In this document: positions 1 to 64,000 of the stretch, piece by piece
Layout of the letters: every line of letters starts with the position of its first letter
Numbering within the stretch: the stretch's first letter is position 1
From: Pseudooceanicola marinus
GTDB lineage: Bacteria; Pseudomonadota; Alphaproteobacteria; Rhodobacterales; Rhodobacteraceae
Assembly: GCF_002786295.1 (NCBI RefSeq)
Contig: NZ_PGTC01000015.1
Span: forward strand, 188,501 to 252,500
Direction: 5' to 3'
DNA: 64,000 bases
Notes under the pieces: model-generated
Told to the model about the DNA's origin: nothing
Database searches by the model: none
The model's input: the letters and a program-made list of their open reading frames with translations, nothing else
Program-made: the position numbers and the translations under genes

Positions 1-110
1 GCCCCCCGCGCCCGAGGGGCCGTGATCCGTGGATCACAGCATGGCAGACAGGGCTGGCGCGCTGCGTTAAAAGCCTCTAGAGAGCGCACTTCGCTTGAAG
101 GACGGATAGC
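1..110. other. Leader region upstream of era, no gene identified
   Basis: No convincing coding sequence is visible. One frame closes at base 25 after seven codons and could be the tail of an upstream gene, but it is too short to identify. A short dyad GTGATCC-GT-GGATCAC lies at 22-37. In relatives the genes upstream of era are usually lepB and rnc; nothing here confirms that. Confidence 0.3.
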
Positions 111-1019
111 ATGAGCACATCGGCGGGCTTCGTCGCCCTGATCGGAGAGCCCAATGCGGGCAAGTCGACCCTGACCAACCGCATGGTGGGGGCCAAGGTC
201 TCGATCGTCACCCACAAGGTGCAGACCACCCGCGCGCGCATTCGCGGCGTGGCGATGGAGGGTGAGGCACAGCTGGTCTTCGTCGACACGCCGGGCCTGT
301 TCCGCCCGCGTCGCCGTCTGGACCGCGCCATGGTCGCCGCCGCCTGGGGCGGCGCGGCCGATGCCGACGTGATCGTCCTGCTGATCGAGGCGCATCGCGG
401 CATCACGCCGGGTGTCGAGGCGATCCTCGACGGTCTCGACAAGCTGCCCAAGGGCCGCAAGGTCGCCCTGGCGATCAACAAGATCGACCGGGTGGAATCG
501 CCGGTGCTGCTGTCCCTGACCGACGAGATGAACAAGCGGTTTCCCTTCGAGGAGACCTTCATGATCTCCGCCGAGAAGGGCCACGGGGTGCAGGCGCTGC
601 GCAGCTGGCTGGCCGAGCAGATGCCCGAGGGCCCCTGGCTCTACCCCGAGGACCAGATCGCGGATCTGCCGATGCGCATGATCGCCGCCGAGATCACCCG
701 GGAGAAGCTGACCCTGCGCCTGCACCAGGAGCTGCCCTATCAGCTGACCGTGGAGACCGAGCACTGGGAAGAGCGCAAGGATGGCTCGGCCCGGATCGAC
801 CAGATGGTCTATGTCAGCCGCGATGGCCACAAGGGCATCGTGCTGGGCAAGAAGGGCGAGACGATCAAGGCCGTCAGCAAGGCCGCCCGCGAGGAGCTGG
901 AAGAGTTCCTGGGCCGCAAGGTGCACCTGTTCCTGCAGGTGAAGCTGCGCGAGAACTGGCTGGAAGAGGCCGAGCGCTATTCTGAGATGGGCTTGGATTT
1001 CAAGGACGGCAACGCCTGA
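111..1019 (+). CDS. era: GTPase Era
   Basis: Era is an essential Ras-like GTPase that binds the 3' end of 16S rRNA and assists 30S assembly. The 302-residue protein has the family's usual length. The P-loop GEPNAGKST is near residues 12-20, followed by the G3 motif DTPG and the G4 motif NKID. The C-terminal third holds the KH RNA-binding domain with the core GKKGETIKAV. The ATG at 111 follows GAAGGA at an acceptable distance. A DUF1491 gene and recO follow, the arrangement I associate with Rhodobacterales. The assignment is close to certain. Confidence 0.97.
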   Translation: MSTSAGFVALIGEPNAGKSTLTNRMVGAKVSIVTHKVQTTRARIRGVAMEGEAQLVFVDTPGLFRPRRRLDRAMVAAAWGGAADADVIVLLIEAHRGITPGVEAILDGLDKLPKGRKVALAINKIDRVESPVLLSLTDEMNKRFPFEETFMISAEKGHGVQALRSWLAEQMPEGPWLYPEDQIADLPMRMIAAEITREKLTLRLHQELPYQLTVETEHWEERKDGSARIDQMVYVSRDGHKGIVLGKKGETIKAVSKAAREELEEFLGRKVHLFLQVKLRENWLEEAERYSEMGLDFKDGNA

Positions 1020-1027
1020 TCCCTGGG

Positions 1028-1068
1028 CCTGTCGCGACAGGTGGACAGGGCGCGCTCTGCCCGCTTTT
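1028..1068 (+). terminator. Possible terminator after era
   Basis: A perfect 14-base palindrome CCTGTCGCGACAGG at 1028-1041 is followed by a weaker stem GGGC-N7-GCCC and a CTTTT run at 1064-1068. The position directly after the era stop codon suits a terminator. The second stem is short, so this is tentative. Confidence 0.35.
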
Positions 1069-1133
1069 GAGCCTATGGGTCTACCGGGATGATCGTCCAG
1101 GGCTGCCAAGGGGCTGCCCTGAGCGTCGGCGCG

Positions 1134-1322
1134 TCAGCTTTCGGCGCCGGCGCGTCTGGCGCGGCGGCGGGCGGCGATGCGCCACCACAGGACGCCTGCC
1201 AGCAGCAGCACGGCCCCGGCCGCATGCAGCCCGGCACCAGTGAGGCCAGGCGCCAGCCCCGTCAGGAAGGCCCCGGAGCCCGCAAGGCCCAGGGCGATGA
1301 GGATCATTGCTGGTATCGGCAT
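1134..1322 (-). CDS. Small membrane protein, unknown function
   Basis: The protein has 62 residues with two predicted membrane segments, roughly residues 3-22 and 30-50, joined by a Gly/Pro-rich turn. It ends in an Arg-rich tail (RIAARRRARR) that should lie in the cytoplasm by the positive-inside rule. The start at 1322 is chosen because GGAAGGAG lies 5-7 bases upstream; longer versions in the same frame begin with low-quality Arg/Pro-rich sequence. It is transcribed against era and the DUF1491 gene. I do not recognise a family. Confidence 0.6.
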   Translation of the reverse strand: MPIPAMILIALGLAGSGAFLTGLAPGLTGAGLHAAGAVLLLAGVLWWRIAARRRARRAGAES

Positions 1323-1504
1323 GGTCGCTCCTTCCTGGTTGGGCCGGCATCTTCCTGGTACGGGACGGGGCCGACCGGAGGACCCTAGGCAGGAAATCGG
1401 ACGAAAGAAAGGCGCGCGGTCGGACCGCTGGCGCTGACCACGGGTGACTTGTGCGCCGGGCGCGCGGCATGTCATGGGGAAGCATCCCGTCCAAGGAGAG
1501 CGAC

Positions 1505-1834
1505 ATGCGGCTGACAGCCCGGTTCTGGATCGACGCCTACCTGGCCCGTCTGCGGCTGGCCGATATTCCCGCCTTCGTCACCGCCCATGGCGATGACCAT
1601 GCGGGCGCCGTGCTGGTGAAGATGAACACGCTGGACGGGCAGGCCGTGCTCTATCAGCGCAGTTTCGACCTGATGACCGGCGCGCGTCGCTGGACGGTCC
1701 TGAGCGAGGGCGAGGAGCGCGCGATGGACGAGGCCGTGGCGCGGCAGCGCGGTTTTGATCCGGACCTCTGGGTGGTCGAGGTGGAGGACCGGCAGGGCCG
1801 TCACCTGCTGGACGAACCCGGCCTGGCGGAGTGA
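1505..1834 (+). CDS. DUF1491 family protein
   Basis: The protein has 109 residues, beginning MRLTARFWIDAYL, with a compact alpha/beta composition and no membrane segment or signal. The segment RLTARFWIDAYLARL and the later RSFDLMTGARRWT match what I know of the DUF1491 family, a small alphaproteobacterial family of unknown role often found between era and recO. AAGGAGAG at 1493-1500 sets the start at 1505; an upstream in-frame ATG would add an implausible basic leader. The family call is fairly sure; the function is unknown. Confidence 0.8.
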   Translation: MRLTARFWIDAYLARLRLADIPAFVTAHGDDHAGAVLVKMNTLDGQAVLYQRSFDLMTGARRWTVLSEGEERAMDEAVARQRGFDPDLWVVEVEDRQGRHLLDEPGLAE

Positions 1835-1847
1835 GCGGCGCGGCGCC

Positions 1848-2471
1848 TCAGCGCCGCAGCAGCCGGGCGACGAACAGCAGCACCAGGCCGCCGGCGAAGA
1901 AGCCCAGCCCGATCATCCCCGACCAGACCGCGACCCCGTCCCAGCGGACCTGCTCGGGATCGAGGAAGAAATAGGGGTAGAAGCCGTCCGACCGGCCCCG
2001 CGCCAGGGCATAGCCGATGTAGATCCCCGGCCAGCCCAGCCAGGCCACCGCGGCCCAGGGGCGCATCCGGTCCTTGCGGGCGAAGACCAGCCACCACAGC
2101 AGCACCGCGGCGGGCAGCACCGTATGCAACCCGTGATCGGCCCAGAGCTCCAGCCCCGTCAGCCCCTCGCGCGCCAGCAGCAGATGGTAGATCGCCGCCG
2201 TCATGCCTTCCCACAGGGCCAGCCCGCCCAGCCACAGCCGATGCGCGGCGCGGCGCGTGGCGCCCATGCCCGCAAAGGTCACCAGCGCCAGCAGGGCCGT
2301 CAGGTTGGTGAAATAGCGCAGCATGTGCCAGGCGGTGTCGAGCGCGCTGTACTCCGGGTACAGAGCCGCCGTGACCAGCGCCTGGGCGCCAAGCGTAACC
2401 AGCGCCAGAAGCGCGATCAGCCGGGCGGTCAGGCGGGCGGGAGCATTGAGGGCGTTGGAGCGAAAATCCAT
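1848..2471 (-). CDS. Pr6Pr-type integral membrane protein
   Basis: The protein has 207 residues with about six hydrophobic segments (near residues 18-38, 53-70, 78-100, 115-132, 138-155 and 183-205). The motif W-H-M-L-R-Y-F-T-N-L-T near 48-58, a conserved His in the central loop (ADHGLHTVLP) and the FYPYFFLDP segment fit the Pr6Pr/FAR-17a-AIG1-like family of six-helix proteins. The biochemical role in bacteria is not established. It is convergent with the DUF1491 gene (13 bases apart) and divergent from recO. The start at 2471 is preferred over longer in-frame versions, which run antisense into recO. Confidence 0.75.
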   Translation of the reverse strand: MDFRSNALNAPARLTARLIALLALVTLGAQALVTAALYPEYSALDTAWHMLRYFTNLTALLALVTFAGMGATRRAAHRLWLGGLALWEGMTAAIYHLLLAREGLTGLELWADHGLHTVLPAAVLLWWLVFARKDRMRPWAAVAWLGWPGIYIGYALARGRSDGFYPYFFLDPEQVRWDGVAVWSGMIGLGFFAGGLVLLFVARLLRR

Positions 2472-2528
2472 GGCCCGGAAGCTGCTTGATCTTGCCCCGG
2501 GTCGCAACCCCACCGATGATGTGTCGGC

Positions 2529-3281
2529 ATGGAATGGCGTGACGAGGGAATATTGCTGGCGGTGCGTCCGCATGGCGAAAGCGCGGCGATCGCCGAGGTC
2601 TTCACCGAGGCCCGCGGACGCCATGCCGGGTTGATCCGCGGGGGCGCCTCGCGCCGCCTGGCGCCGGTGTTGCAGCCCGGCGCGCAGCTGGACATCACCT
2701 GGCGCGCGCGGCTGGAGGACCAGCTGGGAAATTTCACCGTCGAGCCAGTCCGCTCGCGCGCTGCCCAATCCCTGGGCGACCGGCTGGCGCTGGCCGGGCT
2801 GGGATCCGTCTGTGCCCTGCTCTCCTTCGCCCTGCCGGAACGGGAGGCGCATGGGCGCCTCTATCGGCAGACTGAGCAGTTGCTGGACCTGCTGGAGCAG
2901 GGGGACGTCTGGCCGCTGGCCTATCTGCGGTGGGAAATGGCGCTGCTGGAGGATACGGGCTTCGGCCTCGACCTGACGGCCTGTGCAGTAACCGGCGCGG
3001 TGGAGGGGCTTGCGTTCGTCTCGCCGCGGACGGGGCGGGCAGTGACGCGGGCCGGGGCGGGGGACTACGTGGATCGGCTGTTGCCGCTGCCGCCGGTGCT
3101 GCGCGGCGAGGGGCTGGCCCCGGATGCGGAGGTCGTTGCGGGGCTGCGGGTGACCGGGCATTTCCTGGAAAACCACCTGGCGCCGGAACTGGGCACGAAA
3201 CCTCTGCCCGAGGCGCGGGCGCGGCTGGTGCGGCAGATCGAAAAACGGTTGGGAGAGGCGGCGCCGAGGCAGGCCGGGTGA
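2529..3281 (+). CDS. recO: DNA repair protein RecO
   Basis: RecO works with RecR (and RecF) to load RecA on SSB-coated single-stranded DNA. The 250-residue protein starts [17 protein letters not shown], the N-terminal OB fold, and keeps the helical C-terminal half ending in a positively charged tail. The segment [16 protein letters not shown] is typical of the RecO OB-fold region. I see no obvious Cys4 zinc site, which is common outside enteric bacteria. The start codon has only a weak ribosome-binding site. Confidence 0.93.
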
Positions 3282-3439
3282 CCAGTCGCGGGCCTGGCCC
3301 TGGGGCCCGGCGCGATCCCGACGTTCCGCATCCTGGGCAAGGCCGGGGGAGGTGGCCCGGGCGAGGCCGGCGCCGGGGGCGCGCGACCCGCCCTCTTTCG
3401 GGGCCTTTGGGGAGAGAATGGGGTGGGCGTCGGTCCTGC
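3282..3439. other. Intergenic region after recO
   Basis: GC-rich spacer between the convergent recO and TetR-type genes. I see no gene, no strong hairpin with a T-run and no copy of the AAATACTCC element. Confidence 0.4.
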
Positions 3440-3976
3440 TCAGCGCAGGGCCAGCACCAGATCGACCAGCGTATCCAGCGGGGCCGTGTCGTCGCTGTCT
3501 TCGGCGCCCGCGATCTGCGGCAGGCCGATCTGGGCGGCGTAAAGCAGGCGGGCGATCTCCGGATTGGTCACCCCGATCCGCGTCAGCAGCTCTTGCAGGT
3601 GATCCAGACGGGCCGCGTCGATCTGCGCCAGGGTTTCCGCCGCCGTCGGGTCCGTACGGGCCCAGGCGCGCATCGCGGCCTCGGCCGCAGGCTCGGAGGA
3701 GAACCCGTCGCGGACCAGCGCATGAAGCTGGGCCACGGCCTCGGTCCGGTCGGAGGGCGTCTCGGCCAGCAGGCCACCGGCCTCGCTGCCCCAGAATTTC
3801 AGCAGGGCCTGCCGGAACGCCGGCACATCGGGAAAATGCCAGTAGAAGGAGCCCTTGGTGGTCTCCAGGCTGCGGGCAAGGGGTTCGGCCTTCAGCGCTT
3901 CGGGACCGGCAGCGCTGAGGGCGTCCAGACCGGCGCGAAGCCAGTCGTCGGGGGAAAGTCGTGACCGTTTACTCAT
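3440..3976 (-). CDS. TetR/AcrR family transcriptional regulator
   Basis: The protein has 178 residues. A helix-turn-helix lies at about residues 30-58 (LARSLETTKGSFYWHFPDVP), with the G-S-F-Y-W-H-F signature of TetR recognition helices. The remaining 120 residues are helical with no recognisable ligand pocket. The length is at the short end for the family. A perfect CRP-type dyad lies about 50 bases upstream of its start (4022-4037), so its own expression may respond to a CRP/FNR-type protein. No target can be read from its neighbours: recO converges on it and the FAA hydrolase is co-directional, 165 bases upstream. Confidence 0.88.
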   Translation of the reverse strand: MSKRSRLSPDDWLRAGLDALSAAGPEALKAEPLARSLETTKGSFYWHFPDVPAFRQALLKFWGSEAGGLLAETPSDRTEAVAQLHALVRDGFSSEPAAEAAMRAWARTDPTAAETLAQIDAARLDHLQELLTRIGVTNPEIARLLYAAQIGLPQIAGAEDSDDTAPLDTLVDLVLALR

Positions 3977-4021
3977 GGGTCAGACGGTATCGGAGCTGCC
4001 GTGGCGCAGCAATCGGCAGGA

Positions 4022-4037
4022 TGTGACAGCGGTCACA
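4022..4037. promoter_or_regulatory. CRP/FNR-type operator dyad
   Basis: TGTGA-N6-TCACA, a perfect match to the core enterobacterial CRP consensus. It lies in the 165-base gap upstream of the TetR-type gene (start 3976), centred about 53 bases from the start codon. In alphaproteobacteria the binder could be any CRP/FNR-superfamily member. Confidence 0.5.
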
Positions 4038-4141
4038 TTCGCGGATGTCCATCGTGCTTTCTGTCCCGGTGTGAGCAAAGAATTGCCTATCTGTGCGGCG
4101 ACGCCGCGGCCTTTGGCCCCGGGGCTATGTCGGGTGACATA

Positions 4142-4831
4142 TCAGGCCGCCTGACCCAGGGTCAGCGTCACCGGCGACAGGCCGTCGATGCGGCCCGTGA
4201 GGGTCATGCCGGGGGTGACCGGGCCGACGCCCTCGGGGGTGCCGGTCAGCACCAGGTCCCCCGGGCGCAGGTGGTAGAAGCCCGAGAGATGGGCCAGAAG
4301 ATGCGGCACGTCATGGATCATCAGGTCCAGGGTGGAGGCCTGGCGCGTCGCGCCGTCCACCTCCAGCGTGATCGCCCGTCCGGTCAGAGCGCCGACGTCC
4401 GTGGCGCGGGTCAGCGGGCTCAGCACCGTGCCGCCTTCGACGTCCTTGCCCAGGTCCCAGGGGCGCTGCTTCTTGCGCTCGGCGATCTGCAGGTCGCGCC
4501 GGGTCATGTCCAACCCGGTGCCATAGCCATAGACCGCGCCCGCCGCGTCCTGCGGCGTGGCTCGGAAGAGCTCTGCGCCCAGGGCCACCACCAGCTCCAC
4601 CTCGTGGTGGAAGTCCGAGGTGCCCGGCGGGTAGGGCAGGGTCGCGCCGGTCAGAACCATGTTCGCGGGCGACTTGGTGAAATAGAACGGCTGCTCGGGC
4701 ACCTCGTTGCCCATCTCGGCGGCATGGGCCGCGTAGTTGCGCCCGACACAGAAGATGCGGCGCACGGGATAGCCCTGCGCCTCCTCCAGGACGGGGAGGT
4801 CGGGGATGGGCGGCAGGTCGAAGAGGGGCAT
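4142..4831 (-). CDS. Fumarylacetoacetate hydrolase family protein
   Basis: The protein has 229 residues, the length of the short FAH-like enzymes (fumarylpyruvate hydrolase, acylpyruvase, HpcE domain) that cleave beta-diketo acids with a divalent metal. The N-terminal [14 protein letters not shown] is the family signature. The acidic metal ligands are expected in [12 protein letters not shown] and in [12 protein letters not shown]. The C-terminal [15 protein letters not shown] is also diagnostic. The start at 4831 has AAAGGA just upstream; longer versions run antisense into the adenine deaminase gene. The substrate cannot be assigned from sequence. Confidence 0.9.
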
Positions 4832-4955
4832 GGGCGATCCTTTGCTGCGATGCTCCAGAGGTAGCGGGCGCCCGGGCGGGCGGCAAGAGAGGGCTGCGCT
4901 GGACAAGCGGGCGGGCATGGGGCCTGTTGGGGGAAACCAGCGACGGAGGCCCGCA

Positions 4956-6656
4956 ATGGCACAGGAACAGCTTGATGAGATGATTGCCCAGGGGCGCGGC
5001 GATGCGCCCGCCGACCTGGTGCTGAAGGGCGGTCGGGTCTGGGACATGGTGACGGGGATGGAGGTGCCGGGCGACGTGGCCATCTGCGGCAGCCGCATTG
5101 TCGGCATCGGAGAGACCTACGAGGGCCAGCGCGAGATCGACGTGACCGGCAAGCTGTTGGTGCCCGGGTTCATCGACACGCATCTGCATATCGAAAGCTC
5201 GATGGTGACGCCTTTTGAGTTCGACCGCTGTGTCGGCCCGCGCGGGGTGACCACGGCGATCTGCGACCCGCATGAGATCGCCAATGTGATCGGCGTGCCC
5301 GGCATCCGCTATTTCCAGGAGGCCGCCCGCCGCACCCTGATGGACATCCGGGTGAATCTTTCGTCCTGCGTGCCGTCGTCGCATATGGAAACCGCCGGGG
5401 CCGAGATTACGGCCGCCGATCTTGCCCCGCTGAAGGGGCATTCCCAGGGCATCGGCCTGGCGGAGTTCATGAACTACCCCGGCGTGATCTTCCGCGACCC
5501 CGGCTGCATGGAAAAGCTGGAGCTGTTCCGGGGCGAACATATCGACGGCCATTGCCCGCAGCTGTCGGGCCGCGACCTGAACGCCTATGTCGCCGCCGGC
5601 ATCCGGACGGAGCATGAGGCGACCACGGCAGAGGAGGCGCGGGAGAAGCTGCAGAAGGGGATGCGGGTGCTGATCCGCGAAGGCTCCGTTTCCAAGGACC
5701 TGCACGCGCTGCAACCGCTGCTGACCGACATCACCAGCGCCTACATGTGCCTGTGCACCGACGACCGGAACCCGCTGGACATCGGCGAGCATGGGCATCT
5801 GGACTACATGATCCGCGAGCTGATCCGCCTCGGGTCGTCGCCGCTGGCGGTCTACCGTGCCGCCTCGCTGTCTGCGGCAGAGGCCTTCGGTCTGAAGGAT
5901 CGCGGCCAGATCGCGCCGGGCAAGCGCGCCGACATCGTGGTGCTGGACGACCCGGCCCAGTGCCGTGCCGAGATGGTGCTGGCCGGCGGCGTGGTGGTCG
6001 ACGATGCCGCCTTCGCCGCGCGCGACCTGATCGACCCGGTGGGCCGCAACTCGGTCAAGGCGCGCCAGGTCACCGGCGCCAACTTCCGCACCTCGGCCAA
6101 CCATGAGGATACGGATGTGATCGGCATCGACGAAGGCCGCATCATCACCCGCCACCTGCATGAGGACATCGCCATCACCGACGGCGACAAGCGCCCCGAC
6201 GTGTCCCGTGATCTGGTGAAGATCGCCGTGGTCGAACGCCATGGCAAGAACGGCAATATCGCCACCGGCTTCGTGCAGGGCTTCGGCCTGCAACGGGGCG
6301 CCATCGCTTCGACCGTCTGCCACGATCACCACAACATCGCCTGCGTTGGCGTCGATTACGATGACATGGCCCTGGCCGCCAACCGGTTGGGGGAGATCGA
6401 GGGCGGGTTCGTCGTGGTCGAAGGTGGCCGCGTCCTGGCCGAGGTCGCCCTTCCGGTGGCGGGCCTGATGAGCCTGGAGCCCTTCGAGGTGGTGCGGGAC
6501 GCGCTGGTCGATCTGCGCGCCGCCGCCAAGGGGCTGGGCGTGACACTGGAAGAACCCTTCCTGCAACTGGCCTTCCTCGCTCTGCCGGTCATCCCAGCGC
6601 TGAAGATCACCGACCGGGGTATGGTGGACGTCGAGAAGTTCGAGATCATTTCCTGA
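4956..6656 (+). CDS. ade: Adenine deaminase
   Basis: This enzyme converts adenine to hypoxanthine in purine salvage. The 566-residue protein has the amidohydrolase metal site HLHIES after GFIDT, the DPHEIAN motif, conserved His in the barrel (SSHME, GHCPQL, EHEAT) and CTDDRNP. The C-terminal adenine-deaminase domain follows ([28 protein letters not shown]). Length and order match the Ade family (about 570-590 residues). GACGGAGG lies about 7 bases before the ATG at 4956. The gene is divergent from the FAA hydrolase with a 124-base gap. Confidence 0.95.
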
Positions 6657-6667
6657 CCTGATTTCGC

Positions 6668-6690
6668 TTTGCGGAAATTGTTTCCGCAAA
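6668..6690. promoter_or_regulatory. Perfect inverted repeat, candidate acyl-CoA regulon operator
   Basis: TTTGCGGAAA-N3-TTTCCGCAAA, a perfect 10-base dyad. It ends 2 bases before a TTGACC hexamer (6693-6698) that could serve as the -35 box of the FadJ operon; 17 bases further is a poor -10 match (TAACGT). The CGGAA-N5-TTCCG core recurs at 16023, 41945 and 48443. The core resembles the E. coli IclR consensus as I know it (TGGAAATNATTTCCA). Confidence 0.7.
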
Positions 6691-6775
6691 ACTTGACCCC
6701 CTCTCCGCGAGGGCCTAACGTCGCTCCTCAATGAGGCGCGGCGGTGGAGGTCGCGCAGGAGAGAGGGAGAACGCC

Positions 6776-8872
6776 ATGGCCGACGGAGCTGTGTCGGAGA
6801 ACGTCGTTACGACCGAGATTCTGGGCGATGTGGCGCTGGTATGCATCGACAACCCGCCGGTGAATGCCAGCGGTCATGCGGTGCGCGTGGGGCTGGTCGA
6901 AGCGATAGAGGCGCTGAATGCCGCAGGCGAGGCGAAGGCCATCGCCATCTGGTGCGCCGGGCGCACCTTCATGGCGGGCGCTGACATCCGCGAGTTCGGC
7001 AAGCCGTCGAAACCGCCCGCGCTGCCCGACGTCTTCAACGTGATCGAGGGGAGCGCGATTCCGGTCGTCGCCGTGATGCATGGCACCGCCCTTGGCGGCG
7101 GGTTCGAGCTGGGCCTGTGCTGCCACGCGCGCGTCGCCATCGCCGGAAGCAAGGTTGGCCTGCCCGAGGTGCTGATCGGCCTGCTGCCCGGCGCCGGTGG
7201 CACGCAGCGCCTGCCGCGTCTGGCCGGCATCCCCTTCGCGCTGGACATGTCCCTGTCGGGCCGCCAGGTGCCGGTGGAAGAGGCGGCGCAAGCGGGCGCC
7301 ATCGACCGCGTGGTCACGGGCGAGCCGCGCGAGGTGGCGCTGGAGATGGCCCGTGCCGTGGTCGCGGGCGATCTGCCCACCCGCCGCACCGACCAGATCG
7401 AGGCCGCCTATGACGCCGAGGCCCTAGCCGAGGCAAAGGCAGCTGCACAGGCGAAGACCCCCAACCTGGTGAACCCGGGCAAATGCGTCGATGCCATCGC
7501 CGCCTGCAATCTGCCGCTGCCCGAGGGGCTGAAGGTCGAGCGGCAATGCTTCCTCGACTGCATGGAGACCCCGCAGCGCGCCGGTCTGATCCATGCCTTC
7601 TTCGGCGAACGCGCCGTGTCGAACATCCCCGAGGCCAAGGGCCCGTCGCGTGAGGTGCAGACCGTCGGCGTGATCGGCGGCGGCACCATGGGATCGGGCA
7701 TCGCCACCGCCTGCCTGTCTGCGGGCCTGAACGTGGTGCTGGTCGAGGTCGCGCAAGAGGGGCTGGACCGGGGCGTGGCGACCATCGGCAAGAACCTCGA
7801 CGGCGCGGTGAAACGCGGCAAGATGAGCGCGGAGAAGAAGGACGCCGCGCTAGCCCGCCTGACCCCCGAACTCGACCTGGACGCCCTGGCTGAGGTCGAT
7901 CTTGTGATCGAGGCGGTCTTCGAGAAGATGGAGGTCAAGCGCGAGATTTTCGGCAAGCTGGATGGGATCTGCAAACCCGGCGCGGTGCTGGCCTCCAACA
8001 CCTCCTACCTCGACATTAACGAGATCGCGGCGGCTACCTCGCGCCCGTCCGACGTGCTGGGCCTGCATTTCTTCAGCCCGGCCCATGTGATGCGCCTGCT
8101 GGAGATCGTGCAGGGCGACAAGACCGCGCCCGAGGTGCTGGCCACCGGCTTTGCCCTGGCGAAGACGCTGAAGAAGGTCGGCGTGCTGGCGCAGGTCTGC
8201 GACGGCTTTATCGGCAACCGCATCCTGGCCCACTATGGCCTCTGTTCCGGCTACCTGGTGTTGGATGGCGCCAGCCCGCAACAGGTGGACCGCGCGCTGG
8301 AGGACTTCGGCTTTGCCATGGGCCCCTACAAGGTCAGCGATTTGGCGGGCCTCGACATCGGCTGGATGACGCGCAAGCGCAAGGCGGGCGACCGGGATCC
8401 GGCGGAACGCTACGCCGGCGACATCCCCGACCGCATCTGCGAACAGGGCTGGTTCGGGCGCAAGACCGGCAAGGGCTATTACCTCTATGACGCTGGCGCC
8501 CCGGTGCCCAACCCCGAGGTGGCCGAGATCATCGAGGCGGTGCGCGCCGAGAAGGGCATCACGCCGCGCGATTTCACCGACCAGGAGATCGTCGATCGCT
8601 ACATGACCGCGATGATCGTGGAGGCCGCCCGCGTGGTCGAGGACGGCACCGCCAAGCGCCCCCTCGACGTCGATATGGTCTTCCTCTTCGGCTACGGCTT
8701 CCCGCGCTTCCGCGGCGGGCCGCTGCACTACGCCGATACCCTGGGGGCGGCAGAGATCGTCGCCCGGATCGAGCGCTACGCCGAGGAAGACCCGCATTAC
8801 TGGCAGGTGCCCGACATCCTGCGCCGCATGGCGGCCGAGGGCACCAGCTTCGCCGATTTGAACAAGGCTTGA
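6776..8872 (+). CDS. fadJ: FadJ-type enoyl-CoA hydratase / 3-hydroxyacyl-CoA dehydrogenase
   Basis: A bifunctional beta-oxidation enzyme of 698 residues. The N-terminal crotonase domain (about 10-190) has the oxyanion-hole motifs AGADIREF and GTALGGGFELGL. The NAD-binding domain begins near residue 298 with GVIGGGTMGSGIA, followed by the 3-hydroxyacyl-CoA dehydrogenase domains (SNTSYLDINEIA, HFFSPAHVMRLLEIV, GFIGNRI). Order and length fit FadB/FadJ-like proteins. The ATG at 6776 follows GGAGAGAGGGAGA. It heads an operon with two acyl-CoA dehydrogenases (13- and 2-base gaps) and lies behind the dyad at 6668. Confidence 0.95.
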   Translation: MADGAVSENVVTTEILGDVALVCIDNPPVNASGHAVRVGLVEAIEALNAAGEAKAIAIWCAGRTFMAGADIREFGKPSKPPALPDVFNVIEGSAIPVVAVMHGTALGGGFELGLCCHARVAIAGSKVGLPEVLIGLLPGAGGTQRLPRLAGIPFALDMSLSGRQVPVEEAAQAGAIDRVVTGEPREVALEMARAVVAGDLPTRRTDQIEAAYDAEALAEAKAAAQAKTPNLVNPGKCVDAIAACNLPLPEGLKVERQCFLDCMETPQRAGLIHAFFGERAVSNIPEAKGPSREVQTVGVIGGGTMGSGIATACLSAGLNVVLVEVAQEGLDRGVATIGKNLDGAVKRGKMSAEKKDAALARLTPELDLDALAEVDLVIEAVFEKMEVKREIFGKLDGICKPGAVLASNTSYLDINEIAAATSRPSDVLGLHFFSPAHVMRLLEIVQGDKTAPEVLATGFALAKTLKKVGVLAQVCDGFIGNRILAHYGLCSGYLVLDGASPQQVDRALEDFGFAMGPYKVSDLAGLDIGWMTRKRKAGDRDPAERYAGDIPDRICEQGWFGRKTGKGYYLYDAGAPVPNPEVAEIIEAVRAEKGITPRDFTDQEIVDRYMTAMIVEAARVVEDGTAKRPLDVDMVFLFGYGFPRFRGGPLHYADTLGAAEIVARIERYAEEDPHYWQVPDILRRMAAEGTSFADLNKA

Positions 8873-8885
8873 CTGGGGATAAGAC

Positions 8886-10070
8886 ATGGATCTGAGTTTC
8901 ACGGCCGAAGAACAGGCCTTCCGCGAAGAGGTACGTGCCTTCTTCGCCGCAAACCTGCCCGATGACATCCGCGACGCGGTGCGCAAGGGGGGCGAGCTGA
9001 CCAAGGACATCATGGACCGCTACCACGCGATCCTGAACGAGAAGGGCTGGCTGGCCACCACATGGCCGGTCGAGTTCGGCGGCCCCGGCTGGTCCCCGGT
9101 CGAGCGGCATATCTTCGAGGAGGAGGCCTGCCGCGCCTATGCGCCGCGCATCGTGCCCTTCGGCCTGGCGATGCTGGGCCCGGTGCTGATGCAGTTCGGC
9201 TCGGAAGAGCAGCAGCAGGAATATCTGCCGCGCATCCTGTCGGGCGAGGACTGGTGGTGCCAGGGCTATTCCGAACCCGGCGCCGGGTCGGACCTGGCGT
9301 CGTTGAAAACCCGCGCCGTGCGCGATGGCGACCATTACGTGATCAACGGTCAGAAGACCTGGACGACGCTGGGCCAGCACGCCAACCGCATCTTCTGCCT
9401 GGTCCGCACGGACCCGGATGTGAAGCCGCAGAAGGGCATCAGCTTCATCCTCGTAGATCTGGACACCCCCGGTATCGAAATGCGCCCGATCAAGCTGATC
9501 GAGGGCGGGCACGAAGTGAACGAGGTCTTCTTCACCGACGTCCGCGTGCCGGTGGAAAACCTGGTCGGCGAAGAGAACATGGGCTGGACCATCGCCAAGT
9601 TCCTGCTGACCCACGAACGCACCAATATCGCCGGGGTCGGCTTCTCCATGCAGTCGCTGGAAGAGGTGAAGGCGCTGGCACGGCAGGTGAAACGCAATGG
9701 TCGCCCCCTGATCGAGGATCCGCTGTTTGCCGCCCGCGTGGCCCAGGTGGAGATCGACCTGGAGGCGATGAAGATCACCAACCTGCGGATGCTCTACAAG
9801 GCGCAGCAGCAGGGGGCGCCGGGGCCGGAAACCTCGATCCTGAAGATCAAGGGCACGGTCATCGCACAAGAGCTGAAGGATCTGGCCCGCCGGGCTCTCG
9901 GTCCGGCCGCCGCGCCCTTCCCGGGCATGCTGTCGGCCAACCTCGCGCCCGCGCCGGAAGACGCTGCGCACAACGCGGCACGCTACTTCAACAACCGCAA
10001 GACCTCGATCTACGGTGGGTCCAACGAGATCCAGCGGAACATCCTGACCAAGACCATGCTGGAGCTGTAA
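8886..10070 (+). CDS. Acyl-CoA dehydrogenase, large partner
   Basis: An FAD enzyme introducing the alpha-beta double bond in acyl-CoA; 394 residues. The family signature CQGYSEPGAGSDLAS and the tail YGGSNEIQRNIL are present. The usual C-terminal catalytic Glu (the E of YEGT in medium-chain enzymes) is Gly here. A Glu at residue 244 in LLTHERTNIAG occupies the place used by isovaleryl-CoA dehydrogenase, so it is the likely base. The next gene encodes a shorter dehydrogenase, and the two may form a heteromer. Chain-length preference is unknown. Confidence 0.93.
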   Translation: MDLSFTAEEQAFREEVRAFFAANLPDDIRDAVRKGGELTKDIMDRYHAILNEKGWLATTWPVEFGGPGWSPVERHIFEEEACRAYAPRIVPFGLAMLGPVLMQFGSEEQQQEYLPRILSGEDWWCQGYSEPGAGSDLASLKTRAVRDGDHYVINGQKTWTTLGQHANRIFCLVRTDPDVKPQKGISFILVDLDTPGIEMRPIKLIEGGHEVNEVFFTDVRVPVENLVGEENMGWTIAKFLLTHERTNIAGVGFSMQSLEEVKALARQVKRNGRPLIEDPLFAARVAQVEIDLEAMKITNLRMLYKAQQQGAPGPETSILKIKGTVIAQELKDLARRALGPAAAPFPGMLSANLAPAPEDAAHNAARYFNNRKTSIYGGSNEIQRNILTKTMLEL

Positions 10071-10072
10071 CG

Positions 10073-11134
10073 ATGGATTTCTCCCTGACCGAAGACCGGC
10101 AGATGCTGTCGGACAGCCTGACCCGCTACCTGCGGGAGAAATACCCGATGGAGGCGCGCAATGCTGCCGCCTATGCCGAGCCCTTCCATGCGCCGGCGCA
10201 TTGGGAGGGCCTCAGCGAGCTGGGCGCGCTCTTTGCCCTGGCGCCCGAGGAGGCCGGTGGCTTTGGCGGCACCGGCTTCGACGTCTCGGTGGTCTTCGAG
10301 GCGCTTGGCGGCGCGCTCTGTCCCGAGCCGGTGCTGGCCGCGCTGATGGCCTCGCGCCTGATGACCGCCGCCGGCGAGGACCAGGAGGCGCTGCTGTCAG
10401 GTGCGGTGAAATATGCCGTGGCCATTGGCGAGATCGACGCCTGGTATGACGTCGATGCCGTGGCGACCGAGGCCGTGGCCTCGGGCGAGGGTCACGCGCT
10501 GACGGGCCGCAAGTCGGTGGTCTACGGCGGCCAGGTGGCCGAGAAGCTGCTGGTGGCGGCCCGGCTGGACGGCAAGGTGGCCCTGTTCGAGGTGGCGGCC
10601 GAGGCGGCCTCGGTCACCGGCTACGGCATGATCGACGGCGGCGGTGCGGCGGAAGTTGTGCTGGACGCCACCCCGGGACGCTTGCTGATCGCAGATGCAG
10701 GGACGGCCCTGGCTGATGCGGTCAACGCCGGGATCGTGGCGCTTTGTTCCGAGGCCGTGGGGGCGATGGATGCGCTTTACGCCATGACGCTGGACTACCT
10801 GCGCACCCGCAAGCAGTTCGGCGTGGCCATCGGCCAGTTCCAGGCGCTGCAACACCGCTCCGTCGACATGCTGACCGAGATCGAACAGGCCCGTTCCATC
10901 ACCATCAAGGCCGCCAGCGAGCTGGGCGGGCCCGAGGCCGGGCGCTATGCCTCGATGGCGAAGAACCTGATCGGCCGCGCCGGGCGTCTTGTGGCGGAGG
11001 AGGCGATCCAGATGCACGGCGGGATCGCGATGACCTGGGAATATCCCGGCTCGCATTACGCCAAGCGGCTGGTGATGATCGACGCCCAGCTGGGCGATAC
11101 CGACTACCACCTGTCGCGCGTGATGGCCGCCTGA
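10073..11134 (+). CDS. Acyl-CoA dehydrogenase, small partner
   Basis: The protein has 353 residues, starting MDFSLTEDRQMLSDSL, 2 bases after the preceding dehydrogenase. FAD-binding elements are visible in the C-terminal half (LRTRKQFGVAIGQFQALQH, IQMHGGIAMTWEYP). The substrate loop of the N-terminal half is weakly conserved and there is no GSDLAS-type motif. The sequence ends without a YEGT-like catalytic segment. This matches the less conserved subunit of heterotetrameric acyl-CoA dehydrogenases known from sterol side-chain degradation, so joint function with the 394-residue partner is inferred. Confidence 0.88.
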   Translation: MDFSLTEDRQMLSDSLTRYLREKYPMEARNAAAYAEPFHAPAHWEGLSELGALFALAPEEAGGFGGTGFDVSVVFEALGGALCPEPVLAALMASRLMTAAGEDQEALLSGAVKYAVAIGEIDAWYDVDAVATEAVASGEGHALTGRKSVVYGGQVAEKLLVAARLDGKVALFEVAAEAASVTGYGMIDGGGAAEVVLDATPGRLLIADAGTALADAVNAGIVALCSEAVGAMDALYAMTLDYLRTRKQFGVAIGQFQALQHRSVDMLTEIEQARSITIKAASELGGPEAGRYASMAKNLIGRAGRLVAEEAIQMHGGIAMTWEYPGSHYAKRLVMIDAQLGDTDYHLSRVMAA

Positions 11135-11149
11135 GCCTTGGGCTGCACC

Positions 11150-11223
11150 CGGGCCGGGGGCGCTGCCCCCGGACCCCCGGGGGGAGTCGCTTCGCAGAAG
11201 CGGCGGGGGGCAGAGCCCCCCTT
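11150..11223. repeat. GC-rich hairpin element between convergent genes
   Basis: CGCTTC-GCA-GAAGCG (11188-11202) and GGGGGG-CAGAG-CCCCCC (11205-11221) form two adjacent hairpins between the convergent acyl-CoA dehydrogenase and AlkB genes. Without a T-run it may act as a structural stop for both transcripts. It shares its GC-rich flanks with the AAATACTCC-type elements seen elsewhere. Confidence 0.5.
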
Positions 11224-11225
11224 GC

Positions 11226-12365
11226 CTACCCCGGCAGGCCTTCATGGCGGCCAGTCTTGTAGGGCGTCCAGTCGGTGATCTCGGGATAGTACATTTGCCG
11301 CCACAGCCGCACGCGCGGGTTCATGCGCCGCCGCCACAGCGGCGGGATCATCGCCAGCATGGTCATCAGCGGATAGCCGTGCGGCAGCTCCGGCGCCTCG
11401 CCATCGGTATAGGTCTGCAGAAGCGGAAAGCGGCGGTCGGGCTTGTAGTGGTGGTCCGAGTGGCGCTGCAGGTTGATCAGCAGCCAGTTCGTCGCCCTGT
11501 GCGAGGCGTTCCAGCTGTGATGCGGCTTCACATGCTCGAACTTGCCATTCCCGAGGTATTTCCGCGTCAGCCCGTAGTGTTCGACGTAATTCGTCAGCTC
11601 CAGCATCCAGACGGCGATGAAGGCCTGGTAGAGGAACAGCAACAGCCCCGGCAGGCCGCCGAGGATCAGCGCGATCAGCAGCATGGCCCCCTGAAGCGCG
11701 GCGTAGCGCCAGAAGGGGTTGCGACGGTCGGTGGGCGGCAGGTCCTTGCGTTTCAGCCGTGCCACCTCGGTCTTCCAGGCGGAGCGCGGGCAGTCGCGCA
11801 GCACGCGCCAGAAGTAATGCGGGAAGCTCTCGTTGTAGCGCGCCGTCACCGCATCGCGGGGGGTGCCGACGGCCACGTGATGCACCAGCAGGTGCTCGCT
11901 GCGGAAATGGGAATAAAGCGTCATCGCCAGCAGGATGTCCGCCAGCCAGCGTTCGCGCTTGTTGGTCTGGTGCATCAGCTCGTGGCTGTAGACGATGCCG
12001 ATGGCGCCGCACATCAGGCCGATGCCGTAGAACAGCACGATCACCTCCAGCAGGCCCAGGGTCTCGGTCTGGCGGGTGTACCAGATCGCCCAGAAAAGCG
12101 TGACGAATTGCACAGGTGCCCAGATCAGCGTGATGGCGCGATACCAGAAGAGGTCGTCCACCGATCTGTCGGGATCGGCGTTCTCGGTGTTCAGGCCCAG
12201 CAGGCGATCCAGCAGGGAAAAGAGGCCCAGCCCGTAGAGCGGCGCCAGCAGGACGGTCCAACCGCCGTAGACCGTGCCGATGACGATCAGCGGCACCATG
12301 AGCAGCGACAGCCAGAAGGGCGCCGCGCGGGTGAAGGTGGAGATGCCTTGCGAAGTGCTCATCAT
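11226..12365 (-). CDS. alkB: AlkB-type alkane 1-monooxygenase
   Basis: A membrane di-iron hydroxylase that oxidises terminal methyl groups of alkanes or alkyl chains. The 379-residue protein has several hydrophobic segments and the histidine clusters HELMH (128-132), EHLLVHH (157-163) and LQRHSDHH (299-306), plus NYVEHYG (259-265), characteristic of AlkB within the desaturase/hydroxylase superfamily. Electrons normally come from rubredoxin and rubredoxin reductase; neither is in this window. Start: tandem ATGATG after GGGAGG. It converges on the FadJ operon, which could oxidise the fatty acids formed. Confidence 0.9.
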   Translation of the reverse strand: MMSTSQGISTFTRAAPFWLSLLMVPLIVIGTVYGGWTVLLAPLYGLGLFSLLDRLLGLNTENADPDRSVDDLFWYRAITLIWAPVQFVTLFWAIWYTRQTETLGLLEVIVLFYGIGLMCGAIGIVYSHELMHQTNKRERWLADILLAMTLYSHFRSEHLLVHHVAVGTPRDAVTARYNESFPHYFWRVLRDCPRSAWKTEVARLKRKDLPPTDRRNPFWRYAALQGAMLLIALILGGLPGLLLFLYQAFIAVWMLELTNYVEHYGLTRKYLGNGKFEHVKPHHSWNASHRATNWLLINLQRHSDHHYKPDRRFPLLQTYTDGEAPELPHGYPLMTMLAMIPPLWRRRMNPRVRLWRQMYYPEITDWTPYKTGRHEGLPG

Positions 12366-12391
12366 GTGCCCTCCCGGGGCGAAGACGCGCG

Positions 12392-13456
12392 TCAGCTCAT
12401 GTCTACGAAGCTGGCGCGGGCCAGGTCAAATGCCTTTCGCATCACGGTGGGCAGATCCGAGGGGCGGAACTGCTCTGGCGGCAGGAACTGCCCGCGTTCG
12501 GGGTTGCTGCCCCGGGGCAGGTCGGCCACGCGGATGGCCAGGCGCAGGTGGAAATGGGTGAAGGTATGCAGGGCCTCGGCGCCCGGGTCGCGCCAGTCCG
12601 CCTCCACCGGGGGGCTGTGTTCCGGCACCTCCTCGGCCCAGTCGGAGCCGGGCCAGCACAGCATGCCGCCCAGAAGCCCCTTGTCGGGGCGGGTTTCCAG
12701 CAGGAAGGCGCCATCGGCGCGGCGCGCGATGTAGGCGACGCCAACCCGGGTGGGCTTGGGTTTCTTCGGGGTCTTCTTCGGCAGTTCGGCCGCGGTGCCG
12801 GCGGCGCGGGCGGCGCAGGGCGCGACCCAGGGGCAGATGCCGCAAGCGGGCGAACGGGGGCTGCAGATCGTGGCGCCCAGGTCCATCACCGCCTGGGCGT
12901 AGTCGCCGGGGCGGTCCCCGGGCGTCATCAGGGCGGCCTTCTCCGTCAGCTCGGGCTTGGCCGCGGGCAGGGGTGTGTGGATGTCGAAAAGCCGCGCCAT
13001 GACCCGTTCGACGTTGCCATCCACCACCGTTTCGGCCCGGTTGAAGGCGATCGAGGCGATGGCGGCGGCGGTATAGGGGCCGATGCCGGGCAGTTTCAGC
13101 AGCGCCTCGCGGTTGTCGGGGAACTGGCCATTGTGCTCGGCCACCACCACCCGGGCGCATTTCAGCAGGTTGCGGGCGCGGGCGTAGTAGCCCAGGCCCG
13201 CCCATTCGCCCATCACCCGGGCATCGTCGGCGGCGGCCAGGTCTTGCACGGTCGGCCAGAGGGTGGTGAAACGGGTGAAATACTCCTTCACCGCGGCCAC
13301 CGTGGTCTGCTGAAGCATGACCTCCGACATCCAGATGTGATAGGGGTCGGGGCGGTGGCCGGCTCGGCTTTCGGCCGGGGGCACGCGCCAGGGCAGGGCC
13401 CTTGCGTGTTGGTCGTACCAGGAAAGAAGATCCGCCGCTTGCGCCGTGTCACGCAT
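12392..13456 (-). CDS. mutY: A/G-specific adenine DNA glycosylase MutY
   Basis: Removes adenine mispaired with 8-oxoguanine. The 354-residue protein contains the catalytic Glu in SEVMLQQTTV, the helix-hairpin-helix LPGIGPYTAAAI and the catalytic Asp in VDGNVERVMARLF. The iron-sulfur ligands are spaced C-X6-C-X2-C-X5-C (CSPRSPAC-GIC-PWVAPC). A NUDIX-like C-terminal domain recognises 8-oxoG. It is 26 bases upstream of alkB on the same strand and divergent from the DUF721 gene. Confidence 0.96.
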   Translation of the reverse strand: MRDTAQAADLLSWYDQHARALPWRVPPAESRAGHRPDPYHIWMSEVMLQQTTVAAVKEYFTRFTTLWPTVQDLAAADDARVMGEWAGLGYYARARNLLKCARVVVAEHNGQFPDNREALLKLPGIGPYTAAAIASIAFNRAETVVDGNVERVMARLFDIHTPLPAAKPELTEKAALMTPGDRPGDYAQAVMDLGATICSPRSPACGICPWVAPCAARAAGTAAELPKKTPKKPKPTRVGVAYIARRADGAFLLETRPDKGLLGGMLCWPGSDWAEEVPEHSPPVEADWRDPGAEALHTFTHFHLRLAIRVADLPRGSNPERGQFLPPEQFRPSDLPTVMRKAFDLARASFVDMS

Positions 13457-13476
13457 TCTTTATGCCTCGTCAGGGG

Positions 13477-13506
13477 CGGGCACGGCCTTTCAGGCTGGCG
13501 TGCCCG
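13477..13506. repeat. Hairpin in the mutY / DUF721 intergenic region
   Basis: CGGGCACG(G)CC pairs with GGCGTGCCCG across a 9-base loop with a single bulged G, followed by TTT on the plus strand. It lies between the divergent mutY and DUF721 genes and could be a leader hairpin for the DUF721 transcript. Its role is unknown. Confidence 0.35.
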
Positions 13507-13599
13507 TTTGCGGTGACTAGAATAGTGCGGGCCGGGGGGATGCAACCCTTCGGCGCAAGGTTTTCCCGGCGGCCCGGCAAGAGCGAAAGGCCCGACGCA

Positions 13600-14112
13600 A
13601 TGGCGCGACGCGCGACCTCGACCTATGGTTTCAAGCGGACCTACGGCCTGCTGGAGACCCGCATCCGCAAGGCCGGTGAGGCCCGCGGCTTTGCCGTGTC
13701 GCGGCTGCTGACCCATTGGGAAGAGATCGCTGGCAGCGACATCGCTGCCATGGCCCGCCCGGTCGAGGTGAAATATGGCCGCGGTGCCATGGGGGCCACG
13801 CTGGTCCTGCTGACCACCGGCGCCCATGCCCCGGTGCTGGAAATGGAGAAGGAACGCCTGCGCGCCAAGGTCAACGGCGTCTACGGCTACAACGCCATTT
13901 CGCGCGTGCGCATCACCCAGACCGCGCGCACCGGGTTCGAGGAAGGCCGCGTCGCCTTCGCGCGCAGCCAGGCCAGTTACACTCCGCCGCCGCCTCCGCC
14001 CGAGGTGGTTGCGAAGGCCCACGAGGTGGCCGAGGGTGTCGCCGATACCGGCCTGAAGGATGCGCTGGAGCGGCTGGCCCAGAACGTTTTGAACAAGACA
14101 AACAGGACTTGA
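13600..14112 (+). CDS. DUF721 (DciA-like) protein
   Basis: The protein has 170 residues with the DUF721 domain over about residues 10-120 (LTHWEEIAGSDIAAMARPVEV, LVLLTTGAHAPVLEMEKERL). DUF721 proteins include DciA, which loads the replicative helicase DnaB in bacteria lacking DnaC or DnaI. Whether this longer alphaproteobacterial version does so is inference. A proline run (YTPPPPPPEVV) links the domain to a helical tail. The start at 13600 is preferred over an upstream in-frame GTG/ATG leader. The DsbA-like gene follows 16 bases later. Confidence 0.8.
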   Translation: MARRATSTYGFKRTYGLLETRIRKAGEARGFAVSRLLTHWEEIAGSDIAAMARPVEVKYGRGAMGATLVLLTTGAHAPVLEMEKERLRAKVNGVYGYNAISRVRITQTARTGFEEGRVAFARSQASYTPPPPPPEVVAKAHEVAEGVADTGLKDALERLAQNVLNKTNRT

Positions 14113-14128
14113 GAAAGGACGACCCATA

Positions 14129-14806
14129 ATGGATCGCAGGTTCCTCATCGGAGGCGGCGCTGCCGTCGTCGCAGCCGCCGCCGGGAGCGGCATCTGGTAC
14201 ATGAACCGCCCGGCCGAGGCCCAGACCCAGGTCAACGCCGGGGCGGCCAGCCCCGAGCTGGACGAGATCGACACCTCCTCCGTGGTGGAGATGGCCCTGG
14301 GCGCCGAGGATGCGCCGGTGACGATGGTGGAATACGCCTCCTTCACCTGCCCGCATTGCGCCGATTTCCACGAGCGCGTCTTCAACCGGCTGAAGACGGA
14401 TTACATCGACACCGGCAAGGTGCGGTTCATCTACCGCGATGTCTATTTCGACCGTTACGGCCTCTGGGCCTCGATGATTGCGCGCTGTGCGGGGCCGGAC
14501 AAGTTCTTCGGCCTGGCGTCGATGTACTACAAGTCGCAGGACACCTGGCTGCGCGGCGCCGAGAGCGAGGCGCAGATCGCCGACAACCTGCGCAAGATCG
14601 GGCGGCTGGCCGGCATGGACGATGCCACGCTGGAGGAATGCCTGAACGACGTGGACATGGCCCGCACCCTGACCGCCTGGTATCAGAAGAACGCCCAGGC
14701 GGATGAAATCAACGCCACGCCGACCCTGCTGATCGACGGCGAGAAGCATTCGAACATGACCTACGCCGACCTGCAGGAAATCCTGGACGGCAAGCTGGAA
14801 GGCTGA
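14129..14806 (+). CDS. DsbA-family periplasmic thiol-disulfide oxidoreductase
   Basis: The protein has 225 residues. It begins with MDRRFLIGGG and a hydrophobic stretch to about residue 24, a signal peptide or anchor, so it acts in the periplasm. The thioredoxin-fold active site is C74-P-H-C77 (SFTCPHCADFHERVF), the usual DsbA dipeptide. The cis-Pro loop is INATPTLLIDG. It resembles the single-domain DsbA/BdbD-like proteins of alphaproteobacteria. It probably shares a transcript with the DUF721 gene, and a good terminator follows. Confidence 0.9.
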   Translation: MDRRFLIGGGAAVVAAAAGSGIWYMNRPAEAQTQVNAGAASPELDEIDTSSVVEMALGAEDAPVTMVEYASFTCPHCADFHERVFNRLKTDYIDTGKVRFIYRDVYFDRYGLWASMIARCAGPDKFFGLASMYYKSQDTWLRGAESEAQIADNLRKIGRLAGMDDATLEECLNDVDMARTLTAWYQKNAQADEINATPTLLIDGEKHSNMTYADLQEILDGKLEG

Positions 14807-14832
14807 CTTCGGCCCTTTCCGCAGCAAATGAG

Positions 14833-14867
14833 AGGCGCGGCCCGCAGGGGGCGCGCCTTTTATTTTT
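14833..14867 (+). terminator. Rho-independent terminator after the dsbA-like gene
   Basis: AGGCGCG pairs with CGCGCCT across a 12-base GC-rich loop, followed by TTTATTTTT. Its position 26 bases after the stop codon fits. Confidence 0.8.
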
Positions 14868-14942
14868 CCGGGGGCTTCGGTCGCGGCCGCAGCTCTGACG
14901 GCGCGCGACTGGCGGGCGAGTGCCTCCGCCCGCCGGAGCGCC

Positions 14943-15965
14943 TCAGAGCTTCACCACCTGCTTCCCGGTGTTGCCGCCCTTGAGCATCGAGAAGAAGGCC
15001 TTGGGGGTGTTTTCCAGCCCCTCGGCCACGTCTTCGAGGTAGGAGACCTGGCCCGATTTGACCAACGGCGTGACTTCCGTCAGGAAGTCGCCGAAGCGGT
15101 CGGTGTGGTCGGTCTGCAGCAGGCCCTGGATCGTCAGCCGTTTCACCAGCGCCATGCGCCAGACCTTCTGCAGCGGGATGGAGCCGGTCTCGTCCGTCTC
15201 GCCCGAGTACCAGGCGATCATGCCGCAGACGATGATCCGTCCGTGCAGGTTCATCAGCGGAAGGACACCGCCCAGGACCGGCCCGCCGACGTTCTCGAAA
15301 TAGACGTCGATGCCGTCAGGCGCGGCCTCGGCCAGGGCGCCACGCATCGCCTTGGCGTCGCCATGGACGCGGTGGTCAATGGCGGCATCGAAGCCGAAGC
15401 GATCGGTCAGCAGGCCAACCTTTTCCGGGCCGCCGGCGATGCCCACGGTGCGCAGGCCCTTCAGTTTCGCCAGCTGGCCCACCATGGAGCCGACGGGGCC
15501 GGTGGCGGCGGCGACGGCCAGGGTCTCGCCCTTCTTCAGCTTGCCATAGGCCTCCAGCCCGGCCCAGGCGGTGAAGCCCGGCATGCCCAGCACGCCGAGC
15601 GCGGTGGAGGGCGGCAACTCGGGGTCGAGCTTGCGGCAGGCCTTGGCGGGGGCCACGCCATGGCTGGCCCAGCCGAAGTAGCCCAGCACCAGGTCGCCGG
15701 GTGCGAAGGCATCGCTGCGGCTTTCCAGGACCTCGCCCACGGCGCCACCGCCCATGGTCTCGTCCAGCTTCTGCGGCTCGGCGTAGCTGGCCACGTCGTC
15801 CATGCGGCCGCGCATGTAGGGGTCCAGCGACAGGTGGGTCACCTTCACCAGGATCTCGCCCTCGCCGGGGCTGGGCAGGGGGATCTCTTCCAGCCGGAAA
15901 TCCTCCTCCACAGGGAAGCCATCGGGACGGCGCGCCTGGACGATCCGTTGCATCGTGTCGGTCAT
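14943..15965 (-). CDS. NADP-dependent medium-chain oxidoreductase, CurA/YncB type
   Basis: The 340-residue protein belongs to the zinc-independent MDR branch that includes leukotriene B4 12-hydroxydehydrogenase and E. coli CurA (NADPH-dependent curcumin reductase). Signatures are YMRGRMDD near the N terminus, GGGAVGEV, AAATGPVGSMVGQLAK (the nucleotide loop) and IDVYFENVGG. It likely reduces an activated enone. The start at 15965 has AAAGGAAAGG upstream; a GTG 24 bases earlier is less well placed. The CGGAA-N5-TTCCG dyad lies 58 bases upstream. Confidence 0.88.
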   Translation of the reverse strand: MTDTMQRIVQARRPDGFPVEEDFRLEEIPLPSPGEGEILVKVTHLSLDPYMRGRMDDVASYAEPQKLDETMGGGAVGEVLESRSDAFAPGDLVLGYFGWASHGVAPAKACRKLDPELPPSTALGVLGMPGFTAWAGLEAYGKLKKGETLAVAAATGPVGSMVGQLAKLKGLRTVGIAGGPEKVGLLTDRFGFDAAIDHRVHGDAKAMRGALAEAAPDGIDVYFENVGGPVLGGVLPLMNLHGRIIVCGMIAWYSGETDETGSIPLQKVWRMALVKRLTIQGLLQTDHTDRFGDFLTEVTPLVKSGQVSYLEDVAEGLENTPKAFFSMLKGGNTGKQVVKL

Positions 15966-16022
15966 CTTGAAATCCTTTCCTTTGCACACAGGTTAAGGCA
16001 TCCGGCGGTCGCGACAACCCGC

Positions 16023-16045
16023 TTTGCGGAAATGATTTCCGCGAA
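16023..16045. promoter_or_regulatory. Inverted repeat, candidate acyl-CoA regulon operator, copy 2
   Basis: TTTGCGGAAA-N3-TTTCCGCGAA: nine of ten bases pair. It lies 58 bases upstream of the CurA-like gene (minus strand) and 77 bases upstream of smpB. The CGGAA-N5-TTCCG core equals the copy at 6668, and the central ATGAT brings it to within the two outer bases of the IclR consensus. Confidence 0.65.
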
Positions 16046-16121
16046 GCTGAGGCTCGCCGATGGTGGAGCGGAAACCCCCGGATGGACAGTGCCCGCCCGG
16101 CTGGCGTAAAGAGGCCCGATC

Positions 16122-16595
16122 ATGGCGAAGAAACCAGACAACCCGAATTACAAGGTCATCGCGGAGAACCGCCGCGCCCGTTTCGATTACGCGATCGAGG
16201 ACGATCTGGAGTGTGGGATCCAGCTGCAGGGCTCCGAGGTGAAAAGCCTGCGCACGGGCCAGTCCAACATCGCCGAAAGCTATGCGGCGGTGGAGGACGG
16301 CGAGCTGTGGCTGGTCAATTCCTACATCGCCCCCTACGAGCAGGCGATGTTCGGCCACGAGGATCGCCGTCGGCGCAAGCTGCTGGTTTCTAAGAAGGAA
16401 CTGGCGAACCTGTGGAATGCGACGCAGCGCAAGGGGATGACCCTGGTGCCGCTGGTTCTCTACTTCAACCATCGCGGCATGGCGAAGGTGAAGATCGGCA
16501 TCGCCAAGGGCAAGAAGAACCACGACAAGCGCGCGACCGAGGCCAAACGCGACTGGAACCGGCAGAAGCAGCGCCTGCTGAAGGAACAGCACTGA
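16122..16595 (+). CDS. smpB: SsrA-binding protein SmpB
   Basis: SmpB binds tmRNA and brings it to stalled ribosomes. The 157-residue protein starts [19 protein letters not shown] and has the core [23 protein letters not shown]. The basic C-terminal tail ([20 protein letters not shown]) enters the decoding centre. The length matches the family. It is divergent from the CurA-like gene, and the sulfurtransferase gene follows on the same strand. No ssrA gene is visible in the window. Confidence 0.97.
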
Positions 16596-16674
16596 CGCGC
16601 CGCCCCGGGCTTTTCCTTGCCTTGTGCGGGCAGGGGGGCTAGGGAATCGGCGGTTTTCATCGGAGAGGCGCATC

Positions 16675-17526
16675 ATGCAGGACGACCCGCGGATACTGGT
16701 TTCCACCGACTGGCTGGCCGATCACCTGAAGGATCCCGACCTGCGGATCCTCGACGCCAGCCTGTTCCTGCCCGGCACCGACCGCGACGCGCGGGCCGAG
16801 TACGAGGCCGCGCATATCCCCGGCGCCCGCTTCTTCGACATCGACGAGATCAGCGACCAGCGTTCGGAACTGCCACACATGGTGCCGACGGTGGAGAAGT
16901 TCATGTCGCGCATGCGGGCCATGGGCGTGGGCGATGGCCATCAGGTTGTCGTCTACGACAGCCAGGGCCTGTTTTCCGCCGCGCGTGTCTGGTGGACCTT
17001 CCGCCTGATGGGCCAGTTCGACATCGCCGTGCTGGACGGCGGTCTGCCCAAGTGGGTCGCCGAGGGCCGCGAGGTCGAGGACATGGACCCGGTGATCCGC
17101 GATCGCCACATGACCGTGCGCCGCCAGAACCAGATGGTGAAGGACGTGACCCAGGTCAGCGCCGCCGCCAAGCTGGGCGACTACGAGATCGTGGATGCCC
17201 GCGCGGCTGAGCGGTTCCGCGGCGAAGTGGCCGAACCGCGCGCCGGCCTGCGCTCGGGGCATATCCCCGGGGCCAAGAACGTGCCCTATACCGCCCTGCT
17301 GAACGACGACAAGACGATGAAGGATCCGGCGGGCATCCGCGGTGTCTTCGAGGGGGCCGGCGTCGATCTGAAGAAGCCTGTCATCGCCTCCTGCGGATCG
17401 GGCGTGACGGCCTGTGTCCTGGCCTTGGCGCTGGAACGGATCGGCAAGACGGACCATGCAGTTTACGACGGCTCCTGGACCGAGTGGGGGGCCTTCCCCA
17501 CCCTGCCTGTGGCCACCGGAGAGTGA
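16675..17526 (+). CDS. sseA: 3-mercaptopyruvate sulfurtransferase, rhodanese family
   Basis: The protein has 283 residues with two rhodanese domains. The N-terminal domain (about 1-145) carries AHIPGARFFDIDEISD, and the C-terminal domain holds the catalytic Cys at residue 240 in C-G-S-G-V-T-A, the loop that distinguishes mercaptopyruvate sulfurtransferases from thiosulfate rhodaneses. It transfers sulfur from 3-mercaptopyruvate to thiols or cyanide. The start at 16675 follows GGAGAGG. An aminotransferase gene begins 7 bases after its stop, so the two are likely co-transcribed. Confidence 0.9.
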   Translation: MQDDPRILVSTDWLADHLKDPDLRILDASLFLPGTDRDARAEYEAAHIPGARFFDIDEISDQRSELPHMVPTVEKFMSRMRAMGVGDGHQVVVYDSQGLFSAARVWWTFRLMGQFDIAVLDGGLPKWVAEGREVEDMDPVIRDRHMTVRRQNQMVKDVTQVSAAAKLGDYEIVDARAAERFRGEVAEPRAGLRSGHIPGAKNVPYTALLNDDKTMKDPAGIRGVFEGAGVDLKKPVIASCGSGVTACVLALALERIGKTDHAVYDGSWTEWGAFPTLPVATGE

Positions 17527-17533
17527 GAGAAAA

Positions 17534-18718
17534 ATGTTCGAGAACCTCAAGGAACAACCCGCCGACAAGATCCTGGCCCTGATGGAAATGTATCGCGCCG
17601 ACCCGCGCGAGCAGAAAGTCGACCTGGGCGTCGGTGTCTACAAGAACGCCGAGGGCGTGACCCCGGTGATGCGCGCGGTGAAGGCCGCGGAGAAGCGCAT
17701 CTGGGAAGAGCAGACCTCGAAGAGCTACACCGGCCTGGCCGGCGAGCCGCTGTTCATCGAGGCGATCCGCAAGCTGGTGCTGGCCGATGCCGTCGCGCCC
17801 GAGCAGGTCGCCGGCGTGACCACCCCCGGCGGCACCGGCGCCGTGCGCCAGGCCTTCGAGTTGATCAAGATGGCCAACCCCGGCGCCCGCGTCTTCGTGT
17901 CGGATCCGACCTGGCCGAACCACCTGTCGATCCTGAAGTACCTCGGTATCGAAACCGTGCCCTACCGCTACTTCGACAGCACCACCGGCGGCATCAACTT
18001 CGACGGCATGATCGAGGATCTGCAGGCGGCGCGTCCGGGCGATGTGGTGCTGCTGCACGGCTGCTGCCACAACCCGACGGGTGCCAACCTGACGCTGGAG
18101 CAGTGGAAGAAGGTCGTCGAGACGCTGAACGCCACCGAGGCGCTGCCGATGATCGACATCGCCTACCAGGGCTTCGGCGATGGCCTGGACGAGGATGCCG
18201 CGGCGACCCGCTACGTCGCCGCCAACGTGCCCGAACTGCTGATCGCCGCCTCCTGCTCGAAGAACTTCGGCATCTACCGCGAACGCACCGGCCTGCTGAT
18301 GGCCGTGTCGAAGGACGCGGGCAAGACCAAGGTCAACCAGGGCACCCTGGCCTACCTGAACCGCCAGAACTATTCCTTCCCGCCGGATCACGGCGCCCGC
18401 ATCGTCGCCACCATCCTGCATGACGAGGAACTGACGGCGATGTGGAAGGAAGAGCTGGAAGAGGTCCGCCTGGGCATGCTGGAGCTGCGCAAGCAGCTGG
18501 CGGCCGAACTGGCGCGGCTGACCAACTCCGACCGGTTCGCCTTCCTGGCCGAGCACCGCGGCATGTTCTCGCGCCTGGGCTGCTCGACCGAAGAGGTCGA
18601 GAAGATGCGCGACGAGAGCGGCATCTACATGGTCGGCGACAGCCGCATGAACATCGCCGGTCTGAACACCAAGACCGTGCCGATCCTGGCCAAGGCCATC
18701 ATCGACGCCGGCATCTGA
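17534..18718 (+). CDS. Aromatic amino acid / aspartate aminotransferase, class Ib-like (TyrB type)
   Basis: A PLP enzyme of 394 residues. The start MFENLKEQPADKIL and motifs VDLGVGVYKN, SKSYTGLAGEP, LLHGCCHNPTGANLT and IDIAYQGFGDGL mark the AspC/TyrB group. The PLP lysine is K243 in SCSKNFGIYRERTG. The C-terminal Arg binding the substrate carboxylate is in SRMNIAGLN. It probably transaminates Asp, Tyr and Phe with 2-oxoglutarate. Its partner upstream uses mercaptopyruvate, which aminotransferases of this class can make from cysteine, so a joint role in cysteine sulfur use is possible. Confidence 0.92.
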   Translation: MFENLKEQPADKILALMEMYRADPREQKVDLGVGVYKNAEGVTPVMRAVKAAEKRIWEEQTSKSYTGLAGEPLFIEAIRKLVLADAVAPEQVAGVTTPGGTGAVRQAFELIKMANPGARVFVSDPTWPNHLSILKYLGIETVPYRYFDSTTGGINFDGMIEDLQAARPGDVVLLHGCCHNPTGANLTLEQWKKVVETLNATEALPMIDIAYQGFGDGLDEDAAATRYVAANVPELLIAASCSKNFGIYRERTGLLMAVSKDAGKTKVNQGTLAYLNRQNYSFPPDHGARIVATILHDEELTAMWKEELEEVRLGMLELRKQLAAELARLTNSDRFAFLAEHRGMFSRLGCSTEEVEKMRDESGIYMVGDSRMNIAGLNTKTVPILAKAIIDAGI

Positions 18719-18832
18719 TCCGGGCCGTCTGGGAAATGGTGCGCGGGTTCGCAGGTGACTGTGGACCCGCTGCGTTGACCAGAACGCGCGTCTGGCCGAC
18801 GATCTTCCGCAGAACAAGCGGAGGAGACGGCC

Positions 18833-19420
18833 ATGCGCAAACTACAGGTTCAGGGGGTACACCACATCACCCTCACCGGAGCCGACCGGCAGACCAGCAT
18901 CGATTTCTGGGAGGGGGTGCTGGGCATGCCCTTCGTCTTCGATCAGCCCAACCTGGATGACCCGAACCAGGGGCATCTCTATTTCGACCCCGGCGACGGG
19001 CGGCTGATCACCATCTTCACCAACGAGGACCGCACAGCGGTGCATGACCGGACGCCGATGGATCCCGGCTGCGTGCATCACCTGGCCTTCAACGTCTCGG
19101 CGGCGAGTTTCGCCCAGGCCGTGACGCGGCTGGATGAACGCGGGATCAAGCATTCGGGCGTGAAGGACCGCGGCTTCATGGATTCGATCTATTTCAAGGA
19201 TCCGCTGGGTCTGCTGATCGAACTGGCCAGCTACAAGTTCTTTCCCCCCGAGGGATCGACCCATGCCGAGGTCCTGCTGGAGGCGCACCGCATCCGCGTC
19301 GCGCGTGGCGACTACAACATCGCCGAAGAGCACCTGGCCGATGCGATCGAGCTGATCGTGGAACGCCGCACCGACACCCTGTCCGACAGCCGCGCGCCCG
19401 CCGATCCCTACCGGCGCTAG
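18833..19420 (+). CDS. VOC-family glyoxalase / ring-cleavage dioxygenase-like protein
   Basis: The protein has 195 residues and a vicinal-oxygen-chelate fold. The first metal His is in VQGVHHITLTGAD, the second in CVHHLAFNV, and a Glu ligand is expected in LGLLIELASYKF. Such proteins include glyoxalase I, fosfomycin-resistance enzymes and extradiol dioxygenases; the ligand is not predictable here. GGAGGAGA precedes the ATG. Its TAG stop shares CTAG with the stop codon of the convergent peptidase gene. Confidence 0.82.
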   Translation: MRKLQVQGVHHITLTGADRQTSIDFWEGVLGMPFVFDQPNLDDPNQGHLYFDPGDGRLITIFTNEDRTAVHDRTPMDPGCVHHLAFNVSAASFAQAVTRLDERGIKHSGVKDRGFMDSIYFKDPLGLLIELASYKFFPPEGSTHAEVLLEAHRIRVARGDYNIAEEHLADAIELIVERRTDTLSDSRAPADPYRR

Positions 19421-20232
19421 GGCTGTCGCCAGCTGGCCGGGTCCAGCGCGAAGAACCGCGCCAGCTGGTCATAGACCTCCGGCGCGTGGTCCCGGACGCG
19501 GTGCGGGGTCTCGAAGAAGGCCTCGACCGCCACGGCAAAGAACTCCTGCGGGCCCTCGGCGCCATAGGGGTCGAACAGCGTGTGGCGGTGGTTCTGCACC
19601 CGGTAGAGGTGCTGGGCATAGGCCTCGTCGAAGACATGGCGCCATTCGGCATGGCTCTGGCCCGGGGCCAGGTCCGGCATGCCGTCGGTGGCGCCAGACA
19701 GGTCGTCCAGCTGATGCGCGAACTCGTGGAAGACCACGTTGTGCCCGTCGTGGGCCATTTCCGCGCCGTGCTGCGCATCGGCCCAGGACAGGACCACCGG
19801 CCCGCGCGCCCAACTTTCGCCGCTGCGCACCGTCTCGCGTTCCGTCACCACGTAGCCGTCATGGTCCTTCATCTTCGAGCGGAAGGCATCGGGGTAGACC
19901 AGCACGCTGCGCAGGGTCTCGTACCAGGCGCCGGAATTGGCGATCAGCAGGCAAGCCTGGGCGGCGATGGACAGGCGCATGGCGTCCGTCACCTCCAGCC
20001 CGTTGCAGCCGGTAAATTCCACCTGATCGAGGAAATCGACCATGCGCGCCTCGAAGGCGGGGCGCACCTCGGCGGGCAGGGCGCGCGACAGGGGTACCTC
20101 CTCGGCGACGATGGCGCGCTGCGCCTCGGTCAGCCCGGCGTCGCGCCGGGTCTGCCGGGCCCGGCGACGCAGGGCCAGCACGCCCACAAGGGCCGCGACA
20201 AGGATCAGGACGACAAGCAGGAACTCGATCAT
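19417..20232 (-). CDS. mtfA: MtfA-like zinc peptidase (M90 family)
   Basis: The protein has 271 residues, close to E. coli MtfA (about 265). An N-terminal hydrophobic segment (residues 2-22) precedes RRRARQTRR, so the protein is probably membrane-tethered. The metallopeptidase signature H-E-F-A-H lies in VVFHEFAHQLDDLSG, and a further conserved Glu is expected in FFAVAVEAFFE. E. coli MtfA is an aminopeptidase that binds the glucose regulator Mlc; whether that partner exists here is unknown. Convergent with the VOC gene. Confidence 0.88.
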   Translation of the reverse strand: MIEFLLVVLILVAALVGVLALRRRARQTRRDAGLTEAQRAIVAEEVPLSRALPAEVRPAFEARMVDFLDQVEFTGCNGLEVTDAMRLSIAAQACLLIANSGAWYETLRSVLVYPDAFRSKMKDHDGYVVTERETVRSGESWARGPVVLSWADAQHGAEMAHDGHNVVFHEFAHQLDDLSGATDGMPDLAPGQSHAEWRHVFDEAYAQHLYRVQNHRHTLFDPYGAEGPQEFFAVAVEAFFETPHRVRDHAPEVYDQLARFFALDPASWRQP

Positions 20233-20321
20233 GGGGCCCTCGGAAGTTGCCTCTTCTACCTAGTCACCCGGCGTGCGAAAGACAAAGACCCGCGGAGGCT
20301 GCGCATCACGCCCCTCCCACC

Positions 20322-20340
20322 CGATAGCCAAAAATACTCA
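20322..20340. repeat. AAATACTC element 3' of dapA
   Basis: GATAGCC followed by AAAAATACTCA, a variant of the intergenic AAATACTCC element that recurs at gene ends in this window. It lies beyond the dapA terminator. Confidence 0.4.
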
Positions 20341-20389
20341 AACACCACGGACCCGTCCGGGCCGGCCCGCGCAGAAGGGGGCCGAAACG

Positions 20390-20414
20390 AAAAAGGCCGC
20401 CCCGAAGGACGGCC
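20390..20414 (-). terminator. Rho-independent terminator of dapA
   Basis: On the minus strand GGCCGTCC-TTCG-GGGCGGCC is followed by TTTTT: an 8-base stem with one G-U pair and a stable TTCG tetraloop, 24 bases after the dapA stop. Confidence 0.88.
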
Positions 20415-20438
20415 CCTGGATCACGTCGCGTGGCGCGC

Positions 20439-21326
20439 TCAGGCGGCGGCGGTCTCGTAAAGACCGGCGTGCTGCATGGCGGCACGGATCTTCTCCTTCA
20501 CCGGCTCCGAGGGCTCCAGCAGGGGCAGGCGCACCTCCGGGGAACACAGGCCCAGCTCGGACATGGCGAACTTGGCGCCCGAGACGCCCGGCTCGATGAA
20601 GATCGCCTCGTGCAGGGGCAGCAGCAGGTCCTGGTACTCCAGCGCCTTGGCGTAATCGCCCGCGAGCGTTGCCGCCTGCATTTCCGCGCAGAGCTTCGGC
20701 GCCACGTTGGCGGTGACCGAGATGCAGCCGACGCCGCCCATGGCGTTGAAGCCCACGGCGGTCGCGTCCTCGCCCGACAGCTGGCAGAAATCGGCCCCGC
20801 AGAGCATGCGGGTGAAGGCCACGCGCTCCAGCTTGCCGGTGGCGTCCTTGACGCCGACGATGCGCTCCAGCTTGGCCAGCTCGGCCATGGTCGTGGGCAG
20901 CATGTCGATCACCGACCGGCCGGGGATGTTGTAGATCACGATCGGCAGCTCGGCGGCGTCGTGCATCGCGGTGTAATGCGCGATCAACCCGGCCTGGGTC
21001 GGCTTGTTGTAATAGGGCGTCACCACCAGGGCGGCATCGGCGCCCACTTCGGCGGCGTGGGAGATCAGGCGCACGCCTTCCTTGGTGTTGTTGGCGCCCG
21101 CGCCCGCGATCACCGGAATGCGGCCGGCGGCGTATTTCACCACCTCTTCCACCACGATCTCATGCTCGCGCAGCGACAGGGTGGGCGATTCGCCGGTGGT
21201 GCCGACCGGCACGATCCCGTTCGAGCCCTGGGCCACATGCCAGTCCACGAGTTTCTTGAGCGTCACCAGATCCAGCTCGCCGTCCTTGAACGGCGTGACC
21301 AGGGCGGGAATCGACCCTTTGAACAT
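20439..21326 (-). CDS. dapA: 4-hydroxy-tetrahydrodipicolinate synthase
   Basis: Condenses pyruvate with aspartate semialdehyde, the first committed step of lysine and diaminopimelate synthesis. The 295-residue protein has [15 protein letters not shown] near residue 45, the catalytic Tyr in VIYNIPGRS and the Schiff-base Lys in [14 protein letters not shown]. The length is standard. AGAAGGAG precedes the ATG at 21326. It is divergent from the lytic transglycosylase gene and ends in a good terminator. asd, which makes its substrate, starts at the right edge of the window. Confidence 0.96.
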
Positions 21327-21469
21327 GACACGCTCCTTCTAAAAGTGGCGGGTGGCGGAAAACCGCGCGGACCCGGTGGGTGAAACCGCTCTGCCGGATA
21401 TGTGAGTTGAGAGACAGAGACGGCGCATTATCGTCGTGGTCGCATACCTTCGGAACGGGGCCAAAACAA

Positions 21470-23479
21470 GTGAGAGTGAGACGATTTCCGGCGGTTTTCG
21501 CCCTTTGCACGGCGCTTATGGCGCCTCTCGGCGGGGCTGCGGCAACCCAGGTGACCGGCGACGGCGAACCCTCGCGCATGATGCCGCGCCCCCTGGCCTG
21601 GGCGTTCCGGGCCATCGCGCGGGGCGACTGGGACCGCGCGGCGGAGGTGGCGAAACGCGACGGGCCGGTGGCCCAGGAGATCGTGGAATGGGCCCGCCTG
21701 CGTGCCGGCGAAGGCACCCCGGTCGACGTGCTGGTCTTCCTCGCCGCCCATCCCGACTGGCCCGGCCTGGACCTGATGCGCCGGAAGAGCGAGCCGGCCT
21801 TCGCTGCAGCCTCCGCCGCGCAGGTGCGCGCCTTCTTCGATGGCCAGCCGCCGCAGACGCCCGAAGGCGCCGTGATCTACGCCCGGGCCCTGGCCGCCGG
21901 GGGCGACAGCGCCGGCGCGGAGGCGCAGGTGCTGCGCGCCTGGCGCGAAATGCCCATGCCCGCCTCGCTGGAAGAAACCTACCTGGCCGAGTTCGGTTCG
22001 GTTCTGGCCCCGCACCATCCCGAGCGCGCCGAGGCGATGTTCTGGGCAGGCGCCCCGGATGATCAGAAACGCATGGCCGCCCATCTGTCCGGACCCGAGG
22101 CCGCCCTGTCAGAGGCCCGCCGCCTGGCCCGATCCGGCGCGCCGGAGGCCGCCGAGGCCATCGCGGATCTGCCCCGCGCCGCGCGCGACGATCCGGCGCT
22201 GGCCTATGCGCGCTTTCGCGGCGCGCTGGCCGCCGGGCGCGATGACACCGCCCGCGAGATCCTGCTGGCGCAGAGCGAGGTGCCCGGCGGGCTGGGCCGG
22301 CCGGAGCTTTGGGGCCCTGAACGCCGCCTCTGGGCGCGACTGACCCTCTTCGACGATGACAAGCCGCAACAGGCCTATGTGCTGGCGGCCCACCACCAGC
22401 TGTCGGGTGGCGGCACCTTTGCCGACCTCGAATGGCTGTCGGGCTATATCGCGCTGAAGTGGCTGGAGGATCCGGCAACCGCGCTCAAGCATTTCAGCGC
22501 GCTGGAAAAGGGCGTCGACGGCGCCATCTCGCGCGGGCGGGCCTGGTACTGGATCGGCCGCGCGCAGGAGGCTTTGGGCGACACCGCCAAGGCGCAGGTG
22601 GCCTATGAGGCCGGCGCGCAGCTGCAGACGACCTATTATGGCCTGCTGTCCGCCGAGAAGGCGGGCGTGCCCTTCGATGCCAGCCTGGCCGGCACCCAGA
22701 CGCCGCCCGACTGGCGCGGCAGCGCCGTCGAGACGGCAGAGCTGCGCCAGGCCGCCATGTTGCTGACTGCCTCGGGCCAGCCTGCGACGGGGGAGTATTT
22801 CCTGATGCACTGGGCCGAAAGCCTCAGTCCCGACGACCTGGGACGTCTGGCGGCCCTGCTGGAGGCGCGCGGCGAGGCGCACCTGGCCGTCCGCCTGGGC
22901 AAGCTGGCCGCGCAGGAAAACGTCATCCTGCCGCGGGCCTACTATCCGCTGCATCCGCTGGCAGAGATGCCCCTGCCGATCGCTCCGGAAATGTCCCTGT
23001 CCATCGCCCGGCGCGAAAGCGAGTTCGACCCCACCGTCCGCTCTCCGGTCGGCGCGGCGGGGCTGATGCAGCTGATGCCGGGCACCGCGACCCATGTCGC
23101 CAACGGGCTGGAGATTGCCCATGATCCCGCCTGGCTGACCGGGGACTGGCGCCACAATGCCACCCTGGGCGGCGCCTACCTGGCCGAGCTGAGCGAGGAG
23201 TTCTGGGGCAATGTCGTGCTGATGTCGATCGGTTACAACGCCGGGCCGCATCGCTCCCGCGCCTGGATCGAGGATTACGGCGACCCGCGCGATCCCGACA
23301 TCGACATCGTCGACTGGATCGAGACGATCCCCTACCGCGAGACCCGCAACTACGTGCAGCGGGTGGCCGAAAGCCTGCCGGTCTACCGCGCCCGGCTGGG
23401 GCGCGATCCTCTGCCCATCCCCTTCACCGCTGAGCTTCAGGGATCAACCCTGATGCCGCTCGCGCCACAGGGTGAATAG
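21470..23479 (+). CDS. Soluble lytic murein transglycosylase
   Basis: A periplasmic enzyme cleaving peptidoglycan with 1,6-anhydro product formation. With a GTG start at 21470 the protein has about 669 residues: signal peptide (VRRFPAVFALCTALMAPLGGAAA), a long helical superhelix of about 450 residues as in Slt70, then the SLT domain. The catalytic Glu is near residue 516 in A-R-R-E-S-E-F, followed by GAAGLMQLMPGTA and SIGYNAGPHR. The start is uncertain: an ATG at 21380 would add a leader with no signal character, and the ribosome-binding site at the GTG is weak. Confidence 0.88.
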   Translation: MRVRRFPAVFALCTALMAPLGGAAATQVTGDGEPSRMMPRPLAWAFRAIARGDWDRAAEVAKRDGPVAQEIVEWARLRAGEGTPVDVLVFLAAHPDWPGLDLMRRKSEPAFAAASAAQVRAFFDGQPPQTPEGAVIYARALAAGGDSAGAEAQVLRAWREMPMPASLEETYLAEFGSVLAPHHPERAEAMFWAGAPDDQKRMAAHLSGPEAALSEARRLARSGAPEAAEAIADLPRAARDDPALAYARFRGALAAGRDDTAREILLAQSEVPGGLGRPELWGPERRLWARLTLFDDDKPQQAYVLAAHHQLSGGGTFADLEWLSGYIALKWLEDPATALKHFSALEKGVDGAISRGRAWYWIGRAQEALGDTAKAQVAYEAGAQLQTTYYGLLSAEKAGVPFDASLAGTQTPPDWRGSAVETAELRQAAMLLTASGQPATGEYFLMHWAESLSPDDLGRLAALLEARGEAHLAVRLGKLAAQENVILPRAYYPLHPLAEMPLPIAPEMSLSIARRESEFDPTVRSPVGAAGLMQLMPGTATHVANGLEIAHDPAWLTGDWRHNATLGGAYLAELSEEFWGNVVLMSIGYNAGPHRSRAWIEDYGDPRDPDIDIVDWIETIPYRETRNYVQRVAESLPVYRARLGRDPLPIPFTAELQGSTLMPLAPQGE

Positions 23480-24310
23480 GCCGGCGGCGATGACGACGGC
23501 GGCGCCGAGGGCGACGTTGGGTCGGATCGTCTCGCCGAAGATCGGAATGGCGATCAGCGCGCCGAAGCCGAGCTGGAAATAGGCGAAGGGCTGCACCGCG
23601 CTGGCCTCGGCCAGTTCGTAGACGCGGATCAGCAGGTAGTGGCCCGAGGCGCCGGTGATGCAGAGCAAGGCCATCCAGCCCCAGTCCGGCGCCGTCATCG
23701 GTTCCCACCACCAGGCGCCCAGCAGGGTCATCACGATGCAGCCGACCGCGCCGGTCCAGAAGAACGATGTGGCCGAGCTGTCGCGCCGCGCCACGTAGCG
23801 GTTCAGCAGGCTGTAGGTCGCGAACATGCCGGCGGCGATCAGCGGCAGGATGGCCGCGGGGGCGAAGACGGCCATGCCCGGCTGCAGGATCACCATGACC
23901 CCGGCGAAGCCCACGGCGATGGCCGACCAGCGCCGCCAACCCACTTTTTCCCCCAGCACAGGCCCCGACAGGGCGGCGATCAGCAGCGGGTAGGAAATGA
24001 ACACGGCCTGGGTCTCGATCAGCCCGAGGTGAGTGAACGCCACGACCATCACACAGACCTCCAGCGCCAGCAGGACGCCCCGGATGATCTGCAGCACCGG
24101 CTGCGTGGTGGCGGCGGCGGCGCGCACGCCCCCGGCCTTGCGCGTGGCCAGCAGGATAACGAAGGCGGCGAAGAACCAGTAGCGGATCATCACCACCATC
24201 CAGGTGTTGTAGGTGCCCGCCAGATGCCGCGACAGCGCATCCTGCGCGGCGAAGATGAAGGTCGTCAGGATCATCAGCCAGATGCCGCGCCGGGTGTCCT
24301 GGTCGGTCAT
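23444..24310 (-). CDS. EamA/DMT-family exporter
   Basis: The protein has 288 residues with about ten membrane segments in two EamA repeats (roughly 10-140 and 150-280), starting MTDQDTRRGIWLMILTTFIFA. Members export amino acids or other small metabolites; the substrate is unknown. It overlaps the end of the convergent transglycosylase gene by 36 bases and shares ATGA with the end of mnmD, so it is probably translated with it. Confidence 0.88.
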   Translation of the reverse strand: MTDQDTRRGIWLMILTTFIFAAQDALSRHLAGTYNTWMVVMIRYWFFAAFVILLATRKAGGVRAAAATTQPVLQIIRGVLLALEVCVMVVAFTHLGLIETQAVFISYPLLIAALSGPVLGEKVGWRRWSAIAVGFAGVMVILQPGMAVFAPAAILPLIAAGMFATYSLLNRYVARRDSSATSFFWTGAVGCIVMTLLGAWWWEPMTAPDWGWMALLCITGASGHYLLIRVYELAEASAVQPFAYFQLGFGALIAIPIFGETIRPNVALGAAVVIAAGLFTLWRERHQG

Positions 24311-25011
24311 GCGCCTTGTCCTTCCATGCTGGCATCCGCATCCGTGTTGGGCCGCTGCGCCCGGGTCATGTGCCGCTTGCGCCCGAAGCCGGGCGCGCGC
24401 GTCACCTCGAACCCGGCGGAGGCCAGGGCGCGCCGCACGTGGCCGGCCGCCGTATAGGTCGCCGCCGTGCCGCCCGGGGCGGTGTGGTCATGCACCGCCT
24501 GAATCAGGTCCTCGCCCCAAAGCTCGGGGTTCTTCGCGGGCGCGAAGCCGTCGAGGAACCAGGCGTCCGCCCGGCCGTCCCAGGCGGGCAGGGTGTCGCG
24601 TGCGTCGCCCACGATCATCTCGAAGGTCAGGTCAGGCAGGGTGAAGGCCGTCTTGCCCAGGTGCGGCGCCAGCTCTTCGGCCAGCTCCGCGATCTCGGGG
24701 AAGGCCGCCTGGGCGCGAGCCATGTCGGCGGCCTCCATCGGGTAGGCCTCGAAGGTGGTGAAATGCAGGGGGCCGGTCTGCCCCGTCTCGCGCCACAGTT
24801 TCCACACCGCCAGCAGGTTCAGCCCGGTGCCGAAGCCCAACTCGGCCACGTGAAACCCGGTGCCGAACCGCGCGGGCAGGTCGTTGCCGGCCAGGAAGAC
24901 ATGGCCGGTCTCGGCCAGCCCGTTGCCGAGGCTGAAATAGGGGTCGTCGAAGCGGGTGGCGACGGGCACGTCGCCCTCTTTCCACGCCAGCTCGGGTCTC
25001 TGGCCCTGCAT
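24307..25011 (-). CDS. mnmD: tRNA mnm5s2U34 methyltransferase MnmD
   Basis: SAM-dependent methylation of the wobble uridine, the last step in making mnm5s2U. The 234-residue protein contains the SAM loop VAELGFGTGLNLLAVW and the conserved DGFAPAKNPELWGEDL of the MnmC methyltransferase domain. In E. coli this domain is the N-terminal half of MnmC; here it stands alone, and the matching FAD oxidase is divergent, 56 bases away. The start at 25011 has AGGATC upstream. An in-frame extension to 25074 would reach into the neighbouring start. Confidence 0.92.
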   Translation of the reverse strand: MQGQRPELAWKEGDVPVATRFDDPYFSLGNGLAETGHVFLAGNDLPARFGTGFHVAELGFGTGLNLLAVWKLWRETGQTGPLHFTTFEAYPMEAADMARAQAAFPEIAELAEELAPHLGKTAFTLPDLTFEMIVGDARDTLPAWDGRADAWFLDGFAPAKNPELWGEDLIQAVHDHTAPGGTAATYTAAGHVRRALASAGFEVTRAPGFGRKRHMTRAQRPNTDADASMEGQGA

Positions 25012-25067
25012 GGGGCGATCCTCTAGGAAGGGCAAAATCAACGGCAAGATGGAACGGAGGCCGGGGA

Positions 25068-26120
25068 ATGGCAAGCGGCGGAATGGCAGGCAGCGTGGAC
25101 GTGACCGTGCGCGGTGCGGGGATCTTCGGCCTCAGCTGCGCCTGGGCCTGCGTGCAGCGTGGCGCACGGGTGCACGTGGTCGATCCCTTCGGTCCCGGGG
25201 CCGGGTCCTCGGGTGGCGTGGTGGGCGCGCTGGCGCCTCATGTGCCGGAGAACTGGAACGACAAGAAGGCCTTCCAGCTGGACAGCCTGCTGATGGCCGA
25301 GGCGTTCTGGGCCGAGGTCGAGGCGACGGGCGGCGTGACGGCGGGCTACGCGCGGTCGGGCCGGTTGCAGCCCCTGGCGGATGAGGCGGCGGTCGCCCTG
25401 GCGCGGGGGCGCGAGGCGACGGCGGCGGAGTTGTGGCAGGGGCAGGCCAGCTGGCAGGTCGTCGCCGCGACCGGCGCCGCCTTTGAACCGGCCAGCCCCA
25501 CGGGGCTTCTGATCCACGACACGCTGACCGCCCGCATGCACCCCCGCCGCGCCTGTGCCGCCCTGGTGGCCGCCCTGGCCGCGCGCGGGGTCGAGGTGAT
25601 GGCCGAGGCCCCCGACGAAGGCGCGGTGATCTGGGCCACCGGCGCCGCCGGGCTGGAGGAAATGAGCCGCGAAGCGGACCGCCAGGTGGGGGTGCCGATC
25701 AAGGGCCAGGCGGCGCTGCTGCGCTTTGATGCGGGGGCGGTGCCGCAGGTCTTCGCCGGGGGTGTCCACGTGGTGCCCCATGCGGATGGCACCGTCGCCG
25801 TCGGCTCGACCTCGGAGCGGGAGTTCGAGGGGCTCGGCACCGATGATCAGCTCGACGCGGTGATCGAGGCGGCGCGCGTGGCCGTGCCGGTCCTGCGCGG
25901 GGCGGAGGTGATCGACCGCTGGGCGGGGCTGCGCCCGCGCGCCCGGTCCCGCGCGCCGATGCTGGGCGTCTGGCCGGGACGGAAAGGGCACTACATCGCC
26001 AATGGCGGCTTCAAGATCGGCTTCGGCATGGGGCCCAAGGTGGGCGCGGTGATGGCCGACCTGGTGCTGGAGGGCACCGACGCGATCCCCGAGGGCTTCC
26101 GCGCCGAAGCGCTGTTCTGA
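25068..26120 (+). CDS. FAD-dependent oxidoreductase, MnmC oxidase-domain type
   Basis: The protein has 350 residues with a DAO-type FAD fold: the dinucleotide loop VRGAGIFGLSCAWACVQRG at the N terminus, VDPFGPGAGSSGGVVGALAPH, and the C-terminal GHYIANGGFKIGFGMGPKVG. The GAGSSGGVVGALAPH segment resembles the C-terminal half of MnmC, which oxidatively removes the carboxymethyl group of cmnm5s2U. Placement next to mnmD supports that role. A generic amine or amino acid oxidase is the alternative. GGAGG lies 7-11 bases before the start. Confidence 0.82.
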   Translation: MASGGMAGSVDVTVRGAGIFGLSCAWACVQRGARVHVVDPFGPGAGSSGGVVGALAPHVPENWNDKKAFQLDSLLMAEAFWAEVEATGGVTAGYARSGRLQPLADEAAVALARGREATAAELWQGQASWQVVAATGAAFEPASPTGLLIHDTLTARMHPRRACAALVAALAARGVEVMAEAPDEGAVIWATGAAGLEEMSREADRQVGVPIKGQAALLRFDAGAVPQVFAGGVHVVPHADGTVAVGSTSEREFEGLGTDDQLDAVIEAARVAVPVLRGAEVIDRWAGLRPRARSRAPMLGVWPGRKGHYIANGGFKIGFGMGPKVGAVMADLVLEGTDAIPEGFRAEALF

Positions 26121-26144
26121 GGAGAGGAGGGGGCGCGGCCCTCT

Positions 26145-26171
26145 GAGTATTTTGGACGAGGTGAAGACAGG
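26145..26171. repeat. GAGTATTTT element, forward copy
   Basis: GAGTATTTTGGACGAGG followed by TGAAGACAGG, just after the oxidoreductase stop. It is matched in the opposite orientation at 26266-26300 before the end of the convergent thioesterase gene. Confidence 0.6.
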
Positions 26172-26265
26172 GGCGCCACCCGGACAGGCAGATGTGGCCG
26201 ACTTTGGCCACGGGCGGGACCCGCCTCCGGGCCAAAGTAGGTCACGCCGGGGGCAGGGCTGTTCC

Positions 26266-26300
26266 CATCTTCACCTTGTCGGAAATACTCCCGCCGGAGG
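26266..26300. repeat. AAATACTCC element, reverse copy
   Basis: CATCTTCACCTTGTC then GGAAATACTCCCGCCGG, roughly inverted relative to 26145-26171. The pair could form a long imperfect hairpin between two convergent genes. Confidence 0.6.
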
Positions 26301-26329
26301 CGTCGGCCCGGCACGGGCCGACATCCCGC

Positions 26330-26731
26330 TCAGCCGCCCTGGCGGAGGCGGAAGACGCCGGTGCCGGTGGCCGCCAGCGCCCCCGACTCGTCGCTGATCT
26401 TCGCTTCGGCGAAGAAGGTCTTCGCGCCACCGCCGGTCCGGAAACCCTCGGCGATCAGCATCTTGCCCGTCATCTGACCGAGGAAGTTGACGCTGAGGTT
26501 CAACGTCATCGCCAGCCGCTTCTTCTCGGGGTCGCCGGTATAGCACCCGGCGAAACCCATGGCGGTGTCGCACATCATCGAATGCACCCCGCCATGCAGG
26601 ATGCCGTAGCGGTTCATTAGGAACTCTTCCATCGGCAGTTCGAAGCGCGCGTAATCCTCGCGCCAGTCGGTGATGTAGAAGCCGAGGTGGCGTTGCAGGG
26701 CGTAGGGATCTTCGACCAGGTTCGGGTCCAT
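26330..26731 (-). CDS. PaaI-family hotdog thioesterase
   Basis: The protein has 133 residues, a single hotdog domain with the signature Y-G-I-L-H-G-G-V-H-S-M-M-C-D-T-A; the HGG and the Asp four residues later are typical of PaaI/YbgC-type acyl-CoA thioesterases. It would release CoA from stalled or surplus acyl-CoA. It is the last gene of the nine-gene leftward operon starting at 34239; the gap to the APH-like gene is 8 bases. Confidence 0.88.
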   Translation of the reverse strand: MDPNLVEDPYALQRHLGFYITDWREDYARFELPMEEFLMNRYGILHGGVHSMMCDTAMGFAGCYTGDPEKKRLAMTLNLSVNFLGQMTGKMLIAEGFRTGGGAKTFFAEAKISDESGALAATGTGVFRLRQGG

Positions 26732-26739
26732 GGTACCTC

Positions 26740-27765
26740 TCAGACGGTTTTCGCGGCCTCCAGGCCGGCGGCGGCGAACCTGGGCACCAGCGCGCCCATC
26801 TGGCGGCCGCGTTCGGGGTTCGACGCGTTGCCGTCCAGCGCGCGCTTGTAGACACCCTGGATGATGCCAGCCATGCGGAAGAAGGTGAAGGCCAGGTAGA
26901 AACCGAACCCCTCGATCCCCGGCAGCCCGGCCCGGGCGCAGTAGTCGGCCAGGAACTCCTCATCCTCCATCAGTCCCGCCGCCCGGCGGTCGACGCCGGC
27001 CAGCCCGCGCCCGTCCGGGCCCTGGGGCATCGACCATTGCATGATGACGGCGGCCACATCCGCATAGGGGTGGCCGGTGGTCGACAGTTCCCAGTCCAGC
27101 ACGGCGGCGATTCGGGGGCGGCTTTGGTCGAACAGCATGTTGTCGATCCGGTAGTCGCCATGCACCAGCGTGCGCATGCCGTCGTCGGGCGGGATATTGG
27201 CGTCGAGCCAGGCGATCAGCGCGTCCATGTCGGGCCGCGCCTCGGTCTCGGCGGCGCGATATTGCTTCGTCCAGCGGTCGATCTGGCGGCGGTAGTAGTT
27301 GCCCGCGGGGCCATAGTCGTCGAGGCCCGTGGCCTGCAGATCCACCCCGTGGATCGCGGCCAGCACCCGCGACATCTCCTCCTGGATGGGGCGGCGGTCG
27401 TCGCGGGCGAGCTCGGGCAGGTCGGGCAGGTTGAAATGCCGCCCGTGGACCTCGTCCATCACGTAGAAGGCCGAGCCGATGACACTATCGTCTTCACAAA
27501 GCACATGCATCTTCGCCACCGGCACGTCCGTGTCGGCCAGGGCCTTCTGCACCCGGAACTCGCGGTCCACCGCATGGGCGGATTTCAACAGCACGCCCGG
27601 CGGCTTGCGGCGCAGCACGTAGTTTTTCGTCGGCGTGGTCAGCCGGAAGGTGGGGTTCGACTGGCCCACGGCGAATTTTTCCGCCTCCAGCGGGCCATCG
27701 AAGCCCGGCAGATGGGCTTTCAGCCAGCGTTCGACGGCGGCAAGGTCGAGGGTCTGGGTCGTCAT
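26740..27765 (-). CDS. APH-like phosphotransferase of the ACAD10/11 type
   Basis: The protein has 341 residues with an aminoglycoside-phosphotransferase/kinase-like fold. Motifs: the catalytic loop LVHGDYRIDNMLFD (H-G-D-x4-N) and metal-binding AVLDWELSTTGHPYADVA. The N terminus KFAVGQSNPTFRLTT is the nucleotide-binding strand. Mammalian ACAD10/ACAD11 fuse such a kinase to an acyl-CoA dehydrogenase and act on 4-hydroxyacyl-CoA. An equivalent role here, phosphorylating a hydroxyacyl-CoA for dehydration, is an attractive inference. It sits in the operon with two acyl-CoA dehydrogenases. Confidence 0.88.
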   Translation of the reverse strand: MTTQTLDLAAVERWLKAHLPGFDGPLEAEKFAVGQSNPTFRLTTPTKNYVLRRKPPGVLLKSAHAVDREFRVQKALADTDVPVAKMHVLCEDDSVIGSAFYVMDEVHGRHFNLPDLPELARDDRRPIQEEMSRVLAAIHGVDLQATGLDDYGPAGNYYRRQIDRWTKQYRAAETEARPDMDALIAWLDANIPPDDGMRTLVHGDYRIDNMLFDQSRPRIAAVLDWELSTTGHPYADVAAVIMQWSMPQGPDGRGLAGVDRRAAGLMEDEEFLADYCARAGLPGIEGFGFYLAFTFFRMAGIIQGVYKRALDGNASNPERGRQMGALVPRFAAAGLEAAKTV

Positions 27766-27774
27766 CGGGGCCTC

Positions 27775-28437
27775 CTAGGAATAGGTCAGCAGCGGGTCGC
27801 CGGGGCTGGCGAGGAAGGGCGTCTCGTTGAAGCCGTTGAGGAAATGGCGGCGCGGGGAGAAGACGAAGCGGGCGACAGCGCAGTTGCGGGTCTGCAATTG
27901 CAGCTCGATCTGGGCCTGGCCGGGGGCGCCGAGGGTGGCGGCGATCATCTGGGAAATCGCGCCCCCCGAAGAGACGGCAAAGACCGTCTCGGCGCCGTCG
28001 CGCATCAGGTGGGCGCGGGCGGCCTCCACCCGGGCGGCGAAATCGGCCCAGGGTTCGGGCGGGTTTTCCACCTCGTCCCGCTGCCACATCAGAACGGTGT
28101 CACGCAGGGTGCGGAAATGGCTGCGGCGGTCGTCGTGCATGTGCTCGGGCGCGCCGCCCCTGGCAAAGCGCGCCTCCAGCAGGGCCTTGAAGTCGAATTC
28201 GGACAGGCCGGGGAGCACCTCGGGCGCGGGTGCGTCAGCCACGCCCTCCAGCACACCGACAAGCGTGTCGCGCTGGCGTTTCAGCCCGCCATGGGCCACC
28301 CGGTCGGGCCGGATGCCCTGGGCGGCGAACCAGCCGCCCAGGGCGCGGGACTGGGCATGGCCCACCTCCGACAGCACGTCGTAATCCGCCGCGCCGAAGG
28401 AGGCCTGACCATGCCGGATCAGGTAGAGCGTGCCCAT
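27775..28437 (-). CDS. Histidine phosphatase family protein
   Basis: The protein has 220 residues of the phosphoglycerate-mutase-like fold. The phosphohistidine motif is L-I-R-H9-G-Q-A-S, a conserved Glu is in PGLSEFDF, and the second catalytic His region is replaced by VSSGGAISQM rather than a clear S-H-G-G, so activity is uncertain. Its ATG overlaps the thiolase stop by one base (TAATG), implying coupled translation. Its presence beside a kinase-like protein may be meaningful. Confidence 0.82.
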   Translation of the reverse strand: MGTLYLIRHGQASFGAADYDVLSEVGHAQSRALGGWFAAQGIRPDRVAHGGLKRQRDTLVGVLEGVADAPAPEVLPGLSEFDFKALLEARFARGGAPEHMHDDRRSHFRTLRDTVLMWQRDEVENPPEPWADFAARVEAARAHLMRDGAETVFAVSSGGAISQMIAATLGAPGQAQIELQLQTRNCAVARFVFSPRRHFLNGFNETPFLASPGDPLLTYS

Positions 28438-29639
28438 TACAGAACTTCGAAGAGGCCCGCCGCCCCCATGCCGCCGCCCACGCACATGGTGCAGACCACG
28501 TAACGGGCGCCACGGCGCTTGCCCTCGATCAGGGCGTGGCCGACCATGCGGGCGCCGGACATGCCGTAGGGGTGGCCCACGGAAATGGCGCCGCCGTTGA
28601 CGTTCAGGATCTCGTCCGGGATGCCCAGCACGCGGGCCGAATGCAGCACCTGGCAGGCGAAGGCCTCGTTCAGCTCCCACAGCCCGATGTCGTCCATGGT
28701 CAGCCCGTGGGCTTTCAGCAGTTTCGGCACCGCGTGGATCGGGCCGATGCCCATCTCCTCGGGGTCCAGACCCGCCGCCATGACGCCGATGTAGCGGCCC
28801 AGCGGTTGCAACCCGCGCTTCTCGGCCTCTTTCGCCTCCATCAGCACCGAGGCAGAGGCGCCATCGGACAGCTGCGAGGCGTTGCCGGCGGTGATGAACT
28901 TGCCCTCTTTCACCTTCTGCCCGTCCTTGAACACCGGCGAAAGCGATTGCAGCCCCTCCAGTGTGGTCGACGGGCGGTTGCCCTCGTCCTTGGCCAGGGT
29001 CACCTCGTGGAAGGAGACCTCCTTCGTCTCCTTGTCCATGACGCCCATGGTGGTGGTCAGGGGCACGATTTCATCGTCGAACTTGCCCGCCTCCTGGGCG
29101 GAGGCGGTGCGTTGCTGCGACCGCAGCGAATAGGCGTCCTGGTCTTCGCGGGTGACGCCATAGCGGTCGGCGACGATCTCGGCGGTTTCCAGCATGGTCA
29201 TGTAGATGTCGGGGCGGTGTTCCATGATCCAGGGATCGCGGGCGCGGTCGGTGCGCATGTTCTGGTTCTGCACCAGAGAGATCGATTCGACCCCGCCGCC
29301 GATGGCCACCTGCATCCCGTCGGTGATGATCTGCTTGGCCGCCGTGGCGATGGCCATCATGCCCGAGGCGCACTGCCGGTCCATCGAGAAGCCCGCGACA
29401 GAGGTCGGCAGGCCTGCCCGGATCACCGCCTGGCGACCGATGTTGCCCCCGGTCGATCCCTGCTGGATGGCGCAGCCGACGACGCAGTCCTGCACCTCCG
29501 GGCCTTCCAGCCCGGCGCGGTCCACGGCGTGGCGGACGGCATGGCCGATCAGTTCCTGCGCCTGGGTGTTGTTGAAGGCACCGCGAAAGGCCTTGCCGAT
29601 CGGGGTGCGGGCGGTCGAGACGATGACGGCGTCACGCAT
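28437..29639 (-). CDS. Acetyl-CoA C-acyltransferase (thiolase)
   Basis: The final beta-oxidation step, releasing acetyl-CoA (or propionyl-CoA) from 3-ketoacyl-CoA. The 400-residue protein has the nucleophile C90 in [19 protein letters not shown] near the C terminus and the second Cys in [12 protein letters not shown]. It fits degradative thiolases of the FadA/AcaT group; which one cannot be fixed. The gap to the upstream SDR is 69 bases, the largest in the operon. Confidence 0.93.
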
Positions 29640-29708
29640 GGTTGGGTCTCCTCCCTGAGACTGTGTTGGGGGGGACGCGGCCCGGGGGCCGCGCCTGTCG
29701 TTCGTGGG

Positions 29709-30632
29709 TTATTCGGGCAGCTGGAGGCCGCGCAGTTTCGCCGCCATGGCGGCGTATTTGCGGGTCTGGGCGAAGGCGCCCGGCATGACCTCCTGGCCCT
29801 CTTCGGCACGGATCTCCTCCATCCGGGCGGCGATTGTGTCGGGGTCCAGCTCGTCGTCGGCAAAGGCGAGGCCGGGGGTTTCGTAAATGCGGGTTTCGGT
29901 GAAACAGCCGCCCCCCGCGCCCAGGATCATTCGGCTGGGGGCGTCCTCGTGCAGCAGGGTCAGAAGGCCCGGGGTGATGGTCTCGGGGCGCAGCAGCTTC
30001 AGCACCTCCTCGGGCAGCAGGCCCTCGGTCATGCGGGTGGCCGCCGTGGGGGCCAGCAGGTTGGCGCGGATGTTGTACTTGGCCCCTTCCTGGGTCAGCA
30101 CGTTCATCAGCCCGACCAGCGCCGCCTTGGCCGCGCCGTAGTTGGCCTGGCCGAAGTTGCCGTAAAGCCCGGAGGCCGAGGTGGTATAGACGATGCGCCC
30201 GTAGTTCTGTTCGCGGAACTGATCCCACAGCGCCTTGGTCGGCACCACGGAGCCCATCAGATGCACATCGACGACCTTGGCGAAGTCGTCCAACTCCATC
30301 TTGGTGAAGGTCTTGTCGCGCAGGATGCCGGCGTTGCAGACCAGAATGTCCACCTTGCCCCATTGGGCCACGGCCTGATCCACCATGTCCTTCACCTGGG
30401 CGGCATCGGTGACATTGGCGCCATGGGCCATGGCCTCGCCGCCCGCCGCGCGGATCTCTTCCACAACCGCCTGGGCCTCGGCCGAGCTTTGGCCGGTGCC
30501 GTCGGTGGCCACGCCCAGGTCGTTCACCACCACCTTGGCGCCGCGCGCGGCCAGGCCAAGGGCATGGCTGCGGCCCAGGCCCACGCCCGCACCGGTGACA
30601 ATGGCCACGCGGCCCTCGAAGGAAATGCTCAT
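29709..30632 (-). CDS. SDR dehydrogenase, HSD17B4/MFE-2 type
   Basis: The 307-residue protein is longer than a usual SDR (about 250). The cofactor loop T-G-A-G-V-G-L-G-R, VVVNDLGVATDG, NAGILRD and the catalytic pattern YGNFGQANYGAAKAAL match the dehydrogenase domain of peroxisomal multifunctional enzyme 2, which oxidises (3R)-hydroxyacyl-CoA. The MaoC gene next to it (ATGA overlap) supplies the matching (R)-specific hydratase, so together they equal a split MFE-2. Roughly the last 60 residues form an extra helical tail. Confidence 0.9.
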   Translation of the reverse strand: MSISFEGRVAIVTGAGVGLGRSHALGLAARGAKVVVNDLGVATDGTGQSSAEAQAVVEEIRAAGGEAMAHGANVTDAAQVKDMVDQAVAQWGKVDILVCNAGILRDKTFTKMELDDFAKVVDVHLMGSVVPTKALWDQFREQNYGRIVYTTSASGLYGNFGQANYGAAKAALVGLMNVLTQEGAKYNIRANLLAPTAATRMTEGLLPEEVLKLLRPETITPGLLTLLHEDAPSRMILGAGGGCFTETRIYETPGLAFADDELDPDTIAARMEEIRAEEGQEVMPGAFAQTRKYAAMAAKLRGLQLPE

Positions 30633-31093
30633 GTCTTGTCTCCGAAATATCTGCGGCCCAGCCATTCGGCGGCCAGCGCCGGCTTGTCCTGCCCTTCGAT
30701 CTCCACCGTGACCTCGGTGGTGGTCTGGATCTCTCCGGGCCGGATCTCCTCGACCTTTTGCAGCACGAAGCGACCGCGGATGCGCGCGCCCGACGGCACG
30801 GGCGAGATGAAGCGCATCCGGTTCATGCCGTAATTCACCGCCATGGTTGTCCCCGTGATGCTGGGGAGTTGGTAGACCATGGCCGACAGCAGCGAGAGCG
30901 TCAGGAACCCATGGGCGATCGTCCCGCCGAAAGGCGTTTCGGCGGCGCGTTCGGGGTCCACGTGGATGTATTGCCGGTCTTCGGTGCAGTCGGCAAAGGC
31001 GTCGATCCGGGCCTGGGTGACCTCGATCCAGTCCGACACGCCCAACTCCTGCCCCGTCAGGGCGGTGTACGCGTCCAGGGTAAGCTCGGTCAT
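30629..31093 (-). CDS. MaoC-family (R)-specific enoyl-CoA hydratase
   Basis: The protein has 154 residues, one hotdog domain. The catalytic Asp/His dyad is seen in YIHVDPERAAETPFGGTIAHGFLTLSLL. It should hydrate enoyl-CoA to (3R)-hydroxyacyl-CoA. It overlaps both neighbouring SDR genes by 4 bases (ATGA), so the three proteins are tightly co-translated. Confidence 0.92.
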   Translation of the reverse strand: MTELTLDAYTALTGQELGVSDWIEVTQARIDAFADCTEDRQYIHVDPERAAETPFGGTIAHGFLTLSLLSAMVYQLPSITGTTMAVNYGMNRMRFISPVPSGARIRGRFVLQKVEEIRPGEIQTTTEVTVEIEGQDKPALAAEWLGRRYFGDKT

Positions 31094-31914
31094 GCGTCCT
31101 CCAGGAAGGCGGCCTGGGCCGTGGCGACCTGCATCCCGCCCGACAGCGGGATCACCGCGCCCGAGACGTAGCTGCCGCCGCGCCCGCAGAGGAATTGCAG
31201 CACGCCCGCCACGTCTTCCTCGCGGCCCACGCGGCCGGCGGGGACGGTGGCGGCGGTTTTGCGGCGCCCCTCTTCGTGGCCGATGGCGAAGGCCATCATC
31301 TTGGACATGAAGGGGCCGGGCGCGATGGCGTTGACGGTGATGCCCCGAGGCGTCAGCTCATTCGCCAGGATGCGGGTCATGTGGTGCACTGCCGCCTTCG
31401 AGGTGGCGTAGGAATAGGCGCCCTGGCCCTTGGGAATTTCGCCCATGACCGAGCCCACGTTGACCACCCGGGCCGGGTCGTCCGGCGTTGCGGCGGCTTC
31501 CAGCAGGGGCAGCAGGGCCTGGGTCAGCTGGAACATGCCGGTGACGTTCAGATCCAGCACCTTGCCCCAGGCGTCATAGGGGAACTCGCCCAAGGGCGCC
31601 CCCCAGGTGCGGCCTGCGTTGTTCATCAGGATATGCAGCTGGCCGGTGCGCGCGGCCATGGCCTTGGCCAGCGCCGCGATGCCCGCCTCGCGGCCCACGT
31701 CGCCGGCGAAGCCCTCGGCGCTGCCCGGCAGGTCCAGCGCGTTCAGCTCCTCTGCGGCGGCCTCGCAGGCCTCGCCCTTGCGCGAGGCGATCAGGACGCG
31801 GGCGCCCGCGGCCACCAGCCCTTCGGCGGCCATGCGACCAATGCCGGTGGCCCCGCCGGTGACCAGCGCCACCTTTCCGGTCAGATCGTTCAGATCGGAT
31901 GGTTTCAAGCTCAT
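31090..31914 (-). CDS. SDR-family oxidoreductase
   Basis: A classical SDR of 274 residues: cofactor loop VTGGATGIGR, NNAGRTWGAPL, catalytic Ser in VVNVGSVMGE and YSYATSKAAVHH (Y-x3-K). It resembles RhlG/FabG-like NADP enzymes. Basic residues after strand 2 (ASRKGE) favour NADP(H). It shares TGATG with the upstream acyl-CoA dehydrogenase and ATGA with the MaoC gene. Substrate is unknown; a second hydroxyacyl-CoA or alcohol dehydrogenase step is likely. Confidence 0.9.
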   Translation of the reverse strand: MSLKPSDLNDLTGKVALVTGGATGIGRMAAEGLVAAGARVLIASRKGEACEAAAEELNALDLPGSAEGFAGDVGREAGIAALAKAMAARTGQLHILMNNAGRTWGAPLGEFPYDAWGKVLDLNVTGMFQLTQALLPLLEAAATPDDPARVVNVGSVMGEIPKGQGAYSYATSKAAVHHMTRILANELTPRGITVNAIAPGPFMSKMMAFAIGHEEGRRKTAATVPAGRVGREEDVAGVLQFLCGRGGSYVSGAVIPLSGGMQVATAQAAFLEDA

Positions 31915-33035
31915 CAGAACCCCCTTGCGGCGGCGACGCGCGCGGCGTGATAGCCGTAGTCGCCCAGCCATTCGGCGCCCACCCGGGCGCGTTTCATGTA
32001 GAACCCCATGTCGAACTCGTCCGTCATGCCGATGCCACCATGCATCTGCACGCCTTCGCTGACCGCCAGTTTCGCGGTCTGCGTGGCGCGGGCCTTGGCG
32101 ACTGAGACGGCCAGGTCGGCCTCCTCCGGTGTCTCGTCCAGCACCCGGCCCGCGTTGGCCACGGCCGAGGCGGTCACCTCGATCTCGCACCACAGATGCG
32201 CGGCGCGGTGTTGCAGGGCCTGGAAGGACCCGATGGTGCGGCCAAACTGGCGGCGCTCGCGCAGGTAGGCCGCCGTCATCCCGAAGGCGCCCGAGGTCAG
32301 GCCCAGAAGCTCCGCCGAGAGCCCCGCCTGACCGGCCCGCAGAGCGGGGGCCAGCACGGCCATGGCATTGTCGGCCTCGCCCAGCACGTCCTCGCCCGTG
32401 GCCTCGACCCCGTCGAGGTCGATGTTGGCGTGATCGCGGCTGTCCACCGTGGCGCGGGGGCTGCGGCTGATCCCGGCGCGGCTGGCGTCGAGGTCGAACA
32501 GTGTCAGGCCCTGCGGCTCGCCCGGGGCGCCTGCCGTGCGGGCCAGCACCAGCAGCCGGTCGGCGCTGCCGCCATCGGCGACGAAGCATTTGCGCCCCGT
32601 CAGGCGATAGCCGTTCCCGGCGCGGGTGGCCTGCAACCCACTGCGTTCCGGCGCGAACTTCGAGGTCTCGTCGAGGGCCAGCGCATAGGTCGCGCCCCCG
32701 GCAATCTCGGCCAGCCGCGCGCTGCCCGCCGCGCGCAGGGCGGTGGCGGCGATCACCGCGGACGACAGGAAGGGCGAGGCGGCCAGCACTTCGCCCATCT
32801 CCTCGGCCAGGATGCCGGCGGCGCGGTGGCCCATGTCGGCACCCCCGGCCTCTTCGGGCACCAGCACACCGGCCCAGCCCATCTTCACCATCTCGGACCA
32901 CAGGCCCGGATCATAGGGGCGGCCCGCATCGCGGTTGGCGCGCAGGGCGCTGACCGGGCTGGCCTCTGCCAGAAAGGCCCGGGCGCTGTCGCGCAGCATC
33001 ACTTCATCCCCGGAGGGCACAAGAGAAGCGGTCAT
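31914..33035 (-). CDS. Acyl-CoA dehydrogenase, small partner of operon pair
   Basis: The protein has 373 residues. The FAD-binding half is conserved (LRERRQFGRTIGSFQALQH, VQMHGGIGMTDEFDMGFYMKR). The sequence ends at ARGF without a YEGT-like catalytic segment, and the first half lacks the S-E-P-G-A-G-S-D signature. This is the same pattern as the gene at 10073. It follows the 397-residue dehydrogenase by 10 bases and probably pairs with it. Confidence 0.9.
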   Translation of the reverse strand: MTASLVPSGDEVMLRDSARAFLAEASPVSALRANRDAGRPYDPGLWSEMVKMGWAGVLVPEEAGGADMGHRAAGILAEEMGEVLAASPFLSSAVIAATALRAAGSARLAEIAGGATYALALDETSKFAPERSGLQATRAGNGYRLTGRKCFVADGGSADRLLVLARTAGAPGEPQGLTLFDLDASRAGISRSPRATVDSRDHANIDLDGVEATGEDVLGEADNAMAVLAPALRAGQAGLSAELLGLTSGAFGMTAAYLRERRQFGRTIGSFQALQHRAAHLWCEIEVTASAVANAGRVLDETPEEADLAVSVAKARATQTAKLAVSEGVQMHGGIGMTDEFDMGFYMKRARVGAEWLGDYGYHAARVAAARGF

Positions 33036-33045
33036 CTTGGATCTC

Positions 33046-34239
33046 CTATTGGCTGGGCAGGTCGAGGACGCGTTTCGACAGGATGTCGAGCATCACTTCG
33101 GAAGTGCCGCCCTCGATCGAATTGGCCTTGGTGCGCAGCCATTCCGAGGGCAGGGCGCCATGGGCCCCGTCCCAGTCCAACCCGTCGCTGCCCGTCACCG
33201 ACATCAAGAGTTCATAGCGGCGCTTGTTCAGCTCGGTGCCGGCGTATTTCAGCATGGCGGAGGCATGGCCGACGCCACCCTGTTTCGCCATGTCCTTGTA
33301 CCGGTCGAGCGTCATGGCGGTGGCCAGGCTGTCGACCTCCAACTCCATCGCTCGGGTGCGCAGCACCGGATCGGCCAGCACCTGATCGTCCAGATCCTGA
33401 AGGAAGGCGCCCAGCGAGCGGGTGCCCAGCAGGCCTTGCGCGCCGCCGCCGATCATCTCGCGTTCGTGGGTCAGCAGGTGCTTGGCCACGTCCCAGCCCC
33501 GGTTCAGCTCACCCACGATGCGCGACAGGCCGGCGGGGTCCTCCTTGGGCACGACCACGTTGTCGAAGAAGGTCTCGCAGAAGGGCGAGGCGCCGGAGAT
33601 CAGGCGGATGGGTTTCGTGCTGACGCCCTCGGCCGTCATGTCGATCAGCATGAAGGAAATGCCGCGATGCTTGGGCGCCTCGCGGTCGGTGCGCACCAGG
33701 GCGAAGATCCAGTCGGCCTGATCGGCGTAGCTGGTCCAGATCTTCGACCCATTCACCACCCAGTGATCGCCGCGGTCCTCGGCCCGGGTCTGGACCGAGG
33801 CCAGGTCGCTGCCCGCGCCTGGTTCGGAATAGCCCTGGCACCAGCGAATCTCGCCGCGGGTGATCTGCGGCAGGTAGTGCAGCTTCTGCTCGTGGGTGCC
33901 GAATTCCAGCAGGGCGGGGCCCAGCATCCACAACCCGAAGCTTTCCAGGGGCGTGGGGGCGTTCAGCCGCGCCAGCTCCTCGCGGTAGACCTTCTCCTGC
34001 TGGCGCGACAGGCCTGCGCCGCCGTACTCGATCGGCCAGCGAGGGGCCGACAGGCCGGTTTCCGCCGCCGCCTGCATCCAGGCCTTCTGCGCCGCACTGG
34101 AAAATTCGAAGCGTTTGCCGCCCCAGCAGATCTGCTGATCGGTGCGGGGAATCGCCCGCAGCTCGGGGGCGCAATGGGCCTCGATCCATGAGGAAATATT
34201 GGCCCGGAACGTGTCCGGGTCGTCGCTGTGCTGCAGCAT
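33046..34239 (-). CDS. Acyl-CoA dehydrogenase, large partner of operon pair
   Basis: First gene of the nine-gene operon; 397 residues. CQGYSEPGAGSDLASVQ and VNGSKIWTSYADQ are clear family motifs. The C-terminal position of the medium-chain catalytic Glu is Gly (EGGTSEVM). E259 in LLTHEREMIGG is the probable base, as in isovaleryl-CoA dehydrogenase. It resembles CaiA/FadE-type enzymes used on bulky or branched acyl-CoA. It is divergent from the Liv-type importer across 142 bases. Confidence 0.92.
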   Translation of the reverse strand: MLQHSDDPDTFRANISSWIEAHCAPELRAIPRTDQQICWGGKRFEFSSAAQKAWMQAAAETGLSAPRWPIEYGGAGLSRQQEKVYREELARLNAPTPLESFGLWMLGPALLEFGTHEQKLHYLPQITRGEIRWCQGYSEPGAGSDLASVQTRAEDRGDHWVVNGSKIWTSYADQADWIFALVRTDREAPKHRGISFMLIDMTAEGVSTKPIRLISGASPFCETFFDNVVVPKEDPAGLSRIVGELNRGWDVAKHLLTHEREMIGGGAQGLLGTRSLGAFLQDLDDQVLADPVLRTRAMELEVDSLATAMTLDRYKDMAKQGGVGHASAMLKYAGTELNKRRYELLMSVTGSDGLDWDGAHGALPSEWLRTKANSIEGGTSEVMLDILSKRVLDLPSQ

Positions 34240-34268
34240 ACCGTCCTCCCCAACGGTTTGTCTTTCGC

Positions 34269-34291
34269 ATTGCAGAATAGAATTTCACACA
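34269..34291. promoter_or_regulatory. Degenerate copy of the acyl-CoA regulon dyad
   Basis: TTGCAGAA-N5-TTTCACA: about two thirds of the positions agree with the 6668 copy and the spacing is the same. It lies between the divergent nine-gene operon and the Liv importer, 4 bases before a TTGACA box, the same placement as at 6668 and 48443. Weak as sequence; the placement supports it. Confidence 0.4.
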
Positions 34292-34295
34292 TTGC

Positions 34296-34324
34296 TTGAC
34301 AAGCCGCCGTCGAGGTCTTTTGAT
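34296..34324 (+). promoter_or_regulatory. Candidate sigma-70-type promoter of the Liv importer
   Basis: TTGACA (perfect -35), 17-base spacer, TTTGAT (four of six -10 positions), about 58 bases upstream of the binding-protein ATG. It fits the local 142-base divergent gap. Confidence 0.5.
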
Positions 34325-34381
34325 CCTTGGCAGGAAGGCGGGGCCTGCATACCCTGTTTTCCATCTAGGGAGGAGAACATT

Positions 34382-35620
34382 ATGAAATCGACCGTGAAAG
34401 CCGCGCTTGCGGCTGCCGTGTCGCTGTGCGCCGTTCAGGCCGCGCAGGCCGACACCCTCAAGATGGCCTTCATCGACCCGCTGTCGGGTGCCATGGCCTC
34501 TTCGGGTGAACCCGCCTACCAGAGCTTCGTCCTCGCCGCCGAGCACATCAACGCCGACGGTGGCGTGAACGGCGACATGATCGAGATCCTGGGCCTGGAC
34601 AACAAGATCAGCCCGAAGGAATCGCTGGTCCAGCTGCAGAAGGCGATCGACCAAGGTGCGCGCTACATCATCCAGGGCAACGGTTCGTCCGTGGCCTCGG
34701 CGATCATCGACGCGGTGAACAAGCACAACGCGCGGAACCCCGGGGAAGAGGTTCTATTCTTCAACTATGCCGCGGTCACGCCGGAGTTCACCAACGAGGC
34801 CTGCAGCTTCTGGCACTTCCGGTTCGATGCCCATACGGACATGAAGATGAACGGGATCACCGACTGGATCGCCTCTCGCGAGGACATCAAGAAGGTCTAT
34901 CTGATCGGCCAGGACTACGTGCACGGCGAGGCCGTGGCTCATGCCGCCGAGACCCAGCTGGCCGAGAAACGCCCCGACATCGAGATCGTCGGCAACGAGT
35001 TGCACCCGCTGGCGAAGGTGAAGGATTTCACCCCCTACGTGCAGAAGATCATCTCCTCCGGCGCCGATGCAGTGATCACCGGCAACTGGGGCCAGGACAT
35101 GACCCTGCTGGTGAAGGCCGCCGCCGATGCGGGCCAGGAAATTCCATACCTGACTTTCTATGGCGGCTCGAACGGAGCCGTGGCGGCCCTGGGCGAAGGG
35201 GCGATCGACACGCTGTACCAGGTCTCCGAACTGGCGGCGAACATGGAGGACGTCTCGGATGAACAGAACGCCCTGGTGGAAGAGTACAAGGAGCGGTTCC
35301 CCGACTACGACTACTACTACCACCGCGCCTTCGTGACGCTGGACATGTTCGACAAGGCGGCCGAGGAAGCCGGCAGCAACGATCCCATCGCCGTGGCCCA
35401 TGCCCTGGAAGGGATGTCGGTCGAGGGTGGCTATGGCGCCGCGACCATGCGCGCCGAGGATCACCAGCTGCAACAGCCGCTCTACATCACCACCGTCGCG
35501 GCGGATGTCACCTACCCGGTCGACAACACCAACCTGGGCTGGCGCCTGGTCGAGGGTGGCGTGATCCCGGCTGACGCGGCGGAGACGCCCACCACCTGTG
35601 AAATGGAACGGCCCGACTAA
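34382..35620 (+). CDS. Liv-type ABC importer substrate-binding protein
   Basis: A periplasmic binding protein of the LivK/Leu-Ile-Val family (type I fold), 412 residues. The signal peptide covers about residues 1-22 (MKSTVKAALAAAVSLCAVQ, cleavage after AQA). The mature start DTLKMAFIDPLSGAMASSGE is typical. The C terminus holds two Cys (EACSFW, TTCEME) that could pair. Related systems bind branched-chain amino acids, urea, aromatic acids or fatty acid-like carboxylates. The adjoining acyl-CoA operon suggests a carboxylic acid. AGGGAGGAG precedes the start. Confidence 0.9.
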   Translation: MKSTVKAALAAAVSLCAVQAAQADTLKMAFIDPLSGAMASSGEPAYQSFVLAAEHINADGGVNGDMIEILGLDNKISPKESLVQLQKAIDQGARYIIQGNGSSVASAIIDAVNKHNARNPGEEVLFFNYAAVTPEFTNEACSFWHFRFDAHTDMKMNGITDWIASREDIKKVYLIGQDYVHGEAVAHAAETQLAEKRPDIEIVGNELHPLAKVKDFTPYVQKIISSGADAVITGNWGQDMTLLVKAAADAGQEIPYLTFYGGSNGAVAALGEGAIDTLYQVSELAANMEDVSDEQNALVEEYKERFPDYDYYYHRAFVTLDMFDKAAEEAGSNDPIAVAHALEGMSVEGGYGAATMRAEDHQLQQPLYITTVAADVTYPVDNTNLGWRLVEGGVIPADAAETPTTCEMERPD

Positions 35621-35640
35621 GCCCTTCCCCACTGCAACCG

Positions 35641-35675
35641 CGATGTCACGGACGGTCTTCCCAGCCGTGACATCG
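35641..35675 (+). terminator. Intercistronic stem-loop after the binding-protein gene
   Basis: CGATGTCACGG pairs perfectly with CCGTGACATCG (11 bases) across a 13-base loop, 20 bases after the stop codon and before the first permease gene. There is no T-run. Such hairpins usually stabilise the upstream message or attenuate, so that binding protein exceeds permease. Confidence 0.7.
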
Positions 35676-35722
35676 CCCATCCGCCGATGGACGGCGGGGT
35701 GGGACAAGACAGGACCTCTCTC

Positions 35723-36655
35723 ATGGAAACTCTGGTCTTCGCGCTGCTCAACGGCGCGATCTACGGGCTTCTGCTCTTCATGCTGTCCAGCGGGCTGACG
35801 CTGATCTTCTCGATGATGGGCGTGCTGAACTTCGCCCATGCAAGCTTCTACATGCTGGGGGCCTACCTGGCCTTCACGATCACTGAGGGCACCTCCTTCT
35901 GGATCGCGCTGTTCCTGGCGCCGGTCCTGGTCGGCGGCGTCGGCATGCTGGTCGAACGCTATGGCCTGCGAAAGGTCCATGCCCAGGGGCATGTGGCGGA
36001 GCTGCTGTTCACCTTCGGCCTGGCCTATCTGATCGACGAGCTGGTGAAGATCTTCTGGGGGCGCACGGCGGTGAACTACCGCGTGCCCGAGATCCTGGAT
36101 TTCCCGCTCTTCACCCTCTACGGGGCGCAATACCCGGCCTACCGGATCTTCATCCTCTTCGTTGCGGCCTTCATGCTGGTGGCGCTGTGGTATCTGCTGA
36201 AGAAGACCCGCGCGGGCCTGATCATCCAGGCCGCGCTGAGCCACCCGCACATGGTGGGCAGCCTGGGCCACAACGTGCCGCTGATCTTCATGACGGTCTT
36301 CGGCGCGGGCTGCGCGCTGGCCGGTCTGGCGGGGGTCATCGGCGGCAACTACTTCGTCACCGATCCGGCCATGGCCGTGCAAATGGGGCCCATCGTCTTC
36401 GTCGTCGTGGTGGTCGGCGGCCTGGGCAGCCTGGAGGGCGCCTTCATCGCCGCCATGCTGATCGGCCTGCTGCAGACATCGGCGATTTCCATCAATGCCT
36501 CGCTGGCCGACATCTTCGGCTTCATCGGCCTGGGGGCCGACACCGAACTGGGCGAGATCACCATCGCCTCCATGGCGCCGATGCTGCCCTTCCTGCTGCT
36601 GGTGCTGATCCTGATGATCCGCCCGCGTGGCCTCATGGGGGACCGTGAAGTATGA
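35723..36655 (+). CDS. Liv-type ABC importer permease 1 (LivH type)
   Basis: An inner-membrane permease of 310 residues with about eight to nine hydrophobic segments, starting METLVFALLNGAIYGLLLFMLSSGLTLIFSMMGVLNFAH, the standard LivH opening. The later FGAGCALAGLAGVIGGN and VVVGGLGSLEGAFIAAMLIGLLQ are family motifs contacting the ATPases. The stop overlaps the next start (ATGA). Confidence 0.92.
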   Translation: METLVFALLNGAIYGLLLFMLSSGLTLIFSMMGVLNFAHASFYMLGAYLAFTITEGTSFWIALFLAPVLVGGVGMLVERYGLRKVHAQGHVAELLFTFGLAYLIDELVKIFWGRTAVNYRVPEILDFPLFTLYGAQYPAYRIFILFVAAFMLVALWYLLKKTRAGLIIQAALSHPHMVGSLGHNVPLIFMTVFGAGCALAGLAGVIGGNYFVTDPAMAVQMGPIVFVVVVVGGLGSLEGAFIAAMLIGLLQTSAISINASLADIFGFIGLGADTELGEITIASMAPMLPFLLLVLILMIRPRGLMGDREV

Positions 36656-37911
36656 CCGACATGACTGCATCCCACGCTGCGCTGGAACCCTCGCGCAGCG
36701 ACAAGTTCCGCCAGCGGACCGTGCCGCTGATCCTCTTTGCGGTGGTCCTGCTGGTGATCCCGCTGTTCAACCCCTCGCGCAGCATGGTGACCCTGCTCAA
36801 TCACATGGGCATCACCATCGTCTTCGCGCTGAGCTACAACATGCTGCTGGGGCGTGCGGGCCTTCTGTCCTTCGGCCATGCGGTTTACATGGGGCTGGGC
36901 GGTTACTTCGCGGTTCACGTGATGAACTGGATCGCCGAGGGCACCGGCATCTGGGGCTCGGTCCCGATGTTCTCCATGCCCGCCTTCGGCTTTGGCGCGG
37001 GCGCGCTGGCCGGGGCCGTGATCGGCTGGCCGTCGTGTCGCCGCGCGGGTACGCCCTTTGCCATGATCTCCCTCGGCGTGGCCGAGCTGGTGGCCGCCGC
37101 GGGCTTCATGTTCGACAGCCTGTTCGGCGGCGAGATGGGCATCTCGGGCGACCGGATGAACGGGCCGGAGCTGTTTGGCCTGTCGTTGGGCCCCGTGGAC
37201 GAGGTCTATTGGTTCATCGCCTTCTGGACCTTCATCGGCGTGCTGGGCACCTATGCCTTCACCCGCACCCCCCTGGGCAAGCTGTCGGAGGCCACGCGCG
37301 ACAACCCCGAACGGGTGGAATTCGTGGGCTACAGCCCGCAGCGCGTGCGCTACCTGGTCTTCATCTTCGCAGGCGCCTTCGCGGGGATGGCGGGCGGCAT
37401 GTCGGCCGTGCAGGACGAGATCTTCACCCCGGAGAACCTGTCGCTGATCCCCTCGGGCGCGATCCTGATCGCCACCTACGTGGGCGGGATCCGCTATTTC
37501 ACCGGGCCGATCATGGGCGCCATCGTGATGACCTACATGGGGAGCAACCTTTCCGACTACACCGCCGGCTGGCTGCTGTACCTGGGCCTGATGTTCGTCT
37601 GCGTGGTGATGTTCCTGCCCGACGGCATCGCCGGCATCGTCTACGGCACCGCCGACACGATCCGCCAGGGCCGCGCGGGCGAGATGTGGCGCACCTGGAT
37701 GCTGCGCCTCATGGGGCTGGCCCTCGTGGGGGCCGCGATCATCACCATTGTCGAGGTCGCCTTCCGCTGGTCCGATGGCTACGGCGAGGTGTTCGAGCCC
37801 TTCGGCCTGCAACTGACCGTCGAGAACCCGCTGACCTGGGTGATCGGCATCCTGTCCCTGGTGCTGGGCATCCTCGCCCTGCGCCGCGCCGCGAAGGGAG
37901 GTGGCAAATGA
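36652..37911 (+). CDS. Liv-type ABC importer permease 2 (LivM type)
   Basis: The protein has 419 residues; LivM-type permeases are commonly about 320-430. Motifs: ITIVFALSYNMLLGRAGLLSFGHAVYMGLGGY (the SFGHA signature), YLVFIFAGAFAGMAGGM and TYVGGIRYFTGPIMGA. Membrane segments run throughout, with two extra C-terminal ones (about 345-365 and 390-412). It overlaps both neighbours by 4 bases. Confidence 0.92.
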   Translation: MTDMTASHAALEPSRSDKFRQRTVPLILFAVVLLVIPLFNPSRSMVTLLNHMGITIVFALSYNMLLGRAGLLSFGHAVYMGLGGYFAVHVMNWIAEGTGIWGSVPMFSMPAFGFGAGALAGAVIGWPSCRRAGTPFAMISLGVAELVAAAGFMFDSLFGGEMGISGDRMNGPELFGLSLGPVDEVYWFIAFWTFIGVLGTYAFTRTPLGKLSEATRDNPERVEFVGYSPQRVRYLVFIFAGAFAGMAGGMSAVQDEIFTPENLSLIPSGAILIATYVGGIRYFTGPIMGAIVMTYMGSNLSDYTAGWLLYLGLMFVCVVMFLPDGIAGIVYGTADTIRQGRAGEMWRTWMLRLMGLALVGAAIITIVEVAFRWSDGYGEVFEPFGLQLTVENPLTWVIGILSLVLGILALRRAAKGGGK

Positions 37912-38675
37912 CCCTGGCCCTCGAACTCAAGGACCTGAGGAAAAGCTTCGGCCCCGCCAAGATCATCCAGGGGGTGAACCTGCAGATCGAGAAGGGGGAA
38001 CGGCATGCGATCATCGGCCCCAACGGGGCGGGCAAGTCGACGCTGTTCAACCTGATCTCGGGGCGGTTCTTCCCGTCGTCGGGAGAGGTAAAGCTGAACG
38101 GTGAGGTGATCTCGGGCAAGCGCCCGTTCGAGATCAACCGGATGGGGCTGTCGCGGTCCTTCCAGGTGTCGAACATCTTCACCAACATGACCGTGCGGGA
38201 GAATGTGCGCTGCGGCGTCCTCTACTCCATGGGCTACGGCATGAGCTTCTGGCGCAATATCGGCAACCTGAAGGAGGTGTCGCAGAAGACGGCGCAGATC
38301 CTCGACGAAGTGGGGCTGCTGGACAAGGCGAACCTGCCGGCCGCCTCGCTGCCCTATGCCGATCAGCGCACGCTGGAGATCGCGATCACCATCGCCGGCG
38401 GGGCGGAGGTGATCCTGCTGGACGAACCCACGGCGGGCATGAGCCATTCGGAAACCGACCGCGCCGTGGCGCTGATCGAGAAGGCCAGCCAGGGCAAGAC
38501 CCTGCTGATCGTCGAACACGACATGGGCGTGGTCTTCGGCATGGCCGACCGGATTTCCGTGCTGGTCTATGGCGAGATCATCGCCACCGGCACGCCGGAG
38601 GAAATCCGCGGCGATGCCAAGGTCCGCGAAGCATATCTGGGCGAAGATGCCCAGGCACTGGAGGGCGTGGCATGA
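37908..38675 (+). CDS. Liv-type ABC importer ATPase 1 (LivG type)
   Basis: A 255-residue ATPase. Walker A is GPNGAGKST, Walker B is VILLDEPTAGM, and the switch His is in IVEHDMGVV. The signature loop reads L-P-Y-A-D-Q-R-T-L-E-I-A instead of the usual LxYGxQRxLEIA, so its Gly is Ala. It starts with ATGA overlap with LivM and ends the same way with LivF. Confidence 0.92.
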   Translation: MTLALELKDLRKSFGPAKIIQGVNLQIEKGERHAIIGPNGAGKSTLFNLISGRFFPSSGEVKLNGEVISGKRPFEINRMGLSRSFQVSNIFTNMTVRENVRCGVLYSMGYGMSFWRNIGNLKEVSQKTAQILDEVGLLDKANLPAASLPYADQRTLEIAITIAGGAEVILLDEPTAGMSHSETDRAVALIEKASQGKTLLIVEHDMGVVFGMADRISVLVYGEIIATGTPEEIRGDAKVREAYLGEDAQALEGVA

Positions 38676-39394
38676 GCCTGGACGCGAACCCCGAACCGAT
38701 GCTGCAGCTGACGGATCTGCATGCCTACTACGGCAAGAGCCACGTCCTGAACGGCGTCAACCTGGAGATCATGCCGGGCGAGGTGATCGCCCTTCTCGGC
38801 CGCAACGGCGTGGGTCGGTCCACCACCGCAAAGGCGATCATGGGTGAGGTGGTGCCCGTCGGCTCCGTCCGGTTCAAGGGGCAGGAGATCGGCGGCATGG
38901 CCAATCACCGCATCGCCCGCCTTGGCCTGGGCTACGTGCCGGAAAGCCGGGACATCTTCCCGACGATGACCGTGCGCCAGAACCTGATGCTGGGGATCAA
39001 GAACATGCGCCGCCCCGGCAAGTGGACGATCGACCAGATGCTGGAGATGTTCCCCAACCTCGGCCGCCGCGCGGACAACGCCGCCGGGGTGCTGTCGGGC
39101 GGCGAGAAGCAGATGCTGACCATGTGCCGGACCCTGATGGGCGATCCCGAGCTGATCATCATCGACGAGCCGACCGAGGGGCTGGCGCCGCTGATCGTGC
39201 AACAGGTGGGCGAGATGATCGCCGAGATCGCCAAGGCGGGGGTGTCGATCCTGCTGGTGGAACAGAAGTTGTCCATCGCGCTGAAGATCGCCGACCGGGT
39301 CTATGTCATGGGCCATGGCGAGATCGTCTACGGCGGCACCCCCGCCGATTTCGCCACCCGCGAGGACATCCGCAAGGAATGGCTGGAGGTGTGA
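38672..39394 (+). CDS. Liv-type ABC importer ATPase 2 (LivF type)
   Basis: A 240-residue ATPase. The signature motif VLSGGEKQMLTMCRTLMG and Walker B LIIIDEPTEGLAP are standard. Walker A reads G43-R-N-G-V-G-R49-S-T: the invariant Lys is Arg. Since Lys binds the ATP phosphates, this site may bind or hydrolyse ATP poorly, leaving one active site in the LivFG dimer. I believe some LivF relatives share this change, so it may be a subfamily trait. Confidence 0.92.
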   Translation: MSLDANPEPMLQLTDLHAYYGKSHVLNGVNLEIMPGEVIALLGRNGVGRSTTAKAIMGEVVPVGSVRFKGQEIGGMANHRIARLGLGYVPESRDIFPTMTVRQNLMLGIKNMRRPGKWTIDQMLEMFPNLGRRADNAAGVLSGGEKQMLTMCRTLMGDPELIIIDEPTEGLAPLIVQQVGEMIAEIAKAGVSILLVEQKLSIALKIADRVYVMGHGEIVYGGTPADFATREDIRKEWLEV

Positions 39395-39670
39395 TCTGCC
39401 GGACCCGGGCTAGGCCCGGGCAAACCCTCCGGGGGAGGGTTTGGGCAAATCACGGGCGGAGCCCTTCCGGACCTCGGGGCCTGGGGCCCCGAGGCAAACG
39501 CTCCGGGGGAGCGTTTGGGAAACTCACGGGCGGAGCCCCCAACGACCCGCGCTGCGCGCGGCAAACCTTCCGGGGGGAAGGTTTGGGGGTTTCACGGGCG
39601 GAGCCCCGCCGGACCCGGGCGTAGCCCCAAGTCTGTAGCGATCACGACCTCGGGGCTTTTGGCTCCGAGG
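39395..39670. repeat. Tandem hairpin array after the Liv importer
   Basis: Gene-free stretch built of at least three units of about 70 bases. Each has a first GC hairpin, then a hairpin AAAC-stem-GTTT, then TCACGGGCGGAGCCC. The second hairpins are at 39422-39442 (AAACCCTCC / GGAGGGTTT), 39496-39516 (AAACGCTCC / GGAGCGTTT) and 39563-39584 (AAACCTTCC / GGAAGGTTT). The stems differ but stay paired. First hairpins include CCCGGGC-N3-GCCCGGG (39404-39420) and CCTCGGGGC-N5-GCCCCGAGG (39472-39494). A further CCTCGG / CCGAGG pair is at 39648-39670. Confidence 0.85.
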
Positions 39671-39717
39671 CACCTGCTCCCATCACGGGCCCGAAATGGG
39701 CGCGCCCTCTGTCTCGC

Positions 39718-40041
39718 CTACTGCTCCCCGCCCGACAGCTTCATCAGCACGATCCCTGACAGGATCAGCAGGGCGGCCAGCAGGCGCAGGGGCGTCACCG
39801 CCTCGCCCATCCACAGAACGCCCACGGCGAAGGCGCCGACCGCGCCGATGCCGGTCCAGACCGTGTAGGCCGTGCCCAGGGGCAGCGACCGCATGGCCAG
39901 CGCCAGCAGGCTGAAGCTGGCGATCATGGTGACAAGGGTGATGATCGAGGGCAGCAGCAGGGTGAAACCCGCGGACTTCTTCATGAAGCTGGCCCAGACG
40001 ATTTCCAGGCAACCGGCGAGGGTGAGATAGAGCCAGGGCAT
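39718..40041 (-). CDS. gdx: SMR-family guanidinium exporter (Gdx/SugE type)
   Basis: A four-helix small multidrug-resistance protein of 107 residues that works as a dual-topology dimer. MPWLYLTLAGCLEIVWASFMK contains the conserved membrane Glu. SLPLGTAYTVWTGIGAVGAF matches SugE (Gdx) rather than EmrE/QacE, the subgroup that exports guanidinium. The start at 40041 has GGAGG 7 bases upstream. Two ACGR-loop hairpins directly upstream form a guanidine-II riboswitch pattern, which supports the function strongly. Confidence 0.93.
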   Translation of the reverse strand: MPWLYLTLAGCLEIVWASFMKKSAGFTLLLPSIITLVTMIASFSLLALAMRSLPLGTAYTVWTGIGAVGAFAVGVLWMGEAVTPLRLLAALLILSGIVLMKLSGGEQ

Positions 40042-40063
40042 GACCTGACCTCCGTTCCAGGGG

Positions 40064-40109
40064 CCGGGCCGTCCCGGGATGAGAACCAGGCGCCGGGTCG
40101 TCCCGACGC
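40064..40109 (-). promoter_or_regulatory. Guanidine-II (mini-ykkC) riboswitch
   Basis: In the gdx direction the leader holds hairpin P1 (40109 to 40090), GCGTCGGG-ACGA-CCCGGCGC with an 8-base stem and one G-U pair. A 12-base linker follows, then hairpin P2 (40077 to 40064), CCGGG-ACGG-CCCGG. Two GC stems capped by ACGR loops and joined by a short linker are the defining features of mini-ykkC RNAs. P2 ends about 10 bases before the GGAGG ribosome-binding site of gdx, so control is probably at translation start. Confidence 0.87.
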
Positions 40110-40180
40110 GCCCCGGGCCTAGCAACCGGGGCGGAGCCGGTCAATCGCCGCCCCATGGCGCCCGGCCATGTCCGTCATGC

Positions 40181-40212
40181 AAAAGGGGCGCCCCGCGGGA
40201 CGCCCCCTTGTC
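40181..40212 (-). terminator. Terminator of the 546-residue acyl-CoA ligase gene
   Basis: On the minus strand GGGGGCGTCCC is followed by GCGGGGCGCCCC and TTTTGC; the outer arms GGGGCG / CGCCCC pair. It lies about 20 bases after the ligase stop and just upstream of the gdx leader, insulating it. Confidence 0.75.
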
Positions 40213-40230
40213 TGGCCCTGGCGACCGGGA

Positions 40231-41871
<1,641 letters not shown>

Positions 41872-41944
41872 GGCGGTTCTCCTCCCAGAACTATCTGGGA
41901 GAAATGTAACCTCGCGCCGGGGCGCCCCCAAGGGCGACGCAGCG

Positions 41945-41967
41945 TCTGCGGAATATTTTTCCGTTTT
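41945..41967. promoter_or_regulatory. Inverted repeat, candidate acyl-CoA regulon operator, copy 3
   Basis: TCTGCGGAA-N5-TTCCGTTTT: the CGGAA-N5-TTCCG core is exact, the outer arms partial. It lies in the 267-base divergent gap between the ligase and the quinone-oxidoreductase-like gene. Directly beside it TTCCG-N5-CGGAA (41970-41984) forms a second dyad of the same half-sites facing outward. Confidence 0.6.
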
Positions 41968-42138
41968 AATTCCGCCCGTCGGAAATGCCGGGCGATTTGC
42001 TGCGTCGCGGCGCCGATTTTCGGTGAATCTCCGCGCATTCCGTAGCGTTTTCAATGCTATATCCGGGCGCCTGCCCTAGTCTGGCGGCAGAGGCCCGGCG
42101 CGGGAGACGCGGGGCGCGAATCACAAGGGAGGCGCGAC

Positions 42139-43107
42139 GTGAAAGCCATCGTCTGTCATGAATTTGGTCCGCTGGAGGACCTGGCCTGGGAGGAGGTTGC
42201 CGACCCGCGGCCCGGCCCCGGCGAGGTGCTGATCCGCACCGAGGCTGCGGGGGTGAACTACCCCGACGGCCTGCTGGTCCAGGGCCTCTACCAGGTGAAG
42301 CCCGAGCGTCCCTTTTCCCCGGGGATGGAGGTCGCAGGTGAGATCGAGAGCGTTGGCGAAGGCGTCAACGGCCTGGCGCCGGGCGACCGGGTGCTGGCGG
42401 CAGTGCAGATGGGCGGCTACGCGGAGAAGGCGGTTTGCCCCGCCGCGCGCTGCATGCCGCTGCCCGAGGGGATGGATGCCGCGGAGGCCTGCGCCCTGCT
42501 GGTGGCCTATGGCACCTCGCACCATGCGCTGAAACAGCGCGGGGCGCTGGCGGCAGGGGACTGGCTGGTGGTCTTCGGCGCGGCTGGCGCCACCGGGATC
42601 GCGGCGGTGCAGATCGGCAAGGTGATGGGGGCAAAGGTGATCGCCGTATGCTCCACCGAGGAAAAGCGCGCCATCGCGCTGGAGAACGGCGCTGACCACG
42701 CCATCGGCTATGACGATCTGAAGGCCGAGGTGAAGGCGCTGACCGACGGCCACGGCGCCGATGTGGTCTACGATCCCGTCGGTGGGGCTGCCTTCGATGC
42801 GGCGACGCGGTTCATGGCGCGCAACGGGCGGCTACTGGTGATCGGTTTTGCCAGCGGCGAGATCCCGCAGTTCCCGGTGAACCTGGCGCTGGTGAAGGAA
42901 TATGCGGTGGTCGGCGTCTTCTGGGGCAACTGGACCCGGGCCGAGCCGGAGGCCTATCGCGCCAATATGGTCGAGCTTCTGGACTGGTATTCCAAAGGCC
43001 GGGTGAAGCCGCTGATCGAGGGGCGTTACCCGATGACCGAGGCGGCGAGCGTGCTGACCCGGGTTCTGGGGCGCGGCGCCACGGGCAAGATCGCGCTGGT
43101 GCCCTGA
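42139..43107 (+). CDS. NADPH:quinone oxidoreductase-like MDR enzyme
   Basis: A 322-residue zinc-free medium-chain reductase. The N-terminal catalytic domain (GVNYPDGLLVQGLYQ, PFSPGMEVAGEIESVG) is followed by the NADP loop VVFGAAGATGIAAVQIGK and VVYDPVGG. Relatives include quinone reductases and acrylyl/crotonyl-CoA reductases of the AcuI type; either could serve acyl-CoA metabolism. It starts with GTG at 42139 after AAGGGAGG. Confidence 0.9.
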   Translation: MKAIVCHEFGPLEDLAWEEVADPRPGPGEVLIRTEAAGVNYPDGLLVQGLYQVKPERPFSPGMEVAGEIESVGEGVNGLAPGDRVLAAVQMGGYAEKAVCPAARCMPLPEGMDAAEACALLVAYGTSHHALKQRGALAAGDWLVVFGAAGATGIAAVQIGKVMGAKVIAVCSTEEKRAIALENGADHAIGYDDLKAEVKALTDGHGADVVYDPVGGAAFDAATRFMARNGRLLVIGFASGEIPQFPVNLALVKEYAVVGVFWGNWTRAEPEAYRANMVELLDWYSKGRVKPLIEGRYPMTEAASVLTRVLGRGATGKIALVP

Positions 43108-43119
43108 GCGGGCACGGGG

Positions 43120-43380
43120 GGTCGGCCTTGCGGCCGATGCCTCCGGCGGGAGTATTTTTGGCCATCGAATAGGGAAAGAGAGGCGCGCCCGGCGGTGGCG
43201 GGCTTATCTTATCCGGCAGCCGAAAATACTCCGGGGGTGGCCGTCGCAGGCGGGCGGGGGCAGCGCCCCCTGCGATCGGGAGCCAAGGGGGGCGAGGTCG
43301 GAGAGGGGGCCGTCGGCCCCCCGCCACCCCTTTGGGGCGTCTCCCCCCGAGAGTATTTTGGGCCATCGGATAGGAGCAGG
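43120..43380. repeat. Cluster of three AAATACTCC elements between convergent genes
   Basis: Elements at 43141-43180 (CTCCGGCGGGAGTATTTTTG), 43211-43240 (CCGAAAATACTCCGGGGG) and 43341-43380 (CCGAGAGTATTTTGGGCC). The two forward copies share a GGCCATCG-A-TAGG tail. Between them is GC-rich sequence with no gene. The region separates the quinone-oxidoreductase-like gene from the IclR gene that faces it. Confidence 0.65.
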
Positions 43381-43385
43381 GTCGC

Positions 43386-43451
43386 GCGGAACGCGCGCGA
43401 GCAAAAGATACTGCGGAACGCGCGCGAGCAAACGGGACGCGGAACGCGCGC
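43386..43451. repeat. Tandem direct repeat, about 27-base period, three copies
   Basis: GCGGAACGCGCGCGAGCAAA occurs at 43386 and 43413, and its first 13 bases recur at 43439, ending right at the IclR stop codon. Periods are 27 and 26 bases. It is not coding. Confidence 0.7.
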
Positions 43452-44270
43452 CTAGTACCCCGTGCGGCTGACCATGCGCGACAGGTCCACGAGTTTCGGG
43501 CCCAGTTCGTTCTCCAGCCGGTCGCGGGTCAGCGAGAAGGCGTAGCCGCCCAGGTTGAAGGCCAGCATCGGCGTGTCGGGCTGGGGCGAGCGGTAGGGCA
43601 CGGAAACGGCGTGCACGTCGCGCTGCCAGTCGCCGAAGTTGGCGTAGAAGCCCTTGCGCGCGATCTGGTCCTGGGCGTCCTCGATGCCGCGCAGCACCTC
43701 GGTCAGCTTGTCACCCTCGTAGCGGTCACGGATGCGGTCCAGGATCTCGGCCCGTTCGGCCTCATGGGTGCCCGCGATATAGGCCCGCCCCATGGCCGAG
43801 CGCGCCAGCGAGATGCGCGAGCCGACGTTGAGTTGCAGCGAGATCACCCCTTCGGAGCGCGCCGCGGCGATATAGGTCACCGCCATGTCGTCGCGCCCGC
43901 CCAAGGCGACAAGCACCCCGTCGCCGCAATCGTCGGCCAGTTTCTGCATGTAAACCTGGGCCGTTTCGCGCACCTGCATGCCGGCCAGGCAGGCATAGCC
44001 CAGAGACAGCACCGGCAGGCCCATGCGGTAGCGGCCCGTGCCCTCATCATAGACCAGGTAGCCGGATTTCAGCAGGGTGAAGGTCAGGCGCGACACGGTG
44101 GAATTGGGCAGGCCGGTGCGTTCGGCCAGTTCCGAATTGCCCAGCCCCGCCTTGTCCGCCGGGCGGAAGGCCTTGAGGATTTCCAGACCCCGGTAGAGCG
44201 CCGTGACGAACTGGCGGTCGCCATCGCCCTTCTCTGCCTCGGTCCCCGTCTCGCTTACCCGTTTCCGCAT
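43452..44270 (-). CDS. IclR-family transcriptional regulator
   Basis: The protein has 272 residues. The winged helix-turn-helix is near residues 25-85 (LGNSELAERTGLPNSTVSRLTFTLLKSGYL). The effector domain follows (about 100-265), with GMQVRETAQVYMQ, GSRISLARSAMGRAYIA and the conserved late Cys position replaced in this copy (VSVPYRSPQ). IclR proteins often control carboxylic acid or aromatic catabolism and bind dyads such as GGAAATnATTTCC. The four CGGAA-N5-TTCCG dyads in the window are plausible targets. No copy lies before its own start. Confidence 0.92.
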   Translation of the reverse strand: MRKRVSETGTEAEKGDGDRQFVTALYRGLEILKAFRPADKAGLGNSELAERTGLPNSTVSRLTFTLLKSGYLVYDEGTGRYRMGLPVLSLGYACLAGMQVRETAQVYMQKLADDCGDGVLVALGGRDDMAVTYIAAARSEGVISLQLNVGSRISLARSAMGRAYIAGTHEAERAEILDRIRDRYEGDKLTEVLRGIEDAQDQIARKGFYANFGDWQRDVHAVSVPYRSPQPDTPMLAFNLGGYAFSLTRDRLENELGPKLVDLSRMVSRTGY

Positions 44271-44350
44271 GTACTCATATCCCCGATGCGCGTCTCGACG
44301 CAGCTACAAAGCGGCAGCCGGAGGGTCAAGGCACCCCGCCTGCCGCATGG

Positions 44351-46030
44351 TCAAGTGACCGGCCCGCTGTCCCGGCGCGCCTCTTTTTCCGCCAGTTCCC
44401 GCCACAGCACCTTGCCGGAGGCGGATTTCGGCAGGCTGTCCACGAAATCCACGGATTTCGGGCATTTATAGGCTGCCATCTGGCTCCGGCACCAGTCGAT
44501 CACCCGGGCCTCGCTGAGGCCCTCGGCGCCTGCCCGTGGCACGGCCAGGGCCTTCACCGTCTCGCCACGGCGCGGATCGGGCGTGCCGATGATGCAGACT
44601 TCGGCCAGGTCCGGGTGGCCGTGCATCAGGGCTTCCACCTCTGCCGGCCAGACCTTGAAGCCGGAGGCGTTGATCATCCGTTTTACCCGGTCGACCATGA
44701 AGAAGTAGCCCTCTTCGTCATGATAGCCCAGATCGCCGGTGCGGAAGAAGCGTTTGCCGTCGCGCTCGATGAAGGCCGCCGCGGTCTCTTCGGGGCGGTT
44801 CCAGTAGCCGCGGAAGACCTGCGGCGCATGGGTGATGATCTCGCCCGTTTCGCCGGGGGGGAGTTCTTCCAGCGTATCGGGGTCGATGACCCGGCTGTCG
44901 ACGCCCATCACCGGGATGCCCAGACATTGCCGTTTCGGTCGGTGGGTCGGGTTGATGTGGGTGCCGGCCATGGTTTCCGACAACCCGTAGCCCTCGATAT
45001 AGTCCAGCCCGGTCAGCGCGTGCAGTTTCCCCGCCACCGCCTCCGGCATGGCCGCCCCGCCGCCGCCGATGCCGCGCAGAGAGGTCAGGTCGTAGTCCGA
45101 GAGGTTCGGCACCTGCAACAGGTCGATGGCCATGGTCGCGATCGAGCGCCAGCGGGTCACCCGGTGGCGGTGGATCAGGGCGCAGGCGGCCGCCCGGTCC
45201 CAGCGGGACATCAGCACGATCTCCTGGCCGTTCAGGATCGGGATCGACATGCCGTTCTGCATCCCCGTCACATGGAACAGGGGCAGGGTGGTCAGATGCA
45301 CCTCGTCCTCTTCCTCGGAGGGGTTCCAGGCGGCGCCGCCGTGGATCGTCGCCTGGACCGAGGCATGGGTGTGCACGCAGCCCTTGGGGTGGCCGGTGGT
45401 GCCCGAGGAATAGGGGATCACTGCCAGATCCTCGGCCCCGGCGGTGATCGGCCCGGGGGCGTGATCGGCGGCGAGGGCCGCGCGGAAGGGCAGGGTGCCG
45501 GGGCCACGGGCGGCCTCGTCGCTGTGTCCGCGCAGCGTGTCGTGCAGGGGGATGTCGTGGTCGGGGTCGGCCATGTCCGCATAGGCGGCGGCCAGGATGT
45601 GATCCAGCAGACCAGCCTCGGCCAGGGGCTGCACATGGGCCAGCAGCTCGGTGCCGCAGATCGCCACCCGGGCGCCGGTATCGCGGGCCAGGTGTTCCAG
45701 CTCGGCCTGGCGGTTCATCGGGTTCACCGGGATCACGGCAGCATCGGCGCGCAGGATGGCGTAATAGGCGATGACGTATTGCGGCGCGTTCTGCATGTAG
45801 AGCAGGACACGGTCGCCTTTCTGAACGCCATGGGCTTGAAGCCAGCCGGCCAGGCGCTGCACGGCGTCGTTCAGCTCGGCATAGCTCAGGCGGTGGCCGT
45901 GGTAGCTCAGCGCGGTCTGGTCCGGCACGCGGGCGGCGGATCGTTCCAGGTTCAGGGCCACCGACTCCTGCGGCAGGGGGAAGTCCATCGGCAGGCCCGG
46001 GGGCCAGTGGGCGTGGTGGCGCGTCGTCAT
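44351..46030 (-). CDS. AMP-forming long-chain fatty acid-CoA ligase
   Basis: The protein has 559 residues. P-loop IPYSSGTTGHPKGCVHTH, GYGLSETMAGTHINP, RTGDLGYHDEEGYFFMVDRVKRMI, and the C-terminal Lys in PKSASGKVLWREL. The N-terminal MDFPLPQESVALNLERSA is typical of the FadD/Alk family. Its start shares ATGA with the SDR stop, placing it last in a three-gene unit (ligase 46813, SDR, this ligase). Confidence 0.92.
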   Translation of the reverse strand: MTTRHHAHWPPGLPMDFPLPQESVALNLERSAARVPDQTALSYHGHRLSYAELNDAVQRLAGWLQAHGVQKGDRVLLYMQNAPQYVIAYYAILRADAAVIPVNPMNRQAELEHLARDTGARVAICGTELLAHVQPLAEAGLLDHILAAAYADMADPDHDIPLHDTLRGHSDEAARGPGTLPFRAALAADHAPGPITAGAEDLAVIPYSSGTTGHPKGCVHTHASVQATIHGGAAWNPSEEEDEVHLTTLPLFHVTGMQNGMSIPILNGQEIVLMSRWDRAAACALIHRHRVTRWRSIATMAIDLLQVPNLSDYDLTSLRGIGGGGAAMPEAVAGKLHALTGLDYIEGYGLSETMAGTHINPTHRPKRQCLGIPVMGVDSRVIDPDTLEELPPGETGEIITHAPQVFRGYWNRPEETAAAFIERDGKRFFRTGDLGYHDEEGYFFMVDRVKRMINASGFKVWPAEVEALMHGHPDLAEVCIIGTPDPRRGETVKALAVPRAGAEGLSEARVIDWCRSQMAAYKCPKSVDFVDSLPKSASGKVLWRELAEKEARRDSGPVT

Positions 46031-46809
46031 ACCTTCATCCCCGGCAGGTTCAGCGAGGCGGTATTGCCGCCATCCACCGGCAGGGCCTGCCCGGTGATGA
46101 AGGAGGCATCGTCGGAGGCGAGGAAGGCGATGGCCGCCGCGATCTCCTCGGGGTGGCCGTAACGGCGCAGCTCGGCCCGTGCGCCGAGGCGGTCTTCCTT
46201 GCCGTGCTCGCGGGCATAGTCGAAGACGGGGGCGGTCATGCCGGTCTCAATCAGCCCGGGGCAGACGGCGTTGACGCGCACCCCGTACTGGCCGAGGTCA
46301 CAGGCCGCGGTCATGGTCAGCGAGATCACCCCGGCCTTGGAGGCGGAGTAGGCATTGCCCCCCGCGCCGGACCGGATTCCCGCCACCGAGGCGGTGTTGA
46401 CCACGGCGCCGGTGCCCTGGGCCTGCATGACTTTGCCCACATGCTTCAGCATCATCGCCGCGCCGATCAGGTTGACCCCCAGGGTGCGTTCCCAGGTGGC
46501 CTTGTCCGTCTCGGTGATCTGCGAGCGGTCGCAGATGATACCGGCGTTGTTGGCCAGCGCGTCGATGCGACCGAAGTGGGCCTGGGCGAAGGCCACGGCC
46601 TCGGCCACCTGTGCCTCGTCCGAGACATCGCAGGTGCGGGTCAGGTGGTCGCCTGTAGGCACGGCCTCGGCCAGCGCCTCGGCGTTGCGGTCCAGCAGCA
46701 GCACGCGGGCGCCTTCCTCGGCCAGCCGCGCGGCGGTGGCGCGCCCGATGCCCGAGGCGGCGCCGGTGACGATGGCATATTTGCCGTCAAAACGTGTGAT
46801 CGCGGGCAT
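46027..46809 (-). CDS. SDR-family oxidoreductase
   Basis: A classical SDR of 260 residues: VTGAASGIGRATAARL, NNAGIICDRSQI, VNTASVAGIRSG with the catalytic Ser, and Y-S-A-S-K for Tyr/Lys. Asp after strand 2 (LLLDRN) suggests NAD(H). It likely oxidises a hydroxyacyl-CoA or alcohol intermediate. It is between two acyl-CoA ligase genes in one operon (3-base gap upstream, ATGA overlap downstream). Confidence 0.9.
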   Translation of the reverse strand: MPAITRFDGKYAIVTGAASGIGRATAARLAEEGARVLLLDRNAEALAEAVPTGDHLTRTCDVSDEAQVAEAVAFAQAHFGRIDALANNAGIICDRSQITETDKATWERTLGVNLIGAAMMLKHVGKVMQAQGTGAVVNTASVAGIRSGAGGNAYSASKAGVISLTMTAACDLGQYGVRVNAVCPGLIETGMTAPVFDYAREHGKEDRLGARAELRRYGHPEEIAAAIAFLASDDASFITGQALPVDGGNTASLNLPGMKV

Positions 46810-46812
46810 GGC

Positions 46813-48363
46813 TCAGACCTCCTCCGCCGTCTTCACCGCGTCCCAGTAGGGCACGCGCAATTCGCGCTTCAGGATCTTGCCGATCTCGGAGCGGGGCAGG
46901 TGGTCGCGGAACTCGACCTCGGAAATGCGTTGCAGCTTGCCCAGACGGGCGTTGGCCCAGGTGCGGATCTCTTCCGGATCGGGGCTGCCTTCGGGCACCA
47001 CCAGGGCAAGGGGCGTCTCGCCCCAGTCCTCCGACGGCACGGCGATGACGGCCACGTCGGCCACTGCCGGGTGGTGGCGCAACACGGCCTCCAGATCGGC
47101 GGCATAGACGTTGAAGCCGCCGGAAATGATCATGTCCTTGCGCCGGTCCATGAGGTGCAGGAAGCCGTCCTCGTCCAGCCGGCCCATGTCGCCGGTGCGG
47201 ATGAAATCGTTACCTGCCGCATCGCGCCACAGCAGTTCGGCGGTCTTGTTGGGCAGGTTCAGGTAGCCCGGCGTCATGGAGCCCGAACGGCCCACGATTT
47301 CACCGAATTCGCCGGGGGGCAGCTCGCGGCCCTCTTCGTCGATGATCTTCACCTCGTTGCCCTCGGGCACGATACCGGCGGTGTCCCATTTGTCGGGGTG
47401 TGCGGCGCAATCCAGAACCGTGGTCACACCGCCCTCGGTCATGCCGTAGAACTCCACCAGGTTGCCGGGCCAGCGGGTCATGACTTGCTTGATCAGCACG
47501 CCGGGCAAGGGGGCGGAGGTCGAGAATTTGCACTGGAAGGCCGACAGGTCGAAGCTGTCGAACTGCGGCTCCTTCATCAGGCGCGTGTACTGGACAGGGA
47601 CCAGCATGGCGTGGGTGGCGCGGTGGCGCGCGGCCAGATCGAGGAAGCCCAGGGTGTCGAACTTGGCCATGGAAACCACGTGCCCGCCGCCCACCAGGCC
47701 CGACAGAACGGCGACCAGGGTGGTGTTGGAATACAGCGGGGTCGACATGATCTGCACCGCCTCCGTGTCCAGCCCGAAGACGGTAAAGCGCCCGAACTGC
47801 CGCGAGCGGAAGCGGTGCTCGTGCTGGATGCCCTTGGGCGTGCCGGTGGTGCCCGAGGAATAGATGATGTCGAAAAGATCATCGGGGGTCACGTCACGGG
47901 GCGCGGCCTCGGGGCCCGCGGCCCAGGCGTGCAGATCCTCCAGGGTCACGACCTCGGCGCCCAGGGCGGCAGCGCGGGGCGCCTGGGGGGCGGAGGTGAA
48001 GAGCAGCTCCGCCCCGCAATCGGCGCGCATCTTCGCCAGCGCCTCGTCCGAGGCGGAGAAGGGCAGCGGCACCATGCAGGCCCCCGCCGACAGAACGCCC
48101 GCGTAAAGCGCCAGGTGCGCGGCGGAGTTTTCCGACAGCGAGGCGACGCGATGGCCCGGCCCGATGCCGCGCTCGGCCAGCCGCCCGGCGATCCGTGCGG
48201 CCAGCGCGGCGAAGTCGGCCCAGCTCATCGTGCCGGTCTCGTCGGTCACCGCCGGGCGGTCGCCCAGGCGGGCGCCGTTCTCCGCGATCACCTTGCCGAA
48301 GGTCACGAATATCTCGTCCGGAACCTGCGCTGCGCGCAGCCGGACCTCTGTCATGTCGGTCAT
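46813..48363 (-). CDS. AMP-forming acyl-CoA synthetase
   Basis: The protein has 516 residues. P-loop IYSSGTTGTPKGIQHEH, FYGMTEGGVTTVL, RTGDMGRLDEDGFLHLMDRRKDMI and the terminal catalytic Lys in PRSEIGKILKREL. It differs enough from the other two ligases to suggest a different acid substrate. The start at 48363 has GGGGAGGAGG upstream; an in-frame ATG 51 bases earlier is less likely. First gene of the leftward unit; the dyad at 48443 is 80 bases upstream. Confidence 0.92.
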   Translation of the reverse strand: MTDMTEVRLRAAQVPDEIFVTFGKVIAENGARLGDRPAVTDETGTMSWADFAALAARIAGRLAERGIGPGHRVASLSENSAAHLALYAGVLSAGACMVPLPFSASDEALAKMRADCGAELLFTSAPQAPRAAALGAEVVTLEDLHAWAAGPEAAPRDVTPDDLFDIIYSSGTTGTPKGIQHEHRFRSRQFGRFTVFGLDTEAVQIMSTPLYSNTTLVAVLSGLVGGGHVVSMAKFDTLGFLDLAARHRATHAMLVPVQYTRLMKEPQFDSFDLSAFQCKFSTSAPLPGVLIKQVMTRWPGNLVEFYGMTEGGVTTVLDCAAHPDKWDTAGIVPEGNEVKIIDEEGRELPPGEFGEIVGRSGSMTPGYLNLPNKTAELLWRDAAGNDFIRTGDMGRLDEDGFLHLMDRRKDMIISGGFNVYAADLEAVLRHHPAVADVAVIAVPSEDWGETPLALVVPEGSPDPEEIRTWANARLGKLQRISEVEFRDHLPRSEIGKILKRELRVPYWDAVKTAEEV

Positions 48364-48442
48364 GATGGACCCCTCCTCCCCAGGAGTTCTCCTCTGATCC
48401 GTGGAGACTGGCACGGGGTCGGCGCGCGCGTCAATATCCCGC

Positions 48443-48465
48443 AGATCGGAAAAGTATTCCGCAAC
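48443..48465. promoter_or_regulatory. Inverted repeat, candidate acyl-CoA regulon operator, copy 4
   Basis: AGATCGGAA-N5-TTCCGCAAC with an exact CGGAA-N5-TTCCG core. It lies between the divergent acyl-CoA synthetase (start 48363) and acyl-CoA dehydrogenase (start 48521). CTTGACG follows immediately on the plus strand, the same arrangement as at 6668. Confidence 0.62.
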
Positions 48466-48520
48466 TTGACGGGCGAGACCGCGCCGGGCATCAAGGAGGG
48501 CAAGAGTGGAGGAGACAAAG

Positions 48521-49741
48521 ATGTACGATCATTTCCCGATTTCCGATCGGGCGAAAGAGCTGCGCGAACAGCTCATCGCCTTCATGGACGCGCATATCTT
48601 CCCGGCGGAGGCGACATATGCCGCGCAGGTGGCCGAGGGCGACCGCTGGCAGCCGGTGCCGATCATGGAGGAGCTGAAGGAAAAGGCGCGCGCGGCGGGG
48701 CTGTGGAACATGTTCCTGCCGCACTCGAAGCCGGGCTACGAGGGCATGGGCCTGACCAACGTGGAATACGGCACGCTCTGCGAGTTGATGGGCCGCTCTG
48801 CCATTGGGTCCGAGCCCTTCAACTGCTCCGCGCCAGACACCGGCAACATGGAGACGATCTTTGCCTATGGCACCGATGCGCATCGTGAACAGTGGCTGAA
48901 GCCGCTGATGGCGGGCGAGATCCGTTCGTGCTTTTCCATGACCGAACCGGCGGTGGCCAGTTCTGACGCCACCAACATCGAGACCCGGATCGAGCGGGAC
49001 GGCGATCACTACGTCATCAACGGGCGCAAGTGGTGGTCCTCGGGCGGGAATGACCCGCGTTGCAAGATCGCCATCGTCATGGGCAAGACCGATCCCGGGG
49101 CCGAAAAGCACCGGCAGCAAAGCATGATCCTGGTGCCGCTGGACACGCCGGGCGTGAAGGTGGTGCGCCCGCTGCAGGTGATCGGCTATGACCACGCGCC
49201 GCACGGCCACGCGGAGATCCACTACGAGAATGTGCGCGTGCCGGTCGAGAACATCCTGCTGGGCGAGGGGCGCGGCTTCGAGATCGCCCAGGGCCGGCTT
49301 GGACCGGGGCGCGTCCATCACTGCATGCGTTCCATCGGGCAGGCGGAACGGGCGCTGCAGTCGATCTGCGAACGCGGCATGGAGCGGACCGCCTTCGGCA
49401 AGCCGATCGCGGAGATGGGGGTGACCAAGCACTGGATCGCCGAGAGCCGCTGCGAGATCGAACAGGCCCGGCTGCTGACGCTGCATGCGGCCTACATGAT
49501 GGACACCGTGGGCAACAAGGCGGCCCGCAAGGAGATCGCCATGATCAAGGTCGTGGGCGCCAACATGGTGCAGCGCGTCGTGGATCGTGCCATCCAGGTG
49601 CATGGCGCCCAGGGGGTCAGTCAGGACACCTTCCTGGCAGCGGCCTTTGCCAACGCCCGCACCATGCGCCTGGTCGACGGCCCCGATGAGGTGCATCGGG
49701 AAACCATCGCCAAGCTGGAGCTGAAGCAGTACCGCAACTGA
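48521..49741 (+). CDS. Acyl-CoA dehydrogenase, ACAD10/11-like
   Basis: The protein has 406 residues. [18 protein letters not shown] replaces the usual GSDLAS motif, and [29 protein letters not shown] and [13 protein letters not shown] are typical of the ACAD10/11 subfamily. It ends [15 protein letters not shown]. The start at 48521 has GGAGGA 7 bases upstream; a GTG 15 bases earlier is in frame. The APH-like protein at 26740 is the other half of the eukaryotic ACAD10/11 fusion, so the two may act on the same intermediates. Confidence 0.92.
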
Positions 49742-50074
49742 GCGCCCGGGCGGGACGGCGGAGGGGCGCCGGACCCGTCGTCCCAGTGTTGCGACGGTTT
49801 GAGAGGCGGCAGGGGGCTCTGCCCCCGTCGCGCGGGGCGCGCGACTCCCCCGGAGTATTTCGGACGACGTGAAGCAGGGGGCGGGGCACGCAAGGCCGAG
49901 GCGCGCGCCCTTTGCCGGCTGGTCGGGGCGCCCTCTGGCCAAAGGAGGGCAAGCCGGGGCTGGGCAGGGGCGGTTTTGCGCGCGTTAGCGTTCTCATCCG
50001 CCTGCGGGGCGGAAAAGCCGTTTTTCCCTTGCGGGGGATGTGGAATAACGCTGGCGAAGCCCAAGGAGTTTTCC
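49742..50074. other. Intergenic region before fbp with an AAATACTCC-type element
   Basis: No gene seen in 333 bases. CTCCCCCGGAGTATTTCGG lies at 49845-49863 and continues into ACGACGTGAAG. AGGGGGCTCTGCCCCC just upstream (about 49811-49826) is a short hairpin. A less GC-rich segment at 49975-50070 probably holds the fbp promoter. Confidence 0.6.
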
Positions 50075-51016
50075 ATGCCCGCCATTGATCCCGCCCGCCT
50101 TCCCGCCGACCTTCTCCCCGTCATCGACGCGCTCTGCGCCACCGGCGCCGCCGTCTCGCGCATTGTCGCGCGCGGCCCCCTGGGCCAGGCCCTGGGCGCG
50201 GGCGTGGGGGAGAACAGCGACGGCGACCAGCAGAAGGCGCTGGACGTGCTGGCCGACGAGATGTTCGAGGCGGCGCTGCGCCAGGCCGGGGTGAAATACT
50301 ATGCCTCCGAGGAGCAGGAAGAGGTGCTGAGCCTCAACGCCTCCGGGCGCTACGCCGTGGCTGCGGATCCGCTGGATGGCTCGTCCAACATCGACGTCAA
50401 CGTGACCATCGGCACCATCTTCTCGGTCTTCGAGGCGAAGGAGGGCGCGAATGAGAGCTTCCTGCGGCCTGCGTCGGAGCAGGTAGCGGCGGGGTACATC
50501 GCCTATGGGCCGCAGTGCCTGCTGGCGCTGACCTGGGGCGAGGGCACCCTGCTCTACGTTCTGGACCCCGAAACAGGTGTCTTTGCCCTGGCTGACGAGA
50601 AGATGGCGCTGCCTAAGGCTGCCAAGGAGTTCTCGATCAACAGCTCCAACCGCCGTCATTGGACGGCTCCGGTGCGCGCCTATGTCGAGGAGAACGAGGC
50701 GGGCAAGACCGGCGGCAAGGGAAAGGACATGAACTTCCGCTGGGTTGGGTCGCTGGTGGCGGAAACGCACCGCATCCTGACCCGGGGCGGCACCTTCCTC
50801 TACCCCTCCGATGCCCGCCCGGGCTACGAGAACGGTCGCCTGCGCATGGTCTACGAGGTGGCGCCCATGGCCTTCCTCGTCGAACAGGCCGGTGGGCTGG
50901 CCACCGATGGCGTGACCCCGATCCTGTCGCTGACCGCCGAACAGCTGCACGAACGCCGCCCCTTCGTCTTCGGCTCTGCCGAAGAGGTGGAGCGCATCAC
51001 GGCGTTGCACGGCTGA
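50075..51016 (+). CDS. fbp: Class 1 fructose-1,6-bisphosphatase
   Basis: Hydrolyses fructose 1,6-bisphosphate in gluconeogenesis (or the Calvin cycle). The 313-residue protein has the metal site ADPLDGSSNIDVNVTIGTIF, SEEQEE, and the sugar-phosphate site YPSDARPGYENGRLRMVYEVAPMAFLVEQAGG. The start at 50075 follows AAGGAG. No RuBisCO or phosphoribulokinase gene is in the window, so a gluconeogenic role is the default, which fits growth on acetyl-CoA-yielding acids. Confidence 0.95.
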   Translation: MPAIDPARLPADLLPVIDALCATGAAVSRIVARGPLGQALGAGVGENSDGDQQKALDVLADEMFEAALRQAGVKYYASEEQEEVLSLNASGRYAVAADPLDGSSNIDVNVTIGTIFSVFEAKEGANESFLRPASEQVAAGYIAYGPQCLLALTWGEGTLLYVLDPETGVFALADEKMALPKAAKEFSINSSNRRHWTAPVRAYVEENEAGKTGGKGKDMNFRWVGSLVAETHRILTRGGTFLYPSDARPGYENGRLRMVYEVAPMAFLVEQAGGLATDGVTPILSLTAEQLHERRPFVFGSAEEVERITALHG

Positions 51017-51076
51017 GCTGCGGCGCAGGCGAAGGCGCCCCGCTCGACCCGGGCGCCGCGTCCCTCCTATACGTTG

Positions 51077-51098
51077 GCCGGAAATACTCTGGGGAGAA
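51077..51098. repeat. AAATACTC element between fbp and rpe
   Basis: GCCGGAAATACTCTGGGG, a copy of the recurring 3' element in the reverse orientation, 60 bases after the fbp stop. Confidence 0.55.
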
Positions 51099-51204
51099 TT
51101 GAGCCCGGCACGGGCTCAAGGGGGGCAAGGCCCCCACTCCCTTTGGCTTCCCATACGGATCGGGCGGCGCTATAGGGGCGCCAGACCCAGCAGGAGGCCC
51201 GCCC

Positions 51205-51894
51205 ATGTCCTTTGACCGCAACCTGAAGATCGCGCCCTCGATCCTCTCCGCCGATTTCGCCAACTTCGGCGCCGAGATCGAGGCGGTGGAGGCGCAGGGC
51301 GCCGACTGGATCCATGTCGACGTGATGGACGGGCATTTCGTGCCGAACCTGACCTTCGGCCCGCCGCTGGTGAAGGCGATCCGCAAGCACATCAAGACGG
51401 TCATGGACGTGCACCTGATGATCGCGCCGGTCGATCCCTACATCGATGCCTTCGCCGACGCCGGCGCCGACGTGCTGACCGCGCATCTGGAGGCCGGGCC
51501 GCATATCCACCGCACCCTGCAGGCCATCCGTGGCGCGGGCTGCAAGGCGGGTCTGGCGCTGAACCCCGGCACGCCGATCGACGCGGTGGACCACCTGCTG
51601 GACATGGTCGACCTGATCTGCGTGATGACCGTAAACCCCGGTTTCGGCGGGCAGAAGTTCATCCATTCCCAGATCGCCAAGGTTGAGAAACTTCGCGCCA
51701 TGATCGGTGACCGTCCCATCCATATCGAGATCGACGGCGGCATCACACCCGAAACCGCGCCCCTGATGCGCGCGGCCGGCGCCGACGTGCTGGTGGCAGG
51801 CTCTGCCGTCTTCAAGGGCGGCTCGGTCGCGGACCCTGCGCCCTACGGCGCCAACATCCGCGCGATCCGCACCAGCTGCGACACGCTGGTCTGA
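51205..51894 (+). CDS. rpe: Ribulose-phosphate 3-epimerase
   Basis: Interconverts ribulose 5-phosphate and xylulose 5-phosphate. A TIM barrel of 229 residues: APSILSADFANFG, VDVMDGHFVPNLTFGPP (metal His and catalytic Asp), DVHLMI, VNPGFGGQKFI and the second catalytic Asp in EIDGGITPE. AGGAGG precedes the start. Confidence 0.97.
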   Translation: MSFDRNLKIAPSILSADFANFGAEIEAVEAQGADWIHVDVMDGHFVPNLTFGPPLVKAIRKHIKTVMDVHLMIAPVDPYIDAFADAGADVLTAHLEAGPHIHRTLQAIRGAGCKAGLALNPGTPIDAVDHLLDMVDLICVMTVNPGFGGQKFIHSQIAKVEKLRAMIGDRPIHIEIDGGITPETAPLMRAAGADVLVAGSAVFKGGSVADPAPYGANIRAIRTSCDTLV

Positions 51895-51912
51895 GCGGTC
51901 TGAACCGACGAC

Positions 51913-51937
51913 AAGGGCGCCCAGGAGGCGCCCTTTT
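51913..51937 (+). terminator. Rho-independent terminator of rpe
   Basis: GGGCGCC-N5-GGCGCCC followed by TTTT, 20 bases after the stop. The downstream hydrolase gene begins only 19 bases later. Confidence 0.82.
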
Positions 51938-51955
51938 GCTTGGGGGAGAGAGGCG

Positions 51956-52570
51956 ATGGAGTTCCTGATCGAAGGCGAGGGGCCGACCCTGCTGCTGGCC
52001 CATGGGGCGGGTGCGTCGATGGACACGCCTTGGATGACCGCCCTGACTGCGGTGCTGGCGGGCCATGGCCTGCGCGTCGCGCGGTTCGAGTTCGCCTACA
52101 TGGCCGGGCGCCGCACCGGCGGATCGAAACGCCCGCCGCCCCGGGTCGACCTGCTGCGGGAGGAATACCGGGCGGCCATCGCGGGGCTTTCACACGACGG
52201 GCCGCTTTTCATCGGCGGCAAGAGCATGGGCGGGCGTGTCGCCAGCCTGATTGCGGATGAGGTGGGCGTGGCCGGTGTCGTTTGCCTCGGCTACCCCTTC
52301 CACCCGCAGGGGCAGCCGGAGAAACTGCGCACCGAACATCTGGCGGACCTCGCGACGCCCACGCTGATCTGCCAGGGCACCCGCGATCCCTTCGGCACGG
52401 CGCAGGAGGTGGCAGGCTATGACCTGTCCGACGCCATAGACCTGCACTGGCTCGATGACGGCGACCACGACCTGAAACCGCGCAAGCGGGAAACGGGCCG
52501 GACGCTTGACGACCACCTGGCCGAGACCGCGCAGGTGGTGGCGGACTGGATCAAGCACTGGGCCGGCTGA
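51956..52570 (+). CDS. Alpha/beta hydrolase, KANL3/Tex30-like
   Basis: The protein has 204 residues. LLLAHGAGASMDTPWM is the oxyanion region, GGKSMGGRVASLI holds the nucleophile Ser in G-K-S-M-G, and the C-terminal His is in LDDGDHDLKPRK. It fits the small dienelactone-hydrolase-like family related to Tex30/KANL3. Substrate unknown. GGGGGAGAG precedes the ATG. Confidence 0.85.
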   Translation: MEFLIEGEGPTLLLAHGAGASMDTPWMTALTAVLAGHGLRVARFEFAYMAGRRTGGSKRPPPRVDLLREEYRAAIAGLSHDGPLFIGGKSMGGRVASLIADEVGVAGVVCLGYPFHPQGQPEKLRTEHLADLATPTLICQGTRDPFGTAQEVAGYDLSDAIDLHWLDDGDHDLKPRKRETGRTLDDHLAETAQVVADWIKHWAG

Positions 52571-52691
52571 TCGCCCTATCTGCACAACGCCTGTGCGACG
52601 GCCCCCGGTGGCGCGCCGCGCCCTGCTGCCCTAGCTTGGCGCCCAAGGCCCCTGCGGCAGGCGCGGGGGCAAACAGCCACGGAGGACCCCC

Positions 52692-53720
52692 ATGGAAGTC
52701 GGTCTTTACACATTCGGCGATGTCGGGCGGAACCCGGTCACGGGCGAGCAGGTGGATGCCCCCACCCGGTTGACCCGCCTGCTGGAAGAGATCCGGCTGG
52801 CGGACGAGCTGGGCCTCGACCTCTTCGGCCTGGGCGAACACCACCGCCCCAACTACGCCATCTCCAGCCCCGCCACGGTTCTGGCCGCCGCCGCCGCGCA
52901 GACACGGCAGATCAAGCTCAGCAGCGCCGTGACCGTCCTCAGCTCCGAGGACCCGGTGCGCGTCTACCAGCAGTTCGCCACCATCGACGGGATTTCCGGC
53001 GGGCGGGCCGAGATCATGGTCGGGCGCGGCAGCTTCATCGAGAGCTTCCCGCTTTTCGGCTATGACCTGCGCGACTACGACGATCTCTTCGAGGAGAAAC
53101 TGGCCATGCTGATGGCCCTGAACGAGGGCGAGAAGCTCTCCTGGCAGGGCACCAAGCACACGCAGGCGGTGGAAAACCTCGGCATCTACCCGCGCCCCGT
53201 GCACGACAAGCTGCCGATCTGGATCGCCGCGGGGGGCACGCCGCAGTCGATGGTGCGCGCAGGCGCCTATGGCGCGCCGCTGGCGCTCGCGATCATCGGC
53301 GGCCAGCCGCGCCGCTTCGCGCCGCTGGCGGATCTCTACCGCCGCGCCGCGGACCAGGCGGGGCACGCCGACAAGGCACGGGTGTCGCTGAACGTGCACG
53401 GCTTCGTCCACGAGGACAGCCAGAAGGCCGCCGACATCTTCTTCCCGGCGCAGAAACAGGTGATGGACCAGATCGGCCGCGAACGCGGCTGGCCGCCGCA
53501 GAGCCGGGCGCAGTTCGACGCGTCGATCACCCCCGAGGGCGCCAATTTCGTCGGCAGCCCGGCGCAGATCGTCGACAAGATCCTGGGTCTGAAGGAGGAT
53601 CTGGGCTTTGATCGGGTGACCCTGCAGATGGCCATCGGGGTGATCGATCACGCCGAGATGCTGAAGGCGATCGAGACCGTGGGCACCAAGGTGCTACCCG
53701 AGCTGCGCAAGGCGGGCTGA
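52692..53720 (+). CDS. LLM-class flavin-dependent monooxygenase-like protein
   Basis: A 342-residue luciferase-like TIM barrel: GLYTFGDVG at the start, LGLDLFGLGEHHRPNYAISSPATVLAAAA, and IMVGRGSFIESFPLFGYDLRDYD. It uses reduced FMN or F420-type cofactor; members of this group are mostly uncharacterised. GGAGGA precedes the start. It stands alone. Confidence 0.88.
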   Translation: MEVGLYTFGDVGRNPVTGEQVDAPTRLTRLLEEIRLADELGLDLFGLGEHHRPNYAISSPATVLAAAAAQTRQIKLSSAVTVLSSEDPVRVYQQFATIDGISGGRAEIMVGRGSFIESFPLFGYDLRDYDDLFEEKLAMLMALNEGEKLSWQGTKHTQAVENLGIYPRPVHDKLPIWIAAGGTPQSMVRAGAYGAPLALAIIGGQPRRFAPLADLYRRAADQAGHADKARVSLNVHGFVHEDSQKAADIFFPAQKQVMDQIGRERGWPPQSRAQFDASITPEGANFVGSPAQIVDKILGLKEDLGFDRVTLQMAIGVIDHAEMLKAIETVGTKVLPELRKAG

Positions 53721-53742
53721 GGGGCGTCGCGCCCCTGTCCCT

Positions 53743-53790
53743 ATTCGACGGCTCGAAATACTCCGGGGGTCCGGGGGCTGGCCCCCGGCC
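53743..53790. repeat. AAATACTCC element between convergent genes
   Basis: CGACGGCTCGAAATACTCCG followed by GGGGGTCCGGGGGCTGGCCCCCGG, which folds into a GC hairpin. It separates the LLM gene from the convergent sensor kinase gene. Confidence 0.6.
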
Positions 53791-53795
53791 GTCGC

Positions 53796-54911
53796 TCAGG
53801 CCCCGAGCGCCGTCTCGGCCACCTGCAAGGGGAAGTCGAGGGTGATCCGCGTGCCATCCGGGCCGGAGGCCAGGGCAAAGGTGCCGCCCAGCTGACGCGC
53901 CGAGGCCTCGATCACCTGCATCCCCAACCCTTGCTTTGCCGTGACGCCTTCGGGCAGGCCCACGCCGTTGTCGGCCAGGGTCAGCTTGCAGCGCCCTTCG
54001 ACCGGCGGATCGACCCGGCAGGAGATCGTGCCAGCCTGGCCATCGGGGAAGGCATGCTTGATCGCGTTGGAAGCGAACTCGTTTAGGATAACCCCCAGGG
54101 CGGCGGCGACGCTCGGGTCCAGGTCCGCCGCCGGCCAGTCGGCGTTGAGGGTGATGTTGGGCGGGGCGGACTGGCCGATCAGACGACAGACCGCAGGGCC
54201 GAAGCTGGCCAGAGAAATCGTCTCCGCCCGGTCGGCGCGGTAGAGCTGTTCGTGCAGGGCTGCCACCGTCTCGATGCGGCGGCCGACCTGCAGCAGGGCC
54301 AGGCGGGTTTCCTCGTTTGAGGCGCTGCGCGCCTGCATCCGGGTCAGGGCCGACACCGACTGCAACGAGTTCTTCACCCGGTGATCCACCTCGTGACGCA
54401 TCAGCTCGGCCTGCGACAGGGCGCGCTTCAGTTCCATCTGGGCGATGACCTGGGCGGCCAGCACCCGCAGCGCATCGCGCTGCAGCGGTGTCAGGCTGTT
54501 GGGTTTGCGATCGATCACGCAGAGCGAACCGACGGGGGCGCCTTCCTTGCTGCGCAGGACGACACCGGCATAGAAACGCAGGTGTTCATCGCCCATCACC
54601 AGCGGATTGTCCGCGGTGCGCGGATCCTGGGTGGCGTCGGGCACCTCCAGGAAATCATCCTCGTCCTGCAGGATCGTATGAGCGCAGATCGAATGCTCTC
54701 TCGGTGTGCTGTCGATATCCAGCCCGTAGCGCGCCTTGAACCACTGCCGGTCCTCGTCAACCAGGCTGATCAGCGACACGGGCGTACCGCAAAGCGCCGA
54801 GGCCAGCTTGACCACGTCGTCGAAGGGCTCTTCGGGATCCGTATCGAGGATCTCGAAGGACCGCAGGATCGCGAGGCGGCGGGCCTCATCAGGATGCAGA
54901 GAGGGCTTCAT
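53796..54911 (-). CDS. GAF-domain sensor histidine kinase, HisKA_2/HWE group
   Basis: A 371-residue cytoplasmic kinase with no membrane segments. A GAF domain covers about 20-160 (SLISLVDEDRQWFKARYGLD, HSICAHTI, RFYAGVVL). The phosphoacceptor is H177 in EVDHRVKNSLQSV, the HisKA_2/HWE form. The ATPase domain has NEFASNAIKHAF and DNGVGLPEG. No receiver gene is adjacent, so it is an orphan kinase. The start at 54911 is chosen because the GAF domain is complete from there. Upstream DNA is notably AT-richer than average. Confidence 0.88.
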   Translation of the reverse strand: MKPSLHPDEARRLAILRSFEILDTDPEEPFDDVVKLASALCGTPVSLISLVDEDRQWFKARYGLDIDSTPREHSICAHTILQDEDDFLEVPDATQDPRTADNPLVMGDEHLRFYAGVVLRSKEGAPVGSLCVIDRKPNSLTPLQRDALRVLAAQVIAQMELKRALSQAELMRHEVDHRVKNSLQSVSALTRMQARSASNEETRLALLQVGRRIETVAALHEQLYRADRAETISLASFGPAVCRLIGQSAPPNITLNADWPAADLDPSVAAALGVILNEFASNAIKHAFPDGQAGTISCRVDPPVEGRCKLTLADNGVGLPEGVTAKQGLGMQVIEASARQLGGTFALASGPDGTRITLDFPLQVAETALGA

Positions 54912-55127
54912 CAGTCCATCCGTTTGCAGGAAAAGAGCAGGAGCGCGTCGCAAAGCCTTACCCTGCAAAGTCGTGTTTGCAAAATAATTTGTCTCAATTT
55001 GGGTTAACTGACGTAGGGGAATTTTGTCCGCAAAAGTCCATTGTATACAGGTGGTTGCGTATGTTCGTGCTGGCGGGGGCTGACGGGTCTTGCCCGGGCG
55101 CAGTGGTGGCACCCCATGTCGGCCCGC
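54912..55127. other. AT-richer promoter region upstream of the sensor kinase
   Basis: No gene. The stretch 54965-55055 has much lower GC than its surroundings (TTTGCAAAATAATTTGTC, CAATTTGGGTTAACTGACG). It probably contains the kinase promoter on the minus strand and sits after the PAS-LuxR gene on the same strand. Confidence 0.45.
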
Positions 55128-55685
55128 CTACAGGCCCGGACCGGCCAGCCGCCGGATCAGCCCGGCGGCATTGCGCACTGCGTACTTCTTCAGCAGGCGC
55201 GCGCGGACGTCCTCGACCGTGCGCGGTGACAGTCCCAGGCGGCGCGCCATCTCCTTCGAGGTTTCGCCACGTTCCAGCCCCGCCACCACGTCACGCTCGC
55301 GCGGGGTCAGGCGGCTGTCCTCTGCCCGCGACAGTGGCGCGAAACTCATCACCACGCTGGACAGGGGCGTCTCGGGCGTCTGCGTGCGGGCGTGGAACCG
55401 AACCCAGAAGGCGCCGTTCTCCGGGTGTCGCATCATCCGTTCGTCGGAATAGATCCCCGTTTCCGTCAGCGCAGCCAGGCCCACGTCACGGATCGTCCGG
55501 AACTCCTGGTCGGAGGAATAAAGGACGCGGAAACTCTGCCCCACAAGGGCCTCGCGCGTCCGGCCAACCATCCGGGCGAAGGGCAGGTTGCAGGCGTGGA
55601 TCACCCGGTCCTGGGCCAGCACCAGACCCATGGGAGCGTGATCCCAGGCCAGGCGTTCCATTGCGTCGAGAGGGGTCTGAGACAT
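55128..55685 (-). CDS. PAS-LuxR transcriptional regulator
   Basis: The protein has 185 residues. A PAS domain covers about 8-118 (MGLVLAQDRVIHACNLPFARM, VGQSFRVLYSS). The LuxR/GerE helix-turn-helix is at about 125-180 (LTPRERDVVAGLERGETSKE, ARRLGLSPRTVEDVRARLL). There is no receiver or autoinducer domain, so the PAS domain is the probable sensor. It is divergent from the deacylase gene across 72 bases that hold three evenly spaced half-sites, which suggests it controls itself and that gene. Confidence 0.88.
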   Translation of the reverse strand: MSQTPLDAMERLAWDHAPMGLVLAQDRVIHACNLPFARMVGRTREALVGQSFRVLYSSDQEFRTIRDVGLAALTETGIYSDERMMRHPENGAFWVRFHARTQTPETPLSSVVMSFAPLSRAEDSRLTPRERDVVAGLERGETSKEMARRLGLSPRTVEDVRARLLKKYAVRNAAGLIRRLAGPGL

Positions 55686-55703
55686 GCTGTTATACTATTT
55701 CAC

Positions 55704-55732
55704 ACCGTGGTTCTACGGTATTGAGACCGTAG
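55704..55732. promoter_or_regulatory. Three alternating half-sites, candidate LuxR-type operator
   Basis: ACCGT (55704), ACGGT (55715), ACCGT (55726), each 11 bases apart, about one helical turn. The last two lie within a 7-base perfect dyad CTACGGT-N6-ACCGTAG of 20 bases, the usual length of LuxR-type boxes. Located between the divergent PAS-LuxR and deacylase genes. Confidence 0.55.
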
Positions 55733-55757
55733 CCCGTCCCGGCAAAAGCTGGAACCC

Positions 55758-57041
55758 ATGACTGAGCCCCAAGTGAAAATGCGCCTGCACGAGGCGATCC
55801 TGGCCCGCCGCGACGAGTTGATCGCGCTGACCCAGGACCTGATCCGCATCCCGACCCTGAACCCGCCGGGGGAGAACTACCGGGAGATCTGCGACTACCT
55901 GGACCGCCGGCTGCGCGGCAAGGGGTTCGAGACCCAGCTGGTGCGCGCCGAGGGCGCCGTGGGGGACAGCGACAAGTATCCCCGCTGGAACATCGTGGCC
56001 CGGAAGGAAGGCGCCCGGTCCGGCGAATGCGTGCATTTCAACAGCCATATCGACGTGGTCGACGTGGGCCGCGGCTGGACGACCGATCCCTTTGGCGGTG
56101 AGCTGAAGGATGGGAAGATCTACGGCCGGGGCGCCTGCGACATGAAGGGCGGGCTCGCCGCCTCGATCATCGCGGCAGAGGCCTTCATCGACGTGTGTCC
56201 CGACTTCTCCGGCGCCATCGAGATCTCCGGCACGGCGGATGAGGAATCGGGCGGCTTCGGCGGCGTGGCCTACTTGGCGGAGAAGGGGTTCTACGCCAAG
56301 GTCGATCACGTCATCATCCCCGAGCCGCTGAACAAGGACCGGATCTGCCTGGGCCACCGCGGCGTCTGGTGGGCCGAGATCGAGACCCACGGCGAGATCG
56401 CCCATGGCTCGATGCCGTTCCTCGGTGACTGCGCCGTGCGCCACATGGGCGCGGTGCTGCACGAGATGGAGGAAAGCCTCTTCCCGGCCCTGGCGCAGAA
56501 ACGCACCGAGATGCCGGTGGTGCCCGAGGGCGCCAAGCAGTCGACGCTGAACATCAACTCGCTGCACGGCGGCCAGGCCGAGATCCCGCGCGACGTGAAC
56601 GCGCTGCCCTCGCCGTGCGTCCCCGACAGCGCCCGCATGGTCATCGACCGCCGCTTCCTGATCGAGGAAAGCATCGACGAGGTCATCGGCGAGATGAAGA
56701 CGGTGCTGGACAAGGTGAAGGGCGAGCGCCCGAACTTCAGCTACGAGATGCGCGAGATGATGCGCGTGCTGCCCACCATGACCGAGCGCGAGGCGCCGGT
56801 GGTGCAGTCGGTGACCCGGGCCATCCAGGACACCATGGGCACCGCGCCGCAATACGTGGTCAGCCCCGGCACCTATGACCAGAAGCACATCGACCGCATC
56901 GGCCGGCTGAAGAACTGCATCGCCTATGGCCCCGGCATCCTCGACCTGGCGCATAAGCCCGACGAATACGTCGGCGTCGACGACATGCTGCAATCGGCCG
57001 AGGTCATGGCGCTGTCGCTGGCCGACCTGCTGACCGGCTGA
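55758..57041 (+). CDS. ArgE/DapE-family M20 deacylase
   Basis: The 427-residue M20 metallopeptidase-fold protein removes acyl groups from amino acid-like substrates. Metal ligands: HFNSHIDVVDVG, GRGACDMKGGLAASI, catalytic Glu in GTADEESGGFGG, HGEIAHGSMPF and the C-terminal His in GTYDQKHIDRIG. It belongs to the ArgE/DapE group, but the actual substrate is open: true DapE would normally lie with dapD. Its promoter region is shared with the PAS-LuxR regulator. Confidence 0.88.
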   Translation: MTEPQVKMRLHEAILARRDELIALTQDLIRIPTLNPPGENYREICDYLDRRLRGKGFETQLVRAEGAVGDSDKYPRWNIVARKEGARSGECVHFNSHIDVVDVGRGWTTDPFGGELKDGKIYGRGACDMKGGLAASIIAAEAFIDVCPDFSGAIEISGTADEESGGFGGVAYLAEKGFYAKVDHVIIPEPLNKDRICLGHRGVWWAEIETHGEIAHGSMPFLGDCAVRHMGAVLHEMEESLFPALAQKRTEMPVVPEGAKQSTLNINSLHGGQAEIPRDVNALPSPCVPDSARMVIDRRFLIEESIDEVIGEMKTVLDKVKGERPNFSYEMREMMRVLPTMTEREAPVVQSVTRAIQDTMGTAPQYVVSPGTYDQKHIDRIGRLKNCIAYGPGILDLAHKPDEYVGVDDMLQSAEVMALSLADLLTG

Positions 57042-57075
57042 ACGGATGGGCGCGGCACGGCATAACTGGCCCCGG

Positions 57076-57095
57076 CGGCGGGCCACAGCCCGCCG
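57076..57095. terminator. Possible bidirectional terminator
   Basis: CGGCGGGC-CACA-GCCCGCCG, an 8-base perfect stem between the convergent deacylase and panC genes. No clear T-run on either side. Confidence 0.4.
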
Positions 57096-57120
57096 GTTGT
57101 GCGCCCCTGTCCGTGCCTGT

Positions 57121-58011
57121 TCAGGTGCCTTCGCCGGAGACCGGGATATTGTCGATCAGCCGCACATCGCCCAGCCAGGCGGCGGCGAAGAGGCGCGTGT
57201 CGCCTGTCGCGTGGTCGCAGGCCTCCAGCGTGCTGGCCTCGCGCAGATCCAGGTAGTCGATGGCGCCGAACCCGGCCTCGGCCAGACGGGCATGGGCCCC
57301 GGGCAGCAGATCGGTCAGCGCCGCGCCATCCCGCAGGGCCGCGGCCATGTCGCGCATCACCGCACCGAGGCTGGGTGCCCGGGCGCGGGCCTCGGCATCC
57401 AGCCGCAGGTTGCGCGAGGACATGGCCAGCCCGTCGGCCTCGCGCACCGTGGGACAGCCCACCACCTCGATCTCCATGTCGAGGTCGCGGGCCATGCGAC
57501 GCACGACCTGCAACTGCTGCCAGTCCTTGCGCCCGAAGTAGGCACGGTCCGCCGCGGTCTGCGCGAAGAGTTTCGCCACCACCGTCGCCATGCCGTCGAA
57601 ATGGCCCGGCCGGTGCGCGCCGCACAGGACCTGCGTCAGCCCCTCGACGCTGACGGTGCTGGCGAAGCCCGGCGGATAGACCTGGTCGCCGTCGGGGACG
57701 TAGATCACGTCGACGCCGAAGGGGGCGAGCTTGGCGGCATCCTCGATCTCGGTGCGGGGGTAGTTCGCCAGATCCTCGGGACTGTTGAACTGGCGCGGGT
57801 TGACGAAGATCGTCACGATCACCCGGTCGCAATCGGCGCGCGCCGCGCGGACCAGCGACAGGTGACCCTCGTGCAGGGCGCCCATGGTGGGCACGACGCC
57901 GATGACCTCGCCCCGGCGGCGCCAGGTTCGGGTGCGGTCGCGCAAGCTGTCCAGGCGACGCAGGATCGTCCCCTCGCCTTCGGGCGGGGACATCGGTTCG
58001 GGCGCGGTCAT
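57121..58011 (-). CDS. panC: Pantothenate synthetase (pantoate-beta-alanine ligase)
   Basis: ATP-dependent joining of pantoate and beta-alanine, giving pantothenate for CoA. The 296-residue protein has [15 protein letters not shown] (HIGH-like), [25 protein letters not shown] and SSRNLRL (KMSKS-like position). The start at 58011 follows GGAGGAG; a longer frame would run into the divergent ABC gene. panB is not in the window. Confidence 0.95.
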
Positions 58012-58183
58012 GCTCTGCTCCTCCAACAGTACTCGGGCGGTTGGCGGGGTAACAATATTGCGCGCCCGGGTCCAGAGATTACAGAAGCCGTAAAGGCTTG
58101 ACCCTGCCCCGGCAGGAGACAAGCATGCGGACACAACAGGGAAGGGCGCCGGAAAAGGCCCCGCACAGACAGGAGTTGACCCC

Positions 58184-59683
58184 ATGACCAACGCGTTGAG
58201 AAGTGTGGCGAAGACAGCGGCGGCGGCCAGCGTGATTGCGCTGACGGCCGGCACCGGGGCGGCGATGGCCCAGGACAGCCTGACGCTGGGCCTGCAGCTT
58301 GAACCGCCGCACATGGACCCGACCTCGGCCGCGGCGGGCGCCATCGACCAGGTGGTCTATGCCAACGTCTTCGAGGGGCTGACCCGCTTCGGTCCCGATG
58401 GATCGGTGAACCCGAGCCTGGCGCGCAGCTGGGACATTTCCGAGGACGGCCTGACCTACACCTTCCACCTGGTGGAAGGCGCCAAGTTCCATGACGGCAC
58501 CGATTTCGAGGCGACCGACGTGGTCTTCTCGCTGGACCGCGCGCGGGCCGAGGACAGCGTGAACGCGCAGAAATCCCTCTTCGCCGGCATCGAAAGCGTC
58601 GAGGCGCTGGACCCGGCCACCGTGCAGGTGACCCTGTCGGCCCCTGACGGCATGTTCCTGTTCAAGATGGCCTGGGGCGACGCCGTGATGGTGGCACCCG
58701 AATCGATCGAGACCATCACCACCAACCCCGTGGGCACCGGCGCCTTCACCTTCGGCAACTGGGTGCAGGGCGATTCGATCACCCTGCAGAAGAACCCCGA
58801 CTACTGGGGCGAGCCGGCGATGCTGGACAGCGCCACCTTCAAGTTCATCTCGGATCCGACCGCGGCCTTCGCGGCGATGATGGCCGGCGACGTCGACGTC
58901 TTCGTGGCCTTCCCGGCGCCGGAAAACCTGCCGCAGTTCGACGCCGACCCGCGCTACAATGTGCTGATCGGCAACACAGAAGGCGAGACCATCGTGGCGA
59001 TGAACAACGCTCGCCCGCCCTTCGACAACAAGCTGGTGCGCGAGGCGGTGGCCCATGCCATCAACCGTCAGGACATCATCGACGGCGCCATGTTCGGATA
59101 CGGCACCCCGATCGGCACCTTCTTCGCCCCGCACAACCCGGATTACGTCGATCTGACCGAGATGTCGGCCTACGACCCCGAGGCGGCCAAGGCGCTGCTG
59201 GAAGAGGCGGGCGTCGAGCTGCCGCTGTCGGTCAAGATGACCCTGCCGCCGACCTCCTACGCCCGTCGCGGCGGCGAGATCGTGGCGGCGCAGCTGCGCG
59301 AGGTCGGCATCGTGGCGCAGATCGAAAACGTCGAATGGGCTCAGTGGCTGGAAAACACCTTCCGCAACGCGCATGACTACGACCTGACGATCATCAGCCA
59401 CACCGAACCGATGGACATCGCTTCGCTGGCCGATCCCGACTACTACACCGGCTACGACAACCCCGCCTTCCGCGAGGTGATCGACCAGATCGCCGTGGAA
59501 AGCGATCCGGAGGTGCGTTCGGACCTGCTGGGTCAGGCTCAGACCATGCTGGCGGAGGACTATGTCGCGGGCTTCCTCTTCGAACTGCCGCTGCACACGG
59601 TCGCCAAGACCGGCGTCGAGGGCCTGTGGATCAACATGCCGACCCAGGCCACCGACCTGACCGGCGTCTACTGGGACAACTGA
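58184..59683 (+). CDS. Dipeptide/oligopeptide-type ABC substrate-binding protein
   Basis: A periplasmic SBP family 5 protein of 499 residues. The signal peptide is about residues 1-29 (cleavage near AAMAQD). [28 protein letters not shown] and [19 protein letters not shown] are the family motifs. Such proteins bind peptides, nickel chelates, opines or glutathione; the ligand is not predictable. GGAGTTG precedes the start. Four ABC components follow in one operon. Confidence 0.92.
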
Positions 59684-59700
59684 TCCCCTGCGATCATCTG

Positions 59701-59730
59701 CGGGGGCCACACGCATGTGGCCCCCGTTTC
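59701..59730 (+). terminator. Intercistronic stem-loop after the peptide-binding protein gene
   Basis: CGGGGGCCACA pairs perfectly with TGTGGCCCCCG across CGCA, followed by TTTC. It is a strong hairpin between the binding-protein gene and its permease genes, so it likely attenuates the permeases or protects the binding-protein message. Confidence 0.75.
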
Positions 59731-59770
59731 CATGTCCCGGCCGGGCCGCCCGTGGCCCGCGTCGGGCCGC

Positions 59771-59848
59771 CTCCGGCGGGAGTATTTCAAACGAGATGAA
59801 GCCAGGGGCGCGGCGCTCCTCTTCATCTCGTTTCAAATACTTCCGGGG
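59771..59848. repeat. Inverted pair of GAGTATTT elements
   Basis: CTCCGGCGGGAGTATTTC starts at 59771. GTATTTCAAACGAGATGAAG (59782-59801) is inverted at 59821-59840 with one mismatch across a 19-base loop. The pair can form a 20-base hairpin in the middle of an ABC operon, immediately before the first permease gene. Confidence 0.75.
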
Positions 59849-59904
59849 GTGCGGGGGCAGCGCCCCCGCGTCCCGACCTCAACAAGTGGACCGCTGAAAA
59901 GACC

Positions 59905-60849
59905 ATGCTGCGCTTTACGCTGACCCGGCTTCTTTCGCTCTGCCTCAGCCTGGCGGTGGCCTCGGTGGTGATCTTCGCCGCCATCGAGGTGCTGCCCGGC
60001 GATCCGGCCTCGATCATGCTGGGCGTCAATGCCCAGCCCGACACCCTGGCCGCCCTGCGCGCCGAACTGGGGCTGGATCAGCCCATGGCGGCCCGCTACC
60101 TCGATTGGATCGGGGGGCTGCTGCGCGGCGATTTCGGCATCTCCTACACCTACCGGACGCCGGTGGTGGAGATGATCGGCGACCGTCTGGCGGTGTCGCT
60201 GCCGCTGGCGCTCTTCTCTCTGGCGCTGACCATCGTCATCGCCTTCCCGGTGGGGATCTGGGCCGCGGCCCGGCGCGGATCGGTGGCCGACGTCGCCATC
60301 ATGGGGCTGACCCAGCTGGGCGTTGCGATCCCGAACTTCTGGTTCGCCATGCTGATGGTGCTGGTCTTCGCCATCAACCTGCAATGGTTCAGCGCCGGCG
60401 GCTTCGCCGGCTGGGACGCCGGGCTGTTTCCGGCGCTGAAATCCCTGACCTTGCCGGCCATTGCGCTCGCCCTGCCGCAGGCCTCGATCCTGGCGCGGGT
60501 CATGCGGTCCGCCCTGCTGGACACGCTTTCGGAGGACTTCATCCGCACCGCCCGCGCCAAGGGCCTGTCGCGGCGCGAGGCGCTGTGGCGCCATGCCCTG
60601 CGCAACGCGCTGATCCCGGTGCTGACGATCATCGGGATGCAGTTTTCCTTCCTGCTGGCAGGCGGCATCATCATCGAGAACGTCTTCTACCTGCCGGGCC
60701 TCGGCCGCCTGATCTTCCAGGCGATTTCTGCCCGCGACCTGATCGTGGTGGAAAGCGTGGTGATGCTGCTGGTCTTCGCCGTGATCGTCGTGAACTTCCT
60801 GGTCGAGCTGGCCTATGCCGCCGTCGACCCCCGACTGAGGGCCCGCTGA
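59905..60849 (+). CDS. Dipeptide-type ABC importer permease 1 (DppB type)
   Basis: A 314-residue inner-membrane permease with six predicted segments. It starts MLRFTLTRLLSLCLSLAVASVVIFAAIEVLPGDPA, a standard DppB opening. The EAA coupling loop is in DFIRTARAKGLSRREALWRHALRNALIPVLT. The stop overlaps the next start (TGATG). Confidence 0.93.
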   Translation: MLRFTLTRLLSLCLSLAVASVVIFAAIEVLPGDPASIMLGVNAQPDTLAALRAELGLDQPMAARYLDWIGGLLRGDFGISYTYRTPVVEMIGDRLAVSLPLALFSLALTIVIAFPVGIWAAARRGSVADVAIMGLTQLGVAIPNFWFAMLMVLVFAINLQWFSAGGFAGWDAGLFPALKSLTLPAIALALPQASILARVMRSALLDTLSEDFIRTARAKGLSRREALWRHALRNALIPVLTIIGMQFSFLLAGGIIIENVFYLPGLGRLIFQAISARDLIVVESVVMLLVFAVIVVNFLVELAYAAVDPRLRAR

Positions 60850-61727
60850 TGTCCCATAGCCAAACCGAAACCGGCGCGCCCACCGAACAGGGTACGCTGG
60901 CCGCTGCCCTGCGCAACCGCAACCTGATCCTGGGCGGCTTGCTGACGCTGGTCTTCCTGGGCGCGGCGCTGATCAGCTTTGTCTGGGTGCCTTATGACGT
61001 CACCCAGATGGCGATCGCCAACAAGATCAAGCCGCCCTATGCCGAGCACCTTCTGGGCACCGATCACTACGGGCGCGACATCCTGTCGATGCTGATGGTG
61101 GGCGCGCGCACCTCCATCGCCGTGGCGGTGCTGGCCGTGGGCATCGGGATGGTCATCGGCGTGCCCCTGGGGCTCTGGGCCGCGGCCAAGCGCGGCTCGC
61201 TGCTGGATGAGGTGATCATGCGCGGCAATGACCTGGTTTTCGCCTTCCCGAGCCTCGTCATCGCGGTGATGATTACCGCGGCTTTCGGCCCTTCGGCCAC
61301 CAATGCCATCGTCGCCATCGGCATCTTCAACATCCCCGTCTTCGCCCGGATCACCCGCTCCGGCGCGCTGACCCTGTGGAACCGCGATTTCATCCTGGCC
61401 GCCCGCGTGGCCGGCAAGGGATCGGCGCGGATCAGCTTTGAACACATCCTGCCCAATGTGCTGAACCTGCTGATCGTGCAGGGCACCATCCAGTTCAGCC
61501 TTGGCATCCTGGCTGAGGCGGGCCTCAGCTACGTGGGCCTGGGCGCGCAGCCCCCCACCCCCTCCTGGGGCCGGATGCTGGCCGACAGCCAGACCTTCAT
61601 CAGCTTCGCCCCGCACATGGCCCTGTTTCCGGGCCTCGCGATCCTGCTGACCGTGCTGGGCCTGAACCTGATGGGCGACGGGTTGCGCGACCTCTTCGAT
61701 CCCAAGCTGCGGAGGGGCCGCACATGA
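60849..61727 (+). CDS. Dipeptide-type ABC importer permease 2 (DppC type)
   Basis: The protein has 292 residues. HLLGTDHYGRDILSMLMVGARTS is diagnostic for DppC. The EAA loop is in DFILAARVAGKGSARISFEHILPNVLN. About six membrane segments. It begins on the TGATG overlap and ends in ATGA overlap with the ATPase. Confidence 0.93.
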   Translation: MSHSQTETGAPTEQGTLAAALRNRNLILGGLLTLVFLGAALISFVWVPYDVTQMAIANKIKPPYAEHLLGTDHYGRDILSMLMVGARTSIAVAVLAVGIGMVIGVPLGLWAAAKRGSLLDEVIMRGNDLVFAFPSLVIAVMITAAFGPSATNAIVAIGIFNIPVFARITRSGALTLWNRDFILAARVAGKGSARISFEHILPNVLNLLIVQGTIQFSLGILAEAGLSYVGLGAQPPTPSWGRMLADSQTFISFAPHMALFPGLAILLTVLGLNLMGDGLRDLFDPKLRRGRT

Positions 61728-63313
61728 ACCTTCTGGACATTCGCAACCTGTCGCTGGCGATCCACGGCACGCCGATCCTGCACGACGTGTCCCTGACGCT
61801 GGAGGCAGGCCGCATCCTGGGCGTGATCGGAGAAAGCGGCTCGGGCAAGTCGATGACCGCCTTTTCCACCATGCAGCTGCTGCCGCAGGGGGCCGAACCG
61901 ACCGGGCAGATCCTGCTCGATGGGCAGGACATCCTGACCCGCACCGAACGCGACATGTGTTCTGTGCGGGGCCGCGAGATCGGCATGGTCTTTCAGGAGC
62001 CGATGACGGCGCTGAACCCGCTGAAACGGATCGGCGACCAGGTGGCCGAAACGATCACCCAGCACGAACGGGTCCCCCGCCGTACCGCGATGGAACGGGC
62101 CGCCGAGGCCCTGCGCCGGGCCGAACTGCCCCCCGAAAAATTCCCCATGTCGCGCTTCCCGCACGAGCTGTCGGGCGGGCAGCGCCAGCGGGTCGTCATC
62201 GCCATGGCCATCGCCCTGCGCCCGCGCCTGTTGATCGCGGATGAACCTACGACCGCGCTGGATGTCACCACCCAGGCCCAGATCCTCGCCCTGCTGAAGA
62301 AGCTGGTGCGCGAGGAAGGCATGGGGCTGATGATGATCTCCCACGACCTCGCCGTGGTGGCCGACATGGCCGACGAGATCGCCATCATGCAGAAGGGCCG
62401 GGTCGTGGAAACCGGCCCCGCAGAGACGCTCTTCCGCGAGATGCAGCACCCCTATTCCAAGGCCCTGCTGGCGGCCTCCACCCATGCGCCGGAGCGTGGC
62501 GCGGAGGTGGCGGAGACGCCCCTTCTGGAGGTGCGCAAAGTGCGCCGCAGCTATGCCCTGCCGGCCAAGACGCCCTTCGGCGCGCGACGCGAGATCGAGG
62601 CGGTGAAGGGCGTGTCCTTCACCCTGAAACGCGGCGAAAGCCTCGGGCTCGTGGGCGAATCGGGCTGCGGCAAGTCCACCCTGACCCGGGCGATCCTGGG
62701 CCTGGAAGAGGTCCAGTCGGGCGAGATCGCGCTGGCGGGCGCGCCGGTCTTTACCGGGCACAAGCCCAACCCGGAGGTGCGGCGCAAGATGCAGGTGGTC
62801 TTCCAGGACCCCTACGGCAGCTTCAACCCGCGTCACAGGGTCGCCCGGCTGGTGGCCGAACCCTTCCACCTGCTGCCCGACACACCCCGGGCGGAGCGTG
62901 ACCGCGCCGTGGCCGAGGCGCTGGAGGCCGTGGGGCTGTCGGCCGCCGACGGGGCCAAGTACATCCACGAGTTCTCCGGCGGCCAGCGGCAGCGGATTGC
63001 CATCGCCCGCGCCCTGATCACCCGGCCAGAACTGATCCTGCTGGATGAGGCCGTCAGCGCGCTGGACGTGCAGGTGCGGGCGCAGATCCTCGATCTGCTC
63101 GCGGATCTGTCGGATCGTTTCGGCCTCAGCTATCTCTTCATCTCCCACGACCTGTCGGTGGTGCGCTCGATCACCGACCGGGTGCTGGTGATGAAATCCG
63201 GCGAGATCGTGGAGGAGGGGCCGACCGAACAGGTCTTCGACAGCCCGCAGCACCCCTATACACAGGCGCTGGTGGCCGCGGCCCCGGTGCTGCCCGACGA
63301 CGTGGCGGCCTGA
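61724..63313 (+). CDS. Fused dipeptide-type ABC ATPase (DppD-DppF)
   Basis: Two ATPase domains in one 529-residue chain. Domain 1 has Walker [10 protein letters not shown] (about 36-44), signature LSGGQRQRV and Walker [13 protein letters not shown]. Domain 2 has Walker [10 protein letters not shown] (about 311-319), signature FSGGQRQRI and Walker [13 protein letters not shown] (Ala in place of the common Pro-Thr). It drives the importer with the two permeases. Such fusions are common in alphaproteobacteria. Confidence 0.94.
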
Positions 63314-63416
63314 GGGCGCGCGACGGCTCTGCGCGCGGGCGCACACTGCGCCCCCTTGGCAATCGCCGCTGCGGGGGGCATCTGGACGGGCAGAGATTTG
63401 CCTCAGAGGGGGGCGC

Positions 63417-63653
63417 ATGTCCCAGCAACGCAAGATCGCCATCCTGGCCGCCATCATCATGTCGGGGATCATGTCCTTCTGCCTGTCGGGCTTCCTCAGC
63501 TGGCTGCCCCTGGGCTTCGTCGCCGAATGGCCCTCGACCTGGATGCACAGCTGGGTCATCGCCTGGCCGCTGGCCTGTGTGCTGGTCATCCTGCTGGGGT
63601 CCCGGGTCGGGGGGCTGGCTGCCCGTCTGGTCGCCCGCTACAGCCCCGAGTAG
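63417..63653 (+). CDS. DUF2798-like small membrane protein
   Basis: A 78-residue protein with two membrane segments (about 10-32 and 45-65). KIAILAAIIMSGIMSFCLSGFLSWLPLGF and the second segment WVIAWPLACVLVILLGSRVGGLAARLV fit DUF2798, a family of paired short helices of unknown role. A purine-rich GGGGGG stretch precedes the ATG. It stands alone. Confidence 0.8.
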   Translation: MSQQRKIAILAAIIMSGIMSFCLSGFLSWLPLGFVAEWPSTWMHSWVIAWPLACVLVILLGSRVGGLAARLVARYSPE

Positions 63654-63688
63654 CTGTGCGACACCTCCGCCCGTCCCGGCCTCATCCG

Positions 63689-63745
63689 ACAGCCGGAAAT
63701 ACTCCGGGGGAGGCGCCCCCCGGGCGCCGGGGGCAGAGCCCCCTT
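63689..63745. repeat. AAATACTCC element before asd
   Basis: GACAGCCGGAAATACTCCGG then GGGAGGCGCCCCCCGGGCGCC, another copy of the recurring 3' element with GC flanks, just after the DUF2798-like gene. Confidence 0.55.
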
Positions 63746-63876
63746 TGCGCGCCTCTGGCCCCCTCCGGCGCCGCGTCCGATCGCGCCCCTTGATATGTCG
63801 CATCACCGCAATACCCTTTCCAGCCAAGCAAAGCTGGGGTATGCACCCCCGTCCCTATTGAAAGGAGTCATCCATT

Positions 63877-64000
63877 ATGGGCTATAAGGTCGTCGTCGCA
63901 GGCGCCACGGGCAACGTGGGCCGCGAAATGCTGAACATCCTGGCCGAGCGCCACTTCCCGGTGGACGAGATTGCCGTGCTCGCATCCCGGAAGTCGCTGG
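63877..64000 (+). CDS. asd: Aspartate-semialdehyde dehydrogenase, N-terminal part
   Basis: Only the first 41 codons are present. [19 protein letters not shown] contains the NADP loop G-A-T-G-N-V-G of Asd, and [12 protein letters not shown] is the expected continuation. Asd makes aspartate semialdehyde, the substrate of DapA (20439-21326). AAAGGAG lies 10 bases before the ATG. Truncated by the window edge. Confidence 0.9.

Follow-up and report, generated by a model that had tools for sequence, protein, structure and literature searches.

A probable Guanidine-II riboswitch before a Gdx-type exporter gene of Pseudooceanicola marinus, and related leaders before PACE pump genes

The exporter locus and its surroundings

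The window, by which we mean the whole 64,000-nucleotide stretch of Pseudooceanicola marinus DNA analysed here, carries on its minus strand an exporter gene of the SMR family, preceded by a leader with two hairpins. The features of this locus, in order of position, are the following:

39718-40041, minus strand: Gdx-type SMR exporter, 107 aa (PF00893, 97.4 bits; best solved relatives of Gdx-Clo type; E13, W16, S42, Y59, W62)
40049-40053, minus strand: Shine-Dalgarno GGAGG of the exporter (sequence; predicted change of access on folding)
40064-40077, minus strand: P2 hairpin, ACGG loop at 40072-40069 (sequence; pair covariation over 38 SMR leaders)
40090-40109, minus strand: P1 hairpin, ACGA loop at 40101-40098 (sequence; pair covariation over 38 SMR leaders)
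40064-40109, minus strand: Guanidine-II (mini-ykkC) aptamer, P1, linker and P2 (RF01068, 42.1 bits; model R1, 46.5 bits over 40064-40109, the window leader being one of the 38 training rows of that model)
40139-40144, minus strand: TTGACC, -35-like and tentative, 35 bases before the aptamer (placement of TTGA across leaders)
40182-40209, minus strand: terminator-like hairpin with a T run (TTTT), after the upstream CoA-ligase-type gene (12-pair stem, -23.2 kcal/mol over a stretch of 40 bases)

Exporter and leader sit between an AMP-binding gene of the CoA-ligase type and a convergent ABC-transporter ATPase gene. Among eight neighbouring proteins scanned, Pfam finds an acyl-CoA dehydrogenase, two AMP-binding proteins of the CoA-ligase type, a zinc-type dehydrogenase, an IclR regulator, one ABC ATPase and two permeases of the branched-chain amino-acid type, a wider mixture than the acyl-CoA genes throughout that the first-pass annotation had described. 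At the DNA level, the region is 93-95% identical to that of a relative genome (G018). Compared over flanks of about 1.5 kb, the neighbourhood is kept at one of eight other gdx loci (L004, in the nearest genome); at the remaining seven, the window match is restricted to gdx and, in some, its leader. With surroundings so rarely kept and neighbours so mixed, the fatty-acid gene block was rejected as a functional clue, and where gdx stands within it is apparently without functional meaning. A 72-base GC-rich repeat that contains a palindrome stands three times in tandem between the exporter and the ABC gene (39402-39615); four more partial matches to it lie in other parts of the genome.

The solved structures nearest to the exporter are 8vxu and 6wk5 (97-100 bits), the latter of which we take to be Gdx-Clo, as against 50 bits for EmrE. 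All five of the residues E13, W16, S42, Y59 and W62 are present in the protein. PMC7695847 describes W16 as conserved in Gdx exporters and replaced by Gly or Ala in the Qac subtype, and discusses the roles of E13, S42, Y59 and W62. Residues and nearest solved structures alike place the protein in the Gdx subtype of the SMR family, in agreement with the first-pass assignment, and support its reading as a Gdx-type guanidinium exporter. Its score against the NCBIfam SugE equivalog (NF008512) is 109.4, under the cut-off of 126, and the protein is therefore not filed as that equivalog. The missed cut-off, together with the degree of tolerance to quaternary ammonium compounds that Gdx proteins are reported to give (PMC12186494), could be taken to favor a multidrug pump of the Qac/EmrE-like kind with a borrowed guanidine switch, a reading that we hold to be very improbable, since W16 and the nearest solved relatives both speak for Gdx, and the genome's own EmrE-like second SMR gene has neither a Trp at position 16 nor a hairpin pair. 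Across 22 Pseudooceanicola genomes, the hairpin-pair leader precedes all six SMR genes with W16 and none of the 20 without it (26 genes classed from 29 loci, the other three giving no SMR frame and being uncounted).

Identity and conservation of the aptamer

Read on the minus strand, the leader begins with P1 (GCGTCGGG-ACGA-CCCGGCGC, 40109-40090), continues through a 12-base linker and closes with P2 (CCGGG-ACGG-CCCGG, 40077-40064). Ten bases separate P2 from the GGAGG at 40053-40049, and seven more lead to the ATG at 40041, so that the aptamer ends 22 bases before the start of the SMR gene. This layout bears out the first-pass description of two GC hairpins with ACGA and ACGG loops, a 12-base linker and a P2 about 10 bases before the ribosome-binding site. 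The Rfam mini-ykkC covariance model, proposed in that annotation as a check, matches 40109-40065 (RF01068) with 42.1 bits against a gathering score of 32, with an E-value of 5.2e-5 over the 64 kb, or 4.9e-7 in a 601-base search space. In a scan with every Rfam family, this was the sole match above gathering in the 64-kb window. The proposed mini-ykkC/Guanidine-II identity is thereby upheld, with a score 10 bits above gathering. Membership in Guanidine-II (RF01068) is indicated by this covariance score (42.1 against 32 bits), by the two ACGR-loop hairpins with their short linker, and by compensatory changes in the helices of 38 SMR leaders.

Both ACGR loops are present in all 23 Rfam matches found in the genome and 59 relatives; the loss of these loops in relatives' leaders, named beforehand as evidence against the identification, was not seen. 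Across 38 of the 44 distinct SMR aptamers (L012, L056, L058, L074, L084 and L089 having been left out before alignment), 68 cells are changed on both sides of a pair, compared with 23.8 in shuffles. For four of five covariation measures, none of 500 shuffles reaches as high a value; for the fifth, which counts how many pairs have both sides changed, 177 of the 500 do. Leaders of PACE genes (see below) show 36 cells changed on both sides versus 9.8 in shuffles, over 65 matches that include two probably due to chance, in an alignment fitted to the model. L155, whose aptamer slice was empty, does not enter the leader alignments.

That the window hairpins form a chance GC-rich fold or a protein-binding site with no riboswitch is barely credible and was rejected: the 78% G+C of the aptamer and the ordinary overall folding energy of the leader would suit it, but the Rfam score, the covariation over 38 leaders and the rarity of the two-hairpin pattern in resampled sequence (1 of 17,200 first-order Markov resamples of PACE leaders) all stand against it. 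The aptamer, its conservation and covariation, and the subtype of the pump are documented here directly, and 40064-40109 (minus strand) is very probably a Guanidine-II (mini-ykkC) riboswitch before a Gdx-type exporter gene, predicted to act as an ON switch of translation.

Transcription unit and switching

The hairpin and TTTT run between the ligase gene and the leader suggest that the leader is probably its own transcription unit; the terminator consensus scan, which needs at least five T, does not call this hairpin. Furthermore, 45 of 88 leaders have a TTGA 24-48 bases ahead of the aptamer, mostly at 33-36 bases, compared with 195 of 4400 shuffles, a placement from which the RNA would start near the aptamer. 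A scan for sigma-70 promoters gave no full match.

In the published model, guanidinium brings about loop kissing and thereby a free Shine-Dalgarno sequence, with the linker as putative anti-Shine-Dalgarno (PMC9094411). In Escherichia coli, a deletion over P2 accompanies constitutive gdx expression (PMC13064478). By analogy with this literature, from which both guanidinium as the ligand and the kissing of the loops are inferred, the window leader would work as follows. Without guanidine, the aptamer hairpins would pair through their loop and 3' strand with the Shine-Dalgarno region; guanidinium, when present, would bind both ACGR loops, the loops would kiss, the Shine-Dalgarno sequence would be freed and the pump would be made. 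The regulated product would be a Gdx-type guanidinium/H+ antiporter, under an ON switch of translation.

Folding predictions, in which P1 and P2 were held and their loops blocked, are consistent with such a gate in the window leader, where the unpaired fraction of GGAGGU rises from 0.17 unconstrained to 0.55. For 45 PACE leaders, mean predicted Shine-Dalgarno access rises from 0.23 to 0.41, versus 0.40 to 0.42 with shuffled tails, with a gain of more than 0.1 in 30 leaders and a fall in three. For 43 SMR leaders, the corresponding means are 0.36 and 0.40, versus 0.37 and 0.38 with shuffled tails; access goes up in 12 of them and down in nine, so that this model of the gate does not extend to SMR leaders in general. 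For the 106-base window leader, the minimum-free-energy structure is of ordinary stability (z -0.76), and P2 is absent from it.

The loop and 3' strands of P1 and P2 pair with the Shine-Dalgarno region better than shuffled sequence does. This comparison used a single shuffle for each leader, and base composition would lead one to expect part of the difference. A role of the linker as anti-Shine-Dalgarno is not supported in these leaders, its pairing being no better than shuffle. When each leader's own P2/Shine-Dalgarno pairing is set against swapped partners, the PACE leaders beat all 2000 permutations, whereas 131 of 2000 are as good for the SMR leaders; in this test, however, the rows are related, and a purine-rich Shine-Dalgarno sequence pairs with C-rich 3' strands anyway, so that we place no weight on it. 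Competition between the hairpins and the Shine-Dalgarno sequence is the likeliest form of the gate, and we consider it reasonably probable.

Genes behind the riboswitch

With Rfam, a Guanidine-II match was found in 20 of 60 genomes (the genome under study included) and in 16 of the 22 of the genus. At the family level, 65 of 394 genomes have a match, above the cut-off in 52. Both searches pooled, with seven shared places counted once and near-identical loci of related genomes left unmerged, give 87 places, behind which stand 49 PACE genes, 31 SMR genes, two 2-oxoglutarate dioxygenase genes and five others. PACE is the commonest gene behind the riboswitch in this family-level survey. Three of the five other genes resemble carboxyguanidine-deiminase subunits (DUF1989; Pfam was run on one of them). 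A class-wide sample has a match in 39 of 385 genomes, and the genes behind 29 new loci with flanks, out of 40 new places, are SMR in 16 cases, DUF1989-like in eight, PACE in three and other in two.

Two of the 87 matches appear to be false: L071 sits within an open frame of 558 codons, and L087 lacks the second ACGR loop and stands before a gene start that is presumably EF-Tu-like. Additionally, two loci of the same genus (L303, 2787-3984, in G001; L304, 2853-4049, in G012) carry a Guanidine-II-like element that scores 30.8 and 29.6 bits, under gathering, before a 2-oxoglutarate/Fe(II) dioxygenase gene, after which come ABC importer genes including that of a solute-binding protein; the homologues of this dioxygenase in the genome that holds the window are only about 31% identical. 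Relatives in the dioxygenase superfamily make guanidine or demethylate methylguanidine, according to PMC11018352 and PMC12508155. At L160 (1501-1980), a match of 39.8 bits lies 25 bases before the gene of an ACT-domain protein (PF10000), neither a transporter nor a known guanidine enzyme.

PACE genes in the same genome

The window element is part of a larger guanidine regulon, with two further copies before PACE pump genes in the same genome. One of these (L002) scores exactly the Rfam gathering score of 32.0 bits and lies 19 bases before the gene of a 142-aa protein, which is a PACE protein by PF05232 (152.9 bits) and by NCBIfam PACE_transport (133.7 against a cut-off of 80). The AceI equivalog scores 90.7 for L002 and 89.4 for L006, under its cut-off of 180. 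The other copy (L147), before a PACE gene assigned by PF05232 only, is absent from the Rfam genome-search list; in it, P1 is complete and P2 retains three pairs beside the loop. The Rfam scores of many PACE leaders fall close to gathering or below it, and one of the genome's two is unlisted, which suggests why such leaders can be overlooked.

Model R1 gives six matches in the genome at E-values up to 1. The two PACE elements score 25.6 and 20.8 bits, no better than three further matches at 25.3, 23.1 and 20.9, and with such low scores these elements rest on comparison with other leaders. The three further matches (L307-L309) were set aside as chance, having no ACGR hairpin pair and lying inside long open frames. 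A Guanidine-I riboswitch was sought in the genome and not found. Both PACE genes (L002, 13-474, and L147) share one 66.5 kb contig (G000:C7), on which one of them lies near a ParA-like ATPase (PF13614, 22.9 bits, under the cut-off of 27); judging by this ATPase, the contig may be a plasmid.

Leaders of PACE genes at large

Starting from the genes instead of the riboswitch, we gathered PACE genes by PF05232 alone, from 22 genomes of the genus (17 genes) and 149 genomes of the family, 38 of which gave a match. Both hairpins precede 13 of the 17 genus genes, one hairpin precedes one and none precedes three; in the rest of the family, the counts are 21, three and 13 of 37. Together, with the duplicate second copy in G139 uncounted, 34 of 54 genes have both hairpins, four have one and 16 have none. 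Genes without hairpins are often weaker PF05232 matches, and none were seen at seven of the eight family genes read last.

A second set, queried with an alignment of leader-bearing PACE proteins and hence leaning to close relatives, comprises the best 80 of 539 genome loci and six of 182 plasmid records; of these 86 leaders, 55 have both hairpins, seven have one and 24 have none. Moreover, the covariance model built from the 38 SMR leaders only finds the element in 59 of the 86 close relatives (E below 0.01), in the same orientation as the gene and either at the start of the protein match or a short way upstream of it. Leader-positive genes come from Pseudooceanicola, Roseivivax, Sulfitobacter, Rhizobium, Devosia, Microvirga, Thalassospira and five loci of the gammaproteobacterial Marinobacter; leader-negative ones come from 13 other Marinobacter rows, Halomonas/Vreelandella, Sinorhizobium meliloti and Paracoccus. 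The PACE gene of S. meliloti pSymA was inspected for leader hairpins, and none were found. Two leaders from Thioclava look like the element except that the loops are broken, which we read as decay, and three PACE genes without a hairpin pair adjoin LysR genes. Identical aptamers and equal PACE scores recur in Pseudooceanicola pacificus, Allosediminivita and Heliomarina (L019, L080, L082, and L229-L231), suggesting recent transfer of a riboswitch-PACE module between genera.

A midpoint-rooted tree was built from 127 PACE proteins of 110-230 aa, identical ones entering once, of which 83 bear the leader, eight a weak form and 36 none. All 83 leader-bearing rows fall inside one branch of 118 (support 98/85), outside which lie rows from Acinetobacter, Burkholderia, Pantoea, Vibrio and Plesiomonas and four from Pseudooceanicola and its family. 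The leader label requires 17 changes on the tree, compared with 36.7 in shuffles (55 of 123 inner branches being open), so that gains and losses of the leader both occur. Position 118 (L002 numbering) is Tyr in 99% of leader-bearing rows and Phe or Ile in eight distant rows, and Tyr118 is a possible mark of specificity of leader-bearing PACE proteins.

Do riboswitch-linked PACE pumps export guanidinium?

The shared leader is most likely explained, as an inference, by guanidinium or a closely related guanidino cation being what the PACE pumps behind it export. We lean, by a modest measure, towards a large PACE clade as a second, structurally distinct class of guanidinium exporter under Guanidine-II control, in Rhodobacterales, Hyphomicrobiales, Thalassospira and some Marinobacter. 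The full hairpin pair is absent in 20 of the 54 genes sampled by Pfam and in 31 of the 86 close relatives, which counts against the link.

A less probable alternative, though one to be taken seriously, is that guanidine serves the riboswitch-linked pumps, PACE above all, only as an inducer, and that what they export are other guanidino or cationic compounds. The PACE proteins that have been characterised transport chlorhexidine, which is a bisbiguanide, and further cationic biocides out of the cell (PMC9045395, PMC5840245), and a Guanidine-II element also responds to methylguanidine (PMC12508155). In the same direction, the riboswitch precedes gdx in six and PACE in 12 of the 22 genus genomes, with both in two where chance gives about three; on this count, gdx and PACE as mutually exclusive substitutes are not supported. 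Against this alternative, the leader also stands before Gdx-type guanidinium exporters and DUF1989 carboxyguanidine-deiminase-like genes, the latter at eight of 29 class-level loci and three of 87 family-level places, so that the other riboswitch targets handle guanidine itself.

Were guanidinium export by PACE true, AceI-like members would be putting a guanidino-cation site to secondary use when they export chlorhexidine, parallel to multidrug export as it is thought of for SMR proteins. Taken alone, the window element is one more gdx leader of known type. The regulon gives a hypothesis on the physiological substrate of PACE, a family studied through disinfectants, and one that is directly testable, with leader, ligand and gene all named.

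Comparison with known systems

Guanidine-II riboswitches before gdx are well known (PMC12186494), and 65% of mini-ykkC regulon genes are described as multidrug transporters, their families unnamed, in the available part of PMC3766115. A link between Guanidine-II and PACE goes unmentioned in the accessible portions of PMC12186494, PMC7736828, PMC9788692, PMC12508155, PMC11018352, PMC7266159, PMC3766115, PMC2864571, PMC9574504, PMC9045395 and PMC5840245. The published list of genes adjoining mini-ykkC (Additional file 8 of Weinberg 2010) may already hold PACE under an older name.

The window leader shares with those before gdx/sugE of E. coli and other Proteobacteria the two GC hairpins with ACGR loops, the short linker, the closeness of P2 to the Shine-Dalgarno sequence and the Gdx-type SMR gene; it differs in its lineage-specific surroundings and in that the same genome uses this riboswitch class for two PACE genes. 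Likewise, the leader-bearing PACE proteins agree with AceI of Acinetobacter and PA2880 of Pseudomonas in PF05232, in PACE_transport scores over the cut-off, and in Glu15, His80, Glu85 and Asp130, which are found in leader-bearing rows and eight distant rows, but the riboswitch leader belongs to the Guanidine-II-linked clade, and the AceI equivalog cut-off is missed. A parallel for the pairing itself is that of Guanidine-IV riboswitches, which precede MATE and PnuC transporters proposed as candidate guanidinium exporters (PMC7736828). Both cases join a guanidine riboswitch class to a non-SMR transporter family, although the riboswitch class and the transporter families are different ones.
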